Assembly: GCF_003635045.1 (NCBI RefSeq)
Contig: NZ_RBXT01000001.1
Coordinates: forward strand, 3,906,001 to 3,970,000
Source of the DNA: Terracoccus luteus
GTDB taxonomy: Bacteria > Actinomycetota > Actinomycetes > Actinomycetales > Dermatophilaceae
DNA length: 64,000 nt
Reading direction: 5' to 3'
Below, piece after piece: positions 1-64,000 of this stretch. The notes below the pieces were generated by a model. That model saw only the letters and a program-made list of their open reading frames with translations. It was not told the DNA's origin and searched no databases. How positions within the stretch are numbered: position 1 is the first letter of the stretch; each line of letters begins with the position of its first letter. Both the position numbers and the translations under genes were made by a program.

Positions 1-834
1 CCAGCGGCCGGCCAGTTGCGAGCGCAGCTCGAGGTCGACGAGGTCGCGCGAGGTGGCGGTGAAGCGGGCGGCGGTCGCGCTGCCGGCGCCGAGGGTCTTG
101 ACGAGGGTGGCGCCGCTGACGGTCAGGCCCTCCTCGACCTGCGAGTGCAGGTCGGCCATGCGGCGCTGCCGGGCGGCGGTGATGTCGCGGCGCAGCAGGG
201 CGACGCGTCGCGTCATGAGCACGGCGGGCGGGACGACGACGAGCGAGAGCAGCGACAGCCGGGGGCTGAGGGCGACCATGGCGACCGCCGTGGCGACCGC
301 GGTCGTGAGGTTGCTGGCGACCGACGTGGCGGTCGTCGTGATGACGGTCTGCATGCCCGCGATGTCGTTGGTGAGGCGCGACTGCACCTCGCCGCCGCGG
401 GTGCGGGTGAAGAAGGCGATCGACTGCCGCTGCAGGTGGGCGAAGACGTCGGTGCGCAGGCCGTGCATGACGCGCTGGCCGACCGAGGTCGTCATCCACG
501 TCTGCACGACCCCGAGCAGCTGCGTCACGACGGTGACCGCGAGCATGCCGCCGACGGCCCGGAGCAGCAGGGGGACGTCCTGGTGGGGGAGGGCGTCGTC
601 GATGACGGCCCGCAGCAGGAAGGGCTGGGCCATCGAGATGACCGAGACGGCGACGATGATCGCCGTGACGACCGCGACGGTGGCGCGGTGGGGGCGGAAG
701 AGGGCGGCGACGCGGCGCAGGCTGACGGGTGACTCCGCGAGCTGGGCGCGGTCACGCGGGTCGAGCTGCTGCGGGGGGCGGCCGCCGTGGGTGCCGGGGG
801 TGTTGCCGGGGGTGTGGGTCCGTGGGCTGGTCAA
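1..834 (-). CDS. ABC exporter, membrane-domain N-terminal part (cut by window edge)
   Basis: First 278 codons of an ABC exporter; the rest, including the ATPase domain, lies outside the window. Translation from TTG gives a Pro/Gly-rich leader of about 40 residues, then hydrophobic helices near residues 48-75 and 88-110 and the conserved stretch FFTRTRGGEVQSRLTND (about residues 138-154), typical of type I exporter membrane domains just before the intracellular loops that contact the ATPase. An in-frame TAG lies two codons upstream, so TTG is the only plausible start; GGAG precedes it by 6 bases. It is divergent from a MarR gene and the operator-like repeats lie between them, a layout known from MarR-controlled exporters. 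The substrate cannot be read from the sequence. Confidence 0.85.
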   Translation of the reverse strand, partial: MTSPRTHTPGNTPGTHGGRPPQQLDPRDRAQLAESPVSLRRVAALFRPHRATVAVVTAIIVAVSVISMAQPFLLRAVIDDALPHQDVPLLLRAVGGMLAVTVVTQLLGVVQTWMTTSVGQRVMHGLRTDVFAHLQRQSIAFFTRTRGGEVQSRLTNDIAGMQTVITTTATSVASNLTTAVATAVAMVALSPRLSLLSLVVVPPAVLMTRRVALLRRDITAARQRRMADLHSQVEEGLTVSGATLVKTLGAGSATAARFTATSRDLVDLELRSQLAGRW

Positions 835-869
835 GGGCTACTCCGTTCGTGGGCTCCTGTGCATAATGC

Positions 870-891
870 TGAGGTTACCTCACAATGAGGT
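870..891. promoter_or_regulatory. MarR-type operator between divergent exporter and marR genes
   Basis: Three copies of one hexamer alternate in orientation: TGAGGT (870-875), ACCTCA (877-882), TGAGGT (886-891). The first pair forms a 13-base inverted repeat with a 1-base centre; the second and third form one with a 3-base centre. The block covers the -35 region of both the MarR promoter (-10 TAGGAT at 907-912) and the exporter promoter (CATTAT, complement of 863-868). It is the obvious site for autoregulation by the neighbouring MarR protein; binding is inferred. Confidence 0.65.
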
Positions 892-906
892 AGGCAGTCA
901 AAACGG

Positions 907-912
907 TAGGAT
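907..912 (+). promoter_or_regulatory. -10 element of marR, leaderless spacing
   Basis: TAGGAT ends 6 bases before the ATG at 919, so transcription would begin at or next to the start codon. The purine-rich GGTAGGA overlapping it could instead act as a ribosome binding site at 7 bases, so the leaderless reading is likely but not certain. Confidence 0.5.
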
Positions 913-918
913 GCCGTC

Positions 919-1413
919 ATGGCCGCGCCCCGCGACGACGCACCCCCCGCCCCCTCCGTGACGTCGGTGACGTCGGTGACCTCGATGACCCCTGAGAGCT
1001 CCCAGGTCGACGACCGCCCGCTCGACGAGCTGCTCATGGGCGCCGCCCGGGCCCTGCGCCACCACTGGGCCGACGGCCTGCAGGAGGCCGGGCTCTCACC
1101 GCACGACGCCCGGGCCCTACGGGTCGTGGGGCGTCACGGGCCCTGCCGGCTCGGCGTCGTGGCCGAGCACCTGCGCATCGCACCGCGGTCGGTCACCGAC
1201 GTCGTCGACCGCCTCGAGCAGCGCGGTCTCGTCGAGCGCGTGCCGGACCCCGACGACCGGCGGGCGACGACGGTGCGGCCGACCCCGACCGGCGAACAGG
1301 TGCTCTCGACCGTCGACGCCGCCCGGCGCGTCGGCGCCGCGGAGTTCTTCGGCCGGCTCACCGACGACGAGCGAGCCGCCCTGCGCACGATGCTCGTCAC
1401 GTTGGAGGGCTGA
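919..1413 (+). CDS. MarR family transcriptional regulator
   Basis: A 164-residue winged-helix repressor-type protein. After a low-complexity N terminus containing VTSVTSVTS (encoded by a 9-base tandem repeat), the MarR core runs from about residue 33 to the end: dimer helices, the recognition helix region 'APRSVTDVVDRLEQRGLV', and the wing 'DPDDRRATTVRPTPTG' with the family's DxRxxxxxxT pattern. MarR proteins usually release DNA on binding phenolic ligands or on oxidation; there is no cysteine here, so a ligand is more likely. It faces the exporter across a shared operator and runs into a 2H phosphoesterase gene one base downstream, so it probably represses both directions including itself. 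Confidence 0.92.
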   Translation: MAAPRDDAPPAPSVTSVTSVTSMTPESSQVDDRPLDELLMGAARALRHHWADGLQEAGLSPHDARALRVVGRHGPCRLGVVAEHLRIAPRSVTDVVDRLEQRGLVERVPDPDDRRATTVRPTPTGEQVLSTVDAARRVGAAEFFGRLTDDERAALRTMLVTLEG

Positions 1414-1414
1414 G

Positions 1415-2083
1415 GTGGCCCTGCAGTCGGTCGACGCCCGGTTCGACGCCGCCACCGACGACCTCGTGCGCGGCTGGTGGGGCCACCTCGCCGACGCGGG
1501 CCTGCCGAGCCAGGCCGACCACGCGAGCGAGTCGAACGCCCCGCACGTCACGCTGTCGGCGCTGCCGTCCGTGCCCGCGTCGGTGGATGCCGGGTGGCCG
1601 GCCGTGCTCGACGCCGCGGGTGGGCTGCCCGTCGAGTGCCACCTCGGCCCGCTCGTGCTGCTCGGGGGCCGGCGCCTCGTCGTCGCACGCCTCGTCGTGG
1701 CCTCGCAGAGACTGCTGCGGCTGCAGGCCGCGGTGCACGACGCGCTCGTGGCCGCCCTCGACGACGAGGCGTCCGAGGCGGCCGAGGCGGCTGAGGCGGC
1801 TGAGGCGGCTGAGGCACTGCCCGAGGTGGTGCGCCCGGGACGGTGGACGCCGCACGTGACCCTCGCGAGCGGGGTGCACCCCGAGCAGCTGCCCGACGTG
1901 CTGGCCGTGCTGCGCGAGGTCGGTGGGTCCGGTGGGTCATCGGGGTCCGGCGGCGTCGACGTGCCGGCCCGGATCGAGACGGTGCACCGCTGGGACCCGG
2001 ACGTGAAGCGGGTGTGGGACGTCACGGCATCCGACCCGCAGGGCCCGGCAGGACCCGAGGACCCGGGGGCCCCGGGCGGCTGA
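1415..2083 (+). CDS. 2H phosphoesterase superfamily protein (2'-5' RNA ligase-like)
   Basis: 222 residues with two HxTx motifs, H44-V-T-L and H147-V-T-L, spaced as in the 2H phosphoesterase fold, where the two histidines act on cyclic phosphodiesters or 2'-5' linkages. GTG start lies one base after the marR stop with GGAGGG 5 bases upstream, so the two are coupled. Two low-complexity inserts stand out: EAAEAAEAAEAAEA (residues ~121-134) and a Gly/Ser tract (~169-182). Substrate unknown; bacterial members range from tRNA-processing to cyclic nucleotide enzymes. Linkage to MarR is unusual for this family and gives no clear hint. Confidence 0.75.
   Translation: MALQSVDARFDAATDDLVRGWWGHLADAGLPSQADHASESNAPHVTLSALPSVPASVDAGWPAVLDAAGGLPVECHLGPLVLLGGRRLVVARLVVASQRLLRLQAAVHDALVAALDDEASEAAEAAEAAEAAEALPEVVRPGRWTPHVTLASGVHPEQLPDVLAVLREVGGSGGSSGSGGVDVPARIETVHRWDPDVKRVWDVTASDPQGPAGPEDPGAPGG
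1775..1816 (+). repeat. In-frame 9-bp tandem repeat in the 2H gene
   Basis: GAGGCGGCC followed by three exact GAGGCGGCT units and a partial fifth. Units are in frame and add Glu-Ala-Ala each, so copy-number change would alter length without breaking the frame. Confidence 0.9.
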
Positions 2084-2105
2084 GGCCACCGTCGACCGGC
2101 GAACC

Positions 2106-2111
2106 TACGAT
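2106..2111 (+). promoter_or_regulatory. -10 element, leaderless spacing, before flavin monooxygenase
   Basis: TACGAT, then GGGGGC (6 bases), then ATG 2118. Suggests an internal promoter giving a leaderless transcript for the three-gene block that follows, although GGGGGC is also weakly ribosome-binding-like. Confidence 0.5.
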
Positions 2112-2117
2112 GGGGGC

Positions 2118-3146
2118 ATGACGCTCGAACTCGGCCTCGACACCTTCGGCGACGTGGCCCTCGGCGACGACGGGACCCCGCTGCACCCGGCCGTCGTCGT
2201 GCGTGAGGTGCTCGCGGAGGGCGAGCTGGCCGACCGCCTCGGCCTCGACTACTTCGGCATCGGCGAGCACCACCGGCGCGACTACGCCGTCAGCGCCCCC
2301 GACGTCGTGCTCGCCGCGCTCGCAGGCCGCACGGAGCGCATCCGCCTCGGCACGTCGGTGACGGTGCTCAGCTCGGACGACCCGGTCCGGGTCTTCCAGC
2401 GCTTCTCGACCCTCGACGCCGTCTCGCGCGGGCGGGCCGAGGTGACCGTCGGGCGGGGCTCGTTCATCGAGTCGTTCCCGCTCTTCGGCCTCGACCTGCA
2501 GCAGTACGAGACGCTCTTCACCGAGAAGCTCGACCTCCTCGCGGCGCTCGTCTCCGAGAAGCCGGTGCGCTGGGAGGGCAGCACCCGCGCGCCGCTCGAC
2601 GTCGACTACGTGGCGCCCGCGACCGAGTCCGGCCGCCTGCCGGTGTGGGTCGGCGTGGGCGGCACCCCCGCCTCCGTCGTGCGGGCGGCGCAGTACGGCT
2701 TCCCGGTGGTCATCGCCATCATCGGCGGGTCGTCGCGCCAGTTCGTGCCGCTCGCCGACCTGTACCGCCGCGCGCTCGGCGAGCTGCAGCAGCCCCCGCA
2801 GCCGATCGGGGTGCACTCTCCCGGCTACGTCGCCGCCACCGACGAGCAGGCGGTCGAGGAGTTCCTGCCCCACTTCGTCGGCTACATGAACATGCTCGGC
2901 CGAGAGCGTCGCTGGGCCCCCATGACCGAGGCGCAGGCCCGCGCACAGTTCGGGCCCGACGGCGCCGCCTACGTCGGCTCGCCGGAGACCGTGGCCGCGA
3001 AGATCGCCGAGACGGCGCGGCTGCTCGGCCTATCGCGCTTCCAGCTGAAGTACTCGTTCGGCACCCTGCCGCACGCCCAGCGCCTCGAGTGCATCCGCCT
3101 CTACGCCGAGGAGGTCGCGCCGCGCGTGCGCGAGCTGCTCGCGTGA
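2118..3146 (+). CDS. LLM class flavin-dependent monooxygenase
   Basis: 342 residues with the bacterial luciferase-like TIM-barrel pattern: N-terminal 'LELGLDTFGDV', the active-site strand 'FGIGEHHRRDYAVSAPDVVLAALAGRT' region, 'VTVLSSDDPVRVFQRFSTLDAVS' and 'GRGSFIESFPLFG'. Family members bind reduced FMN from a separate reductase and oxygenate small substrates; this one groups by eye with the F420-independent 'MSMEG/YvbT'-type enzymes rather than F420 enzymes, but that is uncertain. Its stop overlaps the GTG of the glycosyltransferase by three bases, and that gene overlaps a Baeyer-Villiger-type monooxygenase, so the three enzymes are translated as a coupled unit and probably modify one small molecule. 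Confidence 0.85.
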   Translation: MTLELGLDTFGDVALGDDGTPLHPAVVVREVLAEGELADRLGLDYFGIGEHHRRDYAVSAPDVVLAALAGRTERIRLGTSVTVLSSDDPVRVFQRFSTLDAVSRGRAEVTVGRGSFIESFPLFGLDLQQYETLFTEKLDLLAALVSEKPVRWEGSTRAPLDVDYVAPATESGRLPVWVGVGGTPASVVRAAQYGFPVVIAIIGGSSRQFVPLADLYRRALGELQQPPQPIGVHSPGYVAATDEQAVEEFLPHFVGYMNMLGRERRWAPMTEAQARAQFGPDGAAYVGSPETVAAKIAETARLLGLSRFQLKYSFGTLPHAQRLECIRLYAEEVAPRVRELLA

Positions 3147-4447
3147 GGGTGCTCCTGCTCGGCATGGGCTCGCGCGGCGACGTCCAGCCCTTCGTCGCCC
3201 TGGGCCAGCGCCTGGCCACGCTGGGGTACGACGTCGGGGTGGCGGCGGCGCAGGACTTCGGCGGTCTCGTGACCGCGCACGGGCTGCGCCACGAGCCGTT
3301 CTCGTTCGGTCTCGAGGAGGGGGTCCGCTCCGAGGTCGGCCGCGAGTGGCTCGGCGGCTCGAGCACCAACCAGGTGCGGGAGGCCCGGCTCATGAAGACG
3401 GTCGTGGCCCACGTCGCACCGGCCCTCGCCGACGACCTGCAGCGGATGGTCGGGCGGGCCGACGCCGTGGTCTCGAGCGCCCTGAGCGTCGACGCCGCCT
3501 CGTCGCTGACCGCCGCGGCCGGCATCACGCACGCGCACGTCATGCTGCAGCCGACGTGGCCGAGCCGGCACGGCCCGTCGTCGACGTTCGCCCTGCGCCC
3601 ACAGGCGGACTCGCTGCTCAACCTCGGCTGGAGCGCCCTCGCCGGGCGGGCCGCCTTCGACATCGTCCGGTCGACCGGCGACCTCCTGCGCGCACGACTC
3701 GGCCTGCGCCGTCGGTCGCTGCCGGGGTTCGTCGCCGCGCTGCGCGCCACCCCGACGGTGCTGGCCGCGAGCCCCCTCGTCGTGCCACGGGCCCCCGACT
3801 GGCCGGTGTCGCTGCGCCAGACGGGCTTCTGGTTCCGCGACACGGAGGGCGCCGACCCGACCGAGACGGATGCCGGCCTCGCCACCTTCCTCGACGACGG
3901 CCCGCCCCCGGTGTACCTGGGTCTCGGGTCGATGCCGACGGGCCGGCCCGACGACGTCGTCGACGTCTTCATCCGCGTGCTGGCCCGGCTGGGCCGGCGC
4001 GGGGTCGTCTCCGCCGGGGTCGCCGCGCTGGGGTCGGGCGTCACCGACCGTGACCTCGCGCATGGGGGTGACGGTCGGGTGCACGTCGTCGCCGGCCCGG
4101 TGGCGCACGAATGGCTCCACCCCCGCTGCGCGGCGGTCGTGCACCACGGTGGGGCCGGGACGACGGCCGCGGCCCTGCGCGCCGGTGTGCCCCAGGTGAC
4201 GGTGCCCCACATCGCCGACCAGCCCTACTGGGGGCGTCGCGTCCACGAGCTCGGAGTCGGGGCAGCACCGTTGCCCCGCAAGCGGTTCGGTCCGGAGGCG
4301 CTGGAGGCCGCGCTCGAGGTGGCGCTGTCGCCGGAGGTCGGCAGAGCGGCATCCGCGCTGGGCCGTCGGGTGCGCTCAGAGGACGGTGCCGGTGACGCGG
4401 CGGCCGTGCTCGACGCCCTCTTCCGCGGTCGGGGGCGGACAGCATGA
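3143..4447 (+). CDS. UGT-type glycosyltransferase (GT1, macrolide/sterol class)
   Basis: 434 residues with a GT-B fold. The N terminus 'VRVLLLGMGSRGDVQPFVALGQRLATLGYDV' is the classic acceptor-domain opening of sterol and macrolide glycosyltransferases. The C-terminal donor motif is at about residues 333-355: HHGGAGTTAAALRAGVPQV followed by PHIADQPYWGRRV. Such enzymes transfer sugar from an NDP-sugar to a hydrophobic alcohol, for synthesis or inactivation of antibiotics, or to sterol-like lipids. GTG 3143 overlaps the upstream stop (GTGA); a second GTG two codons on is possible. No NDP-sugar synthesis genes are nearby, so UDP-glucose is the likely donor by default. Confidence 0.88.
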   Translation: MRVLLLGMGSRGDVQPFVALGQRLATLGYDVGVAAAQDFGGLVTAHGLRHEPFSFGLEEGVRSEVGREWLGGSSTNQVREARLMKTVVAHVAPALADDLQRMVGRADAVVSSALSVDAASSLTAAAGITHAHVMLQPTWPSRHGPSSTFALRPQADSLLNLGWSALAGRAAFDIVRSTGDLLRARLGLRRRSLPGFVAALRATPTVLAASPLVVPRAPDWPVSLRQTGFWFRDTEGADPTETDAGLATFLDDGPPPVYLGLGSMPTGRPDDVVDVFIRVLARLGRRGVVSAGVAALGSGVTDRDLAHGGDGRVHVVAGPVAHEWLHPRCAAVVHHGGAGTTAAALRAGVPQVTVPHIADQPYWGRRVHELGVGAAPLPRKRFGPEALEAALEVALSPEVGRAASALGRRVRSEDGAGDAAAVLDALFRGRGRTA

Positions 4448-5895
4448 CGGGCGGCGCGACCGAGCACCTCGACGTCGTCGTGGTGGGCGGCGGGCTCTCT
4501 GGAGTCGACGCGGCGTACCGCCTGCAGACCGAGTGCCCCGACCGGACCTACGCGGTGCTCGAGGGGCGCGACGAGGTCGGTGGGACGTGGAGCCTGTTCC
4601 GCTACCCCGGCGTGCGCAGCGACTCCGACATGCACACCCTCGGCTACCCCTTCGAGCCGTGGACGGGGGAGGCGGCGATCGCCGACGGCGCCGGCATCCT
4701 CGACTACGTCCGCCGGACCGCCGACAGGCACGGCATCACTGAGCGGATCCGCTTGAGACACAAGGTGGTCGCGGCCGCGTGGTCCAGCGACGAGGCCAGG
4801 TGGACCGTGACCGTGCACCGGCCCGACGGCCTGGTCCGGCTCACGTGCTCGTTCCTCTACCTCTGCAGCGGCTACTACGACTACGACGCGGGCCACACCC
4901 CCGCCTTCGACGGCCTCGGGACGTTCGAGGGTGTCGTCGTGCACCCCCAGCACTGGCCCGAGGGGCTGGACGTCGGTGGCCGTCGTGTCGTCGTCGTGGG
5001 GTCGGGTGCGACGGCCGTGACCCTCGTGCCCGAGCTCGCCGCCCGCGGCGCGGACGTGACGATGCTGCAGCGGAGCCCGACCTGGGTCATGTCGCTGCCG
5101 CGGGTCGACCCCGGCGAACGCCGGCTGCGACGGGTGTTCGGTCCCGGCGTCGCCGCGCGACTGGCCCGGTCGCGCAACGTCGTCACGTCGTCCGCCTTCT
5201 ACCGGCTCACCCGGCGCTGGCCGGCGGCGTCCAGGCGCTTGGTCACCTGGTCGATGGAACGCGCGTCCGGCTCGAAGTCGCTGGTGTCAGAGCACTTCTC
5301 ACCCCGGTACGACCCGTGGGACCAGCGGCTGTGCCTGGCCCCCGACGGCGACCTGTTCACCGCGCTGGCCGGCGACCGGGCCCACGTCGTGACCGACACG
5401 GTCGAGCGGTTCACGCCGACCGGCATCCGGCTCGGGTCGGGTCGTGAGCTGCCGGCCGACGTCGTCGTCACCGCCACCGGGCTGACGCTGCTCATCGGTG
5501 GTGGCATCGACATCACCGTCGACGGCGTGGCCCGCAGCACGGCCGACCTCGTCGTGCACCGCGGCTGCATGTTCGACGGGGTGCCCAACCTCGCCGTGTG
5601 CGTCGGCTACGTCAACGCGTCGTGGACGCTGCGGGCCGACCTCACCAGCCGCTACGTGTGCCGGCTGCTCAACCGCATGGCCCACGACGGGCTGCGCCGG
5701 GCGACGCCGAGGGTGCCGCCCGACCTCGGGCGCCGTCCGCTGCTGCCGATCACCTCGACCTACGTGCGGCGCGCCGGGTCGACGCTGCCGCAGCAGGGCG
5801 ACCGGGCGCCGTGGCTCATGCGCCAGAGCTACCTCGCGGACCGCCGCGAGATGCTGCACGGGCGCCTCGACGACGACCTCGAGCTGGCCCGCTGA
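4444..5895 (+). CDS. Flavin-containing / Baeyer-Villiger-type monooxygenase
   Basis: 483 residues. An FAD Rossmann motif GGGLSG (residues 15-20) opens the protein; 'GGTWSLFRYPGVRSDSDMHTLGYPF' is typical of class B flavoprotein monooxygenases. The fingerprint FxGxxxHxxxWP is exact (F161 to P172) and is followed by the NADPH Rossmann motif near residues 184-194. Family members use NADPH and O2 to oxygenate ketones, amines or sulfides. Start overlaps the glycosyltransferase stop as ATGA. Together with the luciferase-like enzyme upstream, two different oxygenases flank one glycosyltransferase. No signal peptide, so cytoplasmic. The exact substrate is not readable. Confidence 0.88.
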   Translation: MTGGATEHLDVVVVGGGLSGVDAAYRLQTECPDRTYAVLEGRDEVGGTWSLFRYPGVRSDSDMHTLGYPFEPWTGEAAIADGAGILDYVRRTADRHGITERIRLRHKVVAAAWSSDEARWTVTVHRPDGLVRLTCSFLYLCSGYYDYDAGHTPAFDGLGTFEGVVVHPQHWPEGLDVGGRRVVVVGSGATAVTLVPELAARGADVTMLQRSPTWVMSLPRVDPGERRLRRVFGPGVAARLARSRNVVTSSAFYRLTRRWPAASRRLVTWSMERASGSKSLVSEHFSPRYDPWDQRLCLAPDGDLFTALAGDRAHVVTDTVERFTPTGIRLGSGRELPADVVVTATGLTLLIGGGIDITVDGVARSTADLVVHRGCMFDGVPNLAVCVGYVNASWTLRADLTSRYVCRLLNRMAHDGLRRATPRVPPDLGRRPLLPITSTYVRRAGSTLPQQGDRAPWLMRQSYLADRREMLHGRLDDDLELAR

Positions 5896-5927
5896 CAGCG
5901 GGCGACGCCGGCCCCACGGCGGTGGGC

Positions 5928-5933
5928 TAGCGT
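5928..5933 (+). promoter_or_regulatory. -10 element of GH3 gene, leaderless spacing
   Basis: TAGCGT, then CGGGCC (6 bases), then GTG 5940. No Shine-Dalgarno-like sequence in the short gap after the monooxygenase stop, so a leaderless start is the simplest reading. Confidence 0.55.
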
Positions 5934-5939
5934 CGGGCC

Positions 5940-8288
5940 GTGGCCGACGACGGAGCAGCAGCGACCCCCGCCGGCCCACGACCGGCGTCGGACGAGTCAC
6001 GACCCGGCCCCGACGCCCCGTACCGCGACCCGGCCCTCGGGGTCGACACCCGGCTCGACGACCTCCTCGGCCGCATGACGCTCGCCGAGAAGGTGGGCCA
6101 GATGCTCCAGCTCGACGCCCGCGACGACCTCGAGGACGTCGTGCAGGCCCGGCTCGCCGGGTCGATCCTCCACGCGTCGCCCGAGCACCTCGTGCGGGCG
6201 GTCGAGCTCGCCGCCGACACCCGGCTGGGCATCCCGTTGCTCACGGCCGACGACTGCATCCACGGTCACTCGTTCTGGCCCGGGGCGACGATCTTCCCCA
6301 CCCAGCTCGGTCAGGCGTGCACCTTCGACCCGGGGCTGGTCGAGCGCGCCGCCCGGGCCACGGCCGTCGAGGTCGCGGCGACCGGCATCCACTGGACGTT
6401 CTCGCCGGTGCTGTGCATCGCCCGCGACCTGCGGTGGGGTCGCGTCGGCGAGACGTTCGGCGAGGACCCGCACCTCATCGGCGAGCTCGGCGCGGCCATG
6501 GTGCGCGGCTACCAGGGTGACGGGCTCGCCGACCCCACGGCGGTGCTCGCCTGCGCCAAGCACTTCGCGGGCTACTCCGAGACCCAGGGCGGCCGCGACG
6601 CGAGCGAGGCCGACCTCAGCCCGCGCAAGCTGCGCTCGTGGTTCCTGCCGCCCTTCGAGCGGGCCGTGCGCGGGGGCTGCCGCACCGTCATGCTCGGCTA
6701 CCAGGCCATCGACGGCGTCCCCGTCACGACGAACGGGTGGCTGCTCGACGACGTGCTCAAGCGCGAGTGGGGCTTCTCGGGCACCCTCGTCACCGACTGG
6801 GACAACGTCGGCCGCCTCGTCTGGGAGCAGCAGGTGCACGCCGACGACGTCGACGCGGCCGTCGCCGCCGTCACGGCCGGCAACGACCTCGTCATGTCGA
6901 CGCCCGCGTTCTTCGAGGCCGCCCAGCAGGCCGTGAGGACAGGGCTGCTCGACGAGGCGGCCGTCACCGCCGCGGCCAGGCGGGTGCTGCGCCTCAAGCT
7001 CGAGCTGGGGCTCTTCGAGGACCCTCGCGCCCCCGACACCGCCCGGCAGGCCGAGGTGGTCGGCTGCCGCGAGCACGCCGCGCTCAACCTCGAGACGGCC
7101 CGACGCGGCCTCGTCCTGCTCACCAACGACGGCACCCTCCCGTTCACGCCGGCGCCCGAGGGCGGCCAGCGCACCGTCGCCGTCGTCGGGCCGAACGCCG
7201 ACGACGTCCAGGCCCACCTCGGCGACTGGGCGGGTGCCTCCGGGCAGGTCGACTGGATGCCGGACGGCCACCCCCGCGAGACGGTCGAGACCGTGCTCGA
7301 CGGCTTGCGGGCCGTCGTGCCGTCCGGCTGGACCGTCACCACGGCCCGCGGCGCGGAGATCGGGACGCTCCACGACGACCCGGAGGGGCCGACCTTCCCC
7401 GACGGCCAGCCGCGGCCGAGGCTCTTCCACGCCGCCGGCACCGACGACGCCCTGCTGGCGGAGGCCGTCGCCCGCGCGAGCGAGGCCGACCTCGCCGTCG
7501 TCGTGCTCGGCGACACGATCGACCTCACGGGGGAGGGCTGCTCGACGGCGACCCTCGAGCTGCAGGGCGGTCAGGTCGCTCTCCTCGACGCCGTCGTGGC
7601 CACGGGCACCCCGGTCGTCGTCGTGCTCGTCCACTCCAAGCCCTGCGTCCTGCCGCCGTCGGCCCTCGCGGCGGCGGCCGTCGTCGAGGCGTTCAGCCCC
7701 GGCATGCGGGGCGGCCGCGCCGTCGCCGAGCTCGTGCTCGGCCTCGTCGAGCCCGCCGGCCGGCTGCCCCTGTCGGTGCCGCGCCACGTCGGCCAGCAGC
7801 CCACGTTCTACAACCAGGTGCGGGGGCAGCACGGCTCCCGCTATGCCGACCTCACGCAGGAGCCGCAGTTCCCCTTCGGCCACGGCCTGACCTACACGAC
7901 CGTGGAGTGGTCCGACCTGCGCCTCCTCGGGAGCGACCTGTCGCTCGACGACCCGGGCGCCACCGTCGTGGCCGAGGTGACGCTGACGAACACCGGGGAC
8001 CGCCCGGCGCACGAGGTCGTGCAGGCCTATGTCTCCGACCTCGTCACCAGCGTCACGTGGGCGAGCAAGGAGCTCAAGGCATTCCGTCGCGTCACGGTCC
8101 CCCCGGGCGAGCGGGTGACGACACGCGTCGAGGTGGCCGTCGCCGACTGCACCCTCGTCGACGCCCGGGGCCACCGCCGTGTCGAGCCGGGTGCGTTCGA
8201 CCTGCTCGTCGGCCCGTCGTCGCGCGACGCAGACCTGCTACGAGCCCGCTTCACCGTGCACCCGGCCGGTGCCCCGATCCCTGCCTGA
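5940..8288 (+). CDS. Glycoside hydrolase family 3, beta-glucosidase/xylosidase type
   Basis: 782 residues in the usual GH3 order: (beta/alpha)8 domain with 'MTLAEKVGQMLQLD' and substrate-binding 'ACAKHFAGYSETQGGRDASEADLS', then the nucleophile strand GTLVTDWDNVG (Asp286), the alpha/beta sandwich domain ('RRGLVLLTNDGTLPF', 'GDTIDLTGEGCS') and a C-terminal fibronectin III-like domain. GH3 enzymes release terminal beta-linked sugars with retention. No signal peptide is present, so it acts on imported oligosaccharides in the cytoplasm. It is followed 10 bases later by a quinone reductase and an SDR, which look co-transcribed but share no obvious pathway; beta-glucoside specificity is a family-level guess. 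Confidence 0.92.
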   Translation: MADDGAAATPAGPRPASDESRPGPDAPYRDPALGVDTRLDDLLGRMTLAEKVGQMLQLDARDDLEDVVQARLAGSILHASPEHLVRAVELAADTRLGIPLLTADDCIHGHSFWPGATIFPTQLGQACTFDPGLVERAARATAVEVAATGIHWTFSPVLCIARDLRWGRVGETFGEDPHLIGELGAAMVRGYQGDGLADPTAVLACAKHFAGYSETQGGRDASEADLSPRKLRSWFLPPFERAVRGGCRTVMLGYQAIDGVPVTTNGWLLDDVLKREWGFSGTLVTDWDNVGRLVWEQQVHADDVDAAVAAVTAGNDLVMSTPAFFEAAQQAVRTGLLDEAAVTAAARRVLRLKLELGLFEDPRAPDTARQAEVVGCREHAALNLETARRGLVLLTNDGTLPFTPAPEGGQRTVAVVGPNADDVQAHLGDWAGASGQVDWMPDGHPRETVETVLDGLRAVVPSGWTVTTARGAEIGTLHDDPEGPTFPDGQPRPRLFHAAGTDDALLAEAVARASEADLAVVVLGDTIDLTGEGCSTATLELQGGQVALLDAVVATGTPVVVVLVHSKPCVLPPSALAAAAVVEAFSPGMRGGRAVAELVLGLVEPAGRLPLSVPRHVGQQPTFYNQVRGQHGSRYADLTQEPQFPFGHGLTYTTVEWSDLRLLGSDLSLDDPGATVVAEVTLTNTGDRPAHEVVQAYVSDLVTSVTWASKELKAFRRVTVPPGERVTTRVEVAVADCTLVDARGHRRVEPGAFDLLVGPSSRDADLLRARFTVHPAGAPIPA

Positions 8289-8298
8289 AGGAGAGCCC

Positions 8299-9306
8299 GT
8301 GCGTGCTGCCCGAGTGACGTCCCTCGACGGACCCCGTGCCGTCACCGTCGCCGAGACCCCGGTGCCTGCGCTGCGCCCGGGCCACGTCCTCGTCGACGTG
8401 CACGAGGCGGGGGTGAGCTTCCCCGACGTGCTCATGACGCGCGGGCAGTACCAGGTGCGGCCCGAGCTGCCCTACGTCCCGGGCGCGGAGTGCGCCGGCG
8501 TCGTCCGCGAGGCGGCCGAGGGCAGCGCCTTCGCCGTCGGCGACCGGGTGGCCGCCTTCCCGACGGCCGGCGCCCTCGCCGAGACCGTGCTCGCACCCGA
8601 GACGCTGACCTTCCCCCTGCCCGACGCGGTCTCGTTCCGTCACGGCGCCACCCTGCCGATGAACCACCTCACCGCGCACTTCGCCCTCACCCGGCGGGCG
8701 CGGCTGGCACCGGGCGAGACGGTGCTCGTGCACGGCGCCGCGGGCGGGGTCGGCACGGCCGCGGTGCAGCTCGCCCGCGCCCTCGACGCCCGGGTCGTCG
8801 CCGTCGTCTCGACCGCCGACAAGGTCGCCACCGCCGAGGCCGCCGGCGCCCACCACGTCGTGCTGGCCGAGGGGTTCCGTTCCGCCGTCGACGATCTCAC
8901 CGGGGGCCGCGGGGTCGACGTCGTCGTCGACCCCGTCGGGGGCGACCGGTTCACCGACAGCCTGCGCTGCCTCGCTCCGGAGGGCCGCCTCCTCGTCGTC
9001 GGCTTCACCGCCGGCGAGATCCCGCAGGTCAGGGTCAACCGGCTGCTGCTCACCAACGTCAGCGTCGTCGGCGTCGGGTGGGGCGCCTTCTGGATGCCGG
9101 CCGACCCGACCTACCCGAGGCGGCAGTGGGACGAGCTGCTGCCCCTGCTCGAGGCGGGCGCGCTGCCCGCGCTGCCCGGCACCCGGCATCCGCTCGACGA
9201 CGTCGCCGAGGCCCTCGCCGAGCTCGACGAGCGGCGCGCCCGCGGCAAGGTCACCGTGACGGTGCGGCCCGACCCCGGTGCCACCGACGGGGTGGGCACG
9301 GCATGA
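8299..9306 (+). CDS. Zinc-independent MDR: NADPH:quinone oxidoreductase
   Basis: 335 residues of the medium-chain dehydrogenase/reductase superfamily. The catalytic-domain motif 'HEAGVSFPDVLMTRGQYQ' lacks the Cys/His zinc ligands, and the Rossmann motif HGAAGGVGTAAVQLA sits near residue 143, together typical of quinone oxidoreductase/enoyl reductase members using NADPH. GTG 8299 is chosen because AAGGAG lies 5 bases upstream; the open frame extends further but overlaps the GH3 gene. Its stop overlaps the SDR start (ATGA). Physiological substrate unknown; quinone or enone detoxification is the family's common role. Confidence 0.88.
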   Translation: MRAARVTSLDGPRAVTVAETPVPALRPGHVLVDVHEAGVSFPDVLMTRGQYQVRPELPYVPGAECAGVVREAAEGSAFAVGDRVAAFPTAGALAETVLAPETLTFPLPDAVSFRHGATLPMNHLTAHFALTRRARLAPGETVLVHGAAGGVGTAAVQLARALDARVVAVVSTADKVATAEAAGAHHVVLAEGFRSAVDDLTGGRGVDVVVDPVGGDRFTDSLRCLAPEGRLLVVGFTAGEIPQVRVNRLLLTNVSVVGVGWGAFWMPADPTYPRRQWDELLPLLEAGALPALPGTRHPLDDVAEALAELDERRARGKVTVTVRPDPGATDGVGTA

Positions 9307-10100
9307 GGGCCGACGACCGCCCTGCCACCAGACGGGTGCTCGTCACCGGCGCGGCGTCGGGTCTGGGACTCGCCCTGACCCGGCTGCTCGTCGAGCGGGG
9401 CGACGAGGTGCTCGCCACCGACACGGCCACCGAGCGACCGGCCCCCCTGCCGACGGGGGCGCGGTACCACCCGCTCGACGTACGCGACGACGACGGGTGG
9501 GCGGCGGCGCTGGCCGAGGCCGACGGCCACTGGGGCGGCCTCGACGTGCTCGTCAACAACGCCGGCGTCGCCGCCGGTGGTCGCATCGACGTCGAGACGA
9601 TGCAGGAGTGGACCCGTCTCGTCGACGTCAACCTCCTCGGTGTGGTGCGCGGCTGCCGGGCGGTGACGCCGGCGTTCAAGGCGCAGGGGAGCGGGCACCT
9701 CGTCAACGTCGCGTCGCTGGCCGGGCTCGTGCACGCTCCCGGGATGTCGGCCTACAACGCCGTCAAGGCCGGTGTCGTCGCCCTGAGCGAGACCCTCGCC
9801 TTCGAGCTCGCACCCCACGGCATCGACGTGACCGTCGCCTGCCCCTCGTTCTTCCGCACCGGGCTCGGCTCGTCCTTCGCGGGCGCCGACACCGGCCTCG
9901 CCGAGACCGGCCGCCGCCTCGTCGACGGCTCCCGGCGCGGGGCCGACGAGGTCGCCGCCACGGTGCTGCGGGGCGTCGACGCCCGTCGTCACCTCGTGCT
10001 CACCGACCGCGACGGCCGCATCGCCTGGCGCGCCAAACGCCTCGCCCACCCGGTCTACGCCGCGGCCATGCGGCGGGCGGGCCGCCGCCTCGCGCGGTGA
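9303..10100 (+). CDS. Short-chain dehydrogenase/reductase
   Basis: 265 residues with the complete classical SDR set: cofactor motif TGAASGLG (about residues 15-22), NNAG, catalytic Ser in 'LVNVASLAGLV', and Y-N-A-V-K (YxxxK). The C terminus after 'ACPSFFRTGLG' carries a basic tail 'RAKRLAHPVYAAAMRRAGRR', often seen in actinobacterial SDRs associated with membranes. The loop after the second strand has Asp ('LATDTATERP'), which favours NAD(H) over NADP(H). ATG overlaps the upstream stop, so it is translated with the quinone oxidoreductase. Substrate not predictable. Confidence 0.9.
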   Translation: MRADDRPATRRVLVTGAASGLGLALTRLLVERGDEVLATDTATERPAPLPTGARYHPLDVRDDDGWAAALAEADGHWGGLDVLVNNAGVAAGGRIDVETMQEWTRLVDVNLLGVVRGCRAVTPAFKAQGSGHLVNVASLAGLVHAPGMSAYNAVKAGVVALSETLAFELAPHGIDVTVACPSFFRTGLGSSFAGADTGLAETGRRLVDGSRRGADEVAATVLRGVDARRHLVLTDRDGRIAWRAKRLAHPVYAAAMRRAGRRLAR

Positions 10101-10136
10101 CGCCGCGAACCGCTGCCGGCGGCCGACACGCCCCGC

Positions 10137-10142
10137 TAGCCT
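10137..10142 (+). promoter_or_regulatory. -10 element of DUF1697 gene, leaderless spacing
   Basis: TAGCCT, then GACCGG (6 bases), then ATG 10149. Confidence 0.5.
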
Positions 10143-10148
10143 GACCGG

Positions 10149-10685
10149 ATGCCGACGTGGATCGCCCTGCTGCGCGCCGTCAACGTGGGCGGCCGGTCCT
10201 ACCCCATGGCCCAGCTGCGGGCGGTGCTCACCGAGGCCGGCTACGGCGACGTCGAGACGCACATCCAGACCGGCAACGTGCGCCTCACCTCGCCGCTGCG
10301 CTCCCGGGCGAAGCTCGAGTCCGAGCTCGAGCGGCTGCTGAGCGACGACCGCGGCTTCACCGTCGAGGTCGTCGCCCTCACGCCGGCCGAGCTGGCCGAG
10401 ATCGCCGCCGACGCCGACGAGCTGAGCGAGGCGGACCCACCCTCGGGCGGGCACTACGTCAGCGTCCTCAAGACCGCCCCCACCGACGCCGGCCGCCGCA
10501 CCATCGAGACCGACCCGCCCGAGGGGGAGCGCGTGCACGTGCGCGGCCGGGCCGTGCACCTGCTCTACGACAAGCCGTACCACGAGGCCAGGCGCTCGAA
10601 CGCCGCCGTCGAGAAGGCGTTGGGGACGTCGACGAACCGCAACGCCACGGTCGTGCGTGCCCTCGCCGCGAAGTGGGGCGCCTGA
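10149..10685 (+). CDS. DUF1697 family protein
   Basis: 178 residues matching DUF1697 by its opening 'TWIALLRAVNVGGRSYPMAQLRAVLTEAGY' region, the 'IQTGNVRL' strand and the end motif 'LGTSTNRNATVVRALAAKWG', close to the usual length of about 180. The family is widespread and uncharacterised; structures show a two-layer alpha/beta fold with no known catalytic site. It appears to be a single-gene unit with its own leaderless promoter, between the SDR and the helicase, and offers no contextual function. Confidence 0.88.
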   Translation: MPTWIALLRAVNVGGRSYPMAQLRAVLTEAGYGDVETHIQTGNVRLTSPLRSRAKLESELERLLSDDRGFTVEVVALTPAELAEIAADADELSEADPPSGGHYVSVLKTAPTDAGRRTIETDPPEGERVHVRGRAVHLLYDKPYHEARRSNAAVEKALGTSTNRNATVVRALAAKWGA

Positions 10686-10773
10686 CCGCCTCGCCATGTC
10701 CTCCCCGCCCACCACATGGGCCCGGTGCGCCGGCAGCCTGTGGATGACGGACGGCGCTGTCGGTGGGGCCACC

Positions 10774-10779
10774 TACAGT
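10774..10779 (+). promoter_or_regulatory. -10 element of helicase gene, leaderless spacing
   Basis: TACAGT, then TGAGGTC (7 bases), then ATG 10787. The GAGG inside the spacer is too close (2 bases) to be a normal ribosome binding site. Confidence 0.55.
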
Positions 10780-10786
10780 TGAGGTC

Positions 10787-13700
10787 ATGGCGTGGAGCGT
10801 CGGGCGGGCGACGTGGGTCGGTGACCTGAGCGACAGCTCGATCGAGCAGCAGGTCGGCTCCCGCACGTTCGAACGCGGCCAGGCCTACGCCGCCCAGCGC
10901 CGGGTGCGTTCCATCGCCTCGCGACCCGAGGGCCGGATGCTGCTCGGCACCGTCTCGGGGTCGCGCTCCGACACCTACCAGGTCATCGTCGAGTCGACGA
11001 GCGCCGAGCGGCGCGCCCGCGGCATCGACTGGTGGGCCCGGTGCAGCTGCCCCGTCGCCTCCGACTGCAAGCACGCCGTCGCCCTGCTGCTCACGGCCCG
11101 CGACGTCGCGCAGGGCGTCGACCCGTCGCTCGACCCGTCCGCCGACGCAGCGGCGGAGGCGGGCGCCGGGGCCGCGGCCGGTCCGGGTGCGACCGACGCC
11201 GGTGGCACCTCGGCTGCCGGTGACGCCGCCGCCCTCGGGGGCGCCGACGCGGGCGCGCGAGCCCGCCGACCGGCATCCACGGTGCACTGGTCCGACGTGC
11301 TCGGTCACGTGCGACCGAGGGCGACGACGAGCCAGCCGACCCTGCCGGTGCCGCAGCCGCGCGGCGACCTCATGCCCGGCGCGCTGTACGTCGACACGAT
11401 CTACCGCGCACCCGGAGGGCTGCGCGACCAGGCCGACCTCAGCTACGGGCTGCGGCCGACCCGACTGACCCGCACGGGGGCCTGGCACCAGAGCCTGTCG
11501 TGGCACGAGGCGCTGCCGCAGTGGCGGGCCGGCATCCGGCTGCTGCCCGAGCACGAGCGCCTCTTCACCCGCCTGCGCGACGCCGCCCGACACGGGTCGG
11601 GGGGCACGACGTACTTCACCCAGTCGCCGCCGCTCGCCCTCGACGCGAGCGCCGAGGTGTGGCCGCTGCTGAGGGAGGCCCGCGAGGCCGGCGTCGAGCT
11701 GCTGCCCGGTCACGGCGTCGCCGGGCCGGTCACGGTGGCCGACGAGCCCGCCACGCTGTCGATGGCCCTGCTGCGCGCCGACGACGGCAGCGGCGACCTC
11801 GTGGTGCGCCTCGACGTCGAGCTCCCCCCGGGCCTCGGGGCCCTGGACGAGGGGCAGGGGCCGCGGTCCGACGAGCTCGTCGCGCTGGGCGACCCCGTCC
11901 ACGCGCTCGCCCTCGAGCGGGAGGCGGGCGACGTCGTCTTCGTGCCCGTCGAGCAGCAGCTCGGCCTCGACCCCCGCGCCTTCACCCAGGCGCTGGCGGG
12001 GCTGCGCGTCCCGGCCGGCGAGCGGGCGACGTTCCTGCGCACGACCGTGCCGGGGCTGCGCGAGCGGGTGCGGCTGCGCAGCGACGTGCCGCTGCCGGTG
12101 TCGCAGACGCCGGCGGGTGGCGCCGACGGTGCGGGCGGCGAGGCCGACGCCGAGACGGGTGGCGCGGCCGTCACGGTGCACGTGCGCATCGCGGCCGACG
12201 TGCCCGGCGAGGTGCGCCTCGACCTCGGGTACGCCTACGACGGCGAGGCGCGGCGCTTCAGCACGGCCCGCTTCGGCGGTGGCGACCGCGACCGGGCGGC
12301 CGAGGCGGCGGCCGTCGCCGGGGCGACGTCGGTGCAGGCCGTCCCCGGAGCCACGCGCACCGACGCCTCCGGCGGGGTGCACCTCGTCTCGCAGGTCGTG
12401 CTCACCGGCATCCGGGCCACGACGTTCGTCGCCGAGCACCTCAGCGCGATGGAGGACGACGAGCACGTCACCGTCGAGTTCGACGGCGTGTTCCCGGCCT
12501 ACGACGAGGTGACGAGCGCGCCGGTCGTGCGGCTCGGGGTCGGCGCCGACGACGTTCCCGTCCCCGGCGTGGGCGGCCGTGGCGACCGCGACCCCGACGC
12601 CGAGCGCACCGACTGGTTCGACCTGCACGTCTCGGTCGAGGTCGAGGGTGAGGAGGTGCCCTTCGAGCCGCTCTTCGCCGCCCTCGCCCGCGGTGACGAG
12701 ATCATGCTGCTCGAGTCGGGCACGTGGTTCCGCCTCGACCGCCCCGAGCTGACCCGGCTTCGCTCGCTCATCGGCGAGGCGCGCGAGATCGCCGACCCCG
12801 ACTCGACTGAGCTGCGCCTCAGCCCGCACCACGCCGACCTCTGGGACGAGCTCGTCTCGCTCGGTGTCGTCGACCGGCAGAGCGCCCGGTGGGCGGCCAC
12901 CGTCGAGGCGCTCGACGGCACCGCGCCCGAGCAGCCGGTCGTGCCCGACACCGTGCGCGCCACGCTGCGCCCGTACCAGCTCGACGGGTTCCGCTGGCTC
13001 TCGCGGCTGTGGGACGCCCGGCTCGGCGGCATCCTCGCCGACGACATGGGCCTGGGCAAGACGCTGCAGGTCATCGCCACCCTCGCCCGGGCGCACGAGC
13101 GCGGCGACCTCGGCGGCGACCGGGGGCCGGTGCTCGTCGTGGCACCGACGAGCGTCGTCGGGACGTGGGTCTCCGAGCTGGCCATGTTCGCGCCGCACCT
13201 GTCCGTCGCCACCCTCGCGGCCACCTCGCGCAAGCGCGGCACGACGATCGAGGATGCCGTCGCGGGCGCCGAGGTGGTCATCACCTCCTACGCCGTGCTG
13301 CGGCTCGACGACGCGCAGTTCCAGTCGCTGCCGTGGTCGGGGGTCGTGCTCGACGAGGCGCAGTTCGTCAAGAACCGGCAGGCCAAGACCCACATCGCCG
13401 CCCGCAAGCTCGACGTGCCCTTCACGCTTGCGGTGACGGGCACGCCCCTCGAGAACTCCCTCATGGACCTCTGGTCGCTGCTCTCGCTCACGGCTCCCGG
13501 CCTCTACCCCAGGCCCGACCAGTTCACGAAGAACTACCGGCGACCCATCGAGTCGGGGGACCGGCCCGAGCTGCTCGACCTGCTGCGCCGGCGCATCCGC
13601 CCCCTCATGCTGCGTCGCACCAAGGCCCAGGTCGCCCTCGACCTGCCCCCGAAGCAGGTGCAGGTCATGCCGGTCGCCCTGCACCCCGTGCACCAGCACG

Positions 13701-14368
13701 TCTACGACCAGCACCTGCAGCGCGAGCGCCAGCGCGTGCTCGGGCTGCTCGAGGACCCCGACGCCAACCGGGTCGCGATCCTCGCCTCCCTGACGCGGCT
13801 GCGGCAGCTCGCGCTCGACCCCGCACTCGTGTCGGAGACGTACGCGGGTCGGGCGACCGCCGCGAAGGTCGAGCTGCTCGTCGACCACCTGCGCGAGCTC
13901 GCGGCCGAGGGCCACCGGGCCCTCGTCTTCAGCCAGTTCACGGGCTTCCTCGCGGTGGTGGCGCGCGCCCTCGACGCGGCCGGCATCCGGCACTCCTACC
14001 TCGACGGATCGACGACCGACCGGCAGCGCGTCGTCGACGATTTCAAGGGCGGCGACGCCCCCGCCTTCCTCATCAGCCTCAAGGCCGGTGGCTTCGGCCT
14101 GACCCTCACCGAGGCCGACTACGTCTTCGTGCTCGACCCGTGGTGGAACCCGGCCGCCGAGTCGCAGGCCATCGACCGCACCCACCGCATCGGGCAGAGC
14201 CGGCCCGTCACGGTGTACCGGCTCGTCTCGGCCGGCACGATCGAGGAGAAGGTCGTCGCGCTCCAGGAGCGCAAGCGCGACCTCTTCGAGCGCGTCGTCG
14301 ACGAGGGTGGGTCGCTGTCGGGCGCGATCACGGCCGCCGACGTGCGCGACCTGCTCGGGCTGCCCTGA
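10787..14368 (+). CDS. SWIM zinc-finger SNF2-family helicase
   Basis: 1193 residues. Near residues 82-100 the SWIM finger reads W-A-R-C-S-C-PVASD-C-K-H (CxCx5CxH), a DNA or protein binding module. An Ala/Gly-rich linker (~120-160) and a long beta-rich middle region follow. The Swi2/Snf2 ATPase begins near 725 ('LRPYQLDGFRWLSRL'), with Walker A DDMGLGKT (~750), the Walker B variant DEAQ (~856) and helicase C ending in 'QAIDRTHRIGQSRPV' (~1128). Bacterial HepA/RapA-like SNF2 proteins translocate on duplex DNA, recycling RNA polymerase or aiding repair, without strand separation. Precise role unknown. ATG 10787 chosen over an upstream GTG at 10763 because of the -10 spacing. Confidence 0.92.
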   Translation: MAWSVGRATWVGDLSDSSIEQQVGSRTFERGQAYAAQRRVRSIASRPEGRMLLGTVSGSRSDTYQVIVESTSAERRARGIDWWARCSCPVASDCKHAVALLLTARDVAQGVDPSLDPSADAAAEAGAGAAAGPGATDAGGTSAAGDAAALGGADAGARARRPASTVHWSDVLGHVRPRATTSQPTLPVPQPRGDLMPGALYVDTIYRAPGGLRDQADLSYGLRPTRLTRTGAWHQSLSWHEALPQWRAGIRLLPEHERLFTRLRDAARHGSGGTTYFTQSPPLALDASAEVWPLLREAREAGVELLPGHGVAGPVTVADEPATLSMALLRADDGSGDLVVRLDVELPPGLGALDEGQGPRSDELVALGDPVHALALEREAGDVVFVPVEQQLGLDPRAFTQALAGLRVPAGERATFLRTTVPGLRERVRLRSDVPLPVSQTPAGGADGAGGEADAETGGAAVTVHVRIAADVPGEVRLDLGYAYDGEARRFSTARFGGGDRDRAAEAAAVAGATSVQAVPGATRTDASGGVHLVSQVVLTGIRATTFVAEHLSAMEDDEHVTVEFDGVFPAYDEVTSAPVVRLGVGADDVPVPGVGGRGDRDPDAERTDWFDLHVSVEVEGEEVPFEPLFAALARGDEIMLLESGTWFRLDRPELTRLRSLIGEAREIADPDSTELRLSPHHADLWDELVSLGVVDRQSARWAATVEALDGTAPEQPVVPDTVRATLRPYQLDGFRWLSRLWDARLGGILADDMGLGKTLQVIATLARAHERGDLGGDRGPVLVVAPTSVVGTWVSELAMFAPHLSVATLAATSRKRGTTIEDAVAGAEVVITSYAVLRLDDAQFQSLPWSGVVLDEAQFVKNRQAKTHIAARKLDVPFTLAVTGTPLENSLMDLWSLLSLTAPGLYPRPDQFTKNYRRPIESGDRPELLDLLRRRIRPLMLRRTKAQVALDLPPKQVQVMPVALHPVHQHVYDQHLQRERQRVLGLLEDPDANRVAILASLTRLRQLALDPALVSETYAGRATAAKVELLVDHLRELAAEGHRALVFSQFTGFLAVVARALDAAGIRHSYLDGSTTDRQRVVDDFKGGDAPAFLISLKAGGFGLTLTEADYVFVLDPWWNPAAESQAIDRTHRIGQSRPVTVYRLVSAGTIEEKVVALQERKRDLFERVVDEGGSLSGAITAADVRDLLGLP

Positions 14369-14377
14369 CGGGGGCGG

Positions 14378-15133
14378 TCAGCCGGCGTCGTCGCTGACGT
14401 CGCTGACGTCGTGGCCGTCGGTGTGGCTGTCGACGCTGGCCGCGGCGTGGGGGAGGTCGTCGACGCCGAGGAAGCGGCGCAGCACGGCGGCGCCCTCGAC
14501 GGTGACGGGCTCACCCGGCCGCACGACGGTGTCGCGGGTGACGACGACCCGCTGCTCGTCGGCGCCGACCGCCCCGGCGGCCGAGCGCTGCACGACGCGG
14601 TGCCGCCCGTTCTCGCGGTAGCCGACCTTGCGGCTCACGGCGGCCGAGGCGTGGTTGCCGACGATGTAGCCCGACTCGCACTGGGCGGCGCCGAGCTCGT
14701 CGAGGGCGAGCACGACGGCCAGCCGGCGCATCAGCGTGCCGGTGCCGACGCCGTGGTGGGCGCGGCCCAGCCACGAGCCGGTGAGCACCGAGCGCCGCTG
14801 GGGGAAGGCGACGGCGTGGAGGTCCTGCATGCCGACGAGCACACCGTCGCGGCGGACCGTCAGGGCCAGGCGCCACTCCTCGGGGCTGCACGTCGCCCGC
14901 TGCGTCCACCACCAGCGCAGCGAGGACGTCGGGAAGCCGTCGGGGGCACCGGGGGTGAACGGCTCCTCGTGCCACGCCTGCAGGAACGGCATCGGCAGCG
15001 CCGGGTCCGTCACGCCACCGCGCACGAGCTCGACGAGCTCGGGCACGTCGTCGTCACGCAGCACGCGCAGCTCGACCGGGCCGCAGGCCACGCGCAGGGC
15101 GAACGGGGGGAAGATCTCCTCGAGGCTGAGCAT
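14378..15133 (-). CDS. GNAT N-acetyltransferase (RimJ/RimL-like)
   Basis: 251 residues; the open frame continues upstream into repeats but the protein begins at the ATG opening MLSLEEIFPPFALRV. GNAT elements follow: 'VELRVLRDDDVPELVELVRGG', the strand 'LTVRRDGVLVGMQDLHAV', the acetyl-CoA loop region 'GSWLGRAHHGVGTGTLM' (Q/RxxGxG/A-like) and 'ESGYIVGNHASAAVSRKVGYRENG', as in RimJ/RimL enzymes that acetylate protein N termini or small amines. The last 25 residues are Asp/Ser/His-rich and coded partly by a 9-base repeat. Upstream hexamer GAGACT 6 bases before ATG may be a weak leaderless -10. It is convergent with the helicase, only 9 bases apart. Confidence 0.82.
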   Translation of the reverse strand: MLSLEEIFPPFALRVACGPVELRVLRDDDVPELVELVRGGVTDPALPMPFLQAWHEEPFTPGAPDGFPTSSLRWWWTQRATCSPEEWRLALTVRRDGVLVGMQDLHAVAFPQRRSVLTGSWLGRAHHGVGTGTLMRRLAVVLALDELGAAQCESGYIVGNHASAAVSRKVGYRENGRHRVVQRSAAGAVGADEQRVVVTRDTVVRPGEPVTVEGAAVLRRFLGVDDLPHAAASVDSHTDGHDVSDVSDDAG

Positions 15134-15170
15134 GCGGACAGTCTCGGGGTGGGCGGTCGCCCCGCGCCTG

Positions 15171-15292
15171 CTCTTTTCCCAGCCGCGGCGGGGTTCCGGA
15201 CGGTTGGGCCCGTGAGCGGCCGCTCCTTTCCCAGCCGTGGCGGGGTTCTGGACCGGACCTGCTCCTTTCCCAGCCGTGGCGGGGTTCCGGAC
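15171..15292. repeat. Three tandem copies of a ~31-bp intergenic repeat; rest of 15134-15472
   Basis: Copies at 15171-15201, 15223-15253 and 15262-15292 share CTCCTTTCCCAGCCGTGG followed by CGGGGTTCCGGAC, with one to three changes each. A diverged copy (GGGCCGTGGTGGGGTTCCGGAC) lies at 49640-49661. The remainder of the gap between the GNAT and SOD starts holds only the SOD promoter candidate. No reading frame here is convincing. Confidence 0.85.
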
Positions 15293-15429
15293 GATCGGGC
15301 CCGGCCCCTGTCGGCTTGACCTCAAGCCCGCGTGAGCTCGGATGCTGGTGGCAGCGGGTACGAGTGACGTGCCCGACCGGCTCCACCCGACCCCCGCGGG
15401 CACCCTGCCCGACGCGAACGCACGCGTCC

Positions 15430-15435
15430 TAGAGT
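15430..15435 (+). promoter_or_regulatory. Candidate -10 element of superoxide dismutase gene
   Basis: TAGAGT 37 bases before the GTG start, leaving room for a short leader that carries the AGAGAGGAA ribosome binding site (15458-15466). No convincing -35 hexamer. Confidence 0.4.
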
Positions 15436-15472
15436 GGGACGAGCCGGATTGGTCCCCAGAGAGGAACGACAC

Positions 15473-16093
15473 GTGGCTTACACCCTGCCCGAGCTCGACT
15501 ACGACTACGCGGCCCTCGAGCCCCACATCAGCGCCCGCATCATGGAGCTGCACCACAGCAAGCACCACAAGGCCTACGTCGACGGCGCCAACGCCGCGGT
15601 GGCCAAGCTGGAGGAGCTTCGTGAGTCGGGCGACTTCGCCGCCGTCAACGGCGTCGAGAAGAACCTCGCCTTCCACCTCGGCGGTCACACCAACCACTCG
15701 GTGTTCTGGAAGAACATGAGCCCCGACGGTGGCGGTGAGCCCGAGGGCGAGGTCAAGGCCGCGATCGAGGAGTACTTCGGCGGCTTCGAGAAGTTCAAGG
15801 CGCACTTCGACGCCAACGCCAACGCCATCCAGGGCTCCGGCTGGTCGATCCTGGCGTGGGACACCATCGCCGCCCGCCCGCACATCATGCAGCTCTTCGA
15901 CCAGCAGGGGAACATCCCCGTCGGCCAGATCCCGCTGCTGCAGCTCGACATGTGGGAGCACGCCTTCTACCTCCAGTACGAGAACGTCAAGGCCGACTAC
16001 GTCAAGGCCTGGTGGAACGTCGTCAACTGGCAGGACGTCGCCGCGCGTCTCGAGCGCGCCAAGGCGACGGCCGGGCTCATCATCCCCGCCTGA
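15473..16093 (+). CDS. sodA: Fe/Mn superoxide dismutase
   Basis: 206 residues, full length for the family. All four metal ligands are visible: His27 (in '[17 protein letters not shown]'), His75 ('[10 protein letters not shown]'), Asp159 and His163 ('[11 protein letters not shown]'). It disproportionates superoxide in the cytoplasm. The glutamine in '[10 protein letters not shown]' and the overall sequence resemble actinobacterial SodA, but Mn versus Fe cannot be told with certainty. No secretion signal. GTG start with a good purine-rich site. It stands alone and is closed by a strong terminator shared with the convergent regulator gene. Confidence 0.96.
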
Positions 16094-16152
16094 GCACCGC
16101 ACGGAGCGCCGACGGCGCCCACCCACGGATGCCGTCCAGCGGCGTCCCGCAT

Positions 16153-16193
16153 CACAGGAGCGGCCGACCCCGGCGGGGTCGGCCGCTCCTGTG
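16153..16193. terminator. Bidirectional terminator hairpin between sodA and deoR-type gene
   Basis: Perfect 19-bp stem (left arm CACAGGAGCGGCCGACCCC, 16153-16171; right arm 16175-16193) with a 3-base loop. No U-tract, as usual in such GC-rich genomes. It serves the two convergent genes. Confidence 0.85.
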
Positions 16194-16235
16194 CTGAAGC
16201 CCCGCTGGCACGCCGAGGTCACGCTGCCGGCACGG

Positions 16236-17030
16236 TCAGGCGCGCTCCGCCTCGTCGACGTGCACCAGCTCGAGCGAGCCCACGAGCTCGGCAGCGGCGA
16301 CCCGGCCGCGCGACGACAGGGCGTCGTCGGTGACGAGCAGGTCGACCTCCGCCAGGTCGGCGAAGGTGCTCAGCCCGACGTTCCCCCACTTCGAGGAGTC
16401 GGCGAGCAGGCACACCTGGCGGGCGGTCCCGACGAGGGCCCGGTTCGTCTCGGCCTCGACGAGGTTCGGTGTCGTCAGGCCCGCACGACCGTCGACCCCG
16501 TGGGCGCCGAGGAAGAGCAGGTCGACGTGCAACGAGCGCAGCGAGCCGACCGCGACCGGCCCGACGAGGGCGTCGCTCGGTGTACGGACCCCACCGGTCA
16601 GCACGACGGTCTGGCCCGGTGCCCCGGTGTCGTGCAGCAGCTGGGCGACGGGAACCGAGTTGGTCACCACCGTCAGCTGCGGCACGTCGGCCACCGCCAC
16701 GGCGAGCTCGTACGTCGTCGTCCCCGCCGAGATGCCGATGGCGATGCCGGGCTCGACCCGCTCGGCGGCCGCGCGGGCGATGGCCCGCTTCTGCGCCTGC
16801 TGCAGCTTCGACTTCGCCGAGAAGCCCGGCTCGTCGCTCGCCCGCTCCGAGCCGACGGCGAGCGCACCGCCGTGAACTCGCTGCAGCCGGCCCTCGGAGG
16901 ACAGCCGCTCGATGTCCCGGCGCACGGTCATGTCCGAGACGCCGAGCCGCTCGACGAGCTCGGAGACCTTGACCGCCCCGTGGTCCTCGACGATGTCGAG
17001 GATGACGGAGCGTCGCTGGCTGGCGAGCAC
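16236..17030 (-). CDS. DeoR/GlpR family regulator of the galactoside cluster
   Basis: 264 residues. N-terminal HTH of the DeoR type (residues ~4-58: 'RRSVILDIVEDHGAVKVSELVERLGVSDMTVRRDIERL') and a C-terminal sugar-phosphate sensor domain with 'GISAGTTTYELA', 'VVTNS', 'LTGG' and 'GAHGVDGRAGLTTPNLVEAE', the pattern that binds phosphorylated sugars. GTG start shares one base with the stop of the GH42 gene and has GGAGG 4 bases upstream, so it is translated with beta-galactosidase. It probably represses the divergent glycosidase/transporter genes through the repeats at 19057-19072, relieved by a galactose- or tagatose-pathway phosphate; that effector is an inference. Confidence 0.92.
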   Translation of the reverse strand: MLASQRRSVILDIVEDHGAVKVSELVERLGVSDMTVRRDIERLSSEGRLQRVHGGALAVGSERASDEPGFSAKSKLQQAQKRAIARAAAERVEPGIAIGISAGTTTYELAVAVADVPQLTVVTNSVPVAQLLHDTGAPGQTVVLTGGVRTPSDALVGPVAVGSLRSLHVDLLFLGAHGVDGRAGLTTPNLVEAETNRALVGTARQVCLLADSSKWGNVGLSTFADLAEVDLLVTDDALSSRGRVAAAELVGSLELVHVDEAERA

Positions 17031-19021
17031 TAGTCCTCCCGGACGACGAGGACCTCGCCGGCGGGCAGGTCGACGGATGCCGTCACCGGCACCTCGCGCA
17101 CGAGGTCGAACCCCGCGGGGAGCGAGACCGACTGCGTCTCGTCGGTGTGGTTGAGCACGAAGAGCCAGGCCCGGTCGTCGGCGACGCGCCGGGTGACCTC
17201 GACGCCCGTCGGGAGGGCGTCGACGACCGGGCGCACCTGCGCCGCCTCGAGCACACCGTCGAGCAGGGCCCCGAGCCGGTCGTCGTCGGGCAACGTGCTG
17301 ACGTACCAGGCGGTTCCGTCACCGACCGCGTTGCGGGTGACGGCCGGCCGGCCCGTCAGCGGGCCGGACGTGTAGGTCTCGACCACCTCGGCCCCGGTCA
17401 GCTCGACGTGCTCGCTCCACCACGTGCCGGTGCCGCTTTCGAGCGCGACGGTCTCGACCGGGCCGAGCGGGAAGAACTCCTCGACGCGCACGCCGAGCAG
17501 GTCGCGGAAGGCGCCCGGGTAGCCGCCGAGGCGCACGTGGTCGTTCTCGTCGCTGATGCCGGAGAAGTAGGTCACGACGACCTGCGCGCCGCGACGGGCC
17601 GCAGCGGCGACGGCATCCGCGTGCTCGTCGGTGACGAGGTAGAGCTGGGGCACCACGATGACGTCGTACTGCTCCAGGTCGGTGCCGGGGTGCACGACGT
17701 CGCACGTGACGCCGCGGGCGTGCAGCGCCCGGTGCACGGCGTGGGCGGCCTCGAGCGGGTCGAGCTCGGACGACGGCATGCACGGGCCCTCCGCGGCCCA
17801 GATGGCCTGGTAGTCGTGCAGCACCGCGACCCGTGACTCGACCCGGCTGCCGACGAGCTCACCGAGCCGTCCGGCCAGGGCGCCGAGCTGCTCGACCTCG
17901 CGGAAGCGTGCGCTCTCGGGGCCGGCGTGGGGGACGAGCGCGCTGTGGAACTTCTCCGAGCCGGCGCGCGACTGCCGCCACTGGAACCACGCGACGGTGT
18001 CGGCACCCCGGGCGACGTGGGCGACGGCGTCGCGCAGCGTCTGGCCGAAGGCCTTGGCGTGGTTGGTCGGCTGCCAGTTGACCGCGCTCGTCGAGTGCTC
18101 CATGAGCATCCACGGCGCCCCGCCGGCGAGACCGCGCGTGACGTCGCCGCTGAAGGCGAGCTCGGCGCGCGGGTGAGGCAGGGCGTCGACGATGTAGTGG
18201 TCGGTGCTGACGACGTCGACGGTCTCGGTCCACTGCGCGTAGTCGAGGTGCCGGAAGTGCTGCAGCGTCATGAAGTTCGTCGTCACGGGCACCCCGGGGG
18301 AGAGCTCGGTGATGACGGCGCGCTCGGCGCGCATGAAGTCGAGCAGGGAGTCGGACGAGAAGCGCTTGTAGTCGAGCACGTGCGTCGGGTTGTTGAACGT
18401 CGTGGACCGGCGCGGCGGCAGCACCTGGTCCCAGTCGGTGTAGCGCTGGCTCCAGAACGCCGTGCCCCAGGCCTCGTTGAGGGTCTCCAGCCCGTCGTAC
18501 CGGCGGCGCAGCCACGAGCGGAAGTGCCGGGCGCACTCGTCGCAGTAGCAGGGCAGGTTGTGGCACGCGTACTCGTTCGAGACGTGCCACATCGCGAGGG
18601 CCGGGTGGTCGTGGTACCGGGTCGCCATCTGGCGGGTCAGGGCCAGGGCGTACTCGCGGAAGACGGGCGAGGTGGGGCACCAGGTCTGCCGGCTGCCGGG
18701 CCACAGCGTGTGGCCGTCGACGTCGACGGGAAGGATCTCGGGGTGCGCCGCCGACAGCCACGGGGGAGGGGTGGCCGTCGCGGTGGCGAGATCGACCGCG
18801 ATGCCGCCCGCGTGCAGCTTGTCCATGATGGTGTCGAGCCACTCGAAGTCGTACTCGCCCTTGGCCGGCTCGAGCCAGCTCCACGAGAAGATCCCGAGAC
18901 TGACGAAGGCGACGTTCGCGCGCTGCATGAGGGCGACGTCGTCGTCCCACACCGGCCGCGGCCACTGTTCGGGGTTGTAGTCGCATCCGAGGGCGAGGGT
19001 CTTCGTCGGCCATTCACGCAT
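17030..19021 (-). CDS. Beta-galactosidase, GH42
   Basis: 663 residues, normal for GH42. Opening 'GCDYNPEQWPRPVWDDDVALM' is diagnostic. Acid/base Glu150 lies in 'WHVSNEYACH' and the nucleophile Glu308 in 'MLMEHSTSAVNW'. The structural zinc site of the thermophilic GH42 enzymes is kept: Cys115 and the cluster C158-x-C-xx-C163. Domain order: catalytic barrel (to ~380), class I glutamine amidotransferase-like trimerisation domain (~390-590), small C-terminal beta domain. No signal peptide, so it cleaves imported beta-galactosides. First gene of a two-gene unit with its regulator, divergent from a sugar ABC importer. Confidence 0.95.
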   Translation of the reverse strand: MREWPTKTLALGCDYNPEQWPRPVWDDDVALMQRANVAFVSLGIFSWSWLEPAKGEYDFEWLDTIMDKLHAGGIAVDLATATATPPPWLSAAHPEILPVDVDGHTLWPGSRQTWCPTSPVFREYALALTRQMATRYHDHPALAMWHVSNEYACHNLPCYCDECARHFRSWLRRRYDGLETLNEAWGTAFWSQRYTDWDQVLPPRRSTTFNNPTHVLDYKRFSSDSLLDFMRAERAVITELSPGVPVTTNFMTLQHFRHLDYAQWTETVDVVSTDHYIVDALPHPRAELAFSGDVTRGLAGGAPWMLMEHSTSAVNWQPTNHAKAFGQTLRDAVAHVARGADTVAWFQWRQSRAGSEKFHSALVPHAGPESARFREVEQLGALAGRLGELVGSRVESRVAVLHDYQAIWAAEGPCMPSSELDPLEAAHAVHRALHARGVTCDVVHPGTDLEQYDVIVVPQLYLVTDEHADAVAAAARRGAQVVVTYFSGISDENDHVRLGGYPGAFRDLLGVRVEEFFPLGPVETVALESGTGTWWSEHVELTGAEVVETYTSGPLTGRPAVTRNAVGDGTAWYVSTLPDDDRLGALLDGVLEAAQVRPVVDALPTGVEVTRRVADDRAWLFVLNHTDETQSVSLPAGFDLVREVPVTASVDLPAGEVLVVRED

Positions 19022-19028
19022 GGGGTGA

Positions 19029-19058
19029 AGAGTGGTGGGTTCGCCGCCCGTCTGTCAA
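19029..19058 (-). promoter_or_regulatory. Promoter of GH42-deoR unit, leaderless
   Basis: On the minus strand TTGACA (19058 to 19053) is followed after 18 bases by CACTCT (19034 to 19029), then 7 bases and ATG 19021. A rare case here with a full -35 consensus as well as leaderless spacing. Confidence 0.6.
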
Positions 19059-19072
19059 CAGAATCGAACAGA
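19057..19072. promoter_or_regulatory. Direct-repeat operator candidate for the DeoR protein
   Basis: AACAGA (19057-19062) and AACAGA (19067-19072) lie one helical turn apart and overlap the -35 hexamer of the beta-galactosidase promoter. DeoR-family regulators commonly bind direct repeats of about 10-base spacing, so this is the best operator candidate; binding is inferred. Confidence 0.5.
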
Positions 19073-19247
19073 TCCGACCAGAGTCGGGATGCCGGTGGCC
19101 GACGTCTCGGCTCAGCCTTCGTCAGGGGTGCGCGGGCTGGGCAGCACCGCCCACAGGCGGGATTCAGGCGACGCACAGCGGCAGGGGTGCCGGGACCCCA
19201 CCCGGACGGGTGTGGTGCCGGGCACAGGAGGGAGATGTTGCTTTTGC

Positions 19248-19276
19248 TTGACACGCGTGTTCGTTGCCGTCATTCT
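19248..19276 (+). promoter_or_regulatory. Promoter of the sugar ABC importer genes
   Basis: TTGACA (19248-19253), 17 bases, CATTCT (19271-19276). The perfect palindrome ACACGCGTGT (19251-19260) overlaps the -35 and could bind a second, LacI-like regulator. A leader of roughly 78 bases would carry AAAGGAG (19346-19352). The rest of the 339-base divergent region (19073-19247) shows no gene. Confidence 0.55.
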
Positions 19277-19360
19277 CTGTCCATTGCTGACCGGTTGTGG
19301 TCGTCGGTGTGCGTCTCGGCACCCACGCATCCGGTCTCGGCCGTCAAAGGAGACCCTGCC

Positions 19361-20713
19361 ATGTCCCGTCCCGAGAACGAGGCGCAGTACCTCGCCAGCC
19401 TCGTCCCCCCGTCCGTCCGCGGCGTCGACCGCCGTACCGTCCTGCGCGGTGCCCTCGGCATCGGCGCCCTCCTCGGCACCGGCACGCTCGCGGCCTGCGG
19501 TGGCGGCGACACCGGTTCCGGCGGCGTCCCCACCGGTCCGGTCAGCGGCACCGTCACGGTCGGCTCGAACCAGTCGGACGCCGTGCCGAAGGCGGCCGTG
19601 CAGTCGCTCATGGACGCGTTCCAGAAGGCGAACAGCGGCACGACGGCCAAGATCAACACCGTCGACCACAACACGTTCCAGGAGAACATCAACAACTACC
19701 TGCAGGGCTCGCCCGACGACGTCTTCACGTGGTTCGCGGGCTACCGCATGCGCTTCTTCGCGAGCAAGGACCTCGCGGGCGACGTCTCCGACGTGTGGTC
19801 GGGCATCACCGGCATGAGCGACGCGCTGAAGAAGAGCTCGACCGGCGACGACGGCAAGCAGTACTTCATCCCGGCCACGACCTACCCGTGGGCGGTCTTC
19901 TACCGCAAGAGCGTCTTCGAGCAGCGCGGCTACGAGGTGCCCAAGACCCTCGACGACCTCAAGGCCCTCGGCACCACGATGCAGAAGGACGGCCTGGACC
20001 CGATCGCCTTCGGCGACAAGGACGGCTGGCCCGGCATGGGCACGTTCGACCAGCTCAACCTGCGCATCAACGGCTACGACTACCACGTCTCGCTCATGGC
20101 GGGTCAGGAGTCCTGGTCCAGCGACAAGGTCAAGAAGGTCTTCGACACCTGGGCCGGCCTGCTCCCGATCCACCAGGCCGACCCGCTCGGTCGCACCTGG
20201 CAGGAGGCGGCCCAGTCGCTCCAGCAGAAGAAGTCCGGCATGTACGTGCTCGGCTCCTTCCTCGCCCAGCAGTTCGAGAAGGGCTCGGAGCAGGACGACC
20301 TCGACTTCTTCACCTTCCCGGAGATCGACAGCACCATCGGCACCGACGCCATCGAGGCCCCGATCGACGGCTGGATGATGAGCAAGCGCCCGAAGAACGA
20401 GGCCGCGGCCAAGAAGCTGCTCGCCTACATCGCCTCCCCGCCGGCGCAGGACATCCTCGTCAAGGCCGACCCGAGCGTCATCGCGACGAACGACGGTGCC
20501 GACACGGCGAGCTACACGGCGCTGCAGAAGAAGACGGTCGAGTTCGTCAAGGGCGCCAAGTCGATCGCGCAGTTCATGGACCGCGACACGCGCCCGGACT
20601 TCGCCAGCACCGTGATGATCCCGGCGATCCAGCAGTTCCTCAAGAACCCCAAGGACATCGACGGTCTCGTCAACAGCATCGAGGCCCAGAAGAAGAGCAT
20701 CTTCGGGTCCTGA
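19361..20713 (+). CDS. Sugar ABC transporter substrate-binding lipoprotein
   Basis: 450 residues of the family 1 extracellular binding proteins. A 22-residue lead is followed by D-R-R-TVLRG and a hydrophobic stretch ending in lipobox L-A-A-C (Cys near residue 46), so export is probably by Tat with lipid anchoring. The mature part has typical features: 'TVTVGSNQSDAV', 'YFIPATTYPWAVFYRKSVFEQRGY' and 'AIEAPIDGWMMSKRPKNEAAAKKLLAYI'. It would capture a galactoside outside the membrane and hand it to the two permeases just downstream. ATG chosen for AAAGGAG 8 bases upstream; the open frame extends far upstream without coding character. Confidence 0.94.
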   Translation: MSRPENEAQYLASLVPPSVRGVDRRTVLRGALGIGALLGTGTLAACGGGDTGSGGVPTGPVSGTVTVGSNQSDAVPKAAVQSLMDAFQKANSGTTAKINTVDHNTFQENINNYLQGSPDDVFTWFAGYRMRFFASKDLAGDVSDVWSGITGMSDALKKSSTGDDGKQYFIPATTYPWAVFYRKSVFEQRGYEVPKTLDDLKALGTTMQKDGLDPIAFGDKDGWPGMGTFDQLNLRINGYDYHVSLMAGQESWSSDKVKKVFDTWAGLLPIHQADPLGRTWQEAAQSLQQKKSGMYVLGSFLAQQFEKGSEQDDLDFFTFPEIDSTIGTDAIEAPIDGWMMSKRPKNEAAAKKLLAYIASPPAQDILVKADPSVIATNDGADTASYTALQKKTVEFVKGAKSIAQFMDRDTRPDFASTVMIPAIQQFLKNPKDIDGLVNSIEAQKKSIFGS

Positions 20714-20752
20714 CCGGCTGCCACTCGGCACCTGAGCGAAACGGACGGCGGC

Positions 20753-21640
20753 ATGGCCACCACGTACAGAGGCATCAACCAGCTCTCGGGCAGGGACAAG
20801 GTCATCGTCGGCCTCATGGTCGTCGTGCCCACCCTCGTGGTGGTCTGGCTCGTCTGGCTCCCGGCGATCGGCTCGGTCCTGCTCTCGTTCACCAACTGGG
20901 ACGGGATCGGGCCGATCTCCGGCATCAAGACGGTCGGTCTGCAGAACTACCGCGACATCACGACGATCTACCCGCCGTTCTGGCCGGCGATCCAGCACAA
21001 CCTCATCTGGCTCGCCGTGATGTTCTTCGTCGCGACGCCGCTCGGGATGTTCCTCGCCGTGCTCATCGACCGCGGCGTCAAGGGCACGAAGTTCTACCAG
21101 ACGAGCATCTACCTGCCGGTCGTGCTCTCGCTCGCCCTCGTCGGCTTCATCTGGCAGCTCATCTACTCGCGCGACCAGGGCCTGATCAACACCCTCACGG
21201 GCAGCACCGTCGACTGGTACGGCGACCCCAGCGTCAACCTGTGGGCCGCGCTCGTCGCGGCCACCTGGCGCCACTCCGGCTACATCATGCTGCTGTACCT
21301 GGCCGGCCTCAAGGGCGTCGACCCGTCGCTGCGTGAGGCGGCCAAGGTCGACGGCGCCACGGAGCGCCAGACCTTCTTCCGGGTCGTCCTGCCGGTCATG
21401 CGACCGATCAACGTCATCGTCCTCGTCGTCACCTTCATCGAGTCGCTGCGGGCCTTCGACCTCGTGTGGGTCATCAACAAGGGCCGCAACGGGCTCGAGC
21501 TCATCTCGACCCTCGTGACGCAGAACGTCGTCGGGGAGGCCAGCCGCATCGGCTTCGGCTCGGCCCTCGCGACGATCATGCTGCTCATCTCGAGCGTGCT
21601 CGTCTTCTTCTACCTCCGCATCGTCATGAAGGAGGACTGA
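20753..21640 (+). CDS. Sugar ABC transporter permease (MalF/UgpA type)
   Basis: 295 residues with six predicted membrane helices; the first spans residues ~18-42. The EAA loop that docks the ATPase is 'LREAAKVDGATERQTFFRVVLP'-like at about residues 195-215. It pairs with the following permease to form the channel for the galactoside binding protein. The ribosome binding site is weak; distance from the upstream stop is 39 bases. It ends with AAGGAGG, which serves the next gene. Confidence 0.94.
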   Translation: MATTYRGINQLSGRDKVIVGLMVVVPTLVVVWLVWLPAIGSVLLSFTNWDGIGPISGIKTVGLQNYRDITTIYPPFWPAIQHNLIWLAVMFFVATPLGMFLAVLIDRGVKGTKFYQTSIYLPVVLSLALVGFIWQLIYSRDQGLINTLTGSTVDWYGDPSVNLWAALVAATWRHSGYIMLLYLAGLKGVDPSLREAAKVDGATERQTFFRVVLPVMRPINVIVLVVTFIESLRAFDLVWVINKGRNGLELISTLVTQNVVGEASRIGFGSALATIMLLISSVLVFFYLRIVMKED

Positions 21641-21642
21641 CC

Positions 21643-22515
21643 GTGTCGGACCTCGCCGTCGCCCCCCGCTCCGGCCGCCGCTGGCTGCTGCCGGTGTTCC
21701 TCACCGTCGTCTCGCTGGTCTACCTGGGCCCGCTGCTGCTCGCCCTCGTCAACAGCTTCCGCGACTACGCCTACACGGCGCAGAACGGCTACATCTCCTT
21801 CGGCGGATTCACCTTCGACAACTACAAGAACGCCTGGGAGCAGGCCGACTTCGGGCTGCACTTCGCCAACTCGGCGATCATCACGATCCCCGCGGTCATC
21901 CTCACGCTGTTCCTCTCCTGCTGCGTCGCCTTCGTCGTCGCGCGGTTCTCGTTCAAGTTCAACATCGCCCTGCTCGGGCTCTTCATGGCCGCGAACCTGC
22001 TGCCGCCGCAGGCGCTGCTCATCCCCGTCTACCGGATGTTCCGCGCCATCGAGGTGCCGTTCTGGGTCAGCGACTCGGGCACGCTGCTCAACAGCCACCT
22101 CGGCCTCATCCTCGTCAACGTCGCCTTCCAGACCGGCTTCTGCGCGTTCGTGCTGAGCAACTACATGCGGGCGCTCCCGCGCGAGCTCTACGAGTCGGCC
22201 GTCATCGACGGGGCCGGGGTGCTGCGCCAGTTCTTCACCATCACGCTGCCGCTGTGCCGCCCGCCGCTGGCCGCGCTCGCGGTGCTGCAGACGACGTGGA
22301 TCTACAACGAGTTCTTCTGGGCCACCGTGCTGCTGCAGCAGGGCGACAAGTTCCCGGTGACGAGCTCGCTCAACAACCTGCGCGGCCAGTTCTTCACCGA
22401 CAACAACCTCGTCGCCGCGGGCTCGATGATCGTCGCCGTGCCGACGCTCGTCATCTTCTTCGTCCTCCAGCGTCACTTCGTCGCGGGCCTGACCCTCGGC
22501 GCCACCAAGGGCTGA
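21643..22515 (+). CDS. Sugar ABC transporter permease (MalG/UgpE type)
   Basis: 290 residues, six helices, with the EAA loop 'ESAVIDGAGVLRQFFTITLP' near residues 185-204. GTG start lies two bases after the previous stop with AAGGAGG 7 bases upstream, so the permeases are co-translated. No ATPase gene follows; in actinobacteria a shared MsiK-type ATPase encoded elsewhere usually powers such importers, which is the likely case here. Confidence 0.94.
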   Translation: MSDLAVAPRSGRRWLLPVFLTVVSLVYLGPLLLALVNSFRDYAYTAQNGYISFGGFTFDNYKNAWEQADFGLHFANSAIITIPAVILTLFLSCCVAFVVARFSFKFNIALLGLFMAANLLPPQALLIPVYRMFRAIEVPFWVSDSGTLLNSHLGLILVNVAFQTGFCAFVLSNYMRALPRELYESAVIDGAGVLRQFFTITLPLCRPPLAALAVLQTTWIYNEFFWATVLLQQGDKFPVTSSLNNLRGQFFTDNNLVAAGSMIVAVPTLVIFFVLQRHFVAGLTLGATKG

Positions 22516-22522
22516 CCACCGA

Positions 22523-22560
22523 CCACGGCTGCGGGCGACCACCGTCCCCCGCGGCCGTGG
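22523..22560 (+). other. Intergenic stem-loop between importer and alpha-galactosidase genes
   Basis: Left arm CCACGGCTGCGGG and right arm CCCGCGGCCGTGG pair over 13 bases with one U-G pair and a 12-base loop. It could end most importer transcripts or protect their 3' end; a separate promoter for the next gene lies just downstream. Confidence 0.55.
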
Positions 22561-22604
22561 CGTGTCCGGTGCACGCCCTGCCCCGACCCGCCCCACCACC
22601 ACAC

Positions 22605-22610
22605 CAGAAT
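22605..22610 (+). promoter_or_regulatory. -10-like element of alpha-galactosidase gene, leaderless spacing
   Basis: CAGAAT, then GAGAGCG (7 bases), then ATG 22618. The same hexamer and spacing occur before the methyltransferase at 47557. Confidence 0.4.
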
Positions 22611-22617
22611 GAGAGCG

Positions 22618-24897
22618 ATGAGCCCCAGCGCAACCGTCGTCGTCGAGTCGGCCGGCACCGCCCTCGTGGTGCGGCCCCGTCCCGGAGGCGAGGGCGACGC
22701 GGATGCCGGCCTGCCGGAGGTGCTGCACTGGGGCGCCTCGCTCGCCGGTGGTGCGGCCGCCTACGACGCCCTCGTGCTCGCCACCGAACAGCCGATGCCG
22801 CCGAGCTCGCTCGACACGCCCTGGCCCCTCACGCTGCTGCCGGGGGAGTCGGACGGCTGGCAGGGCACGCCCGGCTGGGCCGGTCACCGTGACGGCGGGG
22901 CGGCCGCGGTGCGCTGGGTCGACGCGACGTGCGAGGTCGAGACCGAGGGCGCGCCCCACGGCGAGACCCGCACCCTCGTCACCCGTGCCCGGAGCACGAG
23001 CGGCCTGACCCTCGAGCTGCGCCACGCCCTCGACCCGTTCGGCGTGCTGCGCGTGCACGCCACCGTCACCAATGCCGTCACCAATGCCGTGACGAACGCC
23101 GTGACGGAGGCCGCCGCCGACACCGACACCACCGTCGAGGGGGCGCCGCTCGACGTCGCCGCCCTGCGGGCGCTGCTGCCGCTGCCCCCGCGCGCCGACG
23201 AGGTGCTCGACCTCACCGGCCGCTGGTGCCGGGAGCGCTCGCCGCAGCGCAGCCGGCTCGACCACGGCACCCACCTGCGGGCCAGCCGCCGCGGCCGCAC
23301 CGGTCACGACGCCACGCTGCTGCTCGTGGCGGGCGAGCAGGGCTTCGGCTTCCGCCGCGGCGAGGTGTGGGCCGTGCACACCGCGTGGAGCGGCAACCAC
23401 GAGCACCTCGTCGAGTCGCTGCCCGAGGGCGCCGGCCGGCTCTCCGCCGTCCTCGGCGGCGGCGAGCTGCTCGCCCCGGGCGAGGTCCGCCTCGCCCCCG
23501 GCGAGTCGTATACCACCCCGGCGGTCGTCTTCGTCCACGCCACCGACGGTCTCGACGGGCTCTCGCGGCGCCTGCACCGCAGCCTGCGCGCGCGACCGGG
23601 CCACCCGGCATCCGAACGACCGACGGTGCTCAACACGTGGGAGGCCGTCTACTTCGAGACCGACCTCGCCCACCTGACGGCGCTCGCCGACACGGCGAAG
23701 CGCATCGGCGTCGAGCGCTACGTGCTCGACGATGGCTGGTTCGGCGGCCGTCGCCACGACCGCGCGGGCCTCGGCGACTGGGTCGTCTCGCGCGACGTGT
23801 GGCCCGAGGGCCTGCGCCCGCTCGTCGACCACGTCAAGGGCCTCGGCCTGCAGTTCGGGCTGTGGTTCGAGCCCGAGATGGTCAACGCTGACAGCGACCT
23901 CGTGCGCGTGCACCCCGAGTGGGTGCTGCGGCCGGCCGACGGCGACCCCCGCACCTGGCGCTACCAGCAGCTGCTCGACCTCACCGACGAGGGCGCGTTC
24001 GGCCAGCTGCTCGAGCGGGTCAGCGCCCTCGTGGCCGAGTACGGCATCGACTACATCAAGTGGGACCACAACCGCGACCTCCTCGAGGCGGTGCACACGA
24101 CGAGCACCCCGTGGGGCCGGCGCGTCGACGCCCCGGCCGTGCACGCGCACACGCTCGCCGCCTACCGCCTGCTCGACGAGCTGCGCGACCGGCATCCCGC
24201 ACTCGAGATCGAGTCGTGCAGCAGCGGCGGCGCGCGCGTCGACCTCGGCGTGCTCGAGCGCACCGACCGCATCTGGACGAGCGACTGCAACGACGCCCTC
24301 GAGCGCGCGAGCATCCAGCGGTGGACCTCGTTGCTCGTGCCCGCCGAGCTCATGGGCAGCCACGTCGGCGGACCCGTCGCGCACACGACGCACCGCGCGG
24401 TCGACCTCGGCTTCCGCCTGCTCATGGCGCTGCAGGGCCACGCGGGTCTCGAGTGGGACATCACGACGTGCGACGACGACGAGCTCGCCGCGCTCACCGC
24501 GTGGACCGGGCTCGTGCGCGAGCTGCGCGGGCTGCTGCACTCCGGCGACCTCGTGCGGGCCGACCTGCCCGACGACGCCCTGCAGCTGACGGGCACGGTC
24601 TCGCCCGAGCGTGACCGCGCCGTCTTCACCGTCGCGCGGCTCGTCTCGTCGGCCTCGACGCGGCCGGGACCCCTCCCGCTGCCCGGCCTCGACCCGGAGC
24701 GCACCTACGTCGTGCGCGTGCGCCCCGAAGCCGGGCTCCCCGCGCTCGTCGAGCACCGCCCGTCCCCGTGGTGGGAGGCCGCCCTCACGGATGCCGGGGT
24801 GCGGGTCCCCGGGTCGGTGCTCGGTGGCGTGGGCCTGCACGCCCCGGTGCTCGCGCCGGCGCAGGGGTACCTGCTCGACGTGCGCGCCGTCGACTGA
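22618..24897 (+). CDS. Alpha-galactosidase, GH36
   Basis: 759 residues in the GH36 order: N-terminal beta-supersandwich, catalytic barrel, C-terminal beta domain. Motifs include 'NTWEAVYFETD', 'LDDGWFGGRRHDRAGLGDW', the nucleophile Asp483 in Y-I-K-W-D-H-N-R, 'ESCSSGGARVDLG' and the acid/base Asp556 in 'WTSDCNDALER'. It releases terminal alpha-galactose (raffinose, melibiose, galactomannan fragments). No signal peptide, so it works on imported sugar. An in-frame repeat VTNAVTNAVTNAVT lies near residues 150-163. ATG 22618 preferred over ATG 22609 because of the -10 spacing. Completes the galactoside cluster with GH42 and the importer. Confidence 0.94.
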   Translation: MSPSATVVVESAGTALVVRPRPGGEGDADAGLPEVLHWGASLAGGAAAYDALVLATEQPMPPSSLDTPWPLTLLPGESDGWQGTPGWAGHRDGGAAAVRWVDATCEVETEGAPHGETRTLVTRARSTSGLTLELRHALDPFGVLRVHATVTNAVTNAVTNAVTEAAADTDTTVEGAPLDVAALRALLPLPPRADEVLDLTGRWCRERSPQRSRLDHGTHLRASRRGRTGHDATLLLVAGEQGFGFRRGEVWAVHTAWSGNHEHLVESLPEGAGRLSAVLGGGELLAPGEVRLAPGESYTTPAVVFVHATDGLDGLSRRLHRSLRARPGHPASERPTVLNTWEAVYFETDLAHLTALADTAKRIGVERYVLDDGWFGGRRHDRAGLGDWVVSRDVWPEGLRPLVDHVKGLGLQFGLWFEPEMVNADSDLVRVHPEWVLRPADGDPRTWRYQQLLDLTDEGAFGQLLERVSALVAEYGIDYIKWDHNRDLLEAVHTTSTPWGRRVDAPAVHAHTLAAYRLLDELRDRHPALEIESCSSGGARVDLGVLERTDRIWTSDCNDALERASIQRWTSLLVPAELMGSHVGGPVAHTTHRAVDLGFRLLMALQGHAGLEWDITTCDDDELAALTAWTGLVRELRGLLHSGDLVRADLPDDALQLTGTVSPERDRAVFTVARLVSSASTRPGPLPLPGLDPERTYVVRVRPEAGLPALVEHRPSPWWEAALTDAGVRVPGSVLGGVGLHAPVLAPAQGYLLDVRAVD

Positions 24898-24949
24898 GCC
24901 GAGCGCGGCCCCGGACCGGCCGCCCACCTCGGGGTGGCAGACTGCCGCC

Positions 24950-25987
24950 GTGCGCGCACTGACGAAGCTGACCGCCGGACCGGGCCTCGAGCTCGTCGAC
25001 CGCCCCGAGCCGCAGTGCGGCCCCCGTGACGTCAAGGTCCGGGTGCTGCGCGCGGGGCTGTGCGGGACCGACCTGCACCTCGCCGGGTGGGACGACTGGG
25101 CCGCCGCGACGGTCGTGCCCCCGCTCGTCATCGGCCATGAGTTCTACGGGGAGGTCGTCGAGGCCGGCCCCGCCGTCGTCGGCGTCAAGGTCGGCGACCG
25201 GGTCTCCGGCGAGGGGCACGTCGTGTGCGGCCGCTGCCGCAACTGCCGTGCGGGTCGCCGCCACCTCTGCATCCGCACCAAGGGCGTCGGCGTCAACCGC
25301 GACGGAGCCTTCGCCGACTACGTCGTCGTGCCGGCCACGAACGCGTGGGTGCAGCCCGCCGACCTCGACCCCGACCTCGGCGCCGTCTTCGACCCGCTCG
25401 GCAACGCGACGCACACCGCGCTGCAGTGGCCGCTCATCGGCGAGGACGTCGTCATCACCGGCGCCGGACCGATCGGGGTCATGGCCGCCGCCATCGCCCG
25501 GCACGCCGGGGCGCGCTACGTCGTCGTCAGCGACGCGAGCGACTACCGGCTGGCCCTCGCCGAGAAGGCCGGGGCCGACCTCACCGTCAACGTCACCCGC
25601 GAGACCCTCGGCGACGCCCAGCGCCACCTCGGCCTCAAGGAGGGTTTCGACATCGGCCTCGAGATGTCGGGGGCCGCGCCCGCCGTCACCGACATGATCG
25701 AGAACATGAACCACGGCGGCCGCATCGCGTTGCTCGGGCTGCCGCACGCGAGCTACGAGCTCGACTGGGGCAAGGTCATCACCCACATGATCACGCTCAA
25801 GGGCATCTACGGCCGCGAGATGTACGACACCTGGTACGCGATGTCGCAGATGGTGGCGACGTCCGAGCGGCTGCGCAGCGCCGTGACGCAGGTCATCACG
25901 CACCGCTTCCCGGCCGAGCAGTGGGCCGACGCCTTCGAGACGGCCCGCTCCGGGCAGTGCGGCAAAGTCGTCATGGACTGGAGCTGA
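24950..25987 (+). CDS. tdh: L-threonine 3-dehydrogenase (zinc MDR)
   Basis: 345 residues, close to the 341 of the E. coli enzyme. Catalytic zinc ligands are in 'RAGLCGTDLHLAGW' and 'GHEFYGEVVEAG'; structural zinc comes from the four cysteines in 'CGRCRNCRAGRRHLC'. 'THTALQWPLIGEDVVITGAGPIGVMAAAIARHAGA' is the NAD-binding region and 'DIGLEMSGAAPAVTDMI' and 'GIYGREMYDTWYAMSQM' are TDH signatures. It oxidises threonine to 2-amino-3-ketobutyrate, which Kbl (30032) converts to glycine and acetyl-CoA. GTG start; CAGACT 6 bases upstream may be a weak leaderless -10. A small hydrolase gene follows after 6 bases. Confidence 0.92.
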   Translation: MRALTKLTAGPGLELVDRPEPQCGPRDVKVRVLRAGLCGTDLHLAGWDDWAAATVVPPLVIGHEFYGEVVEAGPAVVGVKVGDRVSGEGHVVCGRCRNCRAGRRHLCIRTKGVGVNRDGAFADYVVVPATNAWVQPADLDPDLGAVFDPLGNATHTALQWPLIGEDVVITGAGPIGVMAAAIARHAGARYVVVSDASDYRLALAEKAGADLTVNVTRETLGDAQRHLGLKEGFDIGLEMSGAAPAVTDMIENMNHGGRIALLGLPHASYELDWGKVITHMITLKGIYGREMYDTWYAMSQMVATSERLRSAVTQVITHRFPAEQWADAFETARSGQCGKVVMDWS

Positions 25988-25993
25988 CGCGCG

Positions 25994-26677
25994 GTGCCGG
26001 ACCCCCGTCCGCGCCCGCTCGTGCTGCTGCACGGCCTCGGCCAGTCACCCATCGCGTGGCAGGACTTCGTCACCGCGTACGGCGCCGGGCGGCCGATGTC
26101 GGCGCCGTGGCTGCGTGGCCTCAAGCCGAAGGATGCCGTGGGCTTCGACCTCGGTGACGCGGCCTCGGGCGTCGCTGACGAGCTCGAGCTGCAGGGCGTG
26201 CGCCGGGCCGACTTCGTCGGCGTCTCGGTCGGGGCCAGCGTGGCGCTGCGGCTCGCGGTGCAGCGACCCGAGCTCGTCGGGCGCCTCGTGCTCGGCGGCG
26301 CGCTCGTCCGCCCGTCGCGGGGCTCGCTGCGTATGCAGAAGCTCGCCCTGCGGCTGGTGCCCGAGAGTCGCCTCGTCGACGCCGGCGTCTCGCGGCCGCG
26401 CATGCTCGCCGTGCTCGACGGCCTGCGCGACTTCGACGGCACGACCGAGCTGCGGTCGGTGACCGCGCCGACGCTGCTCGTGGCCGGTTCGAAGGACAAG
26501 GCCGGCGTCGTCGCCGCGCAGGCGCTCGCGAAGGAGCTGTCCGGCGCGCAGGTGCAGGTGCTCGACGGCGCCGGTGCCCTGCTCAACACCGAGTCGGCGA
26601 CCGCGCTCGCCGACCTCACGCACGCCTTCCTCGACACCGAACCCCCGCCCCACGACCCCCGTCGAGAGGGCGCGTAG
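25994..26677 (+). CDS. Alpha/beta hydrolase-fold protein lacking the catalytic histidine
   Basis: 227 residues, short for the fold because the cap region is minimal. Oxyanion strand 'LVLLHGLGQSPIAWQDF', nucleophile elbow G-V-S-V-G-A (Ser about residue 79) and acid strand 'TLLVAGSKDKAG' are present. At the position where the family has G-x-G-H the sequence is GAGALLN (codon GCC for His CAC/CAT), so the triad looks incomplete. It may be inactive, or use another histidine such as the one in 'DLTHAFLD'. Six bases after tdh, so co-transcribed. Its last codons and stop fall inside a short repeat cluster (26656-26717), so the C terminus may have been altered by the repeat. Confidence 0.8.
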   Translation: MPDPRPRPLVLLHGLGQSPIAWQDFVTAYGAGRPMSAPWLRGLKPKDAVGFDLGDAASGVADELELQGVRRADFVGVSVGASVALRLAVQRPELVGRLVLGGALVRPSRGSLRMQKLALRLVPESRLVDAGVSRPRMLAVLDGLRDFDGTTELRSVTAPTLLVAGSKDKAGVVAAQALAKELSGAQVQVLDGAGALLNTESATALADLTHAFLDTEPPPHDPRREGA

Positions 26678-26717
26678 CCCCCGTCGAGAGGGCGCTCGGC
26701 CACCGTCGAGAGGGCAC
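26656..26717. repeat. Three copies of an 18-bp repeat, period 22
   Basis: CCCCCGTCGAGAGGGCGC at 26656-26673 and 26678-26695 and a variant at about 26701-26717. An inverted copy with one change (GCGCTCTCTCGACGGGGG) lies at 31322-31339. Spacers are only 4-5 bases, so this is not a CRISPR array. Confidence 0.85.
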
Positions 26718-26753
26718 CACCCGCGTCGCCACCCCCGCCACGAAAGGCACCCG

Positions 26754-27686
26754 ATGACCGGCCCCACCACCCCTGACACCCACGAGACGCGCCTGGTCAC
26801 GACGCCGGACGGACGCACGCTCGAGGTCCTCCTCACCGGGCCGGAGGACGGGCTCCCTCTCGTCTTCCACCACGGCACCCCGCAGGCGGCGGTGCCGTTC
26901 GGCATCCTCGAGCGCCCGGCGACGCAGCGCGGCCTGCGGGTCGTCCAGTGCTCGCGGCCGGGCTACGGGCGGTCGACCCCGCGCGCCGACGTCGCGACCA
27001 CCGCCACCGTCGCCGACGACGCGGCCGACACCGCGACGGTGCTCGACGCCCTCGGCCACCGCGAGTTCGTGACCCTCGGCTGGTCGGGCGGCGGCCCCCG
27101 TGCCCTGGCCTGCGCCGCGCTGCTGCCCGGCCGGTGCCTCGCCGCGGTCTCCGGTGTCGGCATCGCCCCGCCGGATGCCGTGGGGCTCGACCCGCTCGAC
27201 GGCATGGGTCCGGAGAACGTGGCCGAGTACACCGCCGTGGCCCAGGGCGCCGACGCCCTCACCGCCTTCCTCGAGGAGCACGGGACACCCGTGCTCCAGG
27301 CGACCGGGGACGACATCGTCCGCGAGCTGGGCGGGCTGCTGCCCCCGGTCGACCGCGCCGCCATGACGGGCGAGCTCGGCGAGTACCTCGCCGCCGCCTC
27401 CCGGCACGCCGGGGCCCAGGGCATCGTCGGCTGGCGGGACGACGACCTGACGCACACCCGGCCGTGGGGCTTCGACCTCCACGACGTCACCGTCCCCACC
27501 GCGGTGTGGCAGGGGACCGAGGACCTCATGGTCCCGTTCGCGCACGCGCAGTGGCTGGCGACGCACGTCGCGGGTACCCGCGCCCACCTCGTCGAGGGCG
27601 AGGGGCACGTGTCGCTGCTCATGCGCATGGGCGACGTGCTCGACGACCTGCTCGACCTCGCCGGCCGCGGCACGGCGACGCGGTAG
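26754..27686 (+). CDS. Alpha/beta hydrolase
   Basis: 310 residues with a complete serine hydrolase set: 'LVFHHGTPQAAVPF' (oxyanion HG), 'CSRPGYGRSTP', nucleophile elbow G-W-S-G-G-G, acid strand 'VWQGTEDLMVPFAHAQWL' and base in 'VEGEGHVSLL'. It resembles haloperoxidase/epoxide-hydrolase-like members and is probably cytoplasmic. GAAAGG lies 7 bases before ATG. It follows the inactive-looking hydrolase 76 bases earlier, with the repeat cluster in between. Substrate unknown. Confidence 0.9.
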   Translation: MTGPTTPDTHETRLVTTPDGRTLEVLLTGPEDGLPLVFHHGTPQAAVPFGILERPATQRGLRVVQCSRPGYGRSTPRADVATTATVADDAADTATVLDALGHREFVTLGWSGGGPRALACAALLPGRCLAAVSGVGIAPPDAVGLDPLDGMGPENVAEYTAVAQGADALTAFLEEHGTPVLQATGDDIVRELGGLLPPVDRAAMTGELGEYLAAASRHAGAQGIVGWRDDDLTHTRPWGFDLHDVTVPTAVWQGTEDLMVPFAHAQWLATHVAGTRAHLVEGEGHVSLLMRMGDVLDDLLDLAGRGTATR

Positions 27687-27750
27687 CGACCGACCGGCCT
27701 CCGCGACGGCGGCCGCGGGCAGTCAGGGACAGCAGCGGGTTTCGGCGAGC

Positions 27751-27790
27751 GGTGGCCGCGCACCGGCGTTAGCGTCGGTGCGCGGCCACC
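27751..27790. promoter_or_regulatory. 15-bp inverted repeat enclosing a -10 element before the S37 gene
   Basis: GGTGGCCGCGCACCG (27751-27765) and its exact complement (27776-27790) flank 10 bases that contain TAGCGT (27770-27775), a good -10 hexamer. Start of transcription would be near 27782, inside the right arm. It may be an operator straddling the promoter of the peptidase gene, or the terminator of the upstream hydrolase with a chance -10. The ribosome binding site GAGAGG lies before ATG 27837. Confidence 0.55.
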
Positions 27791-27836
27791 GCCGCGCTGC
27801 TCGCCCTGCCGTCGCCGTCGTCCGAGAGGCCTGCCG

Positions 27837-29345
27837 ATGCCCGCCCTGTCCCGAACCGCCGCCTCACTCTCCGCGGCCGCCCTGATCGTCACCGGTCTCA
27901 CCGTGACCGGACCCGCTGCCGGCGGCGCCCTCGCCTCGCCGGGCACGCCGGCCAGCACGTCGGCCAGCACGTCGGCATCCGCGGGGGTGACGGCATCCGA
28001 CGACATCCTCGACCGCATCCGCGCCGTCCCCGGTGTCACCTCGGTGTCGGAGGGGAGCGTGCCCGCCGGGTACCGCTTCTTCCTCATCTCCTTCCGCCAG
28101 CAGGTCGACCACCGCGACCCCGCCAAGGGCACCTTCGAGCAGCGACTGACGCTGCTGCACAAGGGAACCGACCGGCCCACGGTCATGTACACAAGCGGCT
28201 ACGGCGTCTCGCAGAGCCCCGGGCGTGCCGAGCCGACGCAGATCGTCGACGGCAACCAGCTGAGCATGGAGTACCGGTTCTTCAGCCCCTCGATCCCCGC
28301 GTCGCCGAGCTGGCCGACCCAGCTGACGATCTGGCAGGCGGCCACCGACCAGCACGACATCATCGAGGCGTTCAAGACCGTCTACGACCAGAGCTGGCTG
28401 ACGACCGGCGGGTCGAAGGGCGGCATGACCGCGACCTACCACCGGCGCTTCTACCCGGACGACGTGCAGGGCAGCGTCCCCTACGTGGCGCCGAACGACG
28501 TCGTCGACACCAAGGACGTCTACAACGAGTTCCTCTCGCAGGTGGGCGAACCCGCGTGCCGTGACGCCATCACGGCGGTGCAGCGGCGCGCGCTCGGCCC
28601 CGCCCGCGACGGCATCCTGCGCACCTTGCGTTCCGTGAGCGCCGAGCAGGGTCTGACGTGGAAGACCGTCGGCAGTCTCGAGAAGGCGTACGAGTCGGCG
28701 GTCGTCGACACCTACTTCGCGTTCTGGCAGTACCAGCCCGAGTCAGCCTGCGGCTCGGTGCCGGACGCACGCACCGCCACCCGCGACGAGATCTACGCCT
28801 TCCTCGACGGCGTCGCCGGGCTGACGTTCTACTCCGACCAGACGCTCGCGTACTACGCGCCCTACTACTACCAGGCGGCGACGCAGCTCGGCTCGCCCGA
28901 GCCGTACGAGAACCGCCTCGGCGACCTGCTGAAGTTCCCGGGCGCCGACGTCGCCAAGACGTTCGTGCCGCGCGAGCTCAAGCCGCTGCCCCGCTTCGAC
29001 CGCGCGGCCATGCCCGACGTCGACCGTTGGGCCTCGCACCGCTCGACGCAGATGCTCTACGTCTACGGCGAGAACGACCCGTGGAGCGCCGAGCCCTTCG
29101 ACTGCGGCCCCGCCGCCTCGGCCGCCCGCCGCGACTGCTTCCGCTTCTACGTCCCCGGTGGCAACCACGGCTCGTCGATCTCGCAGCTGCCCGAGGCCGA
29201 GCGCGCCGTCGCCGTGCAGCAGGTGCGCGAGTGGGCGGGAGTGGCCACCGCCGACGCGTCCGCCCGCTCGGCCGCGGCCGGCTCGTGGTCGTCGGTGCCT
29301 GCGCTCGACCACGCCCCGGAATGGACCCAGCGCCGCACCCCCTGA
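27837..29345 (+). CDS. Secreted prolyl tri/tetrapeptidyl aminopeptidase, family S37
   Basis: 502 residues. A Sec signal (hydrophobic residues ~8-30, A-L-A cleavage near 34) is followed by a Ser/Thr/Ala linker coded by repeats. The core matches Streptomyces S37 peptidases: 'FFLISFRQQVDHRDP', 'VMYTSGYGV', 'QLSMEYRFFSPSIP', the nucleophile Ser193 in T-G-G-S-K-G-G-M-T, 'VPYVAPNDV' and 'YVYGENDPWSAEPF' (acid) and 'VPGGNHGSSI' (base). These enzymes release N-terminal tri- or tetrapeptides ending in proline outside the cell. A single-gene unit with its own promoter candidate and terminator. Confidence 0.92.
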   Translation: MPALSRTAASLSAAALIVTGLTVTGPAAGGALASPGTPASTSASTSASAGVTASDDILDRIRAVPGVTSVSEGSVPAGYRFFLISFRQQVDHRDPAKGTFEQRLTLLHKGTDRPTVMYTSGYGVSQSPGRAEPTQIVDGNQLSMEYRFFSPSIPASPSWPTQLTIWQAATDQHDIIEAFKTVYDQSWLTTGGSKGGMTATYHRRFYPDDVQGSVPYVAPNDVVDTKDVYNEFLSQVGEPACRDAITAVQRRALGPARDGILRTLRSVSAEQGLTWKTVGSLEKAYESAVVDTYFAFWQYQPESACGSVPDARTATRDEIYAFLDGVAGLTFYSDQTLAYYAPYYYQAATQLGSPEPYENRLGDLLKFPGADVAKTFVPRELKPLPRFDRAAMPDVDRWASHRSTQMLYVYGENDPWSAEPFDCGPAASAARRDCFRFYVPGGNHGSSISQLPEAERAVAVQQVREWAGVATADASARSAAAGSWSSVPALDHAPEWTQRRTP

Positions 29346-29350
29346 GGGCG

Positions 29351-29381
29351 GACCGGATGCCGGGCCCACCGGCATCCGGTC
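29351..29381. terminator. Terminator hairpin between S37 peptidase and GNAT
   Basis: Perfect 13-bp stem GACCGGATGCCGG / CCGGCATCCGGTC with a 5-base loop, between convergent genes. Both arms contain the abundant CGGATGCCG motif. Confidence 0.8.
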
Positions 29382-29391
29382 TCACCCGTTC

Positions 29392-29919
29392 TCAACCGGT
29401 CACGCTGAACGTGACCCACGTGTCCGGCGGGAGCTCGGGCCGGCCCGGGACGGGGCGTCGTTCAGAGGTCCACCCCGGGTCGAGGCCCGCCGCCACGGCC
29501 GGCCAGAAGGCGGCCGCGGCGGCGTTGCGCTGCTGATGGGCGACGCTCCACCGTCCCGGTCGGGTGGCGACCACGCTGCCCACGAGTCGGCGCCCCGCCC
29601 CCGTTCGTCGGGCGCCGGCCACCACGAAGAAGCTGCTGATGACGGCGACGGGCTCGTCGAGCGCCCGGGCGACGGCGAGCCCGACCGGGTGGGGCCCGGA
29701 CTCGAGCAGCCTCGCCTGCCAACCGGTCTCACCCGCGAGGGCGCGGTCGAGGCGCTCGGTGCGGTACCGGCCGTCAGACCCCGGGAGTGCGCCGGTGACG
29801 GCGCTGAGGTCGTGTCGGAACAGCTGCCACAGGCGGTGCATCACGTCGTGGTCGGCAGCGGTGGCCCGGCGGGCCACGAGGGCGGCCGGCTGGAGCGGTG
29901 GGATGTCGGGAGTCGTCAT
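29392..29919 (-). CDS. GNAT family acetyltransferase
   Basis: 175 residues from ATG 29919; a TTG two codons earlier is possible. GNAT pattern: '[30 protein letters not shown]' first helix, '[41 protein letters not shown]' with the acetyl-CoA loop R-R-T-G-A-G-R-R, then '[18 protein letters not shown]' (the N-x-A-A-x-x-F strand) and a C-terminal beta strand. Substrate unknown. It is convergent with the S37 gene and divergent from kbl, and its start lies about 110 bases from kbl. Confidence 0.82.
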
Positions 29920-29989
29920 ACGCAAGAGCCTCGGACGCAGGACGCGTACCGAGGCTCACGGTGATTCTCCCACGTCGTCACCCCCGGCA

Positions 29990-30010
29990 TACGCTGGTGG
30001 GTGCCACCAG
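29990..30010 (+). promoter_or_regulatory. Promoter and leader hairpin of kbl
   Basis: TACGCT (29990-29995) is a -10 candidate. Overlapping its end, CTGGTGG-GTG-CCACCAG (29994-30010) is a perfect 7-bp stem that would sit at the extreme 5' end of the transcript or act as an operator at the start site. GAGGA lies 5 bases before ATG 30032. Confidence 0.5.
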
Positions 30011-30031
30011 CACCCGAACGTGAGGACCCCG

Positions 30032-31225
<1,194 letters not shown>

Positions 31226-31321
31226 CGGCACCCGTCCACCGCGTCACGCGCCGGTCGGATGCCGGTGGGCGGGGCTCTCACCGGTCCGCACCACCCGCCG
31301 TGCCCACACGACGGGGTTCAC

Positions 31322-31339
31322 GCGCTCTCTCGACGGGGG
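31322..31339 (-). repeat. Single inverted copy of the 18-bp repeat seen at 26656
   Basis: GCGCTCTCTCGACGGGGG is the complement of the 26656 repeat with one mismatch; it lies between kbl and the molybdate operon. Confidence 0.8.
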
Positions 31340-31394
31340 AAGGCGGGCCCGTGGATGCGGTGGTGATCGCCGGGTGGAGCCGTAGATGATGATC

Positions 31395-31400
31395 TAGGGT
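31395..31400 (+). promoter_or_regulatory. -10 element of the molybdate operon, leaderless spacing
   Basis: TAGGGT, then GCTGTCC (7 bases), then GTG 31408. This spacing decides the start against the GTG at 31399, which overlaps the hexamer itself. Confidence 0.6.
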
Positions 31401-31407
31401 GCTGTCC

Positions 31408-31815
31408 GTGCCGAAGATCAGGATCCGTGACGCCGCGGCGTTCCTCGCCGTCAGCGACGACACCGTTCGCCGGTGGGTCGACGCCGGGCAGCTGCCCGCC
31501 GAGACCGACGCGAGCAACCGCAAGGTCATCGACGGGCGCGACCTGGCCCGGTTCGCCAAGGAGCACGCCGCCACCCCGATGGCCGACCCGTCGGGCGTGC
31601 AGCGCTCGGCCCGCAACCGCTTCGTCGGGCTCGTCACCGACGTCGTCACCGACACGGTCATGGCGCAGGTCGAGCTGCAGTGCGGCCCCTACCGGGTCGT
31701 CTCACTCATGAGCAGCGAGGCGGTGCGCGACCTCGGTCTCGAGGTCGGCGCGGTCGCCGTCGCCGTCGTCAAGTCGACGACGGTCATCATCGAGACGCCC
31801 GCAGGAGTGTCATGA
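31408..31815 (+). CDS. HTH (excisionase-type) and Mop/TOBE fusion, molybdate-responsive regulator
   Basis: 135 residues. Residues ~1-48 are a small MerR/excisionase-like HTH ('[25 protein letters not shown]...'), a linker follows, and residues ~67-133 are a Mop (molybdopterin/molybdate-binding TOBE) domain: '[62 protein letters not shown]'. By analogy with ModE, which couples an HTH to two Mop domains, it probably senses molybdate and controls the operon it heads, here with one Mop per chain. Its stop overlaps the modA start (ATGA). Confidence 0.88.
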
Positions 31816-32645
31816 CCCGCCACCGCGCGACGTCCCGGACCGCCCTTTCCGCCATGGGTGCCGCCGCCCTGATGGCCACTGCCGCCGGCTGTGGCTCCGA
31901 CGCCACCACGACGCAACCGGGCGCGGGCGCGCCGGCCGGCTCCACGGCATCCGGTACGACGTCGGCGGCCTCGGGCACCCTCACCGTCTTCGCGGCCGCG
32001 TCGTTGAAGAAGACCTTCACGCAGCTGGGCCAGGACTTCGAGGCGAGCCACCCGGGCACGACGGTCACCTTCAGCTTCGCCGGCTCGTCCGACCTCGTGA
32101 CGCAGCTGCAGCAGGGCGCGCCGGCCGACGTCTTCGCCTCGGCCGACACGAAGAACATGGACAAGGCCACCGGCGACTCGCTCGTCGAGGGCAGCCCCGT
32201 CGACTTCGCCACCAACACCCTCGAGATCGCCGTGCCGCCGGGCAACCCGGGCAGGGTGACCGACCTGAAGAGCCTCGCGAACCCGGCGGTCAAGGTCGTG
32301 CTGTGCGCGCCCGAGGTCCCGTGCGGCACGGCCGCGCAGAAGGTAGAGACCACGGCCGAAATCGACATCAAGCCCGTCAGCGAGGAGTCGTCGGTCACCG
32401 ACGTCCTCGGCAAGGTGAGCAGCGGCGAGGCCGACGCCGGGCTCGTCTACGTCACCGACGTCGAGGCGGCCGGCGACACGGTCGAGGGCGTCACCTTCGA
32501 CGAGTCGTCGGCGGCGGTGAACCGCTACCCGATCGCGACGCTCGCCGACAGCCAGAACGTCTCTCTCGCCGAGGAGTTCGTCGCCCTCGTCACCGGCGCG
32601 CAGGGCCAGCAGGTGCTCGCCGCCGCCGGCTTCGGCCAGCCCTGA
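31812..32645 (+). CDS. modA: Molybdate-binding lipoprotein ModA
   Basis: 277 residues. Lipoprotein signal with A-A-G-C (Cys at about residue 24), a Thr/Gly/Ala linker, then the oxyanion-binding fold: '[17 protein letters not shown]', '[26 protein letters not shown]' and '[11 protein letters not shown]'. The S-S-D and A-A-S-L segments form the molybdate or tungstate site in the family. It delivers the oxyanion to ModBC downstream. AGGAG lies 4 bases before ATG, which overlaps the regulator's stop. Confidence 0.94.
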
Positions 32646-32656
32646 CCGGCGCGCCG

Positions 32657-33445
32657 GTGACCCGCACGTACTCCGGCCTGCCGCGGTGGGTCTTCGTCCC
32701 GGCCCTGCTCGGGGCGGTCTTCGTCGTGCTCCCGCTCGTGGCCATGACGACGCGGGTCGACTGGTCGCAGTTCGGCGCGCTCGTCACCTCCGACAGCTCG
32801 GTGGCGGCGCTCGAGCTGAGCCTGCGCACGTCGGCCGCCTCCACGGCGCTGTGCCTCGTGCTCGGCATTCCGCTCGCCCTCGTCCTCGCCCGCACGAGCT
32901 TCCGCGGGCAACGGGCCCTGCGGTCGCTGCTGCTGCTCCCACTCGTGCTGCCGCCCGTCGTCGGTGGCATCGCACTGCTCTACACCTTCGGCCGTCGCGG
33001 CCTGCTCGGCGAGTCGCTCGACCTCCTCGGCATCCGCATCGCCTTCTCGACGACGGCCGTCGTGCTGGCCCAGACCTTCGTCGCGCTGCCCTTCCTCGTC
33101 GTCAGCCTCGAGGGCACGCTGCGTGCGGTCGGCCAGCGGTACGAGGTCGTCGCCGCCACCCTCGGGGCCCGCCCCACGACAGTGCTGACGCGGGTGACGG
33201 TGCCGCTCGTGCTCCCCGGGCTGCTGTCGGGCGCGGTGCTGTCGTTCGCCCGTGCGCTGGGGGAGTTCGGCGCCACGCTGACCTTCGCCGGCAGCCTGCA
33301 GGGCGTCACCCGCACGCTGCCGCTGGAGATCTACCTCCAGCGCGAGACCGACGCCGACGCCGCCGTCGCCCTCTCGCTCGTGCTCGTCGTCGTCGCCGTG
33401 CTCGTCGTCGCCCTCGCGCAGGGCCGGGGGCGGCAGTGGGGCTGA
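32657..33445 (+). CDS. modB: Molybdate ABC transporter permease ModB
   Basis: 262 residues with five or six helices ('[19 protein letters not shown]' first). The docking loop is '[24 protein letters not shown]', and '[28 protein letters not shown]' is a hallmark of molybdate/sulfate permeases. GTG 32657 is 12 bases after modA; no clear ribosome binding site, so it probably depends on coupling. Its end is 3 bases before modC. Confidence 0.94.
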
Positions 33446-33447
33446 CC

Positions 33448-34503
33448 ATGAGCGCGGTCGTGGCCGCTCGCGGCCTCGACGTCACCCTCGAGGTCGCCGC
33501 CGGGGAGCGGGTGGCCGTGCTCGGCCCCAACGGGGCGGGCAAGTCGACGCTGCTCGCCGTCCTCGCGGGGGTGGTCCGACCGGATGCCGGTGAGGCCGTC
33601 CTCGACGACCGTGTCCTCTACCGCCAGGGGGGACCAGACACCCGGTGGGTGCCGCCCCATGCCCGCGGCATCGCCCTGCTGGCCCAGGACCCGCTGCTCT
33701 TCCCGCACCTCACCGCCCTCGACAACGTCGCCTTCGGCCCGCGCTCGGCCGGCGCCCGCACCCGGGCCGCGCGTGAGGAGGCGCGGCGGTGGCTCACCGA
33801 GGTCGAGGCGAGCGAGCTCGCCGACCGTCGGCCGGCCCAGCTCTCCGGAGGTCAGCAGCAGCGGGTCGCCGTGGCCCGGGCCCTCGCCGCCCGCCCCCGG
33901 CTGCTGCTGCTCGACGAGCCGATGGCGGCCCTCGACGTGGCCGCCGCCCCGATGCTGCGTCGCGTGCTGGCCCGGGTGCTCGCCGACCGCGCCGCGGTCA
34001 TCGTCACCCACGACCTGCTCGACGCCGTGCTCCTGTCGACCCGGGTCGTCGTCGTCGACCACGGCCGCGTCGTCGAGTCGGGCCCCACGGCCGAGGTCGT
34101 CGCCCGGCCGCGCACCCCGTTCACGGCACGCCTCGCCGGGCTCGACCTCGTGCGCGGCGTCGCCGTCGACGGCACCCACCTGCGCGACGGGGCCGGGCGG
34201 CTCGTCGAGGGGACCCCGAGCGGCGACCTCGTCGCCGGCGCCCCGGCCCTCGCCGTCTTCAGCCCGACGGCCGTCGCCGTCCACGTCGCGGCGCCGAGCG
34301 GCAGCCCCCGCAACACGTTCGCCGCCACCGTCGTCGAGCTCGAGCCGCGCGACGCCCAGGTGCGGGTGCGGGCCCACGACGCGCACGACGGGGTGCTGCT
34401 CGCCGACGTCACCGCCGGCTCCGTCGGCGAGCTCGACCTGCACCCCGGCCGCGAGGTGCACCTCGCGGTCAAGGCCACGGCCGTCACCCTCTACCCGGCC
34501 TGA
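33448..34503 (+). CDS. modC: Molybdate ABC transporter ATP-binding protein ModC
   Basis: 351 residues. Walker A GPNGAGKST (26-34), Q-loop 'LLAQDPLLFPHLTALDNVAFG', signature 'LSGGQQQRVAVARALA', Walker B 'LLLLDEPMAALD', H-loop 'IVTHDLLDAV', then a C-terminal Mop/TOBE regulatory region ('RNTFAATVVELEPRDAQVRVRAHD... LAVKATAVTLY'). It energises molybdate uptake through ModB. Last gene of the operon, closed by a hairpin made from intergenic repeats. Confidence 0.95.
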   Translation: MSAVVAARGLDVTLEVAAGERVAVLGPNGAGKSTLLAVLAGVVRPDAGEAVLDDRVLYRQGGPDTRWVPPHARGIALLAQDPLLFPHLTALDNVAFGPRSAGARTRAAREEARRWLTEVEASELADRRPAQLSGGQQQRVAVARALAARPRLLLLDEPMAALDVAAAPMLRRVLARVLADRAAVIVTHDLLDAVLLSTRVVVVDHGRVVESGPTAEVVARPRTPFTARLAGLDLVRGVAVDGTHLRDGAGRLVEGTPSGDLVAGAPALAVFSPTAVAVHVAAPSGSPRNTFAATVVELEPRDAQVRVRAHDAHDGVLLADVTAGSVGELDLHPGREVHLAVKATAVTLYPA

Positions 34504-34553
34504 GCCGCCCGACCGAGGCCGAGGCAGCCGAAAGCACGGGCCTCGCGCACCGG

Positions 34554-34655
34554 TGTGATGCCAGACGGGCGTCCGCGCTCCTGTGTGATGCCAGACGCGG
34601 CCCATGTGCCGCGTCCGGCATCACCGACGCCGGTCGACACCGCGGTCGGCATCAC
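34554..34655. repeat. Four copies of a 12-13 bp repeat in two orientations
   Basis: TGTGATGCCAGAC at 34554-34566 and 34584-34596 (period 30), and inverted forms GTCCGGCATCAC (34613-34624) and GTCGGCATCAC (34645-34655). The core overlaps the abundant GATGCC motif. Confidence 0.8.
34585..34624. terminator. Terminator-like hairpin between modC and PepSY gene
   Basis: GTGATGCCAGACGCGGC (34585-34601) pairs with 34608-34624 over 17 positions with one mismatch and a 6-base loop. It lies between convergent genes and is built from two inverted copies of the local repeat. Confidence 0.7.
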
Positions 34656-34666
34656 CCGGGTCCGGG

Positions 34667-36220
34667 TCAGGTGACGTTGAACGCCTTCGCCAGCCGGGTG
34701 ACGCGCCGCAGCACGAACCGGTCGAGCAGCAGCACGACGAGCAGGGACGCCCCGAAGACCGGCAGGAACAGACCCAGCGCGACGACACCGACGGCGAGCA
34801 GCGGCGAGGCCGCGACCGGCATCCGGCCCCGGGGGGCGCCGACGGAGCCGCCCCCCCGCGGGCGGCGGCGCCACCACATGAGCGGGCCGGTCACGCACGA
34901 CACGACCACCGCGACGCAGAAGGCTGCCGTCAGCCAGAAGTTGAGCGTGCCGAACCGCCTGCCCTCGTGCACCGAGATGCCCTGCGCGACGACCTTGGCC
35001 AGCGCCGGGTAGTCGTCGTAGCCGTAGCTGCTCACCACCTGCCCGCCGTACCGGTCGACGTGCACGGTGCGCTCGGCCGCCGGGTCGTGGAAGGCGTAGC
35101 CGATGGCCGAGTACACGCCGCCGTCGTCGGCGGGCAGGGCCACCGTCAGCGGGTGCGCGAGCCCCTCACGGTCGGCGACCTCGACGGCGGTGTCGAGGTT
35201 CGCGACGCTCTCCTCGTCGCCGGCGGCGCGTGGGGTCGACCGGGGCACCCCGCTCTTCTCCTGGCCCCACGGCACGGCGTGGTGGCTGTGTGGCAGCGAC
35301 TCGTCGAGGGTCGAGGCCGGGTTCGACAGCGCGCCGGGGTCCTCCGCCCACATCGAGCTGCTGTTGTCGGTCGCGACCTTCTGCACCGCGCCGCCCCAGA
35401 CCTCGGTCCACGGCAGGCCGGTGACGAGCAGGGCCATGAGCCCCACGCCGACGACGGCCCCGACGCGGGCGTGCGTCCTGCGCAGCCGCGCCGACCGCGC
35501 GTGCCGCTCGCGCTGACGCCGCCGGGCCCGCCGACCGCGCACGAAGAGGTAGTAGCCCGTGATCGTCATGACGATCGCCCAGCTGGCGCCGAGCTCCATG
35601 ACGGTCTCGCCGACCCGCCCGGCCATGAGGTCGGCGTGCAGCCTGACGGCCGTCCCGCTGATGGTCCCGTCGGGGTCGAGCGAGCCCAGCACGTCGAGCG
35701 TGTACGGGTCGACGAAGACGTCGCGGGTGGCGCCGTCGGCGGTCGTCACCGTGAACCGGCTGCTCTCGTCGGGGGCCGAGGGCTCCGTGTACGACACGAC
35801 GGTCGCGCCCGGGTCGGCCTTCTGCACCATCTCGAGCTGAGTCTCGGCGGGCTGGGTCAGCTGGCCGGCGACGTGCTCGACGCGCATGAGGTCGCCGTGC
35901 ACGAGCGGCTCGATCTGGAAGCGGAAGAGGTAGACCAGCCCCGTCACGGCGAGCACGAGCAGCACGGGCACGACGACGACGGCGCCGTAGAAGTGCCAGC
36001 GCCAGAACGCGCGGAAGAGGCCGGATGCCGGTCGGCCCGGTCGGTCGGACCGGCCCGGTCGGTCGGACCGGTGCGGTCGGTCTGGCCGGCCGGGACGGTC
36101 GGGTCGTGGCGAGGTGCCTTCGGGGGTGGGCGGGTCGGTGCGGTGGGCGCGGTGGTTGCGGTCGGTGCGGTCGGGGGACGGGGTGGGACCAGGGCGTGCG
36201 GGGTCGTCGACGACGGACAT
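34667..36220 (-). CDS. PepSY-associated membrane protein
   Basis: 517 residues from ATG 36220 (GAGGAG 9 bases upstream; an ATG at 36241 lacks a site). A Pro/Arg/Asp-rich cytoplasmic lead contains tandem RPGRSDRPGRPD-like repeats. Then 'FWRWHFYGAVVVVPVLLVLAVTGLVYLF', a PepSY segment ('GDLMRVEHVAGQLTQPAETQLEMVQKADPGATVVSYTEP'), 'VRLHADLMAGRVGETVMELGASWAIVMTITGYYLFV', more helices, a second extracytoplasmic PepSY-like part and 'FGTLNFWLTAAFCVAVVVSCVTGPLMWWRRRP'. Such proteins occur with iron/copper uptake and reduction systems. It is followed by nothing downstream and preceded 66 bases upstream by a His-rich membrane protein, probably its operon partner. Confidence 0.88.
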   Translation of the reverse strand: MSVVDDPARPGPTPSPDRTDRNHRAHRTDPPTPEGTSPRPDRPGRPDRPHRSDRPGRSDRPGRPASGLFRAFWRWHFYGAVVVVPVLLVLAVTGLVYLFRFQIEPLVHGDLMRVEHVAGQLTQPAETQLEMVQKADPGATVVSYTEPSAPDESSRFTVTTADGATRDVFVDPYTLDVLGSLDPDGTISGTAVRLHADLMAGRVGETVMELGASWAIVMTITGYYLFVRGRRARRRQRERHARSARLRRTHARVGAVVGVGLMALLVTGLPWTEVWGGAVQKVATDNSSSMWAEDPGALSNPASTLDESLPHSHHAVPWGQEKSGVPRSTPRAAGDEESVANLDTAVEVADREGLAHPLTVALPADDGGVYSAIGYAFHDPAAERTVHVDRYGGQVVSSYGYDDYPALAKVVAQGISVHEGRRFGTLNFWLTAAFCVAVVVSCVTGPLMWWRRRPRGGGSVGAPRGRMPVAASPLLAVGVVALGLFLPVFGASLLVVLLLDRFVLRRVTRLAKAFNVT

Positions 36221-36286
36221 GCGGGGGTTCTCCTCGGGCATGACGGAAGGGGGCAGCGACCGCCGGACGGGCGGGCTGCGTGGGTG

Positions 36287-37060
36287 TCAGACGCTGAGGA
36301 GGCGAGGGGGCCCGCGGCGGGCGGGCGAGGGGGAGCACCAGACGTCGTGGGGACGTCGTCGAGCGGGTGGGGCGCTGGTCGCGCGGGCGGGCGCACCGGC
36401 ATCCGCCGAGAGGACGCCGGCGAGCAGGGCGGCCGCGGCGGCGACGCGCTCGAGCGCCCCGGCGACGTGACCGACGGCGACCGCGAGCAGGCGGGAGGTG
36501 AGCCGCCACGAGCGCTCGGCCGCGGCGAGCAGGCTGCCGACGGCGACCGCCGCGAGGACGTGGGCGAGCAGCATCACGGGTGAGGGCAGCAGGCCGGCCA
36601 CGCCGACCGCTGCCTCGGAGCCGTGGCCGGCGTGCTGGCCGGTGGTGGCCGATGAGAGGGCGGAGGCGTCCGCCCCGTGGGCGTGCCCCCCGGTTACGGA
36701 GGTCGTGGCCGGGCCGCCGACGAGGGCGGCGAGCGAGTGCACGACGTGGCCGCCGACCTGCAGCAGCGCGAGCAGGGTGACCGTGCGCCCCGTCGTCGGC
36801 TCGTGGCGCACGAACGGCAGCGCGAGCCCGGCCAGCACGAGCGTCGCGACGACTGCGCTCGTGGCCGAGACGAGGTGCCCGCCGCCGACGGCGTGGGCGA
36901 CCGTGGCCGCCCCGGACGCGACGAGGGCCAGGACGAGGGCCCGCGCTGACTGGGCCGACCGGGTCGGCTGGTCCGACCGGTCCGACGGCGCCGGCCGTGC
37001 CGCCGGAACTCGCGAGCCCCCGGGTGCCCGGGGCACGTCGGGGCTCGGCGCGGGCGGCAT
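36287..37060 (-). CDS. Membrane protein with histidine-rich loop
   Basis: 257 residues, no family recognised. About five hydrophobic helices: 'ALVLALVASGAATVAHAV', 'VVATLVLAGLALPFV', 'LLALLQVGGHVVHSLAALV', 'PVMLLAHVLAAVAVGSLLAAA', 'LLAVAVGHVAGALERVAAAAALLAGVL'. Between helices 3 and 4 lies a His-rich loop (GGHAHGADAS...GQHAGHGSEA) and several helices carry His, suggesting metal handling. The Pro/Arg tail is cytoplasmic. Co-oriented with the PepSY gene; the pair resembles copper- or iron-linked PepSY neighbourhoods. Start fixed by the leaderless -10 at 37068-37073. Confidence 0.75.
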   Translation of the reverse strand: MPPAPSPDVPRAPGGSRVPAARPAPSDRSDQPTRSAQSARALVLALVASGAATVAHAVGGGHLVSATSAVVATLVLAGLALPFVRHEPTTGRTVTLLALLQVGGHVVHSLAALVGGPATTSVTGGHAHGADASALSSATTGQHAGHGSEAAVGVAGLLPSPVMLLAHVLAAVAVGSLLAAAERSWRLTSRLLAVAVGHVAGALERVAAAAALLAGVLSADAGAPARATSAPPARRRPHDVWCSPSPARRGPPRLLSV

Positions 37061-37067
37061 GCCCACA

Positions 37068-37073
37068 AGGGTA
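37068..37073 (-). promoter_or_regulatory. -10 element of His-rich membrane protein gene, leaderless spacing
   Basis: TACCCT on the minus strand, then TGTGGGC (7 bases), then ATG 37060. Confidence 0.55.
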
Positions 37074-37111
37074 GACGGCGTGGCGGGCGACCCGTGCGGT
37101 TGACTGAGGCC

Positions 37112-39169
<2,058 letters not shown>

Positions 39170-39194
39170 CTGGCGGTCCCCGGGTCCCCGGGCT

Positions 39195-39235
39195 CGCCAC
39201 GTCACTGCTCACCCGGAGTGAGCAGTGACGTGGCG
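39195..39235. terminator. Bidirectional terminator hairpin between nadE and SNF2-like gene
   Basis: Perfect 18-bp stem (39195-39212 with 39218-39235; core GTCACTGCTCAC / GTGAGCAGTGAC) and a 5-base loop, between convergent genes. Confidence 0.85.
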
Positions 39236-39262
39236 CCGGGGTGGGTGGTGTGGCCGAGCCCG

Positions 39263-41428
39263 TCAGTACCCGCGGTCGGCGGTGATGGCCTCACGCAGCA
39301 GCTGCAGGAGCGCCTCGAGCTGCAGGGTGTCCTCGCTCGTGACCTCGACGTCGCTGCCGTCGAGGGCACGCGCGGCCAGGCCCTGCTTGCTGTCGATGAG
39401 CTCGCTGATCTTGGAGTCGATGGTGCCGGCGGCGAGGATCCGCCACGCCGTCACCGGCTCGTCCTGACCGATGCGGTGCACGCGGTCGATGGCCTGCTGC
39501 TGCTCGGCAGCGGTCCACGACAGCTCGGCGAGCACGACGTTCGAGGCGGCGTGCAGGTTCAGGCCGACCCCGGCGGCGGTGAGCGAGCAGACGGCCACGG
39601 CCACGTCGGCATCCTGCTGGAAGGCGTCGATGGCCTCCTGCCGCTGGCGCCCGGTCTGCTCGCCACGAACCGAGACGGTGCGCAGGCCGGCGTCGGCGAG
39701 GACCCGCTCGGCGGTGTCCATGACGTCGATGTGCTTGGCGAAGAAGACGACCTTGCCGACCGAGTGCGAGAGCTGGGCGGCGTAGTCGGCGGCGAGGTTG
39801 GCCTTCGCCTGGCCGATCTTTCGCACGAGCGTGAAGACGTTGTCGCCCGTCTTCGCGGCGGTGGCCCGCAGCTCGCCCGCGGCCACGCGGCGCATGACGG
39901 CGGCGTCGGGCTCGCCGTCGGTCTCGTGGCCCTCGCCGGCGTCGATGAGGGCGCGGTACTTCTGCAGCAGACGCTTGCCGAGCAGGGTCTCCGCCTGGCG
40001 CACCGAGCGGGCGGCGTCGTCGTCGAGCTGCACCGGGATGTCCGCGACGCGCTTGTCGGGCAGGTCCTTGGCGACGTCGACCTTGCGGCGGCGCACCATG
40101 CCCATCCCGACGACGACCTTGCGGGCCTCGCGGTAGAAGCCGCGGTCGGCCGGGGTCATCCCGGTCTCCTCGAGTCGGCGCACGATCTCCGAGCCGGGCT
40201 TGTCGCCCTTGACCCAGCCGAGGAAGCGCCAGATCGCATGGAAGTCCTTGACGTCGTTGATGAGCGGCGTGCCGGTGAGGGCCATGAGCAGCGGGTCGCC
40301 GCCCGGCGTCAGCTCGCGCATGCGGTCGGCGAGCGCGAGCACCTGCTGCGAGCGCTGCGACTTGAGGTTCTTGATGAAGTGGGCCTCGTCGACGACCATC
40401 GAGCGCAGCCCGAGGCTCGAGAGCCACGAGAAGTGACGGTCGAGGATCTCGTAGTTGACGACGAAGACGTCCGCGAACGCGTCGACGTCGAGGCCGTCAC
40501 CCTGGATGACGGCGACGCGACGCTGCGGGGTCCAGCGCTCGACCTCGCGGGCCCAGTTGATCTTCACGACGTTCGGCACCACGGCGAGCATGGGGTAGGC
40601 GTCGGCGACCGAGGCCGCCAGCACCGACTGCGCCGTCTTGCCGAGGCCTGGCTCGTCGGCGAGCAGGAAGGTGCGGTGGCCGGCGCGGACCTCCTCGAGC
40701 AGGCGCGACTGGTGCGCCATGAGGTGCAGCCCGGGCGGCGAGATGCGGTCGAGCTTCGGGGCCGGGGGCAGCGGCATCGAGGCCGCCTCGCCGCCGGCGC
40801 CCTCCTCGAAGGCGCGGTAGAGCGGGTCCATGAGGTCCCAGCCGGCGAGGCGGCCGGGCTGGTGCTCGGGGCGCAGGGCGCGCTCGATGTCGGGCGGCAG
40901 GAACGGGTTGGCCATGACGCGGGCCTTGACCGAGCGGGGCATGACGGCGCGGTCGGCGCGCTCGGCCACCCCGGCCGGGACGAGCGGGGCCGGGCGCGAG
41001 GGCGCCTGGATGACGAGCTCCTCCGGGCTCAGCTGGGCCCCCGACTCGAGCAGCCAGTCGAGGCGCAGCTGCTGCGCGGCCGGCCCGGGCGTCGTCGCCT
41101 CGAGCAGGTTGAGCAGGCTCGTGTCGCGCGACGCGACCTGGGCGAGGATCGTGGCGATGCCGTCGAGGCGCTTGAGCAGCTCGGCCCGGGTCGCACCGGC
41201 GATCTCGGGATCGGCCTTGATGCGGGAGCGCTCGGAGCGCACGAGCAGGGCGATGACCTGGAACTTCGTGCGGTTCGCCGGGCTCATCTTGCCCTTGCCC
41301 ATCTTGGCCTCCACCTCGCGCACACGGCGGGCGAGGATGGGGATGATGGGCGCCGGGTCGTCAGGGCGCGCGACGACGGTGCGGGCACCCGACCGGCCGG
41401 TGGGCCGACGACGGACGTTGGACGACAT
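39263..41428 (-). CDS. SNF2-family DEAD/DEAH-box ATPase
   Basis: 721 residues. A helical N terminus of ~220 residues with no domain I recognise precedes the Swi2/Snf2 motor: 'LMAHQSRLLEEVRAGHRTFLLADEPGLGKTAQSVLAAS' (Walker A PGLGKT), 'MLAVVPNVVKINWAREVERW', V-D-E-A-H (DEAH), 'ALTGTPLIND', and helicase C 'VGKVVFFAKHIDVMDTAERVL', 'AVCSLTAAGVGLNLHAASNVVLAELSWTAAEQQQAIDRVHRIGQ'. It resembles SMARCAL1/RapA-like translocases. AGGAGGAGC sits directly before ATG. Unlike the larger helicase at 10787 it has no SWIM finger. The role (chromosome remodelling, repair or recombination) cannot be told. Confidence 0.9.
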   Translation of the reverse strand: MSSNVRRRPTGRSGARTVVARPDDPAPIIPILARRVREVEAKMGKGKMSPANRTKFQVIALLVRSERSRIKADPEIAGATRAELLKRLDGIATILAQVASRDTSLLNLLEATTPGPAAQQLRLDWLLESGAQLSPEELVIQAPSRPAPLVPAGVAERADRAVMPRSVKARVMANPFLPPDIERALRPEHQPGRLAGWDLMDPLYRAFEEGAGGEAASMPLPPAPKLDRISPPGLHLMAHQSRLLEEVRAGHRTFLLADEPGLGKTAQSVLAASVADAYPMLAVVPNVVKINWAREVERWTPQRRVAVIQGDGLDVDAFADVFVVNYEILDRHFSWLSSLGLRSMVVDEAHFIKNLKSQRSQQVLALADRMRELTPGGDPLLMALTGTPLINDVKDFHAIWRFLGWVKGDKPGSEIVRRLEETGMTPADRGFYREARKVVVGMGMVRRRKVDVAKDLPDKRVADIPVQLDDDAARSVRQAETLLGKRLLQKYRALIDAGEGHETDGEPDAAVMRRVAAGELRATAAKTGDNVFTLVRKIGQAKANLAADYAAQLSHSVGKVVFFAKHIDVMDTAERVLADAGLRTVSVRGEQTGRQRQEAIDAFQQDADVAVAVCSLTAAGVGLNLHAASNVVLAELSWTAAEQQQAIDRVHRIGQDEPVTAWRILAAGTIDSKISELIDSKQGLAARALDGSDVEVTSEDTLQLEALLQLLREAITADRGY

Positions 41429-41722
41429 GCTCCTCCTGGAGACGAGGTGGTGACCTCGAGCCGCTGTCCTCGCGGCGGCACCGGACCGGTGCCGGGCGAC
41501 GGCCCGACGGAGAGCGAGCTGAGAACGTGCGCGCGTCGCCCCTGTGGGCGACGTCCCCCGGCGACGGTTGCGCCGCGGCTGGACGCACGCCGGGCGTGAG
41601 CTCTTCTGTCGCCGAGTCTAGCGGATGCCGGTCGGCGCGCCGCGCGATCACCGACCTCGGCGTGGGCGCACGCCGAAGGCCCACCAGCACGGGGTGCGGG
41701 CGGGCCGTCGGGAGGGTGGGGC
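41429..41722 (-). promoter_or_regulatory. Upstream region of the SNF2-like gene with promoter and leader hairpin
   Basis: On the minus strand TAGACT (complement of 41615-41620) is a -10 candidate, implying a leader of about 180 bases before ATG 41428. In it, CGTCGCCC-CTGT-GGGCGACG (41534-41553) forms an 8-bp hairpin. Nothing coding is convincing here. Confidence 0.4.
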
Positions 41723-42250
41723 TCAGGTGGTCTGGGCGCCCGAGCCGCTCTGGGCGGGGTCCTGACCGGGCAGGCCGTTCTGCAGGTCGGGCAGCTGGCT
41801 GCCGTCCTGTCGGCCGCCCTGGCCGCCGAACTGCTGGCTGCCCTGGCCGCCGAACTGCAGGCTGCCCTGGCCGCCGAACTGCTGGGCGCCGTTCTGCTGC
41901 GTGCCCTGCTGGCCGCGCTGCCCGAGACCGGTGCCGGGCTGGAAGGTGCCGCGGCCGCCGCCGAAGCCCCCGGCATCCCGGGTCGTGCTGCCCGACGGGA
42001 GGGCGGCCGCGGCGCCGATGGCTCCCGCCGAGGTCAGGACGAGCGCGAGGCCGGCGGTGACGGCGGTCTTCCTGGCGCTCCACCGCGGGCCGGTCGCGGC
42101 GTCGGGCGGGCCGGCGGCATGGGTGACGGTGGGGGTGACGGCGTACGTGTAGGTCGTCGTCGGCGCGATGGTGGGGGCGGGGGCGCCGGGGTCGAAGGTC
42201 GGCAGCTCGCGCGCCGCCGTCGGTCCCTGCTCGTCGGTCTCGTGGCTCAT
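41723..42250 (-). CDS. Membrane-anchored Gln/Gly-repeat protein
   Basis: 175 residues, no family recognised. A Pro/Thr-rich cytoplasmic part (~65 residues) precedes one transmembrane helix 'KTAVTAGLALVLTSAGAIGAAAAL', and the extracytoplasmic part is low complexity: 'GGFGGGRGTFQPGTGLGQRGQQGTQQNGAQ' then QQFGGQGS repeats coded by a ~24-base tandem repeat. Divergent from the response regulator at 42428 with 177 bases between, so it may be a target of that two-component system. It could be a surface or wall-interacting protein; this is inference. Confidence 0.7.
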   Translation of the reverse strand: MSHETDEQGPTAARELPTFDPGAPAPTIAPTTTYTYAVTPTVTHAAGPPDAATGPRWSARKTAVTAGLALVLTSAGAIGAAAALPSGSTTRDAGGFGGGRGTFQPGTGLGQRGQQGTQQNGAQQFGGQGSLQFGGQGSQQFGGQGGRQDGSQLPDLQNGLPGQDPAQSGSGAQTT

Positions 42251-42427
42251 GGTCCGACGGTCGCGCCGGCGACTGTGGCGGCGCTGTGCGAGGGGGATGG
42301 ACGTGCTGGGGATCCCGGGCGCCCCCGGCCGGGCGAGTCGACGCCGACGATCGGCGACAGAGGATGCACAGGAAGTGCACAGGGACATACTGGTGACGAC
42401 ACAGTCCCCACAGGTCAACTGGTGAGC

Positions 42428-43159
42428 ATGAACGAGAAGAAGGCCGCCGCCCGCCTGCAACGCCTCGACGGGTCGCCCGTCCGCGTGCTCGTCGTCGACG
42501 ACGAGCCGAACCTCACCGAGCTGCTGGGCATGGCCCTGCGGTACGAGGGGTGGGAGGTGCGCGCCGCCGGCACCGGCATGGAGGCCGTGCGGGCCGCGCG
42601 CGAGTTCGACCCCGACGCGGTCGTGCTCGACATGATGCTCCCCGACTTCGACGGCATGGAGGTGCTGCGTCGCATGCGCGCCGACAACGCGAGCGTGCCG
42701 GTGCTCTTCCTCACCGCGAAGGATGCCGTGGAGGACCGGGTCTCCGGTCTCACCGCGGGTGGCGACGACTACGTGACCAAGCCCTTCTCGCTCGAGGAGG
42801 TCGTGGCCCGCGTGCGCGCCCTCATGCGTCGCACCACCGTGGCCATCAGTGCCAGCGACTCGACGCTCGTCGTCGGTGACCTCACCCTCGACGAGGACAG
42901 CCACGAGGTGCGTCGGGCGGGGGCCGAGATCCACCTGACCGCAACGGAGTTCGAGCTGCTGCGCTACCTCATGCGCAACCCCAAGCGGGTGCTGTCGAAG
43001 GCGCAGATCCTCGACCGCGTCTGGAACTACGACTTCGGCGGCCAGGCCAACGTCGTCGAGCTGTACATCTCCTACCTGCGCAAGAAGATCGACGCCGGTC
43101 GGGACCCGATGATCCACACCATGCGAGGTGCCGGGTATGTCCTCAAGCCCGCGGTCTGA
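42428..43159 (+). CDS. OmpR/PhoB-family response regulator
   Basis: 243 residues. Receiver domain from 'VRVLVVDDEPNLTELLGMAL' with phospho-acceptor Asp68 (VVLDMMLPDFDG) and the conserved Lys in 'VTKPFS'; C-terminal winged helix 'VVGDLTLDEDSHEVRRAGAEIHLTATEFELLRYLM...YISYLRKKI... IHTMRGAGYVL'. It is phosphorylated by the histidine kinase whose gene overlaps its 3' end by 23 bases. GTG at 42422 is an alternative start. Likely targets include the divergent Gln/Gly-repeat gene and the downstream glycosyltransferase, by position only. Confidence 0.95.
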   Translation: MNEKKAAARLQRLDGSPVRVLVVDDEPNLTELLGMALRYEGWEVRAAGTGMEAVRAAREFDPDAVVLDMMLPDFDGMEVLRRMRADNASVPVLFLTAKDAVEDRVSGLTAGGDDYVTKPFSLEEVVARVRALMRRTTVAISASDSTLVVGDLTLDEDSHEVRRAGAEIHLTATEFELLRYLMRNPKRVLSKAQILDRVWNYDFGGQANVVELYISYLRKKIDAGRDPMIHTMRGAGYVLKPAV

Positions 43160-44912
43160 GCAGGTCGAGAACCCGGCCGAGCCCGCCGACACCACTGACA
43201 CCGACGGACCCGCTGACCCCGACGGACCCGCTGACCCCGACGGCCACTACGGTCCGCCCGAGCGCGCCGACCTGCCGGTCGCCGACCCCGACGACGAGCG
43301 ACCCGTCGTGCCGTCGGGCCCGGCCGACGACGTGCGTGGGCCCGCCTCGGCGCCCTCCGCATCCTCCGTGTCCCCCTCACCCTCCGGGCAGGGGGAGCCG
43401 GCCGAGCCGGACCTCCCGTCCCCGCCCGCCCTCGCGTGGCGCGAGCGCGTCCGACCGTGGTCGGCCTGGACGCTGCGGGCCAAGCTCGTGGCCTCGATGC
43501 TCGCCCTCTTCTCGGTGCTCAGCCTCGCGACGGGCGCCTTCACCGTCGTCGCGCTCGACCGGCAGCTGACGAGCCAGGTCGACGACCAGCTGCGTGCGTC
43601 GCTGAGCCAGTACGTGCAGGGCAAGCCCATCCGCATCCCGAGCACCGGCTCCGACGACAACGGCCCTCGCGGGCCTGGCGACGAGGGCCTCGTCGCCGTC
43701 TTCCCGGCCAGCGGCCTCCAGGTCTTCGGCACCGCGTCGAGCGACCAGCGCTCGACCGACCTCACTGCGGCCCAGCTGACCCAGCTGTCCCGGGCCGGCC
43801 TCGGCCCGCGCCCGACGACCCTCACGGTCTCGGGCCTCGGCACGTACCGCCTCGTCGCCACCCAGGGGGTGTCGCAGGACTACAACTCGGTCGCCGTCAC
43901 CCTCGTCGTCGGCCTGCCCATCGACCAGCAGCAGCGCACGGTGCAGCGCATGGTCGTCATCGCCATCGGCACCGCGCTCGCCGGCATCACCCTCGTGGCC
44001 CTCGTCGGCACGTGGATCGTGCGGCGCAACCTCGAGCCGCTGCGCCGCGTGGCCGGTACCGCCACCCGCGTCTCGCAGCTGCCCCTCGACTCCGGCCAGG
44101 TGGCGCTCGCCGAGCGCGTCGACCCCGCCGACACCGACACCCGCACCGAGGTCGGCCAGGTCGGCGCCGCCTTCAACGAGATGCTCGTCCACGTCGACAG
44201 CGCGCTCAACGCCCGACACCAGAGCGAGCAGCGGGTGCGCCAGTTCGTCGCCGACGCCTCGCACGAGCTGCGCACGCCGCTCGCCTCGATCAAGGGCTAC
44301 GCCGAGCTGTCGCGACGCGAGCCGGAGCCGGTACCCGGGTCGGTCTCGCACGCGATGGGCCGCATCGAGTCGGAGGCCAACCGGATGAGCTCGCTCGTCG
44401 AGGACCTCCTGCTGCTCGCCCGGCTCGACGCCGGCCGCCCCCTCGACCACACGACCGTCGACCTGTCGATGCTCGTCATCAACGCCGTCAGCGACGCCCA
44501 CGCGGCTGCCCCCGACCACCGGTGGGGTCTCGACCTCCCGCCCGAGCCGGTCGAGGTGCAGGGTGACCCCGCCCGCCTGCACCAGATCGTGGCCAACCTG
44601 CTCGGCAACGCCCGGACGCACACCCCCCGCCACACGGTGGTGACGACGGCGGTCCGGACCGAGGGCGACTGGGTGCGTATCTCCGTCCACGACAACGGCC
44701 CGGGAGTGCCGGAGTCGTTGCAACAGAACGTGTTCGAGCGCTTCGCCCGTGGAGACGACGCCCGCAACCGGGCCGGCGGCAGCACCGGACTCGGCCTGTC
44801 CATCGTCACCGCGGTGGCCAAGGCCCACGGCGGTCGGGTCGAGCTCGACAGCCGCCCCGGGGACACGACGTTCTCGGTGCTGCTGCCACTCACCACCGCC
44901 CCCCAGCACTGA
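43137..44912 (+). CDS. Sensor histidine kinase
   Basis: 591 residues. An unusually long Pro/Asp/Ser-rich cytoplasmic N terminus (~115 residues, with DPDGPADPDG repeats) precedes helix 1 ('LVASMLALFSVLSLATGAFTVVAL'), a periplasmic-side sensor of ~120 residues, helix 2 ('MVVIAIGTALAGITLVALVGTWIV'), HAMP, and the kinase core: His376 in A-S-H-E-L-R-T-P, N box 'QIVANLLGNARTHTP', G1 'DNGPGVPE' and G2 'GSTGLGLSIV'. It autophosphorylates and passes phosphate to the upstream regulator. ATG 43137 is chosen over GTG 43128. Confidence 0.95.
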   Translation: MSSSPRSEQVENPAEPADTTDTDGPADPDGPADPDGHYGPPERADLPVADPDDERPVVPSGPADDVRGPASAPSASSVSPSPSGQGEPAEPDLPSPPALAWRERVRPWSAWTLRAKLVASMLALFSVLSLATGAFTVVALDRQLTSQVDDQLRASLSQYVQGKPIRIPSTGSDDNGPRGPGDEGLVAVFPASGLQVFGTASSDQRSTDLTAAQLTQLSRAGLGPRPTTLTVSGLGTYRLVATQGVSQDYNSVAVTLVVGLPIDQQQRTVQRMVVIAIGTALAGITLVALVGTWIVRRNLEPLRRVAGTATRVSQLPLDSGQVALAERVDPADTDTRTEVGQVGAAFNEMLVHVDSALNARHQSEQRVRQFVADASHELRTPLASIKGYAELSRREPEPVPGSVSHAMGRIESEANRMSSLVEDLLLLARLDAGRPLDHTTVDLSMLVINAVSDAHAAAPDHRWGLDLPPEPVEVQGDPARLHQIVANLLGNARTHTPRHTVVTTAVRTEGDWVRISVHDNGPGVPESLQQNVFERFARGDDARNRAGGSTGLGLSIVTAVAKAHGGRVELDSRPGDTTFSVLLPLTTAPQH

Positions 44913-44951
44913 CCTAGGAACGGCACAGCCGCGGGCCGGACCGTGGTGCCC

Positions 44952-47069
44952 ATGAACACCATGAGCCTCACCACGACCGGCCCCGGCGCGTCCGTGGCCA
45001 CGGCCCCCCGGTCGACGGACGACCACCGCGACGCGCCCGGCGCCCCGGCGACGGGTGGGGGCCGACCGGCCAGCACCGGCCGGCTGCGCCGTCTCTGGCG
45101 CGGGCACGCCGACGACCCGGGCTGGGCCCGCCCGGCCCTCCTCGGCCTGCTGCTCGCCACCCTGGTGCTCTACACGTGGAACCTCACCGCGAGCGGCTAC
45201 GCCAACTCGTTCTACTCCGCGGCGGTGCAGGCGGGCAGCCAGAGCTGGAAGGCGTTCTTCTACGGCAGCTCCGACGCCGCCAGCTCGATCACGGTCGACA
45301 AGCCCCCGGCATCCCTCTGGGTCATGGCGCTGTCGGTGCGGGTGCTCGGGCTCAGCTCGTTCGCCATCCTCGTCCCGCAGGCGCTCATGGGCGTGGCCAC
45401 CGTCGGCGTCGTGTACGCGACCGTGCGACGGCAGTTCGGCGCCATGGCCGGGCTCGTCAGCGGGGTCGTGCTGGCCCTGACGCCCGTGGCCGCGCTGATG
45501 TTCACCTTCAACAACCCCGACGCGCTGCTCACGCTGCTCATGGCCCTCGGGGCGTGGGCGACCGTGCGGGCGGTCGAGAAGGCGTCGGCGCGCTGGATGG
45601 TGCTCGTCGGCGTCCTCATCGGCCTCGGGTTCCTCACCAAGACCCTGCAGGTGCTGCTCGTCGTGCCGTTCTTCGGGCTCGCCTACCTCATCGCCGCCCC
45701 GACGACGCTGCGTCGCCGGATCACCCACTCCCTCATGGCGATCGGGGCGCTCGTCGTCAGCGCCGGGTGGTGGGTCGCGATCGTCGAGCTCGTGCCGGCC
45801 TCGATGCGGCCGTACATCGGCGGCAGCCAGGACAACTCCTTCCTCGAGCTCACCTTCGGCTACAACGGGCTGGGCCGTCTCAACGGTGACGAGACCGGCT
45901 CGGTCGGTGGCGGGGGAGTCGGCGGGGGAGGCGGCGGTGGCTGGGGCTCGACCGGCCTGCTGCGCATGTTCAGCACGAGCGTGGGCGGCCAGATCTCGTG
46001 GCTCATCCCCAGCGCCCTCGTCCTGCTCGTCGTGGGGCTCTTCCTGCGTGGTCGCCGCCCCCGCACCGACCGCCGTCGCGCCGCCTACCTCGTCTGGGGC
46101 GGCTGGCTCGTCGTGACGATGCTGACCTTCAGCCTCATGGCCGGCATCTTCCACGAGTACTACACGGTGGCGCTCGCGCCCGCCGTCGCGGCCCTCGTCG
46201 GCATGGGCGCCGCGGAGGCGTGGGAGAACCGCTCGCGTGCCGTCGGCACCGTCACCCTCGCGGTGGCGACCGCGGCCGCCTCGGTGTGGGGCTTCGTCCT
46301 CCTGTCGCGCACGACGGCCTACGGCGACTGGCTTCGGGTCTCCGTGCTCGCGGTCGGCATGGCCGCGGCCCTGCTCGTCCTCGCGGTCCACTGGGTGCAC
46401 GCGAGGGCGGTCCCCGCCGTGCTCGTCGCCGCACTGCTCGCCGGCGTCGCCGGCCCGGCGGCCTTCACCCTCTCGACCACCGCTCAGGCGCACACCGGTT
46501 CCATCGTCACCGCCGGCCCCGCCGGTACCGGTCGCGGGGGGATGCCGGGTGGCGGCGGCGCGCCCGGTGGTGGCTTCGCGCCGGGCGGGGGGATGCCGGG
46601 TGGCACCGTCCCGGGTACCGGTGCCGGTACCGGTACGGCCACGCGGGGTGGGGGCACGGGCGGTCTGCTCGACGCCTCGACACCGAGCACCGCGGTCGTC
46701 TCGGCCCTGTCGCAGGACAGCTCGCGCTACACGTGGGTCGCCGCGGCCGTCGGGTCGCAGACCGCGGCCGGGCTCCAGCTCGGCACCCAGCTGCCGGTCA
46801 TGGCCATCGGCGGCTTCAACGGCTCGGACCCCAGCCCGACGCTGGCGCAGTTCCAGTCGTACGTGCGGGAGGGCCGCATCCACTGGTTCGCGGCCGGGGG
46901 CGGCTTCGGCCGCCAGAACGGCGGCAGCAGCACCGCCTCCGAGATCAGCGCCTGGGTCGAGCAGGGCTACACCGCCGTCACCATCGACGGCTCGACGTTC
47001 TACGACCTCACGCAGCCGCTCACGTCGGGGGCCGCGGGCTCCGGCTCGTCCGGCACGACGGTGTCGTGA
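44952..47069 (+). CDS. GT39-family membrane glycosyltransferase (ArnT/PMT-like)
   Basis: 705 residues; start uncertain (GTG 44943 or 44946 also possible). After a Pro/Thr-rich lead, ~11-12 helices begin at 'ALLGLLLATLVLYTWNLTASGYANSFYSAAVQAGSQSWKAFFYGSSDAASSITVDKPPASLW', which holds the acidic first-loop residues of lipid-phosphate-sugar transferases. Gly-rich loops occur at ~317-333 and ~515-575 (GGMPGGGGAPGGG type). The C-terminal extracytoplasmic domain (~580-700) contains 'RYTWVAAAVGSQTAAGLQLGTQLPVMAIGGFNG', a conserved actinobacterial extension. It would transfer sugar from a polyprenyl-phosphate donor to a surface acceptor. Overlaps gtrA (GTGA). Confidence 0.88.
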   Translation: MNTMSLTTTGPGASVATAPRSTDDHRDAPGAPATGGGRPASTGRLRRLWRGHADDPGWARPALLGLLLATLVLYTWNLTASGYANSFYSAAVQAGSQSWKAFFYGSSDAASSITVDKPPASLWVMALSVRVLGLSSFAILVPQALMGVATVGVVYATVRRQFGAMAGLVSGVVLALTPVAALMFTFNNPDALLTLLMALGAWATVRAVEKASARWMVLVGVLIGLGFLTKTLQVLLVVPFFGLAYLIAAPTTLRRRITHSLMAIGALVVSAGWWVAIVELVPASMRPYIGGSQDNSFLELTFGYNGLGRLNGDETGSVGGGGVGGGGGGGWGSTGLLRMFSTSVGGQISWLIPSALVLLVVGLFLRGRRPRTDRRRAAYLVWGGWLVVTMLTFSLMAGIFHEYYTVALAPAVAALVGMGAAEAWENRSRAVGTVTLAVATAAASVWGFVLLSRTTAYGDWLRVSVLAVGMAAALLVLAVHWVHARAVPAVLVAALLAGVAGPAAFTLSTTAQAHTGSIVTAGPAGTGRGGMPGGGGAPGGGFAPGGGMPGGTVPGTGAGTGTATRGGGTGGLLDASTPSTAVVSALSQDSSRYTWVAAAVGSQTAAGLQLGTQLPVMAIGGFNGSDPSPTLAQFQSYVREGRIHWFAAGGGFGRQNGGSSTASEISAWVEQGYTAVTIDGSTFYDLTQPLTSGAAGSGSSGTTVS

Positions 47070-47503
47070 CCCACGCCCCGGCCCCGGTCGGCCGTCGTGC
47101 ACTGCCGGCCCAGCTCGGCCGCTTCGCGGTCATCGGGGCCGGGTCGACCGCCCTGCACCTGGCGCTGTTCGCGGCGCTGCTGCAGGGCGGTGTGACGACG
47201 ATGGTCGCCAACGGGATCGCGCTGGTGGTCGCCACCGTCGCGAACACCGCTGCGAACCGGGCGTGGACGTTCGGCATCTCCGGTCGCCGACGGCTGGGCG
47301 TGCACCACGGGCAGGCCCTGGTCGTCTTCGCCATCACGTGGACGGCGACGACGCTCGCCCTCGCCGTGCTCGCCCGGCTGCAGCCCGACGCCGGTACGAC
47401 GACCCAGACCGTGGTGGTGGCCGTCGCCAACGTGTTGTCGACGGCGGCCCGGTTCGTCGCCATGCGGCGCTGGATCTTCACGGACCGCGGGCCGGCTGCC
47501 TGA
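47066..47503 (+). CDS. GtrA-family small membrane protein
   Basis: 145 residues with four helices: 'FAVIGAGSTALHLALFAALLQGG', 'VANGIALVVATVANTAANRAWTF', 'ALVVFAITWTATTLALAVLA', 'VVVAVANVLSTAARFVAMRRWIF'. The N-x-x-x-N-R-x-W-T-F segment is the GtrA signature. GtrA proteins are thought to move or present polyprenyl-phosphate-linked sugars across the membrane. GTG overlaps the GT39 stop, so this is probably the flippase-like partner of that transferase. Confidence 0.9.
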   Translation: MTHAPAPVGRRALPAQLGRFAVIGAGSTALHLALFAALLQGGVTTMVANGIALVVATVANTAANRAWTFGISGRRRLGVHHGQALVVFAITWTATTLALAVLARLQPDAGTTTQTVVVAVANVLSTAARFVAMRRWIFTDRGPAA

Positions 47504-47543
47504 CCGGCGGCCTGACCGGCGGCGGAGCCGCTCGCCGGGCCGC

Positions 47544-47549
47544 CAGAAT
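47544..47549 (+). promoter_or_regulatory. -10-like element of methyltransferase gene, leaderless spacing
   Basis: CAGAAT, then GGCGGGC (7 bases), then ATG 47557; this favours ATG 47557 over ATG 47548. Confidence 0.4.
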
Positions 47550-47556
47550 GGCGGGC

Positions 47557-48240
47557 ATGAGCGACGTCGGCCTGCCCACCACCTCGCCGGCCGGAGTCCG
47601 CCTCGCGTACGACGTCGTGGCCGCCGACTACGCCCGGCACCTGCCCGACCTGCGGGCGGAGTCCGCCCTCGACCGTGCCGCCATCGACGACTTCGCGGAC
47701 CGTGTGTCCGAGACCTCCACACCGACCGTCCTCGACGCCGGCTGCGGGACCGGGCGGGTGGCCCGCGTGCTCGGGGCCCGCGGCCTCCGGGTGGTCGGCG
47801 TCGACCTGTCGCCGGGGATGCTGCGCGAGGCGACGGCGGGAGATCGCGAGATCGCCTGTGCCGCGGCGTCGTTGACCCACCTACCGCTCGCTGACGGGTC
47901 GGTCGACGGCGTCCTGCTCTGGTACTCCCTCATCCACCTCAACCCCGACCTCGTGCCGGTCGCGGTCGGGGAGGCGGCCCGGGTGCTGCGGCCCGGCGGG
48001 CACGTCCTCGTCGGCTTCCAGGCCGGGGTGGGCTCCCGCGACGTCGCCCCCTCCTACCGTCGGCTCGGGCACGAGGTGACCCTCGTGCGCCACCTGCTCA
48101 ACGTCGACTCCGTCGTGGACGAGCTCGCCCGGGCGGGCCTCGTCGAGGAGGCCCGCGTGGTCAGACGAGCGCAGGGCACCGAGCGCGACGACCAGGCGAT
48201 GGTGCTGGCGCGGTCCGACGCCGACTCGTCCGCACCCTAG
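47557..48240 (+). CDS. Class I SAM-dependent methyltransferase
   Basis: 227 residues of the Methyltransf_11 type. Motif I is 'VLDAGCGTGRVARVLGARG' (SAM-binding GxGxG), motif II 'VVGVDLSPGML', then 'LPLADGSVDGVLLWYSLIHL' and 'EAARVLRPGGHVLVGFQ'. The opening 'VRLAYDVVAADYARHLPD' is typical of actinobacterial small-molecule methyltransferases. Substrate unknown. It is convergent with the metallo-hydrolase gene and separated by 34 bases. Confidence 0.9.
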   Translation: MSDVGLPTTSPAGVRLAYDVVAADYARHLPDLRAESALDRAAIDDFADRVSETSTPTVLDAGCGTGRVARVLGARGLRVVGVDLSPGMLREATAGDREIACAAASLTHLPLADGSVDGVLLWYSLIHLNPDLVPVAVGEAARVLRPGGHVLVGFQAGVGSRDVAPSYRRLGHEVTLVRHLLNVDSVVDELARAGLVEEARVVRRAQGTERDDQAMVLARSDADSSAP

Positions 48241-48274
48241 AGGCGCCCGGCCGTGCGGCCGAGCCGCCCCGGGC

Positions 48275-49483
48275 TCAGTCGCGGTCGTCGGGGGCGGCGC
48301 AAGCCGCCCACCAGTCCGCCTGATGGGGCGACACGGCATCCGTCACGTCGTCGACGTCGAGGTCGACCCGCGCCCCGACGAGCGGGTAGACGACGGGGAC
48401 CCCGGCGGCGGGCGCGACCCGACGGAGCCAGCGCACCGGCTCGGACCACCAGTGCCGGGCGAGGTTGAAGGTCGCCCAGTGGACGGGGAGCATGACCGAG
48501 CGTGACGCGGCATCCTCGCCCTCGGCTGTCGTGTTGACGGCGACGTGGGCGGCCACCGCCTCGGGTGGGTTCATGTGGATGTCGTGCCAGAACTCGTCGT
48601 AGGCCCCGACCGGGACGATGGTGAGGTCGAACGGGCCCACCCGCTCGCCGATCTCGCCGAAGCACGCCGACTCGCCGCTGTCGCCGGCGAAGTAGACCGC
48701 GTGCCCCGGCCCACGCATCGCCCACCCCGCCCACAGCGTCTGGCTCTCGACGAAGCCGCGTCCGGAGTTGTGCCGGGCGGGGGTGCACGTCAGTCGGATG
48801 CCGGCCACCTCGGTGTGCTCCCACCAGTCGAGGGCGGTGACCCGGTCGGCGGGCACCCCCCACGCCAGCAGGTGCTGGTCGACCCCGATCGGCACGACGT
48901 AGTGCGGCCGGTGGGTGCGCTCGAGCTCGGCGACCGACGGCTCGTCGAGGTGGTCGTAGTGGTCGTGCGAGATGACGACCGCGTCGAGGGTGGGGATGCC
49001 CGCGATGGACCCCGGGGTCGGGTGCAGGCGCTCGGGGCCGGCGAGCGACACGGGGGAGGCACGGTGGCCGAAGACCGGGTCGAGCAGGAAGCGGCGGCCG
49101 TCGAGCTCGACGAGCGTCGTCGCGTGGCCGTACCAGGTGACGGCGAGGACTCCCGGCACGGCGGGCGGCGCGGCCGGCACGACGGGGACGTCGGCGACGG
49201 GCTTGCCGCGGCCGCGCTGCTGCCAAGCCGCGGCGGCGATGCGCGGCAGGGAGGCCGACGTGGGTCGGCGCGTCGGTTCGGGTGACCGGAACCGACCGTC
49301 GCGGTAGTTCGGGGAGCCCGACACCCTCCGGTTGATCGACTCGGCGTCGGCCCCCATGCGACGCAGAGGAGGCAGCACACCGCCGGCGCGCATCGTGACC
49401 GTGCGGACGAGGCTCGCGCCGCCGTCCGAGGTGGTGCCGGCGGCGTCCGGCGTCGGGGCGGTGGCCTCGGGACGAGTGGTCAT
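48275..49483 (-). CDS. Metallo-beta-lactamase-fold hydrolase (NAPE-PLD/UlaG-like)
   Basis: 402 residues. The metal motif H-D-H-Y-D-H-L-D (HxHxDH) is near residue 175; further ligands are in 'FAGDSGESACF' (Asp) and 'LPVHWATFNLARHWW' (His). 'AVTWYGHATTLVELDGRRFLLDPVF' is typical of the NAPE-PLD-like L-ascorbate lactonase branch. It may hydrolyse a phosphodiester or lactone in the cytoplasm; no signal peptide. AGGGAG lies about 7 bases before ATG. Confidence 0.88.
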   Translation of the reverse strand: MTTRPEATAPTPDAAGTTSDGGASLVRTVTMRAGGVLPPLRRMGADAESINRRVSGSPNYRDGRFRSPEPTRRPTSASLPRIAAAAWQQRGRGKPVADVPVVPAAPPAVPGVLAVTWYGHATTLVELDGRRFLLDPVFGHRASPVSLAGPERLHPTPGSIAGIPTLDAVVISHDHYDHLDEPSVAELERTHRPHYVVPIGVDQHLLAWGVPADRVTALDWWEHTEVAGIRLTCTPARHNSGRGFVESQTLWAGWAMRGPGHAVYFAGDSGESACFGEIGERVGPFDLTIVPVGAYDEFWHDIHMNPPEAVAAHVAVNTTAEGEDAASRSVMLPVHWATFNLARHWWSEPVRWLRRVAPAAGVPVVYPLVGARVDLDVDDVTDAVSPHQADWWAACAAPDDRD

Positions 49484-49695
49484 GTGTGGCTCCCTGTCGG
49501 GCGGTGGGCTCCCACCGATGATGCGCCGGTGAGGGTCCGGCGGCGGCTTCCTGACGTCCTCAACGCACGGATGTCACCGAATGTTCTCCGTCGGCCGCCG
49601 ACGGTCGGGTGGCCCGGCATCCGGGCTCGTCCCTCGTCGGGCCGTGGTGGGGTTCCGGACCGGCGGGTGCCGGGTCGGGCGTCCGTTTCAGGGCC

Positions 49696-49740
49696 GTGGC
49701 GGGGTGCGTGGCGGGGTGCGTGGCGGGGTGCGCGGCGGGG
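49696..49740. repeat. 12-bp tandem repeat; contents of the 49484-49808 gap
   Basis: GTGGCGGGGTGC repeated three times exactly and once in part. Just upstream (49632-49703) lie two diverged pieces of the 15171-type repeat. Apart from these and the promoter elements from 49765 on, the 325-base gap shows nothing. Confidence 0.85.
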
Positions 49741-49764
49741 ACGGATCGGCGGGGGTGACGAGGC

Positions 49765-49828
49765 GTCATGTCAGAACGGTGTTGACGTGACATCACTATG
49801 GTGTCATTGTGATGTGCATGGACATCAC
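49765..49828. promoter_or_regulatory. Promoter and repeated ACATCAC sites at the start of the RHH gene
   Basis: TATGGT (49797-49802) with 6 bases to GTG 49809 is a leaderless -10. The heptamer ACATCAC occurs at 49790-49796, inverted as GTGATGT at 49809-49815, and again at 49822-49828; the last two form a perfect inverted repeat over the start codon. A further imperfect inverted repeat, GTCATGTCA (49765-49773) with TGACGTGAC (49783-49791), covers the -35 area. Repeated short half-sites are what ribbon-helix-helix proteins bind, so autoregulation by the encoded protein is likely. Confidence 0.6.
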
Positions 49829-50351
49829 CGAACACGTCGAGGCCCTCCGCCGCGACTTCACCAGCACGGCCCGGGCCATGGGTCCGGAGGTCGAGGACGT
49901 CGCGCAGCGCATCGGCTTCGCCCTCGACTCGGCCGCGCGCCTCGCCCTGCTCGACGCGCTGTCGCACGCCGCGGCCGAGATCACGACCGCCCTCGAGGGC
50001 GCCTCGGTCGAGGTGCGGCTCGACGGCCGCGAGCCGGTCTTCGTCGTCGTCGGTGCCGGGCCGTCCGCCCTGTCCGACGAGACCGCGGCCATCCCGGCAT
50101 CCGGTGACACGACGGCCCTCGCCGTCGACGCCGAGGGCGCCGAGACCGCCCGCATCACCCTGCGCCTGCCCGACGCGCTCAAGACGCGGGCCGAGGAGCT
50201 GGCCGCGGGCCGGGGCCAGTCGCTCAACACGTGGCTCGTCGGTGCCGTGCGCGCCGCGACCACCGCCGTCGGCCCGGCCACGACGCAGGGGCCCGGCGCC
50301 CCCGGCCGCAACCGCCGCTCCAACAAGCGGGTGCAGGGGTGGGTGCGATGA
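49809..50351 (+). CDS. Ribbon-helix-helix (HicB/Arc-like) protein
   Basis: 180 residues. The N-terminal ~75 residues are helical ('EHVEALRRDFTSTARAMGPEVEDVAQRIGFALDSAARLALLDALSHAAAEITTAL'), a beta/disordered part follows, and residues ~115-155 are an RHH domain: 'ARITLRLPDALKTRAEELAAGRGQSLNTWLVGAVRAA', as in HicB antitoxins and CopG. No HicA-type toxin is next to it; instead a DUF4097 beta-repeat protein follows, so this is probably a regulator rather than an antitoxin. Start could be GTG 49809 (leaderless) or ATG 49812. Confidence 0.82.
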   Translation: MMCMDITEHVEALRRDFTSTARAMGPEVEDVAQRIGFALDSAARLALLDALSHAAAEITTALEGASVEVRLDGREPVFVVVGAGPSALSDETAAIPASGDTTALAVDAEGAETARITLRLPDALKTRAEELAAGRGQSLNTWLVGAVRAATTAVGPATTQGPGAPGRNRRSNKRVQGWVR

Positions 50352-50428
50352 GCGCCGCCCCGACCGGCACCACCACACCCACCAGCACCGACACCGACAC
50401 CACCACCGACCACAGCAGGAGGACGACC

Positions 50429-51298
50429 ATGACCGACATCGAGAAGCGCTTCGAGACCCCCGGCGCCGCGACGCTCACCGTCGAGGTGCAGCAGGGGGAC
50501 GTCACGCTCACGGCGGGCGACCGCACCGACACCGTCGTACGACTGGTCCCCCACGGCCGCAACGGCGAGGAGATCGCCGAGCGGTACACCGTCGAGGCGC
50601 ACGGCAGCGACGTCACCGTGACGGCGCCCAAGGGCCGCGACGGTCTCTTCTCCGGGCTCGGCTGGCGCGGGCACGTCGACGTCGTCGTCGAGCTGCCCAC
50701 CGGCAGCCGGGTCGACGCTCGCACCGGGTCGGGGGACGTCAGCGCCCACGGGCTGCTCGGTGACGTCCGGGCGCACACCGGTTCGGGCGACCTCTCGCTG
50801 CAAGACCTCGACTCCGCCGACCTCAAGTCAGGCTCGGGCGACGTCGTGGCCCGGGCGGTGGCGGGCGGCGTCTCCGCGAAGACCGGCTCCGGAGACATCA
50901 CCCTCGAGTCGGCCGGGGGCCACGTCGACCTCGTGTCGGGCAGCGGCGACCTCATGCTCCGCCGGGCGGAGGCGACGGCGCGGCTCAAGACCGGCTCGGG
51001 CGACGTGGTCGTCGGGTCGTCGGCGGGGGACCTCGACGTCATGACCGGCACCGGCGACGTCAAGCTCGAGGGCGTGCACGGGGGCGAGATCCGTGCCAAG
51101 ACCGGCACCGGTGACGTCGCGATCTTCGTCGCGGCGGGCGTCGCGGCCTACCTCGACCTCAACACGGTCACCGGCGACGTCGACGTGCACCTCGACGAGA
51201 CCGACGGCCCCGACGGCTCGGAGTCGCAGGCGAGCCTGGCCGTGCAGTCGGGCAGCGGCGACGTGCTCGTCAGCCGGGCCCGGGTGAGGGTGTCGTGA
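50429..51298 (+). CDS. DUF4097-family beta-strand repeat protein
   Basis: 289 residues, almost entirely short beta strands. The turn motif G-S-G-D or G-T-G-D recurs at least eight times (ARTGSGDVSA, AHTGSGDLSL, LKSGSGDVVA, AKTGSGDITL, LVSGSGDLML, LKTGSGDVVV, MTGTGDVKL, AKTGTGDVAI, VQSGSGDVLV), with a period of about 18-20 residues, consistent with a right-handed beta-helix or solenoid. No signal peptide. ATG 50429 is chosen for AGGAGG 7 bases upstream; ATG 50348, overlapping the RHH stop as ATGA, would add 27 Thr-rich residues. Function of the family is unknown. Confidence 0.82.
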   Translation: MTDIEKRFETPGAATLTVEVQQGDVTLTAGDRTDTVVRLVPHGRNGEEIAERYTVEAHGSDVTVTAPKGRDGLFSGLGWRGHVDVVVELPTGSRVDARTGSGDVSAHGLLGDVRAHTGSGDLSLQDLDSADLKSGSGDVVARAVAGGVSAKTGSGDITLESAGGHVDLVSGSGDLMLRRAEATARLKTGSGDVVVGSSAGDLDVMTGTGDVKLEGVHGGEIRAKTGTGDVAIFVAAGVAAYLDLNTVTGDVDVHLDETDGPDGSESQASLAVQSGSGDVLVSRARVRVS

Positions 51299-51465
51299 GC
51301 GCGCTCGTCGACCTCAACCAGGCACTCGCCCGCGAGCGCATCACCGGGATGCTCGCGCAGGCCCGCGACGACCACCAGTACCGCTCCGTGGTCCGCCGCC
51401 ACCCGCGCACCGCCGAGGTCCTGCGTCGCCTCGCCGACCGCCTCGACCCGACCACCACCCGCTGA
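51295..51465 (+). CDS. Small 56-residue basic protein coupled to the DUF4097 gene
   Basis: GTG 51295 overlaps the DUF4097 stop (GTGA). The product begins V-S-A-L-V-D-L-N-Q-A-L-A and is mostly helical, rich in Arg and Ala, with a C-terminal 'RTAEVLRRLADRLDPTTTR'. Codon positions keep the GC3 bias of real genes and the coupling supports translation. No family recognised; it could be a partner or regulator of the beta-repeat protein. Confidence 0.6.
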   Translation: MSALVDLNQALARERITGMLAQARDDHQYRSVVRRHPRTAEVLRRLADRLDPTTTR

Positions 51466-51610
51466 CCCGCCCGCCGGCCCCGATCAGATCCACCAGCCCA
51501 TCAACCGGCAAATCAACCGGCGGCCGGTGTCGCCCGAGCAGCACCGCACGCCCACTGATCCGCCAGTTGATGACGCGCAGATGGGTCTCGCGCGCCGAAC
51601 GGGCTGTGAA

Positions 51611-51740
51611 TGGGGCGGTGGTGTGAGCCCGATTCACTGGCGGTGCGGCAGCAAGCGTCGTCCGCGGGACCGGCCGGGGGTGGGGCGGTGGTGTGAGCCC
51701 GATTCACGGGCGGTGCGGCAACACAGCGGCGTCCGCAGGA
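51611..51740. repeat. Two ~60-bp direct repeats; contents of the 51466-51893 gap
   Basis: Copies at 51611-51669 and 51681-51740 (period 70) share TGGGGCGGTGGTGTGAGCCC and GATTCAC-(T/G)-GGCGGTGCGGCA. Just upstream ATCAACCGGC is directly repeated (51500-51509, 51512-51521). No gene or clear promoter is visible in the 428-base gap. Confidence 0.85.
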
Positions 51741-51893
51741 GCAGATCCGGCAGCACCGCCCGTGCTCCTGAGGGCGAGCACCTCCGCCCCACCCACGGCA
51801 GCCGACGTAGGCGGTGCCCACCCGTACCGACCTCATCACCGGCGCAGCGGATCGTCACAGACCACCCACAACCACGGCCGAGAACGTCAAGCC

Positions 51894-52184
51894 ATGAACA
51901 CGAACCCGCGCCTGGCCATCGTCCCCTCTCTGCGCCGCGGCCTCGGTGCCGCCGGAGCGGCCGTCGTCGTCGCCTTCGTCGGTACGGCCGGCCTCGGCGC
52001 CGCGCAGGCGCACGCCGCCGGCATCAGCACGGGCCACGCGCACCAGCAGGATGCCGGTCAGCCGGGTCAGCAGCGCCCGCCGCGTCCCGCGGCGCACCCG
52101 GCCCACCTGCCGCCGGCCACGACGAGCGCGGTGCGCTACCTCTTCACCGACGGGCGGCTGAGCCGCCTCACGACCCCGGTGTGA
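51894..52184 (+). CDS. Small secreted protein
   Basis: 96 residues, no family. A basic start (NTNPRLAIVPSLRRG), a hydrophobic core 'LGAAGAAVVVAFVGTAGLGAA' and a cleavage-like A-H-A-A near residue 42 indicate Sec export. The mature part of ~55 residues is rich in His, Gln and Pro ('GHAHQQDAGQPGQQRPPRPAAHPAHLPPA') and ends 'SAVRYLFTDGRLSRLTTPV'. No ribosome binding site is clear. It is the last GC-typical gene before the AT-rich island. Confidence 0.6.
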   Translation: MNTNPRLAIVPSLRRGLGAAGAAVVVAFVGTAGLGAAQAHAAGISTGHAHQQDAGQPGQQRPPRPAAHPAHLPPATTSAVRYLFTDGRLSRLTTPV

Positions 52185-52308
52185 CTTCGACGCTCACCTG
52201 TAGCGGTCCATTCATTGCGTGAGATTGCCACACCCGGTGCCACTTGACTGCCGCAACTAGCAGTGTTTATTGCATGACGGTTGTCGATTTGCTTTGGCTG
52301 TAAATTCC

Positions 52309-52791
52309 TTATCTCGGGACATTCGTCCAGTGAGCAAGGTCCGGGATAATCGCTGGCGACAAGGGACCGTTCACGACGACAAGCGCAACTGGCCGAGAAG
52401 AACCACCTCTGAGTGAGCCAAGAAATCGGTGATTCCCGTCAAGGCATAGGAGAGAACCCCCGACGAGTGGATATGCGACGACCAGTAGAGGGCTCGCTTC
52501 CTTTAACGCCAATACGTGTGGGCAGAGGCCAGTCAGCTCAATGTCGCGCATGCTGACTGGTTTCCCGGACGGTGAGTCATAGGGCACTTCCGAACCACTG
52601 TTGAAATACCAGGGTGGGTAAACACAATCAGCGAAGTTTTCAACCGTCCCCCATCGAAGGCTGACTGTGGGATTGAGCCCATCCAAAGCTTGTCGATTCA
52701 CCAGCACTCGTACCGTGCTTGGATCGAGCAGTCCCTTGAAGTCAAGAAGCCGCCCTATGTCGCTACCAGTCGTCCCGCCTTCTAGTGTCAT
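52309..52791 (-). CDS. Unknown protein with ParB/Srx-like DGNHR motif
   Basis: 160 residues. 'LLDPSTVRVLVNRQALDGLNP' resembles the first strand-helix of ParB/sulfiredoxin-like domains, and 'LLCLDGNHRFLGSLRGGSSRPVALVVVNG' carries D-G-N-H-R, the family's DGxHR nucleotide-binding or nuclease motif (about residues 118-122). The middle part ('CVYPPWYFNSGSEVPYDSPSGKPVSMRDIELTGLCPHVLALKE') is unfamiliar. ATG overlaps the stop of the upstream membrane protein gene as ATGA, so the two are coupled. AT-rich codons (AAA, ATT, TTT) set it apart from all neighbours. Fold assignment is moderate, function unknown. Confidence 0.6.
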   Translation of the reverse strand: MTLEGGTTGSDIGRLLDFKGLLDPSTVRVLVNRQALDGLNPTVSLRWGTVENFADCVYPPWYFNSGSEVPYDSPSGKPVSMRDIELTGLCPHVLALKEASPLLVVAYPLVGGSLLCLDGNHRFLGSLRGGSSRPVALVVVNGPLSPAIIPDLAHWTNVPR

Positions 52792-53516
52792 TTAGCCGCC
52801 GACCTCATCGCCACGTCAAGGATGATGTTGCGATAAGCTTCTTTTCGCTCGGCAACCCGAAGATCCCTCAAGTTGTGCGTTATCACACCTACTATCATGG
52901 CAAATATAACTACGACGGCCAAGCGGCCGACGAGGCCGACATCTTGCACCATCACGGCACCCGCGAAACACATTGTCGGGACATAGCATGCCGCCAGCAC
53001 ATTTATCTCGAATTCCATAGAGTCGATGTTTAGAACCGGAGCATAGCGTCGAAGCCAGAGTTTGGAATATACGAACGCGTCATTAAGCGTGTCGTGAATC
53101 AGTGGCGTGCGGTCATCTAGAACTTCCAGTGATTCTCGAAGGTGCGGATGTACCCCGGTCGTCGTCTGCAAAGTAGTGGAGCCCAGCCTCTCCACAATCT
53201 CCTCACGGAATTCACCAATTGTCGATTGGCTGCCGCCACGACTTGTAAGCCATCTGAAGGCCACGAAACCGATGTACCGTGCTACATAACCGACCAGATA
53301 TGCAGAACTAAGCCCAGCCAGTATGACGAAAAACCGACTTTCGCCAGCTTGAGAGCCCGTGGCAGCCGCCAACGCTGTGATTGGCGCCTGCTGCCCGGTG
53401 ACGACAATAAGGCAACCAATGATGATGGTCCCGGGTGCTATCACGCTCGCAACGGTAACCAAGAAATAGAAGGCGATTCGTCGCCAACCGGAATCGTCCG
53501 TCTCCTTGACGCTCAT
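52788..53516 (-). CDS. Unknown membrane protein of the AT-rich island
   Basis: 242 residues with four predicted helices in two pairs: 'FYFLVTVASVIAPGTIIIGCLIVV' and 'FFVILAGLSSAYLVGYVARYIGFVAF', then a ~95-residue hydrophilic domain ('STIGEFREEIVERLGSTTLQTTTGVHPHLRESLEVLDDRTPLIHDTLNDAF...'), then 'INVLAACYVPTMCFAGAVMVQDV' and 'LAVVVIFAMIVGVITHNLRDL'. The inner domain is Glu/Leu-rich and probably cytoplasmic. GGGGAG precedes ATG closely. No family recognised. Coupled by ATGA to the DGNHR protein, suggesting a membrane sensor or effector working with a nucleotide- or DNA-binding partner. Confidence 0.65.
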   Translation of the reverse strand: MSVKETDDSGWRRIAFYFLVTVASVIAPGTIIIGCLIVVTGQQAPITALAAATGSQAGESRFFVILAGLSSAYLVGYVARYIGFVAFRWLTSRGGSQSTIGEFREEIVERLGSTTLQTTTGVHPHLRESLEVLDDRTPLIHDTLNDAFVYSKLWLRRYAPVLNIDSMEFEINVLAACYVPTMCFAGAVMVQDVGLVGRLAVVVIFAMIVGVITHNLRDLRVAERKEAYRNIILDVAMRSAAK

Positions 53517-53910
53517 GTCTCCCCAGATGCTCCTGAACGGCTGCCTGACGGCAAGGCCCCATCGTTGAATGGTTAGGAGTGTAACTGCACGCCGGCCGTT
53601 GGGCTCGTATATACCTCAGCGAGGATGTGGCACTTTTTCGCTTGCACATGCGGTCCATCAAAATCTCTGAAAAGGGACGAATGAACCTGGAGGTCACCTT
53701 GTCGTTGGCTCGGACCCGACGCATTGTCCCAGAAGCCAGGTCTCTTGCCGGTGCGGCATTTCACCCACCTCCTTTTCTACTGCGTGGCTCCGCAGCTGAC
53801 AGACGTGGCCCAGAAGTCAATTCATTGCACATGGGGGCAGGTCTCGCGAAGTCACGAGCCGGAGGTGAAGCACATTGGGCGTTGCCAGCAGGCGTGTCAG
53901 CGAGAACGAT

Positions 53911-54810
53911 TCAGGAACCATGGCCGGCCCTCGCTGCGGGTCCCCCGTCGACATGGTGGGGTTCGGCGCCACCGCGGTGCTCGCGGAGGGTGAGCCACAG
54001 CCGGTGCGCCGTGATGACGGCGAGCGCCCACGCGAGGCCGATGGCCCAGCCGGCGACGACGTCGGTGAGCCAGTGGTGGCCGAGGTAGACCCGGCTGAGG
54101 CCCATCGTGACGACGAAGAGCAGGCCGAGCGTCACGCTGAGCGTCCGCTGCCAGCGGGCGGTCGTCTCGATGAGGACGAGGTAGACGACGACGGTCGTGA
54201 GCACCGTCGCGTTGAGGGTGTGGCCACTCGGGAACGAGGGCGAGACCTCGAGCGGCGGCACGGCGAGTGAGGCCGGCGGGCGGGCGCGCCCGATGAGGTC
54301 CTTGCCCACGACGGTCATGAGCACCGAGCCGGCGGCGGCGATGAGCGCGACGACGAGCGGGGTCCAGCGTCGGCGGCGCAGGGCGATGACCAGCACCGCG
54401 GCGGTGGCGAGCAGCGGCATGCCGACCGGGCCGCCGACGTCGGTGTAGGCGGTGACCACGGTGTCGAGGGTCGGGTTGCGCACGGACACCATCGCGTCGA
54501 GCACCGGCCGGTCGACGACGGTGAGGCCGTCGCTGCCGACGACGCCCTCGTAGACCTCCTGGGCGCCCTGCACGAGGAGGGTGATGAGCACGAGCGAGAC
54601 GACGGTGAAGACGACGAAGGCGAGATGGGCGAGCGACCACGCCGCCGCGCGACCGAGCCGACGACTGACCCGGGGCGGCACGGCCTCGACGAGCCGGGTG
54701 GCGACCGTCACGAGCCACCGCCCGAACCGGGTGTGCCAGTGCGTCAGGTCGCGCTCGCCGATGCGGTCGTCGGGTCGGGACGGCCCGCGCGTCGGGGTCG
54801 TTTCGGTCAT
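53911..54810 (-). CDS. PAP2-family membrane phosphatase
   Basis: 299 residues, six helices. All three PAP2 motifs are present: K-D-L-I-G-R-A-R-P-P (KxxxxxxRP), 'SFPSGHTLN' (PSGH) and 'GLSRVYLGHHWLTDVVAG' (SRxxxxxHxxxD). It dephosphorylates lipid phosphates such as phosphatidate or undecaprenyl pyrophosphate on the outer side of the membrane. The last ~20 residues (RGGAEPHHVDGG...) run up to the edge of the AT-rich island, so the original tail may have been replaced, though the catalytic core is intact. Confidence 0.92.
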   Translation of the reverse strand: MTETTPTRGPSRPDDRIGERDLTHWHTRFGRWLVTVATRLVEAVPPRVSRRLGRAAAWSLAHLAFVVFTVVSLVLITLLVQGAQEVYEGVVGSDGLTVVDRPVLDAMVSVRNPTLDTVVTAYTDVGGPVGMPLLATAAVLVIALRRRRWTPLVVALIAAAGSVLMTVVGKDLIGRARPPASLAVPPLEVSPSFPSGHTLNATVLTTVVVYLVLIETTARWQRTLSVTLGLLFVVTMGLSRVYLGHHWLTDVVAGWAIGLAWALAVITAHRLWLTLREHRGGAEPHHVDGGPAARAGHGS

Positions 54811-54849
54811 GCCCCATCCTCGCAGAGCGAGGGAGGGCGGGCGTGCGGC

Positions 54850-56523
54850 TCAGTCGCCGGGGTCGAGCCAGCCGTGCACGAGCGGCACGACCGAGGCGCC
54901 CTCACCGCTCGCGGCGGCGACGCGCTTCATCGAGCCCGCGCGGATGTCGCCCGCCGCGAAGACACCCGGCACCGTGGTGGCCAGGCTCTCGGGCGGCAGG
55001 GCCCCGGACCAGTGCTCCGCCGGGACGTCGCGGCCGGTGAGCACGAAGCCGCGCCCGTCGCGGATCACCTCCTCGGGCAGCCACTCGCAGTGCGGCTCGG
55101 CGCCGAGCAGCAGGAACAGCCCACCGCACGTGCGTCGCTCGGTGGTCCCGGTGCGGGTGTCGCGCACCGCGACCCACTCCAGCCGGCCGTCACCGCCCGC
55201 GTCGACGACCTCGGAGCAGGTCTGGACGGTGATGCGCGGGTTGTAGGCGATCTCGCCGACGAGGTAGCTCGACATCGTCGCCTCGACCGTGTCGCGCCGC
55301 ACGAGGATGGTGACCGACCGGGCGAAGCGGGCGAGGTGGATCGCGGCCTGCCCCGCCGAGTTGCCCCCGCCGACGACGACCACGTCGTAGCCCTCGGTCT
55401 CGCGGGCCGCCGTCATCGCGCTGCCGTAGAAGACGCCGAGCCCGACGAGGGCCTCGACGGCGGGCACCCGCAGCTTGCGGTAGGTCACGCCGGTGGCGAC
55501 GACGACCGAGCGCGCCCGCACGTGGCCGCCGTCGGTGAGCAGCGTGTGCGGCTCGCCGTCGACACCGGGCTCGAGGCCGGTGACCGACCACCCGGTGAAG
55601 AAGCGGGTGCCGAAGCGGATGGCCTGGTTGCGCGCCCGCTGCGCGAGCCGCATCCCCGACACCCCGCGGGGGAAGCCGAGGTAGTTGCGGATCATCGACG
55701 ACGTCCCGGCCTGCCCGCCGACGGCCTCCGACTCGAGCACGACGGTGGACAGGCCCTCCGAGCTCGAGTAGACGGCGGCGGCCAGCCCCGCGGGGCCCGC
55801 GCCGACGATAGCGACGTCGACGACGGCATCCACCTCGATGTCGGTGGGCTGGCCGTAGATGCGGTGGGCGACCTCGCGCACGCTCGTCACCCTGACGGGC
55901 ACGCCGTCCATCGCCTCGACCACGGGGTACGCCGGCTCGCCGTCGGCGGGCTCGAGGTGCGCGACGATGTCGCGGCCGACCTCGCTGTCGGGGGCGAAGA
56001 CGCGGTTGGGCATCCCCATGCGGTCGAGGAAGTCGCGTACGGACAGGGTGAGGGCGTCGGATGCCGGGGCGACCAGCCGCACGCTCGTGACCTCGGGCGT
56101 CGCCACCGTCGAGCCCCAGTCGGACAGCAGCTCGCAGACCGCGGTGTGGAACTCCTCGTCGCGCACGCCGCGGGGCATCAGCAGATAGGCGTCGTACTTG
56201 CCCTTGGCCAGCCCCGTCCGCAGGTTCGGTGCGTCGGTGAGGAAGACCGACCAGTGGGCGGCGATGAGGCGCCGGGCCGTCGGCACGACGGACCGCCACC
56301 GGCCGAAGGCGGCGAGGACGTTCGCGTCGGGCAGGCGCGACTCGGCGACGAACATCGCCACCTGGCCGCCGCGCGAGGCGACGTCGGCGGCGACCTGCTC
56401 GGCCTCGTCGGTGCTGCCCGCCTGCAGGATCTCGTAGTCGCGGGCGTACCGGCCGAACTCGCCGGCCAGCTCGTCGGGGTGCTCCGGAGCCACGAGGATG
56501 ATCGCGGGCATCGCTGCTGTCAC
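54850..56523 (-). CDS. Thioredoxin-reductase-like flavoprotein with receiver-like N terminus, no CxxC
   Basis: 557 residues in three parts: a receiver/CheY-like domain (~1-125, 'AIILVAPEHPDELAGEFGRYARDYEILQAGSTDEAEQ'), a small thioredoxin-like domain (~135-225) and a TrxR-type FAD/NADPH module. FAD motif GAGPAGLAAAVYS (~237) and NADPH motif GGGNSAGQAA (~380) are intact. Where TrxR has the redox C-A-T-C pair the sequence is GVFYGSAMTAA, so no dithiol. Likely an NADPH-dependent FAD oxidoreductase with a non-thioredoxin partner. GTG 56523 is chosen for its leaderless -10; GTG 56529 lies in the spacer. Confidence 0.85.
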   Translation of the reverse strand: MTAAMPAIILVAPEHPDELAGEFGRYARDYEILQAGSTDEAEQVAADVASRGGQVAMFVAESRLPDANVLAAFGRWRSVVPTARRLIAAHWSVFLTDAPNLRTGLAKGKYDAYLLMPRGVRDEEFHTAVCELLSDWGSTVATPEVTSVRLVAPASDALTLSVRDFLDRMGMPNRVFAPDSEVGRDIVAHLEPADGEPAYPVVEAMDGVPVRVTSVREVAHRIYGQPTDIEVDAVVDVAIVGAGPAGLAAAVYSSSEGLSTVVLESEAVGGQAGTSSMIRNYLGFPRGVSGMRLAQRARNQAIRFGTRFFTGWSVTGLEPGVDGEPHTLLTDGGHVRARSVVVATGVTYRKLRVPAVEALVGLGVFYGSAMTAARETEGYDVVVVGGGNSAGQAAIHLARFARSVTILVRRDTVEATMSSYLVGEIAYNPRITVQTCSEVVDAGGDGRLEWVAVRDTRTGTTERRTCGGLFLLLGAEPHCEWLPEEVIRDGRGFVLTGRDVPAEHWSGALPPESLATTVPGVFAAGDIRAGSMKRVAAASGEGASVVPLVHGWLDPGD

Positions 56524-56530
56524 GGCCACG

Positions 56531-56540
56531 ATCCTAGGCT
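56531..56540. promoter_or_regulatory. Divergent promoter with overlapping -10 hexamers
   Basis: ATCCTAGGCT holds TAGGAT on the minus strand (56536 to 56531), 7 bases from GTG 56523, and TAGGCT on the plus strand (56535-56540), 7 bases from ATG 56548. The hexamers share the TA at 56535-56536, so one polymerase at a time can open the site. Confidence 0.65.
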
Positions 56541-56547
56541 GGGCGGC

Positions 56548-56568
56548 ATGACGGTGAGGCTGGCATGA
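56548..56568 (+). CDS. Six-codon leader peptide before tag
   Basis: ATG at 56548 opens M-T-V-R-L-A and stops with TGA at 56566-56568, which overlaps the ATG of the glycosylase gene (ATGA). The predicted transcript begins at its first base. GTGAGG inside it can serve the next start. It probably provides translational coupling from a leaderless message; a regulatory role is possible but unproven. Confidence 0.45.
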   Translation: MTVRLA

Positions 56569-57152
56569 CGGTCGTCGGCGACGACGGGCTCACCCGCCCG
56601 GTGTGGGCGGCGACCGACCCGCTGCTGCGCGAGTACTACGACACCGAGTGGGGCATGCCGGTGCGTGACGAGCGCGGTCTCTACGAGCGGATCTGCCTCG
56701 AGGGGTTCCAGGCGGGGCTGTCGTGGGTGACGGTGCTGCGCAAGCGGCCGGCGTTCCGGGCGGCCTTCGCCGGGTTCGAGCCAGACGTCGTGGCGCGCTT
56801 CGACGACGGTGACGTGCAGCGCCTGCTCGGCGACGCCGGCATCATCCGCCACCGCGGCAAGATCGAGGCGACGATCGCGAACGCGCGGGCGACGATCGCG
56901 TTGCGCGACGAGGGTGGGCTGGTCGACTTCGTCTGGAGGTTCCAGCCCTCCGACACGCCACGGCCGCGCGACTTCTCCGAGGTGCCGACGGTCTCGCCGG
57001 AGTCGGTGGCGCTGTCGAAGGCGCTGCGGCGCAAGGGGTTCCGCTTCGTCGGGCCGACCACGATGTACGCGCTCATGGAGGCCGTCGGCATCGTCGACAC
57101 GCACCTCGTCACGAGCCACCGGCGGGGCAGCTCGGGCGTCTGGCCCGACTGA
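56565..57152 (+). CDS. tag: DNA-3-methyladenine glycosylase I
   Basis: 195 residues, homologous throughout to E. coli Tag: 'EYYDTEWGMPVRDERGLYERICLEGFQAGLSWVTVLRKRPAFRAAF', 'LLGDAGIIRHRGKIEATIANARA', 'DFVWRFQPSD', 'ALSKALRRKGFRFVGPTTMYALMEAVGIVDTH'. The pocket residue Glu (in CLEGFQAGLSW) and the Trp/Tyr set are kept. It removes 3-methyladenine from alkylated DNA. Three of the four zinc-snap ligands of E. coli Tag (Cys4, His17, Cys179) are replaced (Pro, Tyr, Ser); only the His of 'THLV' remains. Coupled to the leader peptide. Confidence 0.93.
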   Translation: MTVVGDDGLTRPVWAATDPLLREYYDTEWGMPVRDERGLYERICLEGFQAGLSWVTVLRKRPAFRAAFAGFEPDVVARFDDGDVQRLLGDAGIIRHRGKIEATIANARATIALRDEGGLVDFVWRFQPSDTPRPRDFSEVPTVSPESVALSKALRRKGFRFVGPTTMYALMEAVGIVDTHLVTSHRRGSSGVWPD

Positions 57153-57153
57153 A

Positions 57154-57169
57154 CGGTCCGCGCGGACCG
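57154..57169. terminator. Short palindrome between convergent tag and oxidoreductase genes
   Basis: CGGTCCGCGCGGACCG is a perfect 16-base palindrome (6-bp stem, GCGC loop) just after the tag stop. Small for a terminator, but there is no other candidate. Confidence 0.35.
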
Positions 57170-57195
57170 GGCCGGCCGGCATCCGCTGCCCGGGG

Positions 57196-58746
57196 TCAGC
57201 CCTGCAGCACCGCCCGGGCCGCGTTGTGACCGGGGATGCCGCTGACGCCGCCCCCCCGACGGGCGCCGGCCCCCGCGACGAGGACGTGCTCGTGCGCCGT
57301 CTCGACGCCCCAGCGCCCGACCTCGTCGGAGCGCTCGGCCCAGGGCCACTGCAACGGCCGGTGGAAGATGTTGCCGCCCGGCAGCCCGACCGCCGCCTCG
57401 AGGTCGACCGGGCTCTTCACCTCGAGACAGGGCCGACCGTCGGCGTCCGTCGCCAGGACGCTCTCGATCGGCTCGGCCAGCACCGAGTCGAGCGAGCGCA
57501 GCGTCGCCTGCAGGGCCGCGGCGGTCACCTCGTCGTTGCGCCCGCGGAACAGCCGAGCCGGCAGGTGCAGCCCGAACAGCGTCAGGGTCTGCGTCTCCGA
57601 CTCCGCGAGCGACGGCCCGAGGATCGACCGGTCGCTCAACGTGTGGCAGTAGATCTCGCACGGCGGCACGTCAGGCACCTGGCCGGCCTCGGCCTGTGCC
57701 CACGCCGCCTCGAGCTGCTCCGCGCCCTCGTTGACGTGGAAGGTCCCGGCGAACGCCGCGGCCGTGTCGACCGACTCGTCGCGCAGCCGCGGCAGCCGGG
57801 TCAGCAGCATGTTGACCTTGAGCTGCGAGCCCTCGACCGGCTCCGCCGTGTCGGCGCCCGACGCCGCGGCCCCGGCGGCCGCCAGCAGGCGGTCGAGCAC
57901 GGTCGGTGCACACCCGGCCAGCACGGTGCCTGCTGTCACCCGACCACCGGCCCACGACACCTCGCCCGACGACGGGTCGACCGCCGTCACCTCCACCCCG
58001 GTGCGGATCTCGGCCCCGGCCGCCACCGCGGCCCGGGCCAGCGCCCCGGTGAGCGCGCCCATGCCGCCCACGGGTACGTCCCAGTCGCCGGTGCCGCCAC
58101 CGATGAGGTGGTAGAGGAAGCAGACGTTGGCCCGCAGGTCGTCCCCGGCGAGCGACGCGAAGGTGCCGATGAGGCCGTCGGTCGCGACGACCCCGCGCAC
58201 CGTGTCGTCGGTGAAGTGCCGCTGCAGCAGCGACAGGAGCGGCCGAGTCGTCACGGCGTCGAAGAGGTCGTCGTCACCGACGAGGGCCCGCACGTCGGCG
58301 CGCGAGCGCAGCGGCTCGAGCACCGTCGGGAACAGCCGTGACGCGAGCGAGCCCATGCGGGAGTAGAACTCGGTCCACGCGTCGAAGGCGGACGGGTCGC
58401 CGGTGACCGCCGAGAACGAGGCAGCCGTCGCCTCGGGGTCACCGTGGTCGACGAGCAGACCACGCCCGGGCGAGCCCGGCACCGGGGTGTACGACGAGTA
58501 CCGGCGGCGCACGAGGCGCACGTCGAGGTCGAGGTCGGTGACGACCGCGCGCGGCAGCAGCGAGACGAGGTAGCTGTAGCGCGACAGCCGCGCGTCGACC
58601 CCGGGGAAGGCGCGCGCCGACACGGCGGCGCCGCCCACCTCGGCCGAGCGCTCGAGCACGAGCACCCGGCGCCCGGCCCGGGCGAGGTAGGCGGCGGCCG
58701 TCAGTCCGTTGTGGCCGGCCCCGATGATGACGTCGTCGTAGCGCAC
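57196..58746 (-). CDS. CrtI/PYROXD2-like FAD-dependent oxidoreductase
   Basis: 516 residues. FAD motif 'VIIGAGHNGLTAAAYLARAGRRVLVLERSAEVGGAAVS' at the N terminus, 'LYHLIGGGTGDWDVPVGGMGALTGALARAA' in the middle and the C-terminal 'DLEAAVGLPGGNIFHRPLQWPWAER...VLVAGAGARRGGGVSGIPGHNAARAVL' are typical of phytoene-desaturase-like proteins of the PYROXD2 branch. No other carotenoid genes are near, so a carotenoid role is not implied; amine, lipid or unknown oxidation is possible. GTG 58746 fits the leaderless -10. Confidence 0.88.
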   Translation of the reverse strand: MRYDDVIIGAGHNGLTAAAYLARAGRRVLVLERSAEVGGAAVSARAFPGVDARLSRYSYLVSLLPRAVVTDLDLDVRLVRRRYSSYTPVPGSPGRGLLVDHGDPEATAASFSAVTGDPSAFDAWTEFYSRMGSLASRLFPTVLEPLRSRADVRALVGDDDLFDAVTTRPLLSLLQRHFTDDTVRGVVATDGLIGTFASLAGDDLRANVCFLYHLIGGGTGDWDVPVGGMGALTGALARAAVAAGAEIRTGVEVTAVDPSSGEVSWAGGRVTAGTVLAGCAPTVLDRLLAAAGAAASGADTAEPVEGSQLKVNMLLTRLPRLRDESVDTAAAFAGTFHVNEGAEQLEAAWAQAEAGQVPDVPPCEIYCHTLSDRSILGPSLAESETQTLTLFGLHLPARLFRGRNDEVTAAALQATLRSLDSVLAEPIESVLATDADGRPCLEVKSPVDLEAAVGLPGGNIFHRPLQWPWAERSDEVGRWGVETAHEHVLVAGAGARRGGGVSGIPGHNAARAVLQG

Positions 58747-58752
58747 GCCCTC

Positions 58753-58758
58753 ACCCTA
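58753..58758 (-). promoter_or_regulatory. -10 element of CrtI-like gene, leaderless spacing
   Basis: TAGGGT on the minus strand, then GAGGGC (6 bases), then GTG 58746. Confidence 0.5.
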
Positions 58759-58828
58759 GGCACCGGATGCCGGGTGGTCGGTCCCGGTGACGACGCGACC
58801 ACGTGGGCCCGCGACCACGGGACCGGGC

Positions 58829-59998
58829 TCAGCGCAGCGACGCCGACCGCACGGCATCCTGCTGCGCCTGCACCTGCCGGTCGACCCGGTCGATGCTCGC
58901 GCGGCTGCCCAGGTCGACGCCGGCGCGGGCGGCCGCGGCGCGCGCGGCGGGGGTGGTGAGGTCGGGCGCGACGAACCGCTCGGGCGTCACCGTGCGGTCG
59001 ACGGCGGCCCAGCGCGCGTTGCCCTCCACCAGCGCGGGTCCCGACGCCACGGCGGCGCGGACCGCGTCGGAGCCGGTGCGGGTGAGGCCGAGCCCGAACG
59101 CCGGCCGGGTCGCGACCGCGTATCCGCTGGCGTGACCGCTGCGGTTGGGGTGGAAGCTCTCGCTGACCGGGAACGAGAGGTTGTTGATCCACTCCGGGCT
59201 GTCGCAGACGGCGTGCCCGGTGAAGACGGAGGTGGGGTTGACGAAGGTGAACCCGGCGGCCGCGGCGGCCGTCGCGGTGCGCGCGTTGAGCAGGTCGGCG
59301 GTGGCGTTGAGCCGCGACTCCTCGCTCGCGGAGAACCACGTCAGGGCGCTGCAGTCGTCACCGTTGAAGATGCGCGGGTAGCCCACGACGACGACGCGGG
59401 CGTTCGGGGCCTTGGCGCGGATCGAGCCGTAGAGCGTCGTCAGGCGTGACGGCAGCGTCGAGCCGACGAAGGCCTGGGCCTTGTCGACGGCGGCGTTGCA
59501 GTTGCTCAGCCAGCTCGGCTGCGCGCACGTGGTCAGCACGCTCGCGAAGCCGGCGTCGTTGCCGCCCACCGAGATCGTCACGTACGAGGTCGAGGTCGAC
59601 AGCGCGGACAGCTGCGTCGAGGTGACGTCGGCGACGGTCGCGCCCGAGCAGGCCCGGAAGGTCAGCGAGAGCCCGAGCGACGCGGCGTCGAGGGCGGGGT
59701 AGGCGTAGACCGAGCGCTGGCACGACGTGCCGTCCTCGAGGTAGGCGCGGGTGCCGGTGCCCGAGCTGTAGGAGTCGCCCAGCGCGACGTAGGCGGTCCC
59801 GGCCGCGCCCGCGGACGGGGGCCCGGCGAGACCGGCCCCACCGAGGATGCCGGTGAGCGTGGCCACCGAGGCGGCCGCCCACCGCATCGGTCGGGTGAGG
59901 CGAGGGCTCCGTCGGTGGCGGCCGGAGGGGCCGGAAGGACCGCCGGCGAGGGCCGAGGTCGGGGCGGTGGACGCGTGCAGGCGGATTACGGGCGGCAC
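58829..59998 (-). CDS. Secreted SGNH/GDSL esterase-lipase
   Basis: 389 residues from GTG 59998, which has AAGGAG upstream (60005-60010). A basic lead and the hydrophobic core 'MRWAAASVATLTGILGGAGLAG' with an A-G-A-A-like site near residue 64 indicate export. Blocks of the SGNH family: block I 'ALGDSYSSGTG' (Ser ~76), block III 'VTISVGGNDAGF' (Asn), block V 'FHPNRSGH' (Asp replaced by Pro-Asn variant, His). Six cysteines in the mature part suggest disulfides as in Streptomyces secreted lipases. The C-terminal ~100 residues are helical and Ala/Arg-rich with no known domain. Confidence 0.88.
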   Translation of the reverse strand: MPPVIRLHASTAPTSALAGGPSGPSGRHRRSPRLTRPMRWAAASVATLTGILGGAGLAGPPSAGAAGTAYVALGDSYSSGTGTRAYLEDGTSCQRSVYAYPALDAASLGLSLTFRACSGATVADVTSTQLSALSTSTSYVTISVGGNDAGFASVLTTCAQPSWLSNCNAAVDKAQAFVGSTLPSRLTTLYGSIRAKAPNARVVVVGYPRIFNGDDCSALTWFSASEESRLNATADLLNARTATAAAAAGFTFVNPTSVFTGHAVCDSPEWINNLSFPVSESFHPNRSGHASGYAVATRPAFGLGLTRTGSDAVRAAVASGPALVEGNARWAAVDRTVTPERFVAPDLTTPAARAAAARAGVDLGSRASIDRVDRQVQAQQDAVRSASLR

Positions 59999-60119
59999 GA
60001 CACTCTCCTTCGAGTGGAGGTCGCTCGCGGACGGCCCGCGGAGCGTCCCTCGTGGAACGTAGGACCAGCAGACCCGCGACGCCACCCGAAACGGACCGGG
60101 AACCGGTGGCCGCACCTCC

Positions 60120-60157
60120 TAGTCTGGGTTGACGGACCCCGGCCCCGCCGGCCGGGG
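60120..60157 (+). promoter_or_regulatory. Promoter and leader hairpin of the PH-domain gene
   Basis: TAGTCT (60120-60125) is a -10 candidate; CCCCGGCC-CCGCC-GGCCGGGG (60137-60157) would fold at the start of the leader. AGGAGG lies 5-6 bases before GTG 60179. Confidence 0.45.
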
Positions 60158-60178
60158 CGATCAGGCCAGGAGGTCGAC

Positions 60179-60835
60179 GTGGGGTTTCCCGAGAACGTGC
60201 TCGCCCGGGGTGAGCGGGTCGAGCGCAGCATCCACCCGCACTGGCTGACCGTGGCGCTGCCGACGGTGCTCGGGGTGCTGCTCATCGCGCTCGCGGTGTT
60301 CGTCGCCGTCGTCACGCCCGACGACAGCACGGGCAACGCCGTGCAGTGGGTGAGCGTGGCGGTCCTCGCCGTGCTCGCGGTGTGGCTCGTCGCCGTGCCG
60401 TTCCTGCGCTGGCGCACGACCCACTACGTCGTGACGACGCACCGCGTCATGGTGCGCCGCGGGGTGCTCAACAAGAGCGGCAAGGACATCACCCTGTCGA
60501 AGATCACCGACGTCAGCTTCGGGCAGACCCTGTTCGACCGCATCATCAACTCGGGCTCGCTGCGCATCGAGTCGGCGGGCGACAGCCCCGACGAGCAGTT
60601 CTCGAACATCCCGGACAGCAACGAGGTGCAGCAGCTCGTCAACCGCCTCATCGACGAGGACGACCTGCGCCGCCGTCGCCACGGCGCCGGCCGTTCCGAC
60701 CACGACGACGAGTACGAGGAGTACGACGGCCGGTACGACGAGGACGCGGACGGGGCGTGGGAGGACGAGGCGGATGCCGGCCGGCCGAGGCTCGCCGAGG
60801 AGCGGCCCCGCCGGGGTCGGCGCGACGGGCGCTGA
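60179..60835 (+). CDS. PH-domain (bPH2) membrane protein
   Basis: 218 residues. Two adjacent helices 'WLTVALPTVLGVLLIALAVFVAVV' and 'VQWVSVAVLAVLAVWLVAVPFL' precede a bacterial PH domain: 'RTTHYVVTTHRVMVRRGVLNKSGKDITLSKITDVSFGQTLFDRIINSGSLRIESAG', with the typical 'THRVMVRRG' and 'L(S)KITDVS' strands. The last ~60 residues are highly charged (Asp/Glu/Tyr then Arg) and probably disordered. Role unknown; YdbT-like members sit in the membrane. Confidence 0.9.
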   Translation: MGFPENVLARGERVERSIHPHWLTVALPTVLGVLLIALAVFVAVVTPDDSTGNAVQWVSVAVLAVLAVWLVAVPFLRWRTTHYVVTTHRVMVRRGVLNKSGKDITLSKITDVSFGQTLFDRIINSGSLRIESAGDSPDEQFSNIPDSNEVQQLVNRLIDEDDLRRRRHGAGRSDHDDEYEEYDGRYDEDADGAWEDEADAGRPRLAEERPRRGRRDGR

Positions 60836-60865
60836 TCCGGAGGGCCGCGCCCGCCCGCCGGGTCG

Positions 60866-60871
60866 TAGGGT
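60866..60871 (+). promoter_or_regulatory. -10 element of acyl-CoA synthetase gene, leaderless spacing
   Basis: TAGGGT, then CGGCCC (6 bases), then ATG 60878. Confidence 0.55.
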
Positions 60872-60877
60872 CGGCCC

Positions 60878-62695
60878 ATGCACGAGGTGAGCGACGACGC
60901 GACCACGGCCACGACGGCATCCGACCGAGCCCACGCGGCGTACCGCGCGGCCCGCGACCGCCTGCTCGCCCTGCGCGGGCAGCACGAGGAGGCCGTGGCG
61001 GGCCACGTGCCCCCGGACGTCGGTGACCGGTTCAACTGGGCGGTCGACTGGTTCGACGGCATCGCGCGCGGGGTCGACCGGCCGTGCCTCACCATCGTCG
61101 ACGACGCGGGCACGCCCGACGAGCGCGTCACGAGCGTCACCTTCGACGCGATGGCGCGCCGCTCCGACCAGGTGGCGGCGTGGCTGACGCAGGTCGGGAT
61201 GCGCCGCGGGGACGCCGTACTGCTCATGCTCGGCAACCAGGTCGAGCTGTGGGAGACGATGCTCGGGGTGATGAAGATCGGTGCGGTCATCATGCCGACG
61301 ACGACCGCCGCCGGGCCGGGCGACCTCGCCGACCGCATCGCTCGCGGGGCCGCGCGGGTGGTCGTGGCCGACTCCCGCGAGGCCCACAAGTTCGACATGG
61401 TCGAGGGCGCGGACCTGCGCATCGCGGTGCCGACGGGCGCCGACACGACGGCGCCAGAGGGGTGGCACGACCTGCACGACGCCTACGCCCTCGAGACCGG
61501 CCCGGCCGCGCATCCCGGGACCGCGCCCGACGACCGGCTGCTGCTCTACTTCACCTCGGGCACGACCAGCCGCCCGAAGCTCGTCGAGCACACGCAGGTC
61601 TCCTACCCGGTGGGTCACCTCTCGACGACGTACTGGCTCGGCCTCAAGCCCGGCGACGTGCACCTCAACATCAGCAGCCCGGGCTGGGCGAAGCACGCGT
61701 GGTCGTGCTTCTTCGCCCCGTGGATCGCCGAGGCGACCGTGTTCGCCTACAACTACACGCGGTTCGACCCCGCCGCGCTCCTGCGCGTGCTGCGCGTGCA
61801 CGAGGTGACCTCGCTGTGCGCGCCGCCGACGGTGTGGCGCATGCTCATCAACGCCGACCTGTCCGGTGGGCCGGGCTCGTTGCGCGAGGTCATCGGGGCG
61901 GGGGAGCCGCTCAACCCCGAGGTCATCGCGCGGGTGCACGAGGCGTGGGGCCTCACGGTCCGCGACGGCTACGGCCAGACCGAGATGACGGCGGTCGTCG
62001 GCAACACCGTCGGGTCACCCGTCAAGCCCGGGTCGATGGGCCGTCCGCTGCCCGGCTGCCCTGTCGTGCTCGTCGACCCCGTGTCGGGCGAGCGGGTGGA
62101 AACGCCCACGTCGCAAGGTGACTCGGCCGAGGGTGAGATCTGCCTCGACCTCGCCGAGCGACCGGTGCCGCTCATGACGGGCTACCAGGGCGACGACGAG
62201 CGCAACGCCGAGGCGATGGCCGGCGGTTATTACCACACGGGTGATGTCGCGAGCGTCGACGCCGACGGCTACGTCACGTACGTCGGGCGCACCGACGACG
62301 TCTTCAAGGCCAGCGACTACAAGATCAGCCCGTTCGAGGTCGAGTCGGTGCTCATCGAGCACCCCGCCGTCGCCGAGGCGGCCGTCGTGCCCGCGCCGGA
62401 TGCCGTCCGGCTCGCCGTGCCCAAGGCGTACGTCGCGCTGGCGCCGGGTCACGAGCCCGGGCCCGAGGTCGCGCGGTCGATCCTCGCCCACGCCCGGGAG
62501 CGCCTGGCGCCGTGGCAGCGGGTGCGACGCGTCGAGTTCTTCGAGCTGCCCAAGACCATCTCGGGCAAGATCCGGCGGGTCGAGCTGCGCGGTCGCGAGA
62601 CCGAGCTGTCCGACACCGGCGCCGGCTCGCCCGAGCTCGAGTGGCGCGACGACGACTTCCCCGAGCTGCGCGGCGGCGGGCCCGGGCGCGCCTGA
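60878..62695 (+). CDS. AMP-forming acyl-CoA synthetase (medium-chain/ACSM-like)
   Basis: 605 residues of the ANL superfamily. P-loop-like A3 'YFTSGTTSRPKLVEHTQ' (~225), A5 'DGYGQTEMTAVVGN' (~363), A7/A8 'GGYYHTGDVASVDADGYVTYVGRTDDVFKASDYKISPFEVESVL' and catalytic Lys of A10 in 'PKTISGKIRRVELR' (~562). 'SPGWAKHAWSCFFAPWIAEATVF' resembles acetyl/propionyl and medium-chain synthetases. It activates a carboxylic acid to acyl-CoA via acyl-AMP in the cytoplasm. Single-gene unit; no beta-oxidation genes nearby. Confidence 0.92.
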   Translation: MHEVSDDATTATTASDRAHAAYRAARDRLLALRGQHEEAVAGHVPPDVGDRFNWAVDWFDGIARGVDRPCLTIVDDAGTPDERVTSVTFDAMARRSDQVAAWLTQVGMRRGDAVLLMLGNQVELWETMLGVMKIGAVIMPTTTAAGPGDLADRIARGAARVVVADSREAHKFDMVEGADLRIAVPTGADTTAPEGWHDLHDAYALETGPAAHPGTAPDDRLLLYFTSGTTSRPKLVEHTQVSYPVGHLSTTYWLGLKPGDVHLNISSPGWAKHAWSCFFAPWIAEATVFAYNYTRFDPAALLRVLRVHEVTSLCAPPTVWRMLINADLSGGPGSLREVIGAGEPLNPEVIARVHEAWGLTVRDGYGQTEMTAVVGNTVGSPVKPGSMGRPLPGCPVVLVDPVSGERVETPTSQGDSAEGEICLDLAERPVPLMTGYQGDDERNAEAMAGGYYHTGDVASVDADGYVTYVGRTDDVFKASDYKISPFEVESVLIEHPAVAEAAVVPAPDAVRLAVPKAYVALAPGHEPGPEVARSILAHARERLAPWQRVRRVEFFELPKTISGKIRRVELRGRETELSDTGAGSPELEWRDDDFPELRGGGPGRA

Positions 62696-62817
62696 CGCGC
62701 CCCGCCGAGGCCCCGGCATCCGGCGCCGGTCGGTGGCAACCGTCGCGCGACGGCCACCACGGGCACACCCCCCGTTCACCCTCGGCTGGTCGGATGAGGT
62801 GCACGAGGAGGTGCACG

Positions 62818-63018
62818 ATGAGCGCGACCCGGCGCAAGGCCGTCGTGGCGACCCTGGCGGTCGCCTACCTCCTGCTGCTCGTGTTCGGCGGTCGCCTCCT
62901 CGGGCCGAGCGCCGCCGTCGTCTCGATGGTCGGGGTGTTCGTCGTCGGGTTCGCCTGGCTGTGGCTGCTCGTCGCGCCGTGGGCCACCGAGGGCCGCGAT
63001 CGACGCCGCGAGCCCTGA
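62818..63018 (+). CDS. Small two-helix membrane protein
   Basis: 66 residues. A basic start M-S-A-T-R-R-K, helix 'VVATLAVAYLLLLVFGGRLLG', a short turn, helix 'AAVVSMVGVFVVGFAWLWLLVAPW', and a charged tail 'TEGRDRRREP'. GAGGAGG 7 bases upstream of ATG supports real translation. No family recognised. The direct repeat GAGGTGCACGA precedes the start. Confidence 0.65.
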   Translation: MSATRRKAVVATLAVAYLLLLVFGGRLLGPSAAVVSMVGVFVVGFAWLWLLVAPWATEGRDRRREP

Positions 63019-63082
63019 GCGCCGCCGACACCGCCGTCCGGACCGCCGGCCGCACCATCCCCACGCCGGCCCACAGCCGCCC

Positions 63083-63088
63083 TACGCT
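63083..63088 (+). promoter_or_regulatory. -10 element of histidine phosphatase gene, leaderless spacing
   Basis: TACGCT, then GGCCCGC (7 bases), then GTG 63096. Confidence 0.55.
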
Positions 63089-63095
63089 GGCCCGC

Positions 63096-63779
63096 GTGAG
63101 CCTCGAGAACCGCCCGACCCGCATCGTGCTCGTGCGTCACGGTGAGTCGCAGGGCAACGTCGACGACACCGTCTACGAGCGGGTGCCCGACCACCGGCTC
63201 GGGCTGACCGAGCGCGGTGTCGAGCAGGCCCGCGCCACCGGTGCACGGCTGCGCGCCCTCATCGGTGACGAGTCGGTGGCCGTGTACGCCTCGCCCTACG
63301 TGCGGGCCCGCCAGACCTTCGAGCTGCTCGGGCTCGACGTCGACGAGCGGGACGTCCGGGTCGAGCCACGCCTGCGCGAGCAGGACTGGGCCAACTTCCA
63401 GGACCCCGCCGACATCGCCGCGCAGCGCGAGGCGCGCAACCGCTACGGGCACTTCTGGTACCGCTTCACCCACGGCGAGTCCGGCTCGGACGTCTACGAC
63501 CGGGTCTCGACCTTCCTCGAGTCGATGCACCGCAACTTCGAGACCCCCGACGCTCCGCGCAACGTCGTCATCGTCACCCACGGGCTGACCATGCGGCTGT
63601 TCTGCATGCGCTGGTTCCACTGGAGCGTCGAGTACTTCGAGTCGCTCGAGAACCCCGCCAACGGTGAGCCGGTGGTCCTGCTGCGCCAGCCGGACCTGCG
63701 CTACAAGCTGTCGAAGCCGTTGCTGCAGTGGGACGCCGGTGTCACGCCGTCCGCGCGGGAACGCGCCAGCTGGCTCTGA
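63096..63779 (+). CDS. Histidine phosphatase superfamily protein (phosphoglycerate mutase-like)
   Basis: 227 residues. Catalytic His15 is in 'IVLVRHGESQGN' (RHG), with 'SPYVRARQTFELL', 'LREQDWANFQD' and the second histidine in 'NVVIVTHGLTMRLFCMRWFHWSVEYFES'. The long insert 'REARNRYGHFWYRFTHGESGSDVYDRVSTFLESMHRNF' is typical of a fungal/actinobacterial branch of phosphatases rather than glycolytic mutases. Substrate unknown. GTG start set by the leaderless -10. Confidence 0.9.
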   Translation: MSLENRPTRIVLVRHGESQGNVDDTVYERVPDHRLGLTERGVEQARATGARLRALIGDESVAVYASPYVRARQTFELLGLDVDERDVRVEPRLREQDWANFQDPADIAAQREARNRYGHFWYRFTHGESGSDVYDRVSTFLESMHRNFETPDAPRNVVIVTHGLTMRLFCMRWFHWSVEYFESLENPANGEPVVLLRQPDLRYKLSKPLLQWDAGVTPSARERASWL

Positions 63780-63815
63780 GGCCAGTCGTCGTCGGTGGTG
63801 CTTACCCGGTCGCCG

Positions 63816-64000
63816 TCAGAGGTACTGGCCGGTGGGCCCGCCGTCGCCCGGCTGCCCCTGCATCGGATGGGCTCCCGCCCCGGCGGGGCCACCCGGTACA
63901 GCCTGGCCGCCCTGTCCGCCGAGCCCGGGCGGCAGGGCCCGCATCTGCTGCAGCTGCTGCTGGGCGGCCATCTGCTGGGCGACGAGGGCCGTCTGGATGC
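63816..64000 (-). CDS. C-terminal end of an unknown Gln/Gly-rich protein (cut by window edge)
   Basis: The last 61 codons of a minus-strand gene ending in TGA at 63818-63816. The visible tail reads IQTALVAQQMAAQQQLQQM, then Gly/Pro-rich 'LPPGLGGQGGQAVPGGPAGAGAHPMQGQPGDGGPTGQYL'. The frame keeps high GC3 and has no stop to the window end. Family cannot be recognised from this part. Convergent with the phosphatase; no terminator visible in the 36-base gap. Confidence 0.6.
   Translation of the reverse strand, partial: IQTALVAQQMAAQQQLQQMRALPPGLGGQGGQAVPGGPAGAGAHPMQGQPGDGGPTGQYL

Follow-up and report, generated by a model that had tools for sequence, protein, structure and literature searches.

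We know of no established biochemical activity for Toastrack (DUF4097) proteins, and the locus described here raises the question of what such a protein might do when its gene directly follows that of a ribbon-helix-helix (RHH) DNA-binding regulator. The locus lies in the window, that is, the whole 64,000-nt stretch of the Terracoccus luteus genome (a single contig of 4.02 Mb) that was analysed. Judged from sequence comparison and structure models, it is reasonably probable that it is an autorepressed RHH-Toastrack operon, in which the Toastrack protein would bind the regulator through a C-terminal tail with a GW motif and alter its grip on DNA in response to a signal. The order is operator (49777-49817), RHH regulator, DUF4097/Toastrack gene and small open reading frame (ORF), and the coding features are the following:

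49818..50351, + strand: RHH regulator, 177 aa, ATG at 49818; ATGGACATCACC encodes the protein start MDIT
50417..50422, + strand: Shine-Dalgarno sequence AGGAGG of the Toastrack gene, read from the sequence
50429..51298, + strand: DUF4097/Toastrack protein, 289 aa, assigned by PF13349 match and structure model
51295..51465, + strand: basic protein of 56 aa with a GTG start; other members of its family have 73-117 aa

An earlier note had described a compact three-gene cassette here, with the small ORF coupled to the DUF4097 gene, and both points hold: all three ORFs are present in one direction, and the 56-aa ORF shares four nucleotides (GTGA) with the DUF4097 stop. The likely start of the Toastrack gene is ATG 50429, which AGGAGG precedes by six bases; a start at ATG 50348, overlapping the RHH stop, was rejected on account of this Shine-Dalgarno sequence. 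The start at 50429 leaves a gap of about 77 nt after the RHH gene, and the DUF4097 ORF probably does not overlap it.

The regulator is composed of three parts, separated in the structure model by a low-confidence linker before the RHH helices and by a second low-confidence stretch that ends in the GW motif:

49827..50051, + strand: N-terminal domain, aa 4-78, modelled as two helices and a beta hairpin
50145..50270, + strand: ribbon-helix-helix DNA-binding domain, about aa 110-151, with the specificity residue T114 at codon 50157-50159
50328..50348, + strand: C-terminal tail RVQGWVR (GW motif), conserved among homologues

The N-terminal domain is modelled with block-mean pLDDT values of 83-97, and comparison of both structure and sequence found no solved relative of it at E<=0.001. 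The single-chain model has the RHH helices, but DSSP assigns no RHH strand in it; AtaR-type proteins, Mnt, VapB26, KacA, AmrZ and Arc matched by sequence at E 0.0019-0.1, and fold matches were weak (E 0.35-0.6 for the top three). The regulator is an RHH protein by its strand-helix-helix arrangement and its matches to solved RHH domains. Homologues occur in 35 of 119 genomes of the same family, in 138 of 394 class genomes (E<=1e-8) and in 54 of 296 phylum genomes (E<=0.001, with the weaker matches confined to the RHH segment); the phylum matches were examined as loci down to rank 30, and the class matches as 80 loci and 16 regions, some of them repeats. The best named relatives belong to Intrasporangium, Terrabacter, Humibacillus and Terracoccus, the source genus being represented by one genome in the compared set.

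The best Pfam match of the regulator is HicB, at 20.3 bits narrowly under the cut-off of 21, and 42 of the 44 members of alignment A5 match HicB at E<=0.01. Together with the antitoxins AtaR and VapB26 among the nearest solved RHH domains, this affinity lends some colour to a toxin-antitoxin module, in which the RHH protein would be antitoxin to a toxin encoded by one of the other two genes; toxin-antitoxin operons are also autoregulated. We consider such a module highly improbable and rejected it because HicA is absent: the whole genome gave no HicA match at E<=1 in a search that was positive in 12 of 14 control genomes (7 over the cut-off), so that the HicB/Arc-like protein reported by the earlier note lacks a HicA partner in the cassette and in the rest of the genome alike. 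Furthermore, no antitoxin matched over the N-terminal domain with its two helices and hairpin, the constant partner of the regulator is a 289-aa beta-solenoid, the small protein was found beside the Toastrack gene in one family only, class-wide matches being weak, and none of the three proteins has a PADLOC match at E<=0.01. The likeness to HicAB is thus confined to an RHH segment distantly similar to Pfam HicB, whereas the HicA gene is missing and the N-terminal domain differs from the HicB fold.

The more probable role of the regulator, control of its own operon, is suggested by the DNA in front of its start codon, where the following elements can be read:

49777..49784, + strand: weak candidate for a further, degenerate box, CGGTGTTG, placed 11 bp upstream of box 1 in the register seen in relatives
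49782..49787, + strand: -35-like TTGACG, read from the letters
49788..49795, unstranded: predicted operator box 1 TGACATCA, from the comparative TGRYRYCA array
49799..49806, unstranded: predicted operator box 2 TGGTGTCA, from the comparative TGRYRYCA array
49805..49810, + strand: candidate -10-like CATTGT, read from the letters, with a 17-bp spacer from the -35
49810..49817, unstranded: degenerate operator box 3 TGATGTGC, in register 11 bp after box 2

The predicted operator is a series of 8-bp pseudo-palindromes, TGRYRYCA, at an 11-bp pitch, filling the promoter as far as the start codon. The upstream DNA of homologous genes (75 distinct regions out of 86) was scanned for TGRYRYCA with one mismatch allowed per box: 66 of the 75 carry at least two boxes exactly 11 bp apart and 28 carry three. 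The average over shuffled sequences was 0.04 loci, and elsewhere in these loci 8 of 1379 segments scored positive. Whether a motif is kept upstream of homologous cassettes had been set beforehand as a test, and the answer is this array before 66 of the 75 genes. In a larger set of 193 loci, representing 179 distinct proteins, a pair of boxes with no more than two mismatches in total was called for 169 of the 179, leaving ten proteins without a call (shuffles: mean 0.9, maximum 4). Because the start codon of each locus in this set was picked to optimise the box match, detection is slightly inflated, a bias for which the shuffle control was run. Left out of it were 26 loci that were duplicates of the window locus or had been fetched for other queries, and 5 loci in which no RHH motif could be detected or whose upstream DNA was too short. 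Of the 159 loci that extend far enough, 127 have a TTG no more than 9 nt 5' of box 1. In the best pair of boxes, the second one stops 10 or 11 nt short of the ATG chosen in 107 of 169 loci and touches this ATG in 30 of 169.

In the proposed mechanism, RHH dimers would bind these boxes, with their TGAC or TGGT half-sites, at intervals of one DNA turn (11 bp) in the stretch from the -35 element to the start codon, and the bound protein would shut its own promoter. Since the boxes run to the ATG and leave little or no leader for a ribosome site, and since the position of the CATTGT element would place the transcript start at or beside the ATG, the operon transcript is probably leaderless; a consensus promoter scan of the region called no promoter, the CATTGT -10 included. 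The positions of the boxes make it likely that the RHH protein represses its own promoter. Box position alone does not prove repression, and the regulator could in principle be an activator or a nucleoid-type binder; both are very unlikely, because boxes that fill the -35/-10 spacer up to the start codon should, when bound, block RNA polymerase, and because an almost unique genomic site does not suit a nucleoid-type binder. Only two copies of the exact two-box pattern exist in the 4.02 Mb, one of them the cassette operator, so that this predicted repressor looks local. The other site, G000:C1:72395-72413 (L241), reads TGGTATCAGAGTGATACCA and lies between two long minus-strand open frames.

The earlier note had seen in the promoter and start codon three copies of ACATCAC in alternating orientation. 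The three copies are present (49790, 49809 on the minus strand, and 49822), and the heptamer is over-represented in the window (11 copies vs 3.6 expected; none of 100 shuffles reaches 11), but the unit of the array is the 8-bp box at 11-bp pitch. The first two copies fall in operator boxes; the third was rejected as an operator, being made of the codons of the protein start M-D-I-T. Among the 75 upstream regions, ACATCAC follows the ATG in 31 of 31 MDIT genes, in 0 of 14 MDLT genes and in no gene with another start.

The case for binding is strengthened by variation in the boxes themselves, which read TGGCGCCA or TGGTGCCA instead of TGACGTCA in the large-genome family code f5 and in some members of nine other codes. 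This switch tracks the residue at the centre (X; T114 in the window) of the RHH strand, R-x-X-x-R. When each operator is typed by A vs G at base 3 of the half-sites, four per locus from its best two boxes, proteins with Asn have at most one A (G-type, TGG) in 43 of 44 loci, those with Thr at least two A (A-type, TGA) in 96 of 98, and those with Ser also reach two or more A in 23 of 26. Pooled half-sites number 15 A and 149 G for Asn, 286 A and 88 G for Thr, and 68 A and 35 G for Ser; the Fisher p of 9e-33 for Asn vs Thr ignores relatedness. Kinship inflates such raw counts, and the other alignment columns serve as a control that shares the same history: the strand residue carries 0.657 of the 0.861 bits of operator type, and the next best of 158 columns 0.393. 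A tree built with the specificity residue masked has five changes on the best tree and one independent pair on well-supported branches, and it supports a single independent Thr/Asn switch; the Ser class is intermediate, Thr vs Ser showing no consistent direction on the tree.

The specificity residue aligns with Mnt residue 8 (by alignment) and Arc residue 11 (by matched ranges), and thus sits at the same strand position as Asn8 and Asn11 of these RHH proteins. Unlike Arc and Mnt, the cassette RHH protein has an N-terminal domain, a GW tail, a tandem operator with 11-bp pitch and a Toastrack partner. In Arc, Gln9, Asn11 and Arg13 contact bases (PMC12645479). It is the residue-to-base correlation, combined with this alignment to a base-contacting Arc position, that makes it very likely that the RHH protein binds its own promoter, with strand residue 114 (here Thr) predicted to read base 3 of each half-site. 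That the RHH protein regulates its own gene, as the earlier note had proposed, is very likely on the comparative evidence of the operator array and the correlation.

The partner of this presumed repressor is a clear member of DUF4097, with 94.7 bits against PF13349 (cut-off 22.9), and it contains nine G[ST]GD turns, in agreement with the solenoid of at least eight GSGD/GTGD turns noted earlier. Its predicted structure (pLDDT 89.6) is all-beta but for one short helix and matches 19 PDB chains at E<=0.001 (best E 1.8e-7), mostly entries named putative adhesin or putative pectinase; these include 4OPW (E 7.8e-6) and 4QRK (E 1.6e-5), with TM-scores of only 0.21-0.46. The NCBIfam model LiaG (NF049997) also matches, since LiaG of the Lia-PSP systems shares the Toastrack domain, but its 55.3 bits are far under the LiaG cut-off of 285, and neither the RHH nor the small protein matched any Lia or Psp model in Pfam or NCBIfam. 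A second, weakly similar DUF4097-type stretch is found elsewhere in the genome (G000:C1:3138518-3138898, L002; E 4e-6).

The pairing is nearly obligate. Among loci with at least 900 nt of downstream sequence, a Toastrack gene follows 171 of 174 RHH genes, its frame beginning within 400 nt of the RHH gene except in L099, where about 0.9 kb intervene. Of 179 distinct homologues, 164 have the GW motif within 12 aa of the C terminus, and its distribution suggests a tail that works for the Toastrack partner and not for DNA binding. Four solitary RHH genes, all of family code f6 (L225-L228, from G742, G650, G351 and G168), have no Toastrack match in the 1.4-3.3 kb downstream, and all four of their proteins are without the tail, whereas three f6 RHH proteins that are followed by a Toastrack protein (L166, L194, L222) retain it; the two solitary loci in the 75-region scan, L058 and L063, keep their boxes. 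Contrary cases exist: seven of the 171 RHH proteins with a Toastrack partner have no G-aromatic tail (L066, L067, L070-L073, L102), three more (L235-L237) bring the tail-less cases to ten, mostly from distant lineages, and at L171/L229 the RHH protein has the GW tail although no Toastrack gene lies nearby; the genome of this locus encodes an RHH-Toastrack pair elsewhere (L199).

These data led us to propose that the Toastrack beta-solenoid, which would be cytosolic, docks on the GW tail of the regulator and changes its grip on DNA upon an envelope or drug signal. Near-obligate pairing and a conserved tail indicate partnership and not its direction, and the Toastrack protein could instead be a mere structural or co-repressor subunit that strengthens DNA binding, as toxins do for antitoxins, and senses nothing. 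We regard such a subunit as unlikely: Toastrack proteins elsewhere stand beside membrane sensors and exporters (PMC11237479), which favours signalling, and the solitary RHH loci L058 and L063 keep their boxes, so that the Toastrack protein is not needed for the site to persist.

If the signalling function is correct, the released operon would in many actinobacteria make an ABC exporter. A P-loop gene lies downstream in at least 52 of 161 loci with at least 1450 nt of downstream sequence, a count that is based on patterns and not on a family model and to which many loci that end too early contribute nothing; 51 of the 52 have NG[AS]GKTT (ABC-type), the remaining one being caught by a looser pattern, and 45 of the 52 show an SGG within the sequence covered. 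Such genes are found chiefly in family codes f5 (18 of 23) and f88 (13 of 17), and in none of the 16 named Intrasporangiaceae-type loci, for which 14 were checked over at least 3.69 kb, L090 over 3.26 kb and L088 over 0.71 kb. In the window, reading beyond the small ORF revealed no long same-strand ORF resembling an ABC gene. For the Intrasporangiaceae, where no ABC gene follows, the small basic protein is the proposed third product.

The small gene, with its 4-nt overlap of the Toastrack stop, is present in all 16 named intact loci (L074-L088, L090; L089 is cut by a contig end), and in all ten relatives of the same clade (L004-L012 and L014, which overlap the named loci; L013 is cut). Its relatives, of 73-117 aa against 56 in the window, share the core A-R-x-x-I ... 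R-x-A-x-x-L-R-x-[LI]-A-x-R-L-D, and a profile built from the other 16 gives the window protein 38.2 bits; conservation of the small ORF, a test fixed in advance, is borne out by these 16 loci and by the profile match. Its dN/dS is 0.09-0.22 in all ten pairs of L080, L081, L083, L084 and L087 and higher in the other ten listed pairs (0.39-0.62, with 1.24 for the window vs L074), and the median pN/pS over all 136 pairs is 0.63. A single-protein search found the small protein in 10 of 119 family genomes, its own included; outside the family, the profile gave weak matches (E 7e-5 to 4e-3) in 10 of 296 class genomes besides its own, 7 of the 10 inside open frames of more than 240 aa. On this pattern of conservation we take the small gene to encode a translated third product, standing where many relatives have an ABC gene.

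Two further ideas about the small protein were set aside. After its TGA, 30 in-frame codons (51466-51558) end in RAAPHAH and a stop, like the tails of relatives; truncation of the gene, with this stretch as a remnant tail, was rejected, as 509 of 1000 shuffled tails score as well. An amphipathic helix is suggested in the window protein (31 of 1000 shuffles as high), but a role as membrane tether is not claimed, the signal being absent in L084 (317 of 1000 shuffles).

Toastrack/DUF4097 proteins are pan-bacterial and have been proposed as platforms for sub-membrane signalling complexes, and a similar Toastrack-ABC operon with an RHH factor in Actinobacteria is described in one sentence (Ravi et al. 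2024, PMC11237479). As in that operon, the RHH gene of the cassette adjoins the Toastrack gene, and an ABC-type P-loop gene then follows in the relatives counted above; unlike it, the cassette has no ABC ATPase or permease and has the small gene in third place. The operator, the specificity residue, the tail motif and the small gene do not appear in the section of the article on this operon, the details of which stand in the supplement (PMC11237479). The RHH-Toastrack kind is thus already known but barely described, and the Intrasporangiaceae form with the small gene is a variant of it.

A regulator and a DUF4097 protein also share an operon in Listeria, where lltR-lmo0600-lmo0601 encodes a PadR, a DUF1700 and a DUF4097 protein, all three genes are more than 100-fold up in the lltR* mutant, and deletion of lmo0600 restored growth at 6 C (PMC6624303). 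Unlike the cassette, the Listeria operon has a PadR repressor and places the membrane DUF1700 protein between the two (PMC6624303). In the lunaemycin cluster of Streptomyces lunaelactis, the 177-aa Lun1 of unknown function adjoins the DUF4097 protein Lun2, and a further DUF4097 protein is listed at another place in the cluster, beside a DrrA-type ABC ATPase (PMC9866976); our guess would be that Lun1 is an RHH protein of the present regulator family.

What makes the locus important is that a Toastrack protein is here almost always tied to a regulator, and that the sequence reveals the probable binding site and specificity residue of this regulator; the effect of a Toastrack protein on a transcription factor could thus be tested directly in a soil actinobacterium. 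A one-residue code, if true, would allow targets to be predicted in the many genomes that carry such pairs beside exporter genes, and we regard this T114-operator code and the GW tail as a link between transcription factor and Toastrack as the most notable points. A wider generalisation, which we offer tentatively and with some doubt, is that RHH-Toastrack pairs are a widespread, self-contained, one-operon stress relay, in which the soluble solenoid would capture a DNA-bound repressor by its GW peptide, a single residue would set the operator (Thr/Ser for TGA, Asn for TGG) and the third gene would be an exchangeable output slot, filled by an ABC exporter in many lineages and by a new small basic protein in Intrasporangiaceae.

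A few minor observations may be added. Contigs L098, L099, L101, L103 and L104, labelled Phenylobacterium, Caulobacteraceae, Proteobacteria or Alphaproteobacteria MAG, also carry the RHH-Toastrack pair with a box array, through either horizontal transfer or misassignment of the contigs. Just downstream of the cassette lies a pair of 40-nt direct repeats (window 51611-51650 and 51681-51720, 39 of 40 positions identical), and the 113-base stretch that contains them (51608-51720) has no other copy in the genome. Upstream of the operator, a short tandem repeat with a 12-bp period, CGTGGCGGGGTG, occupies 49695-49740, with 22-nt copies at 12-bp spacing.
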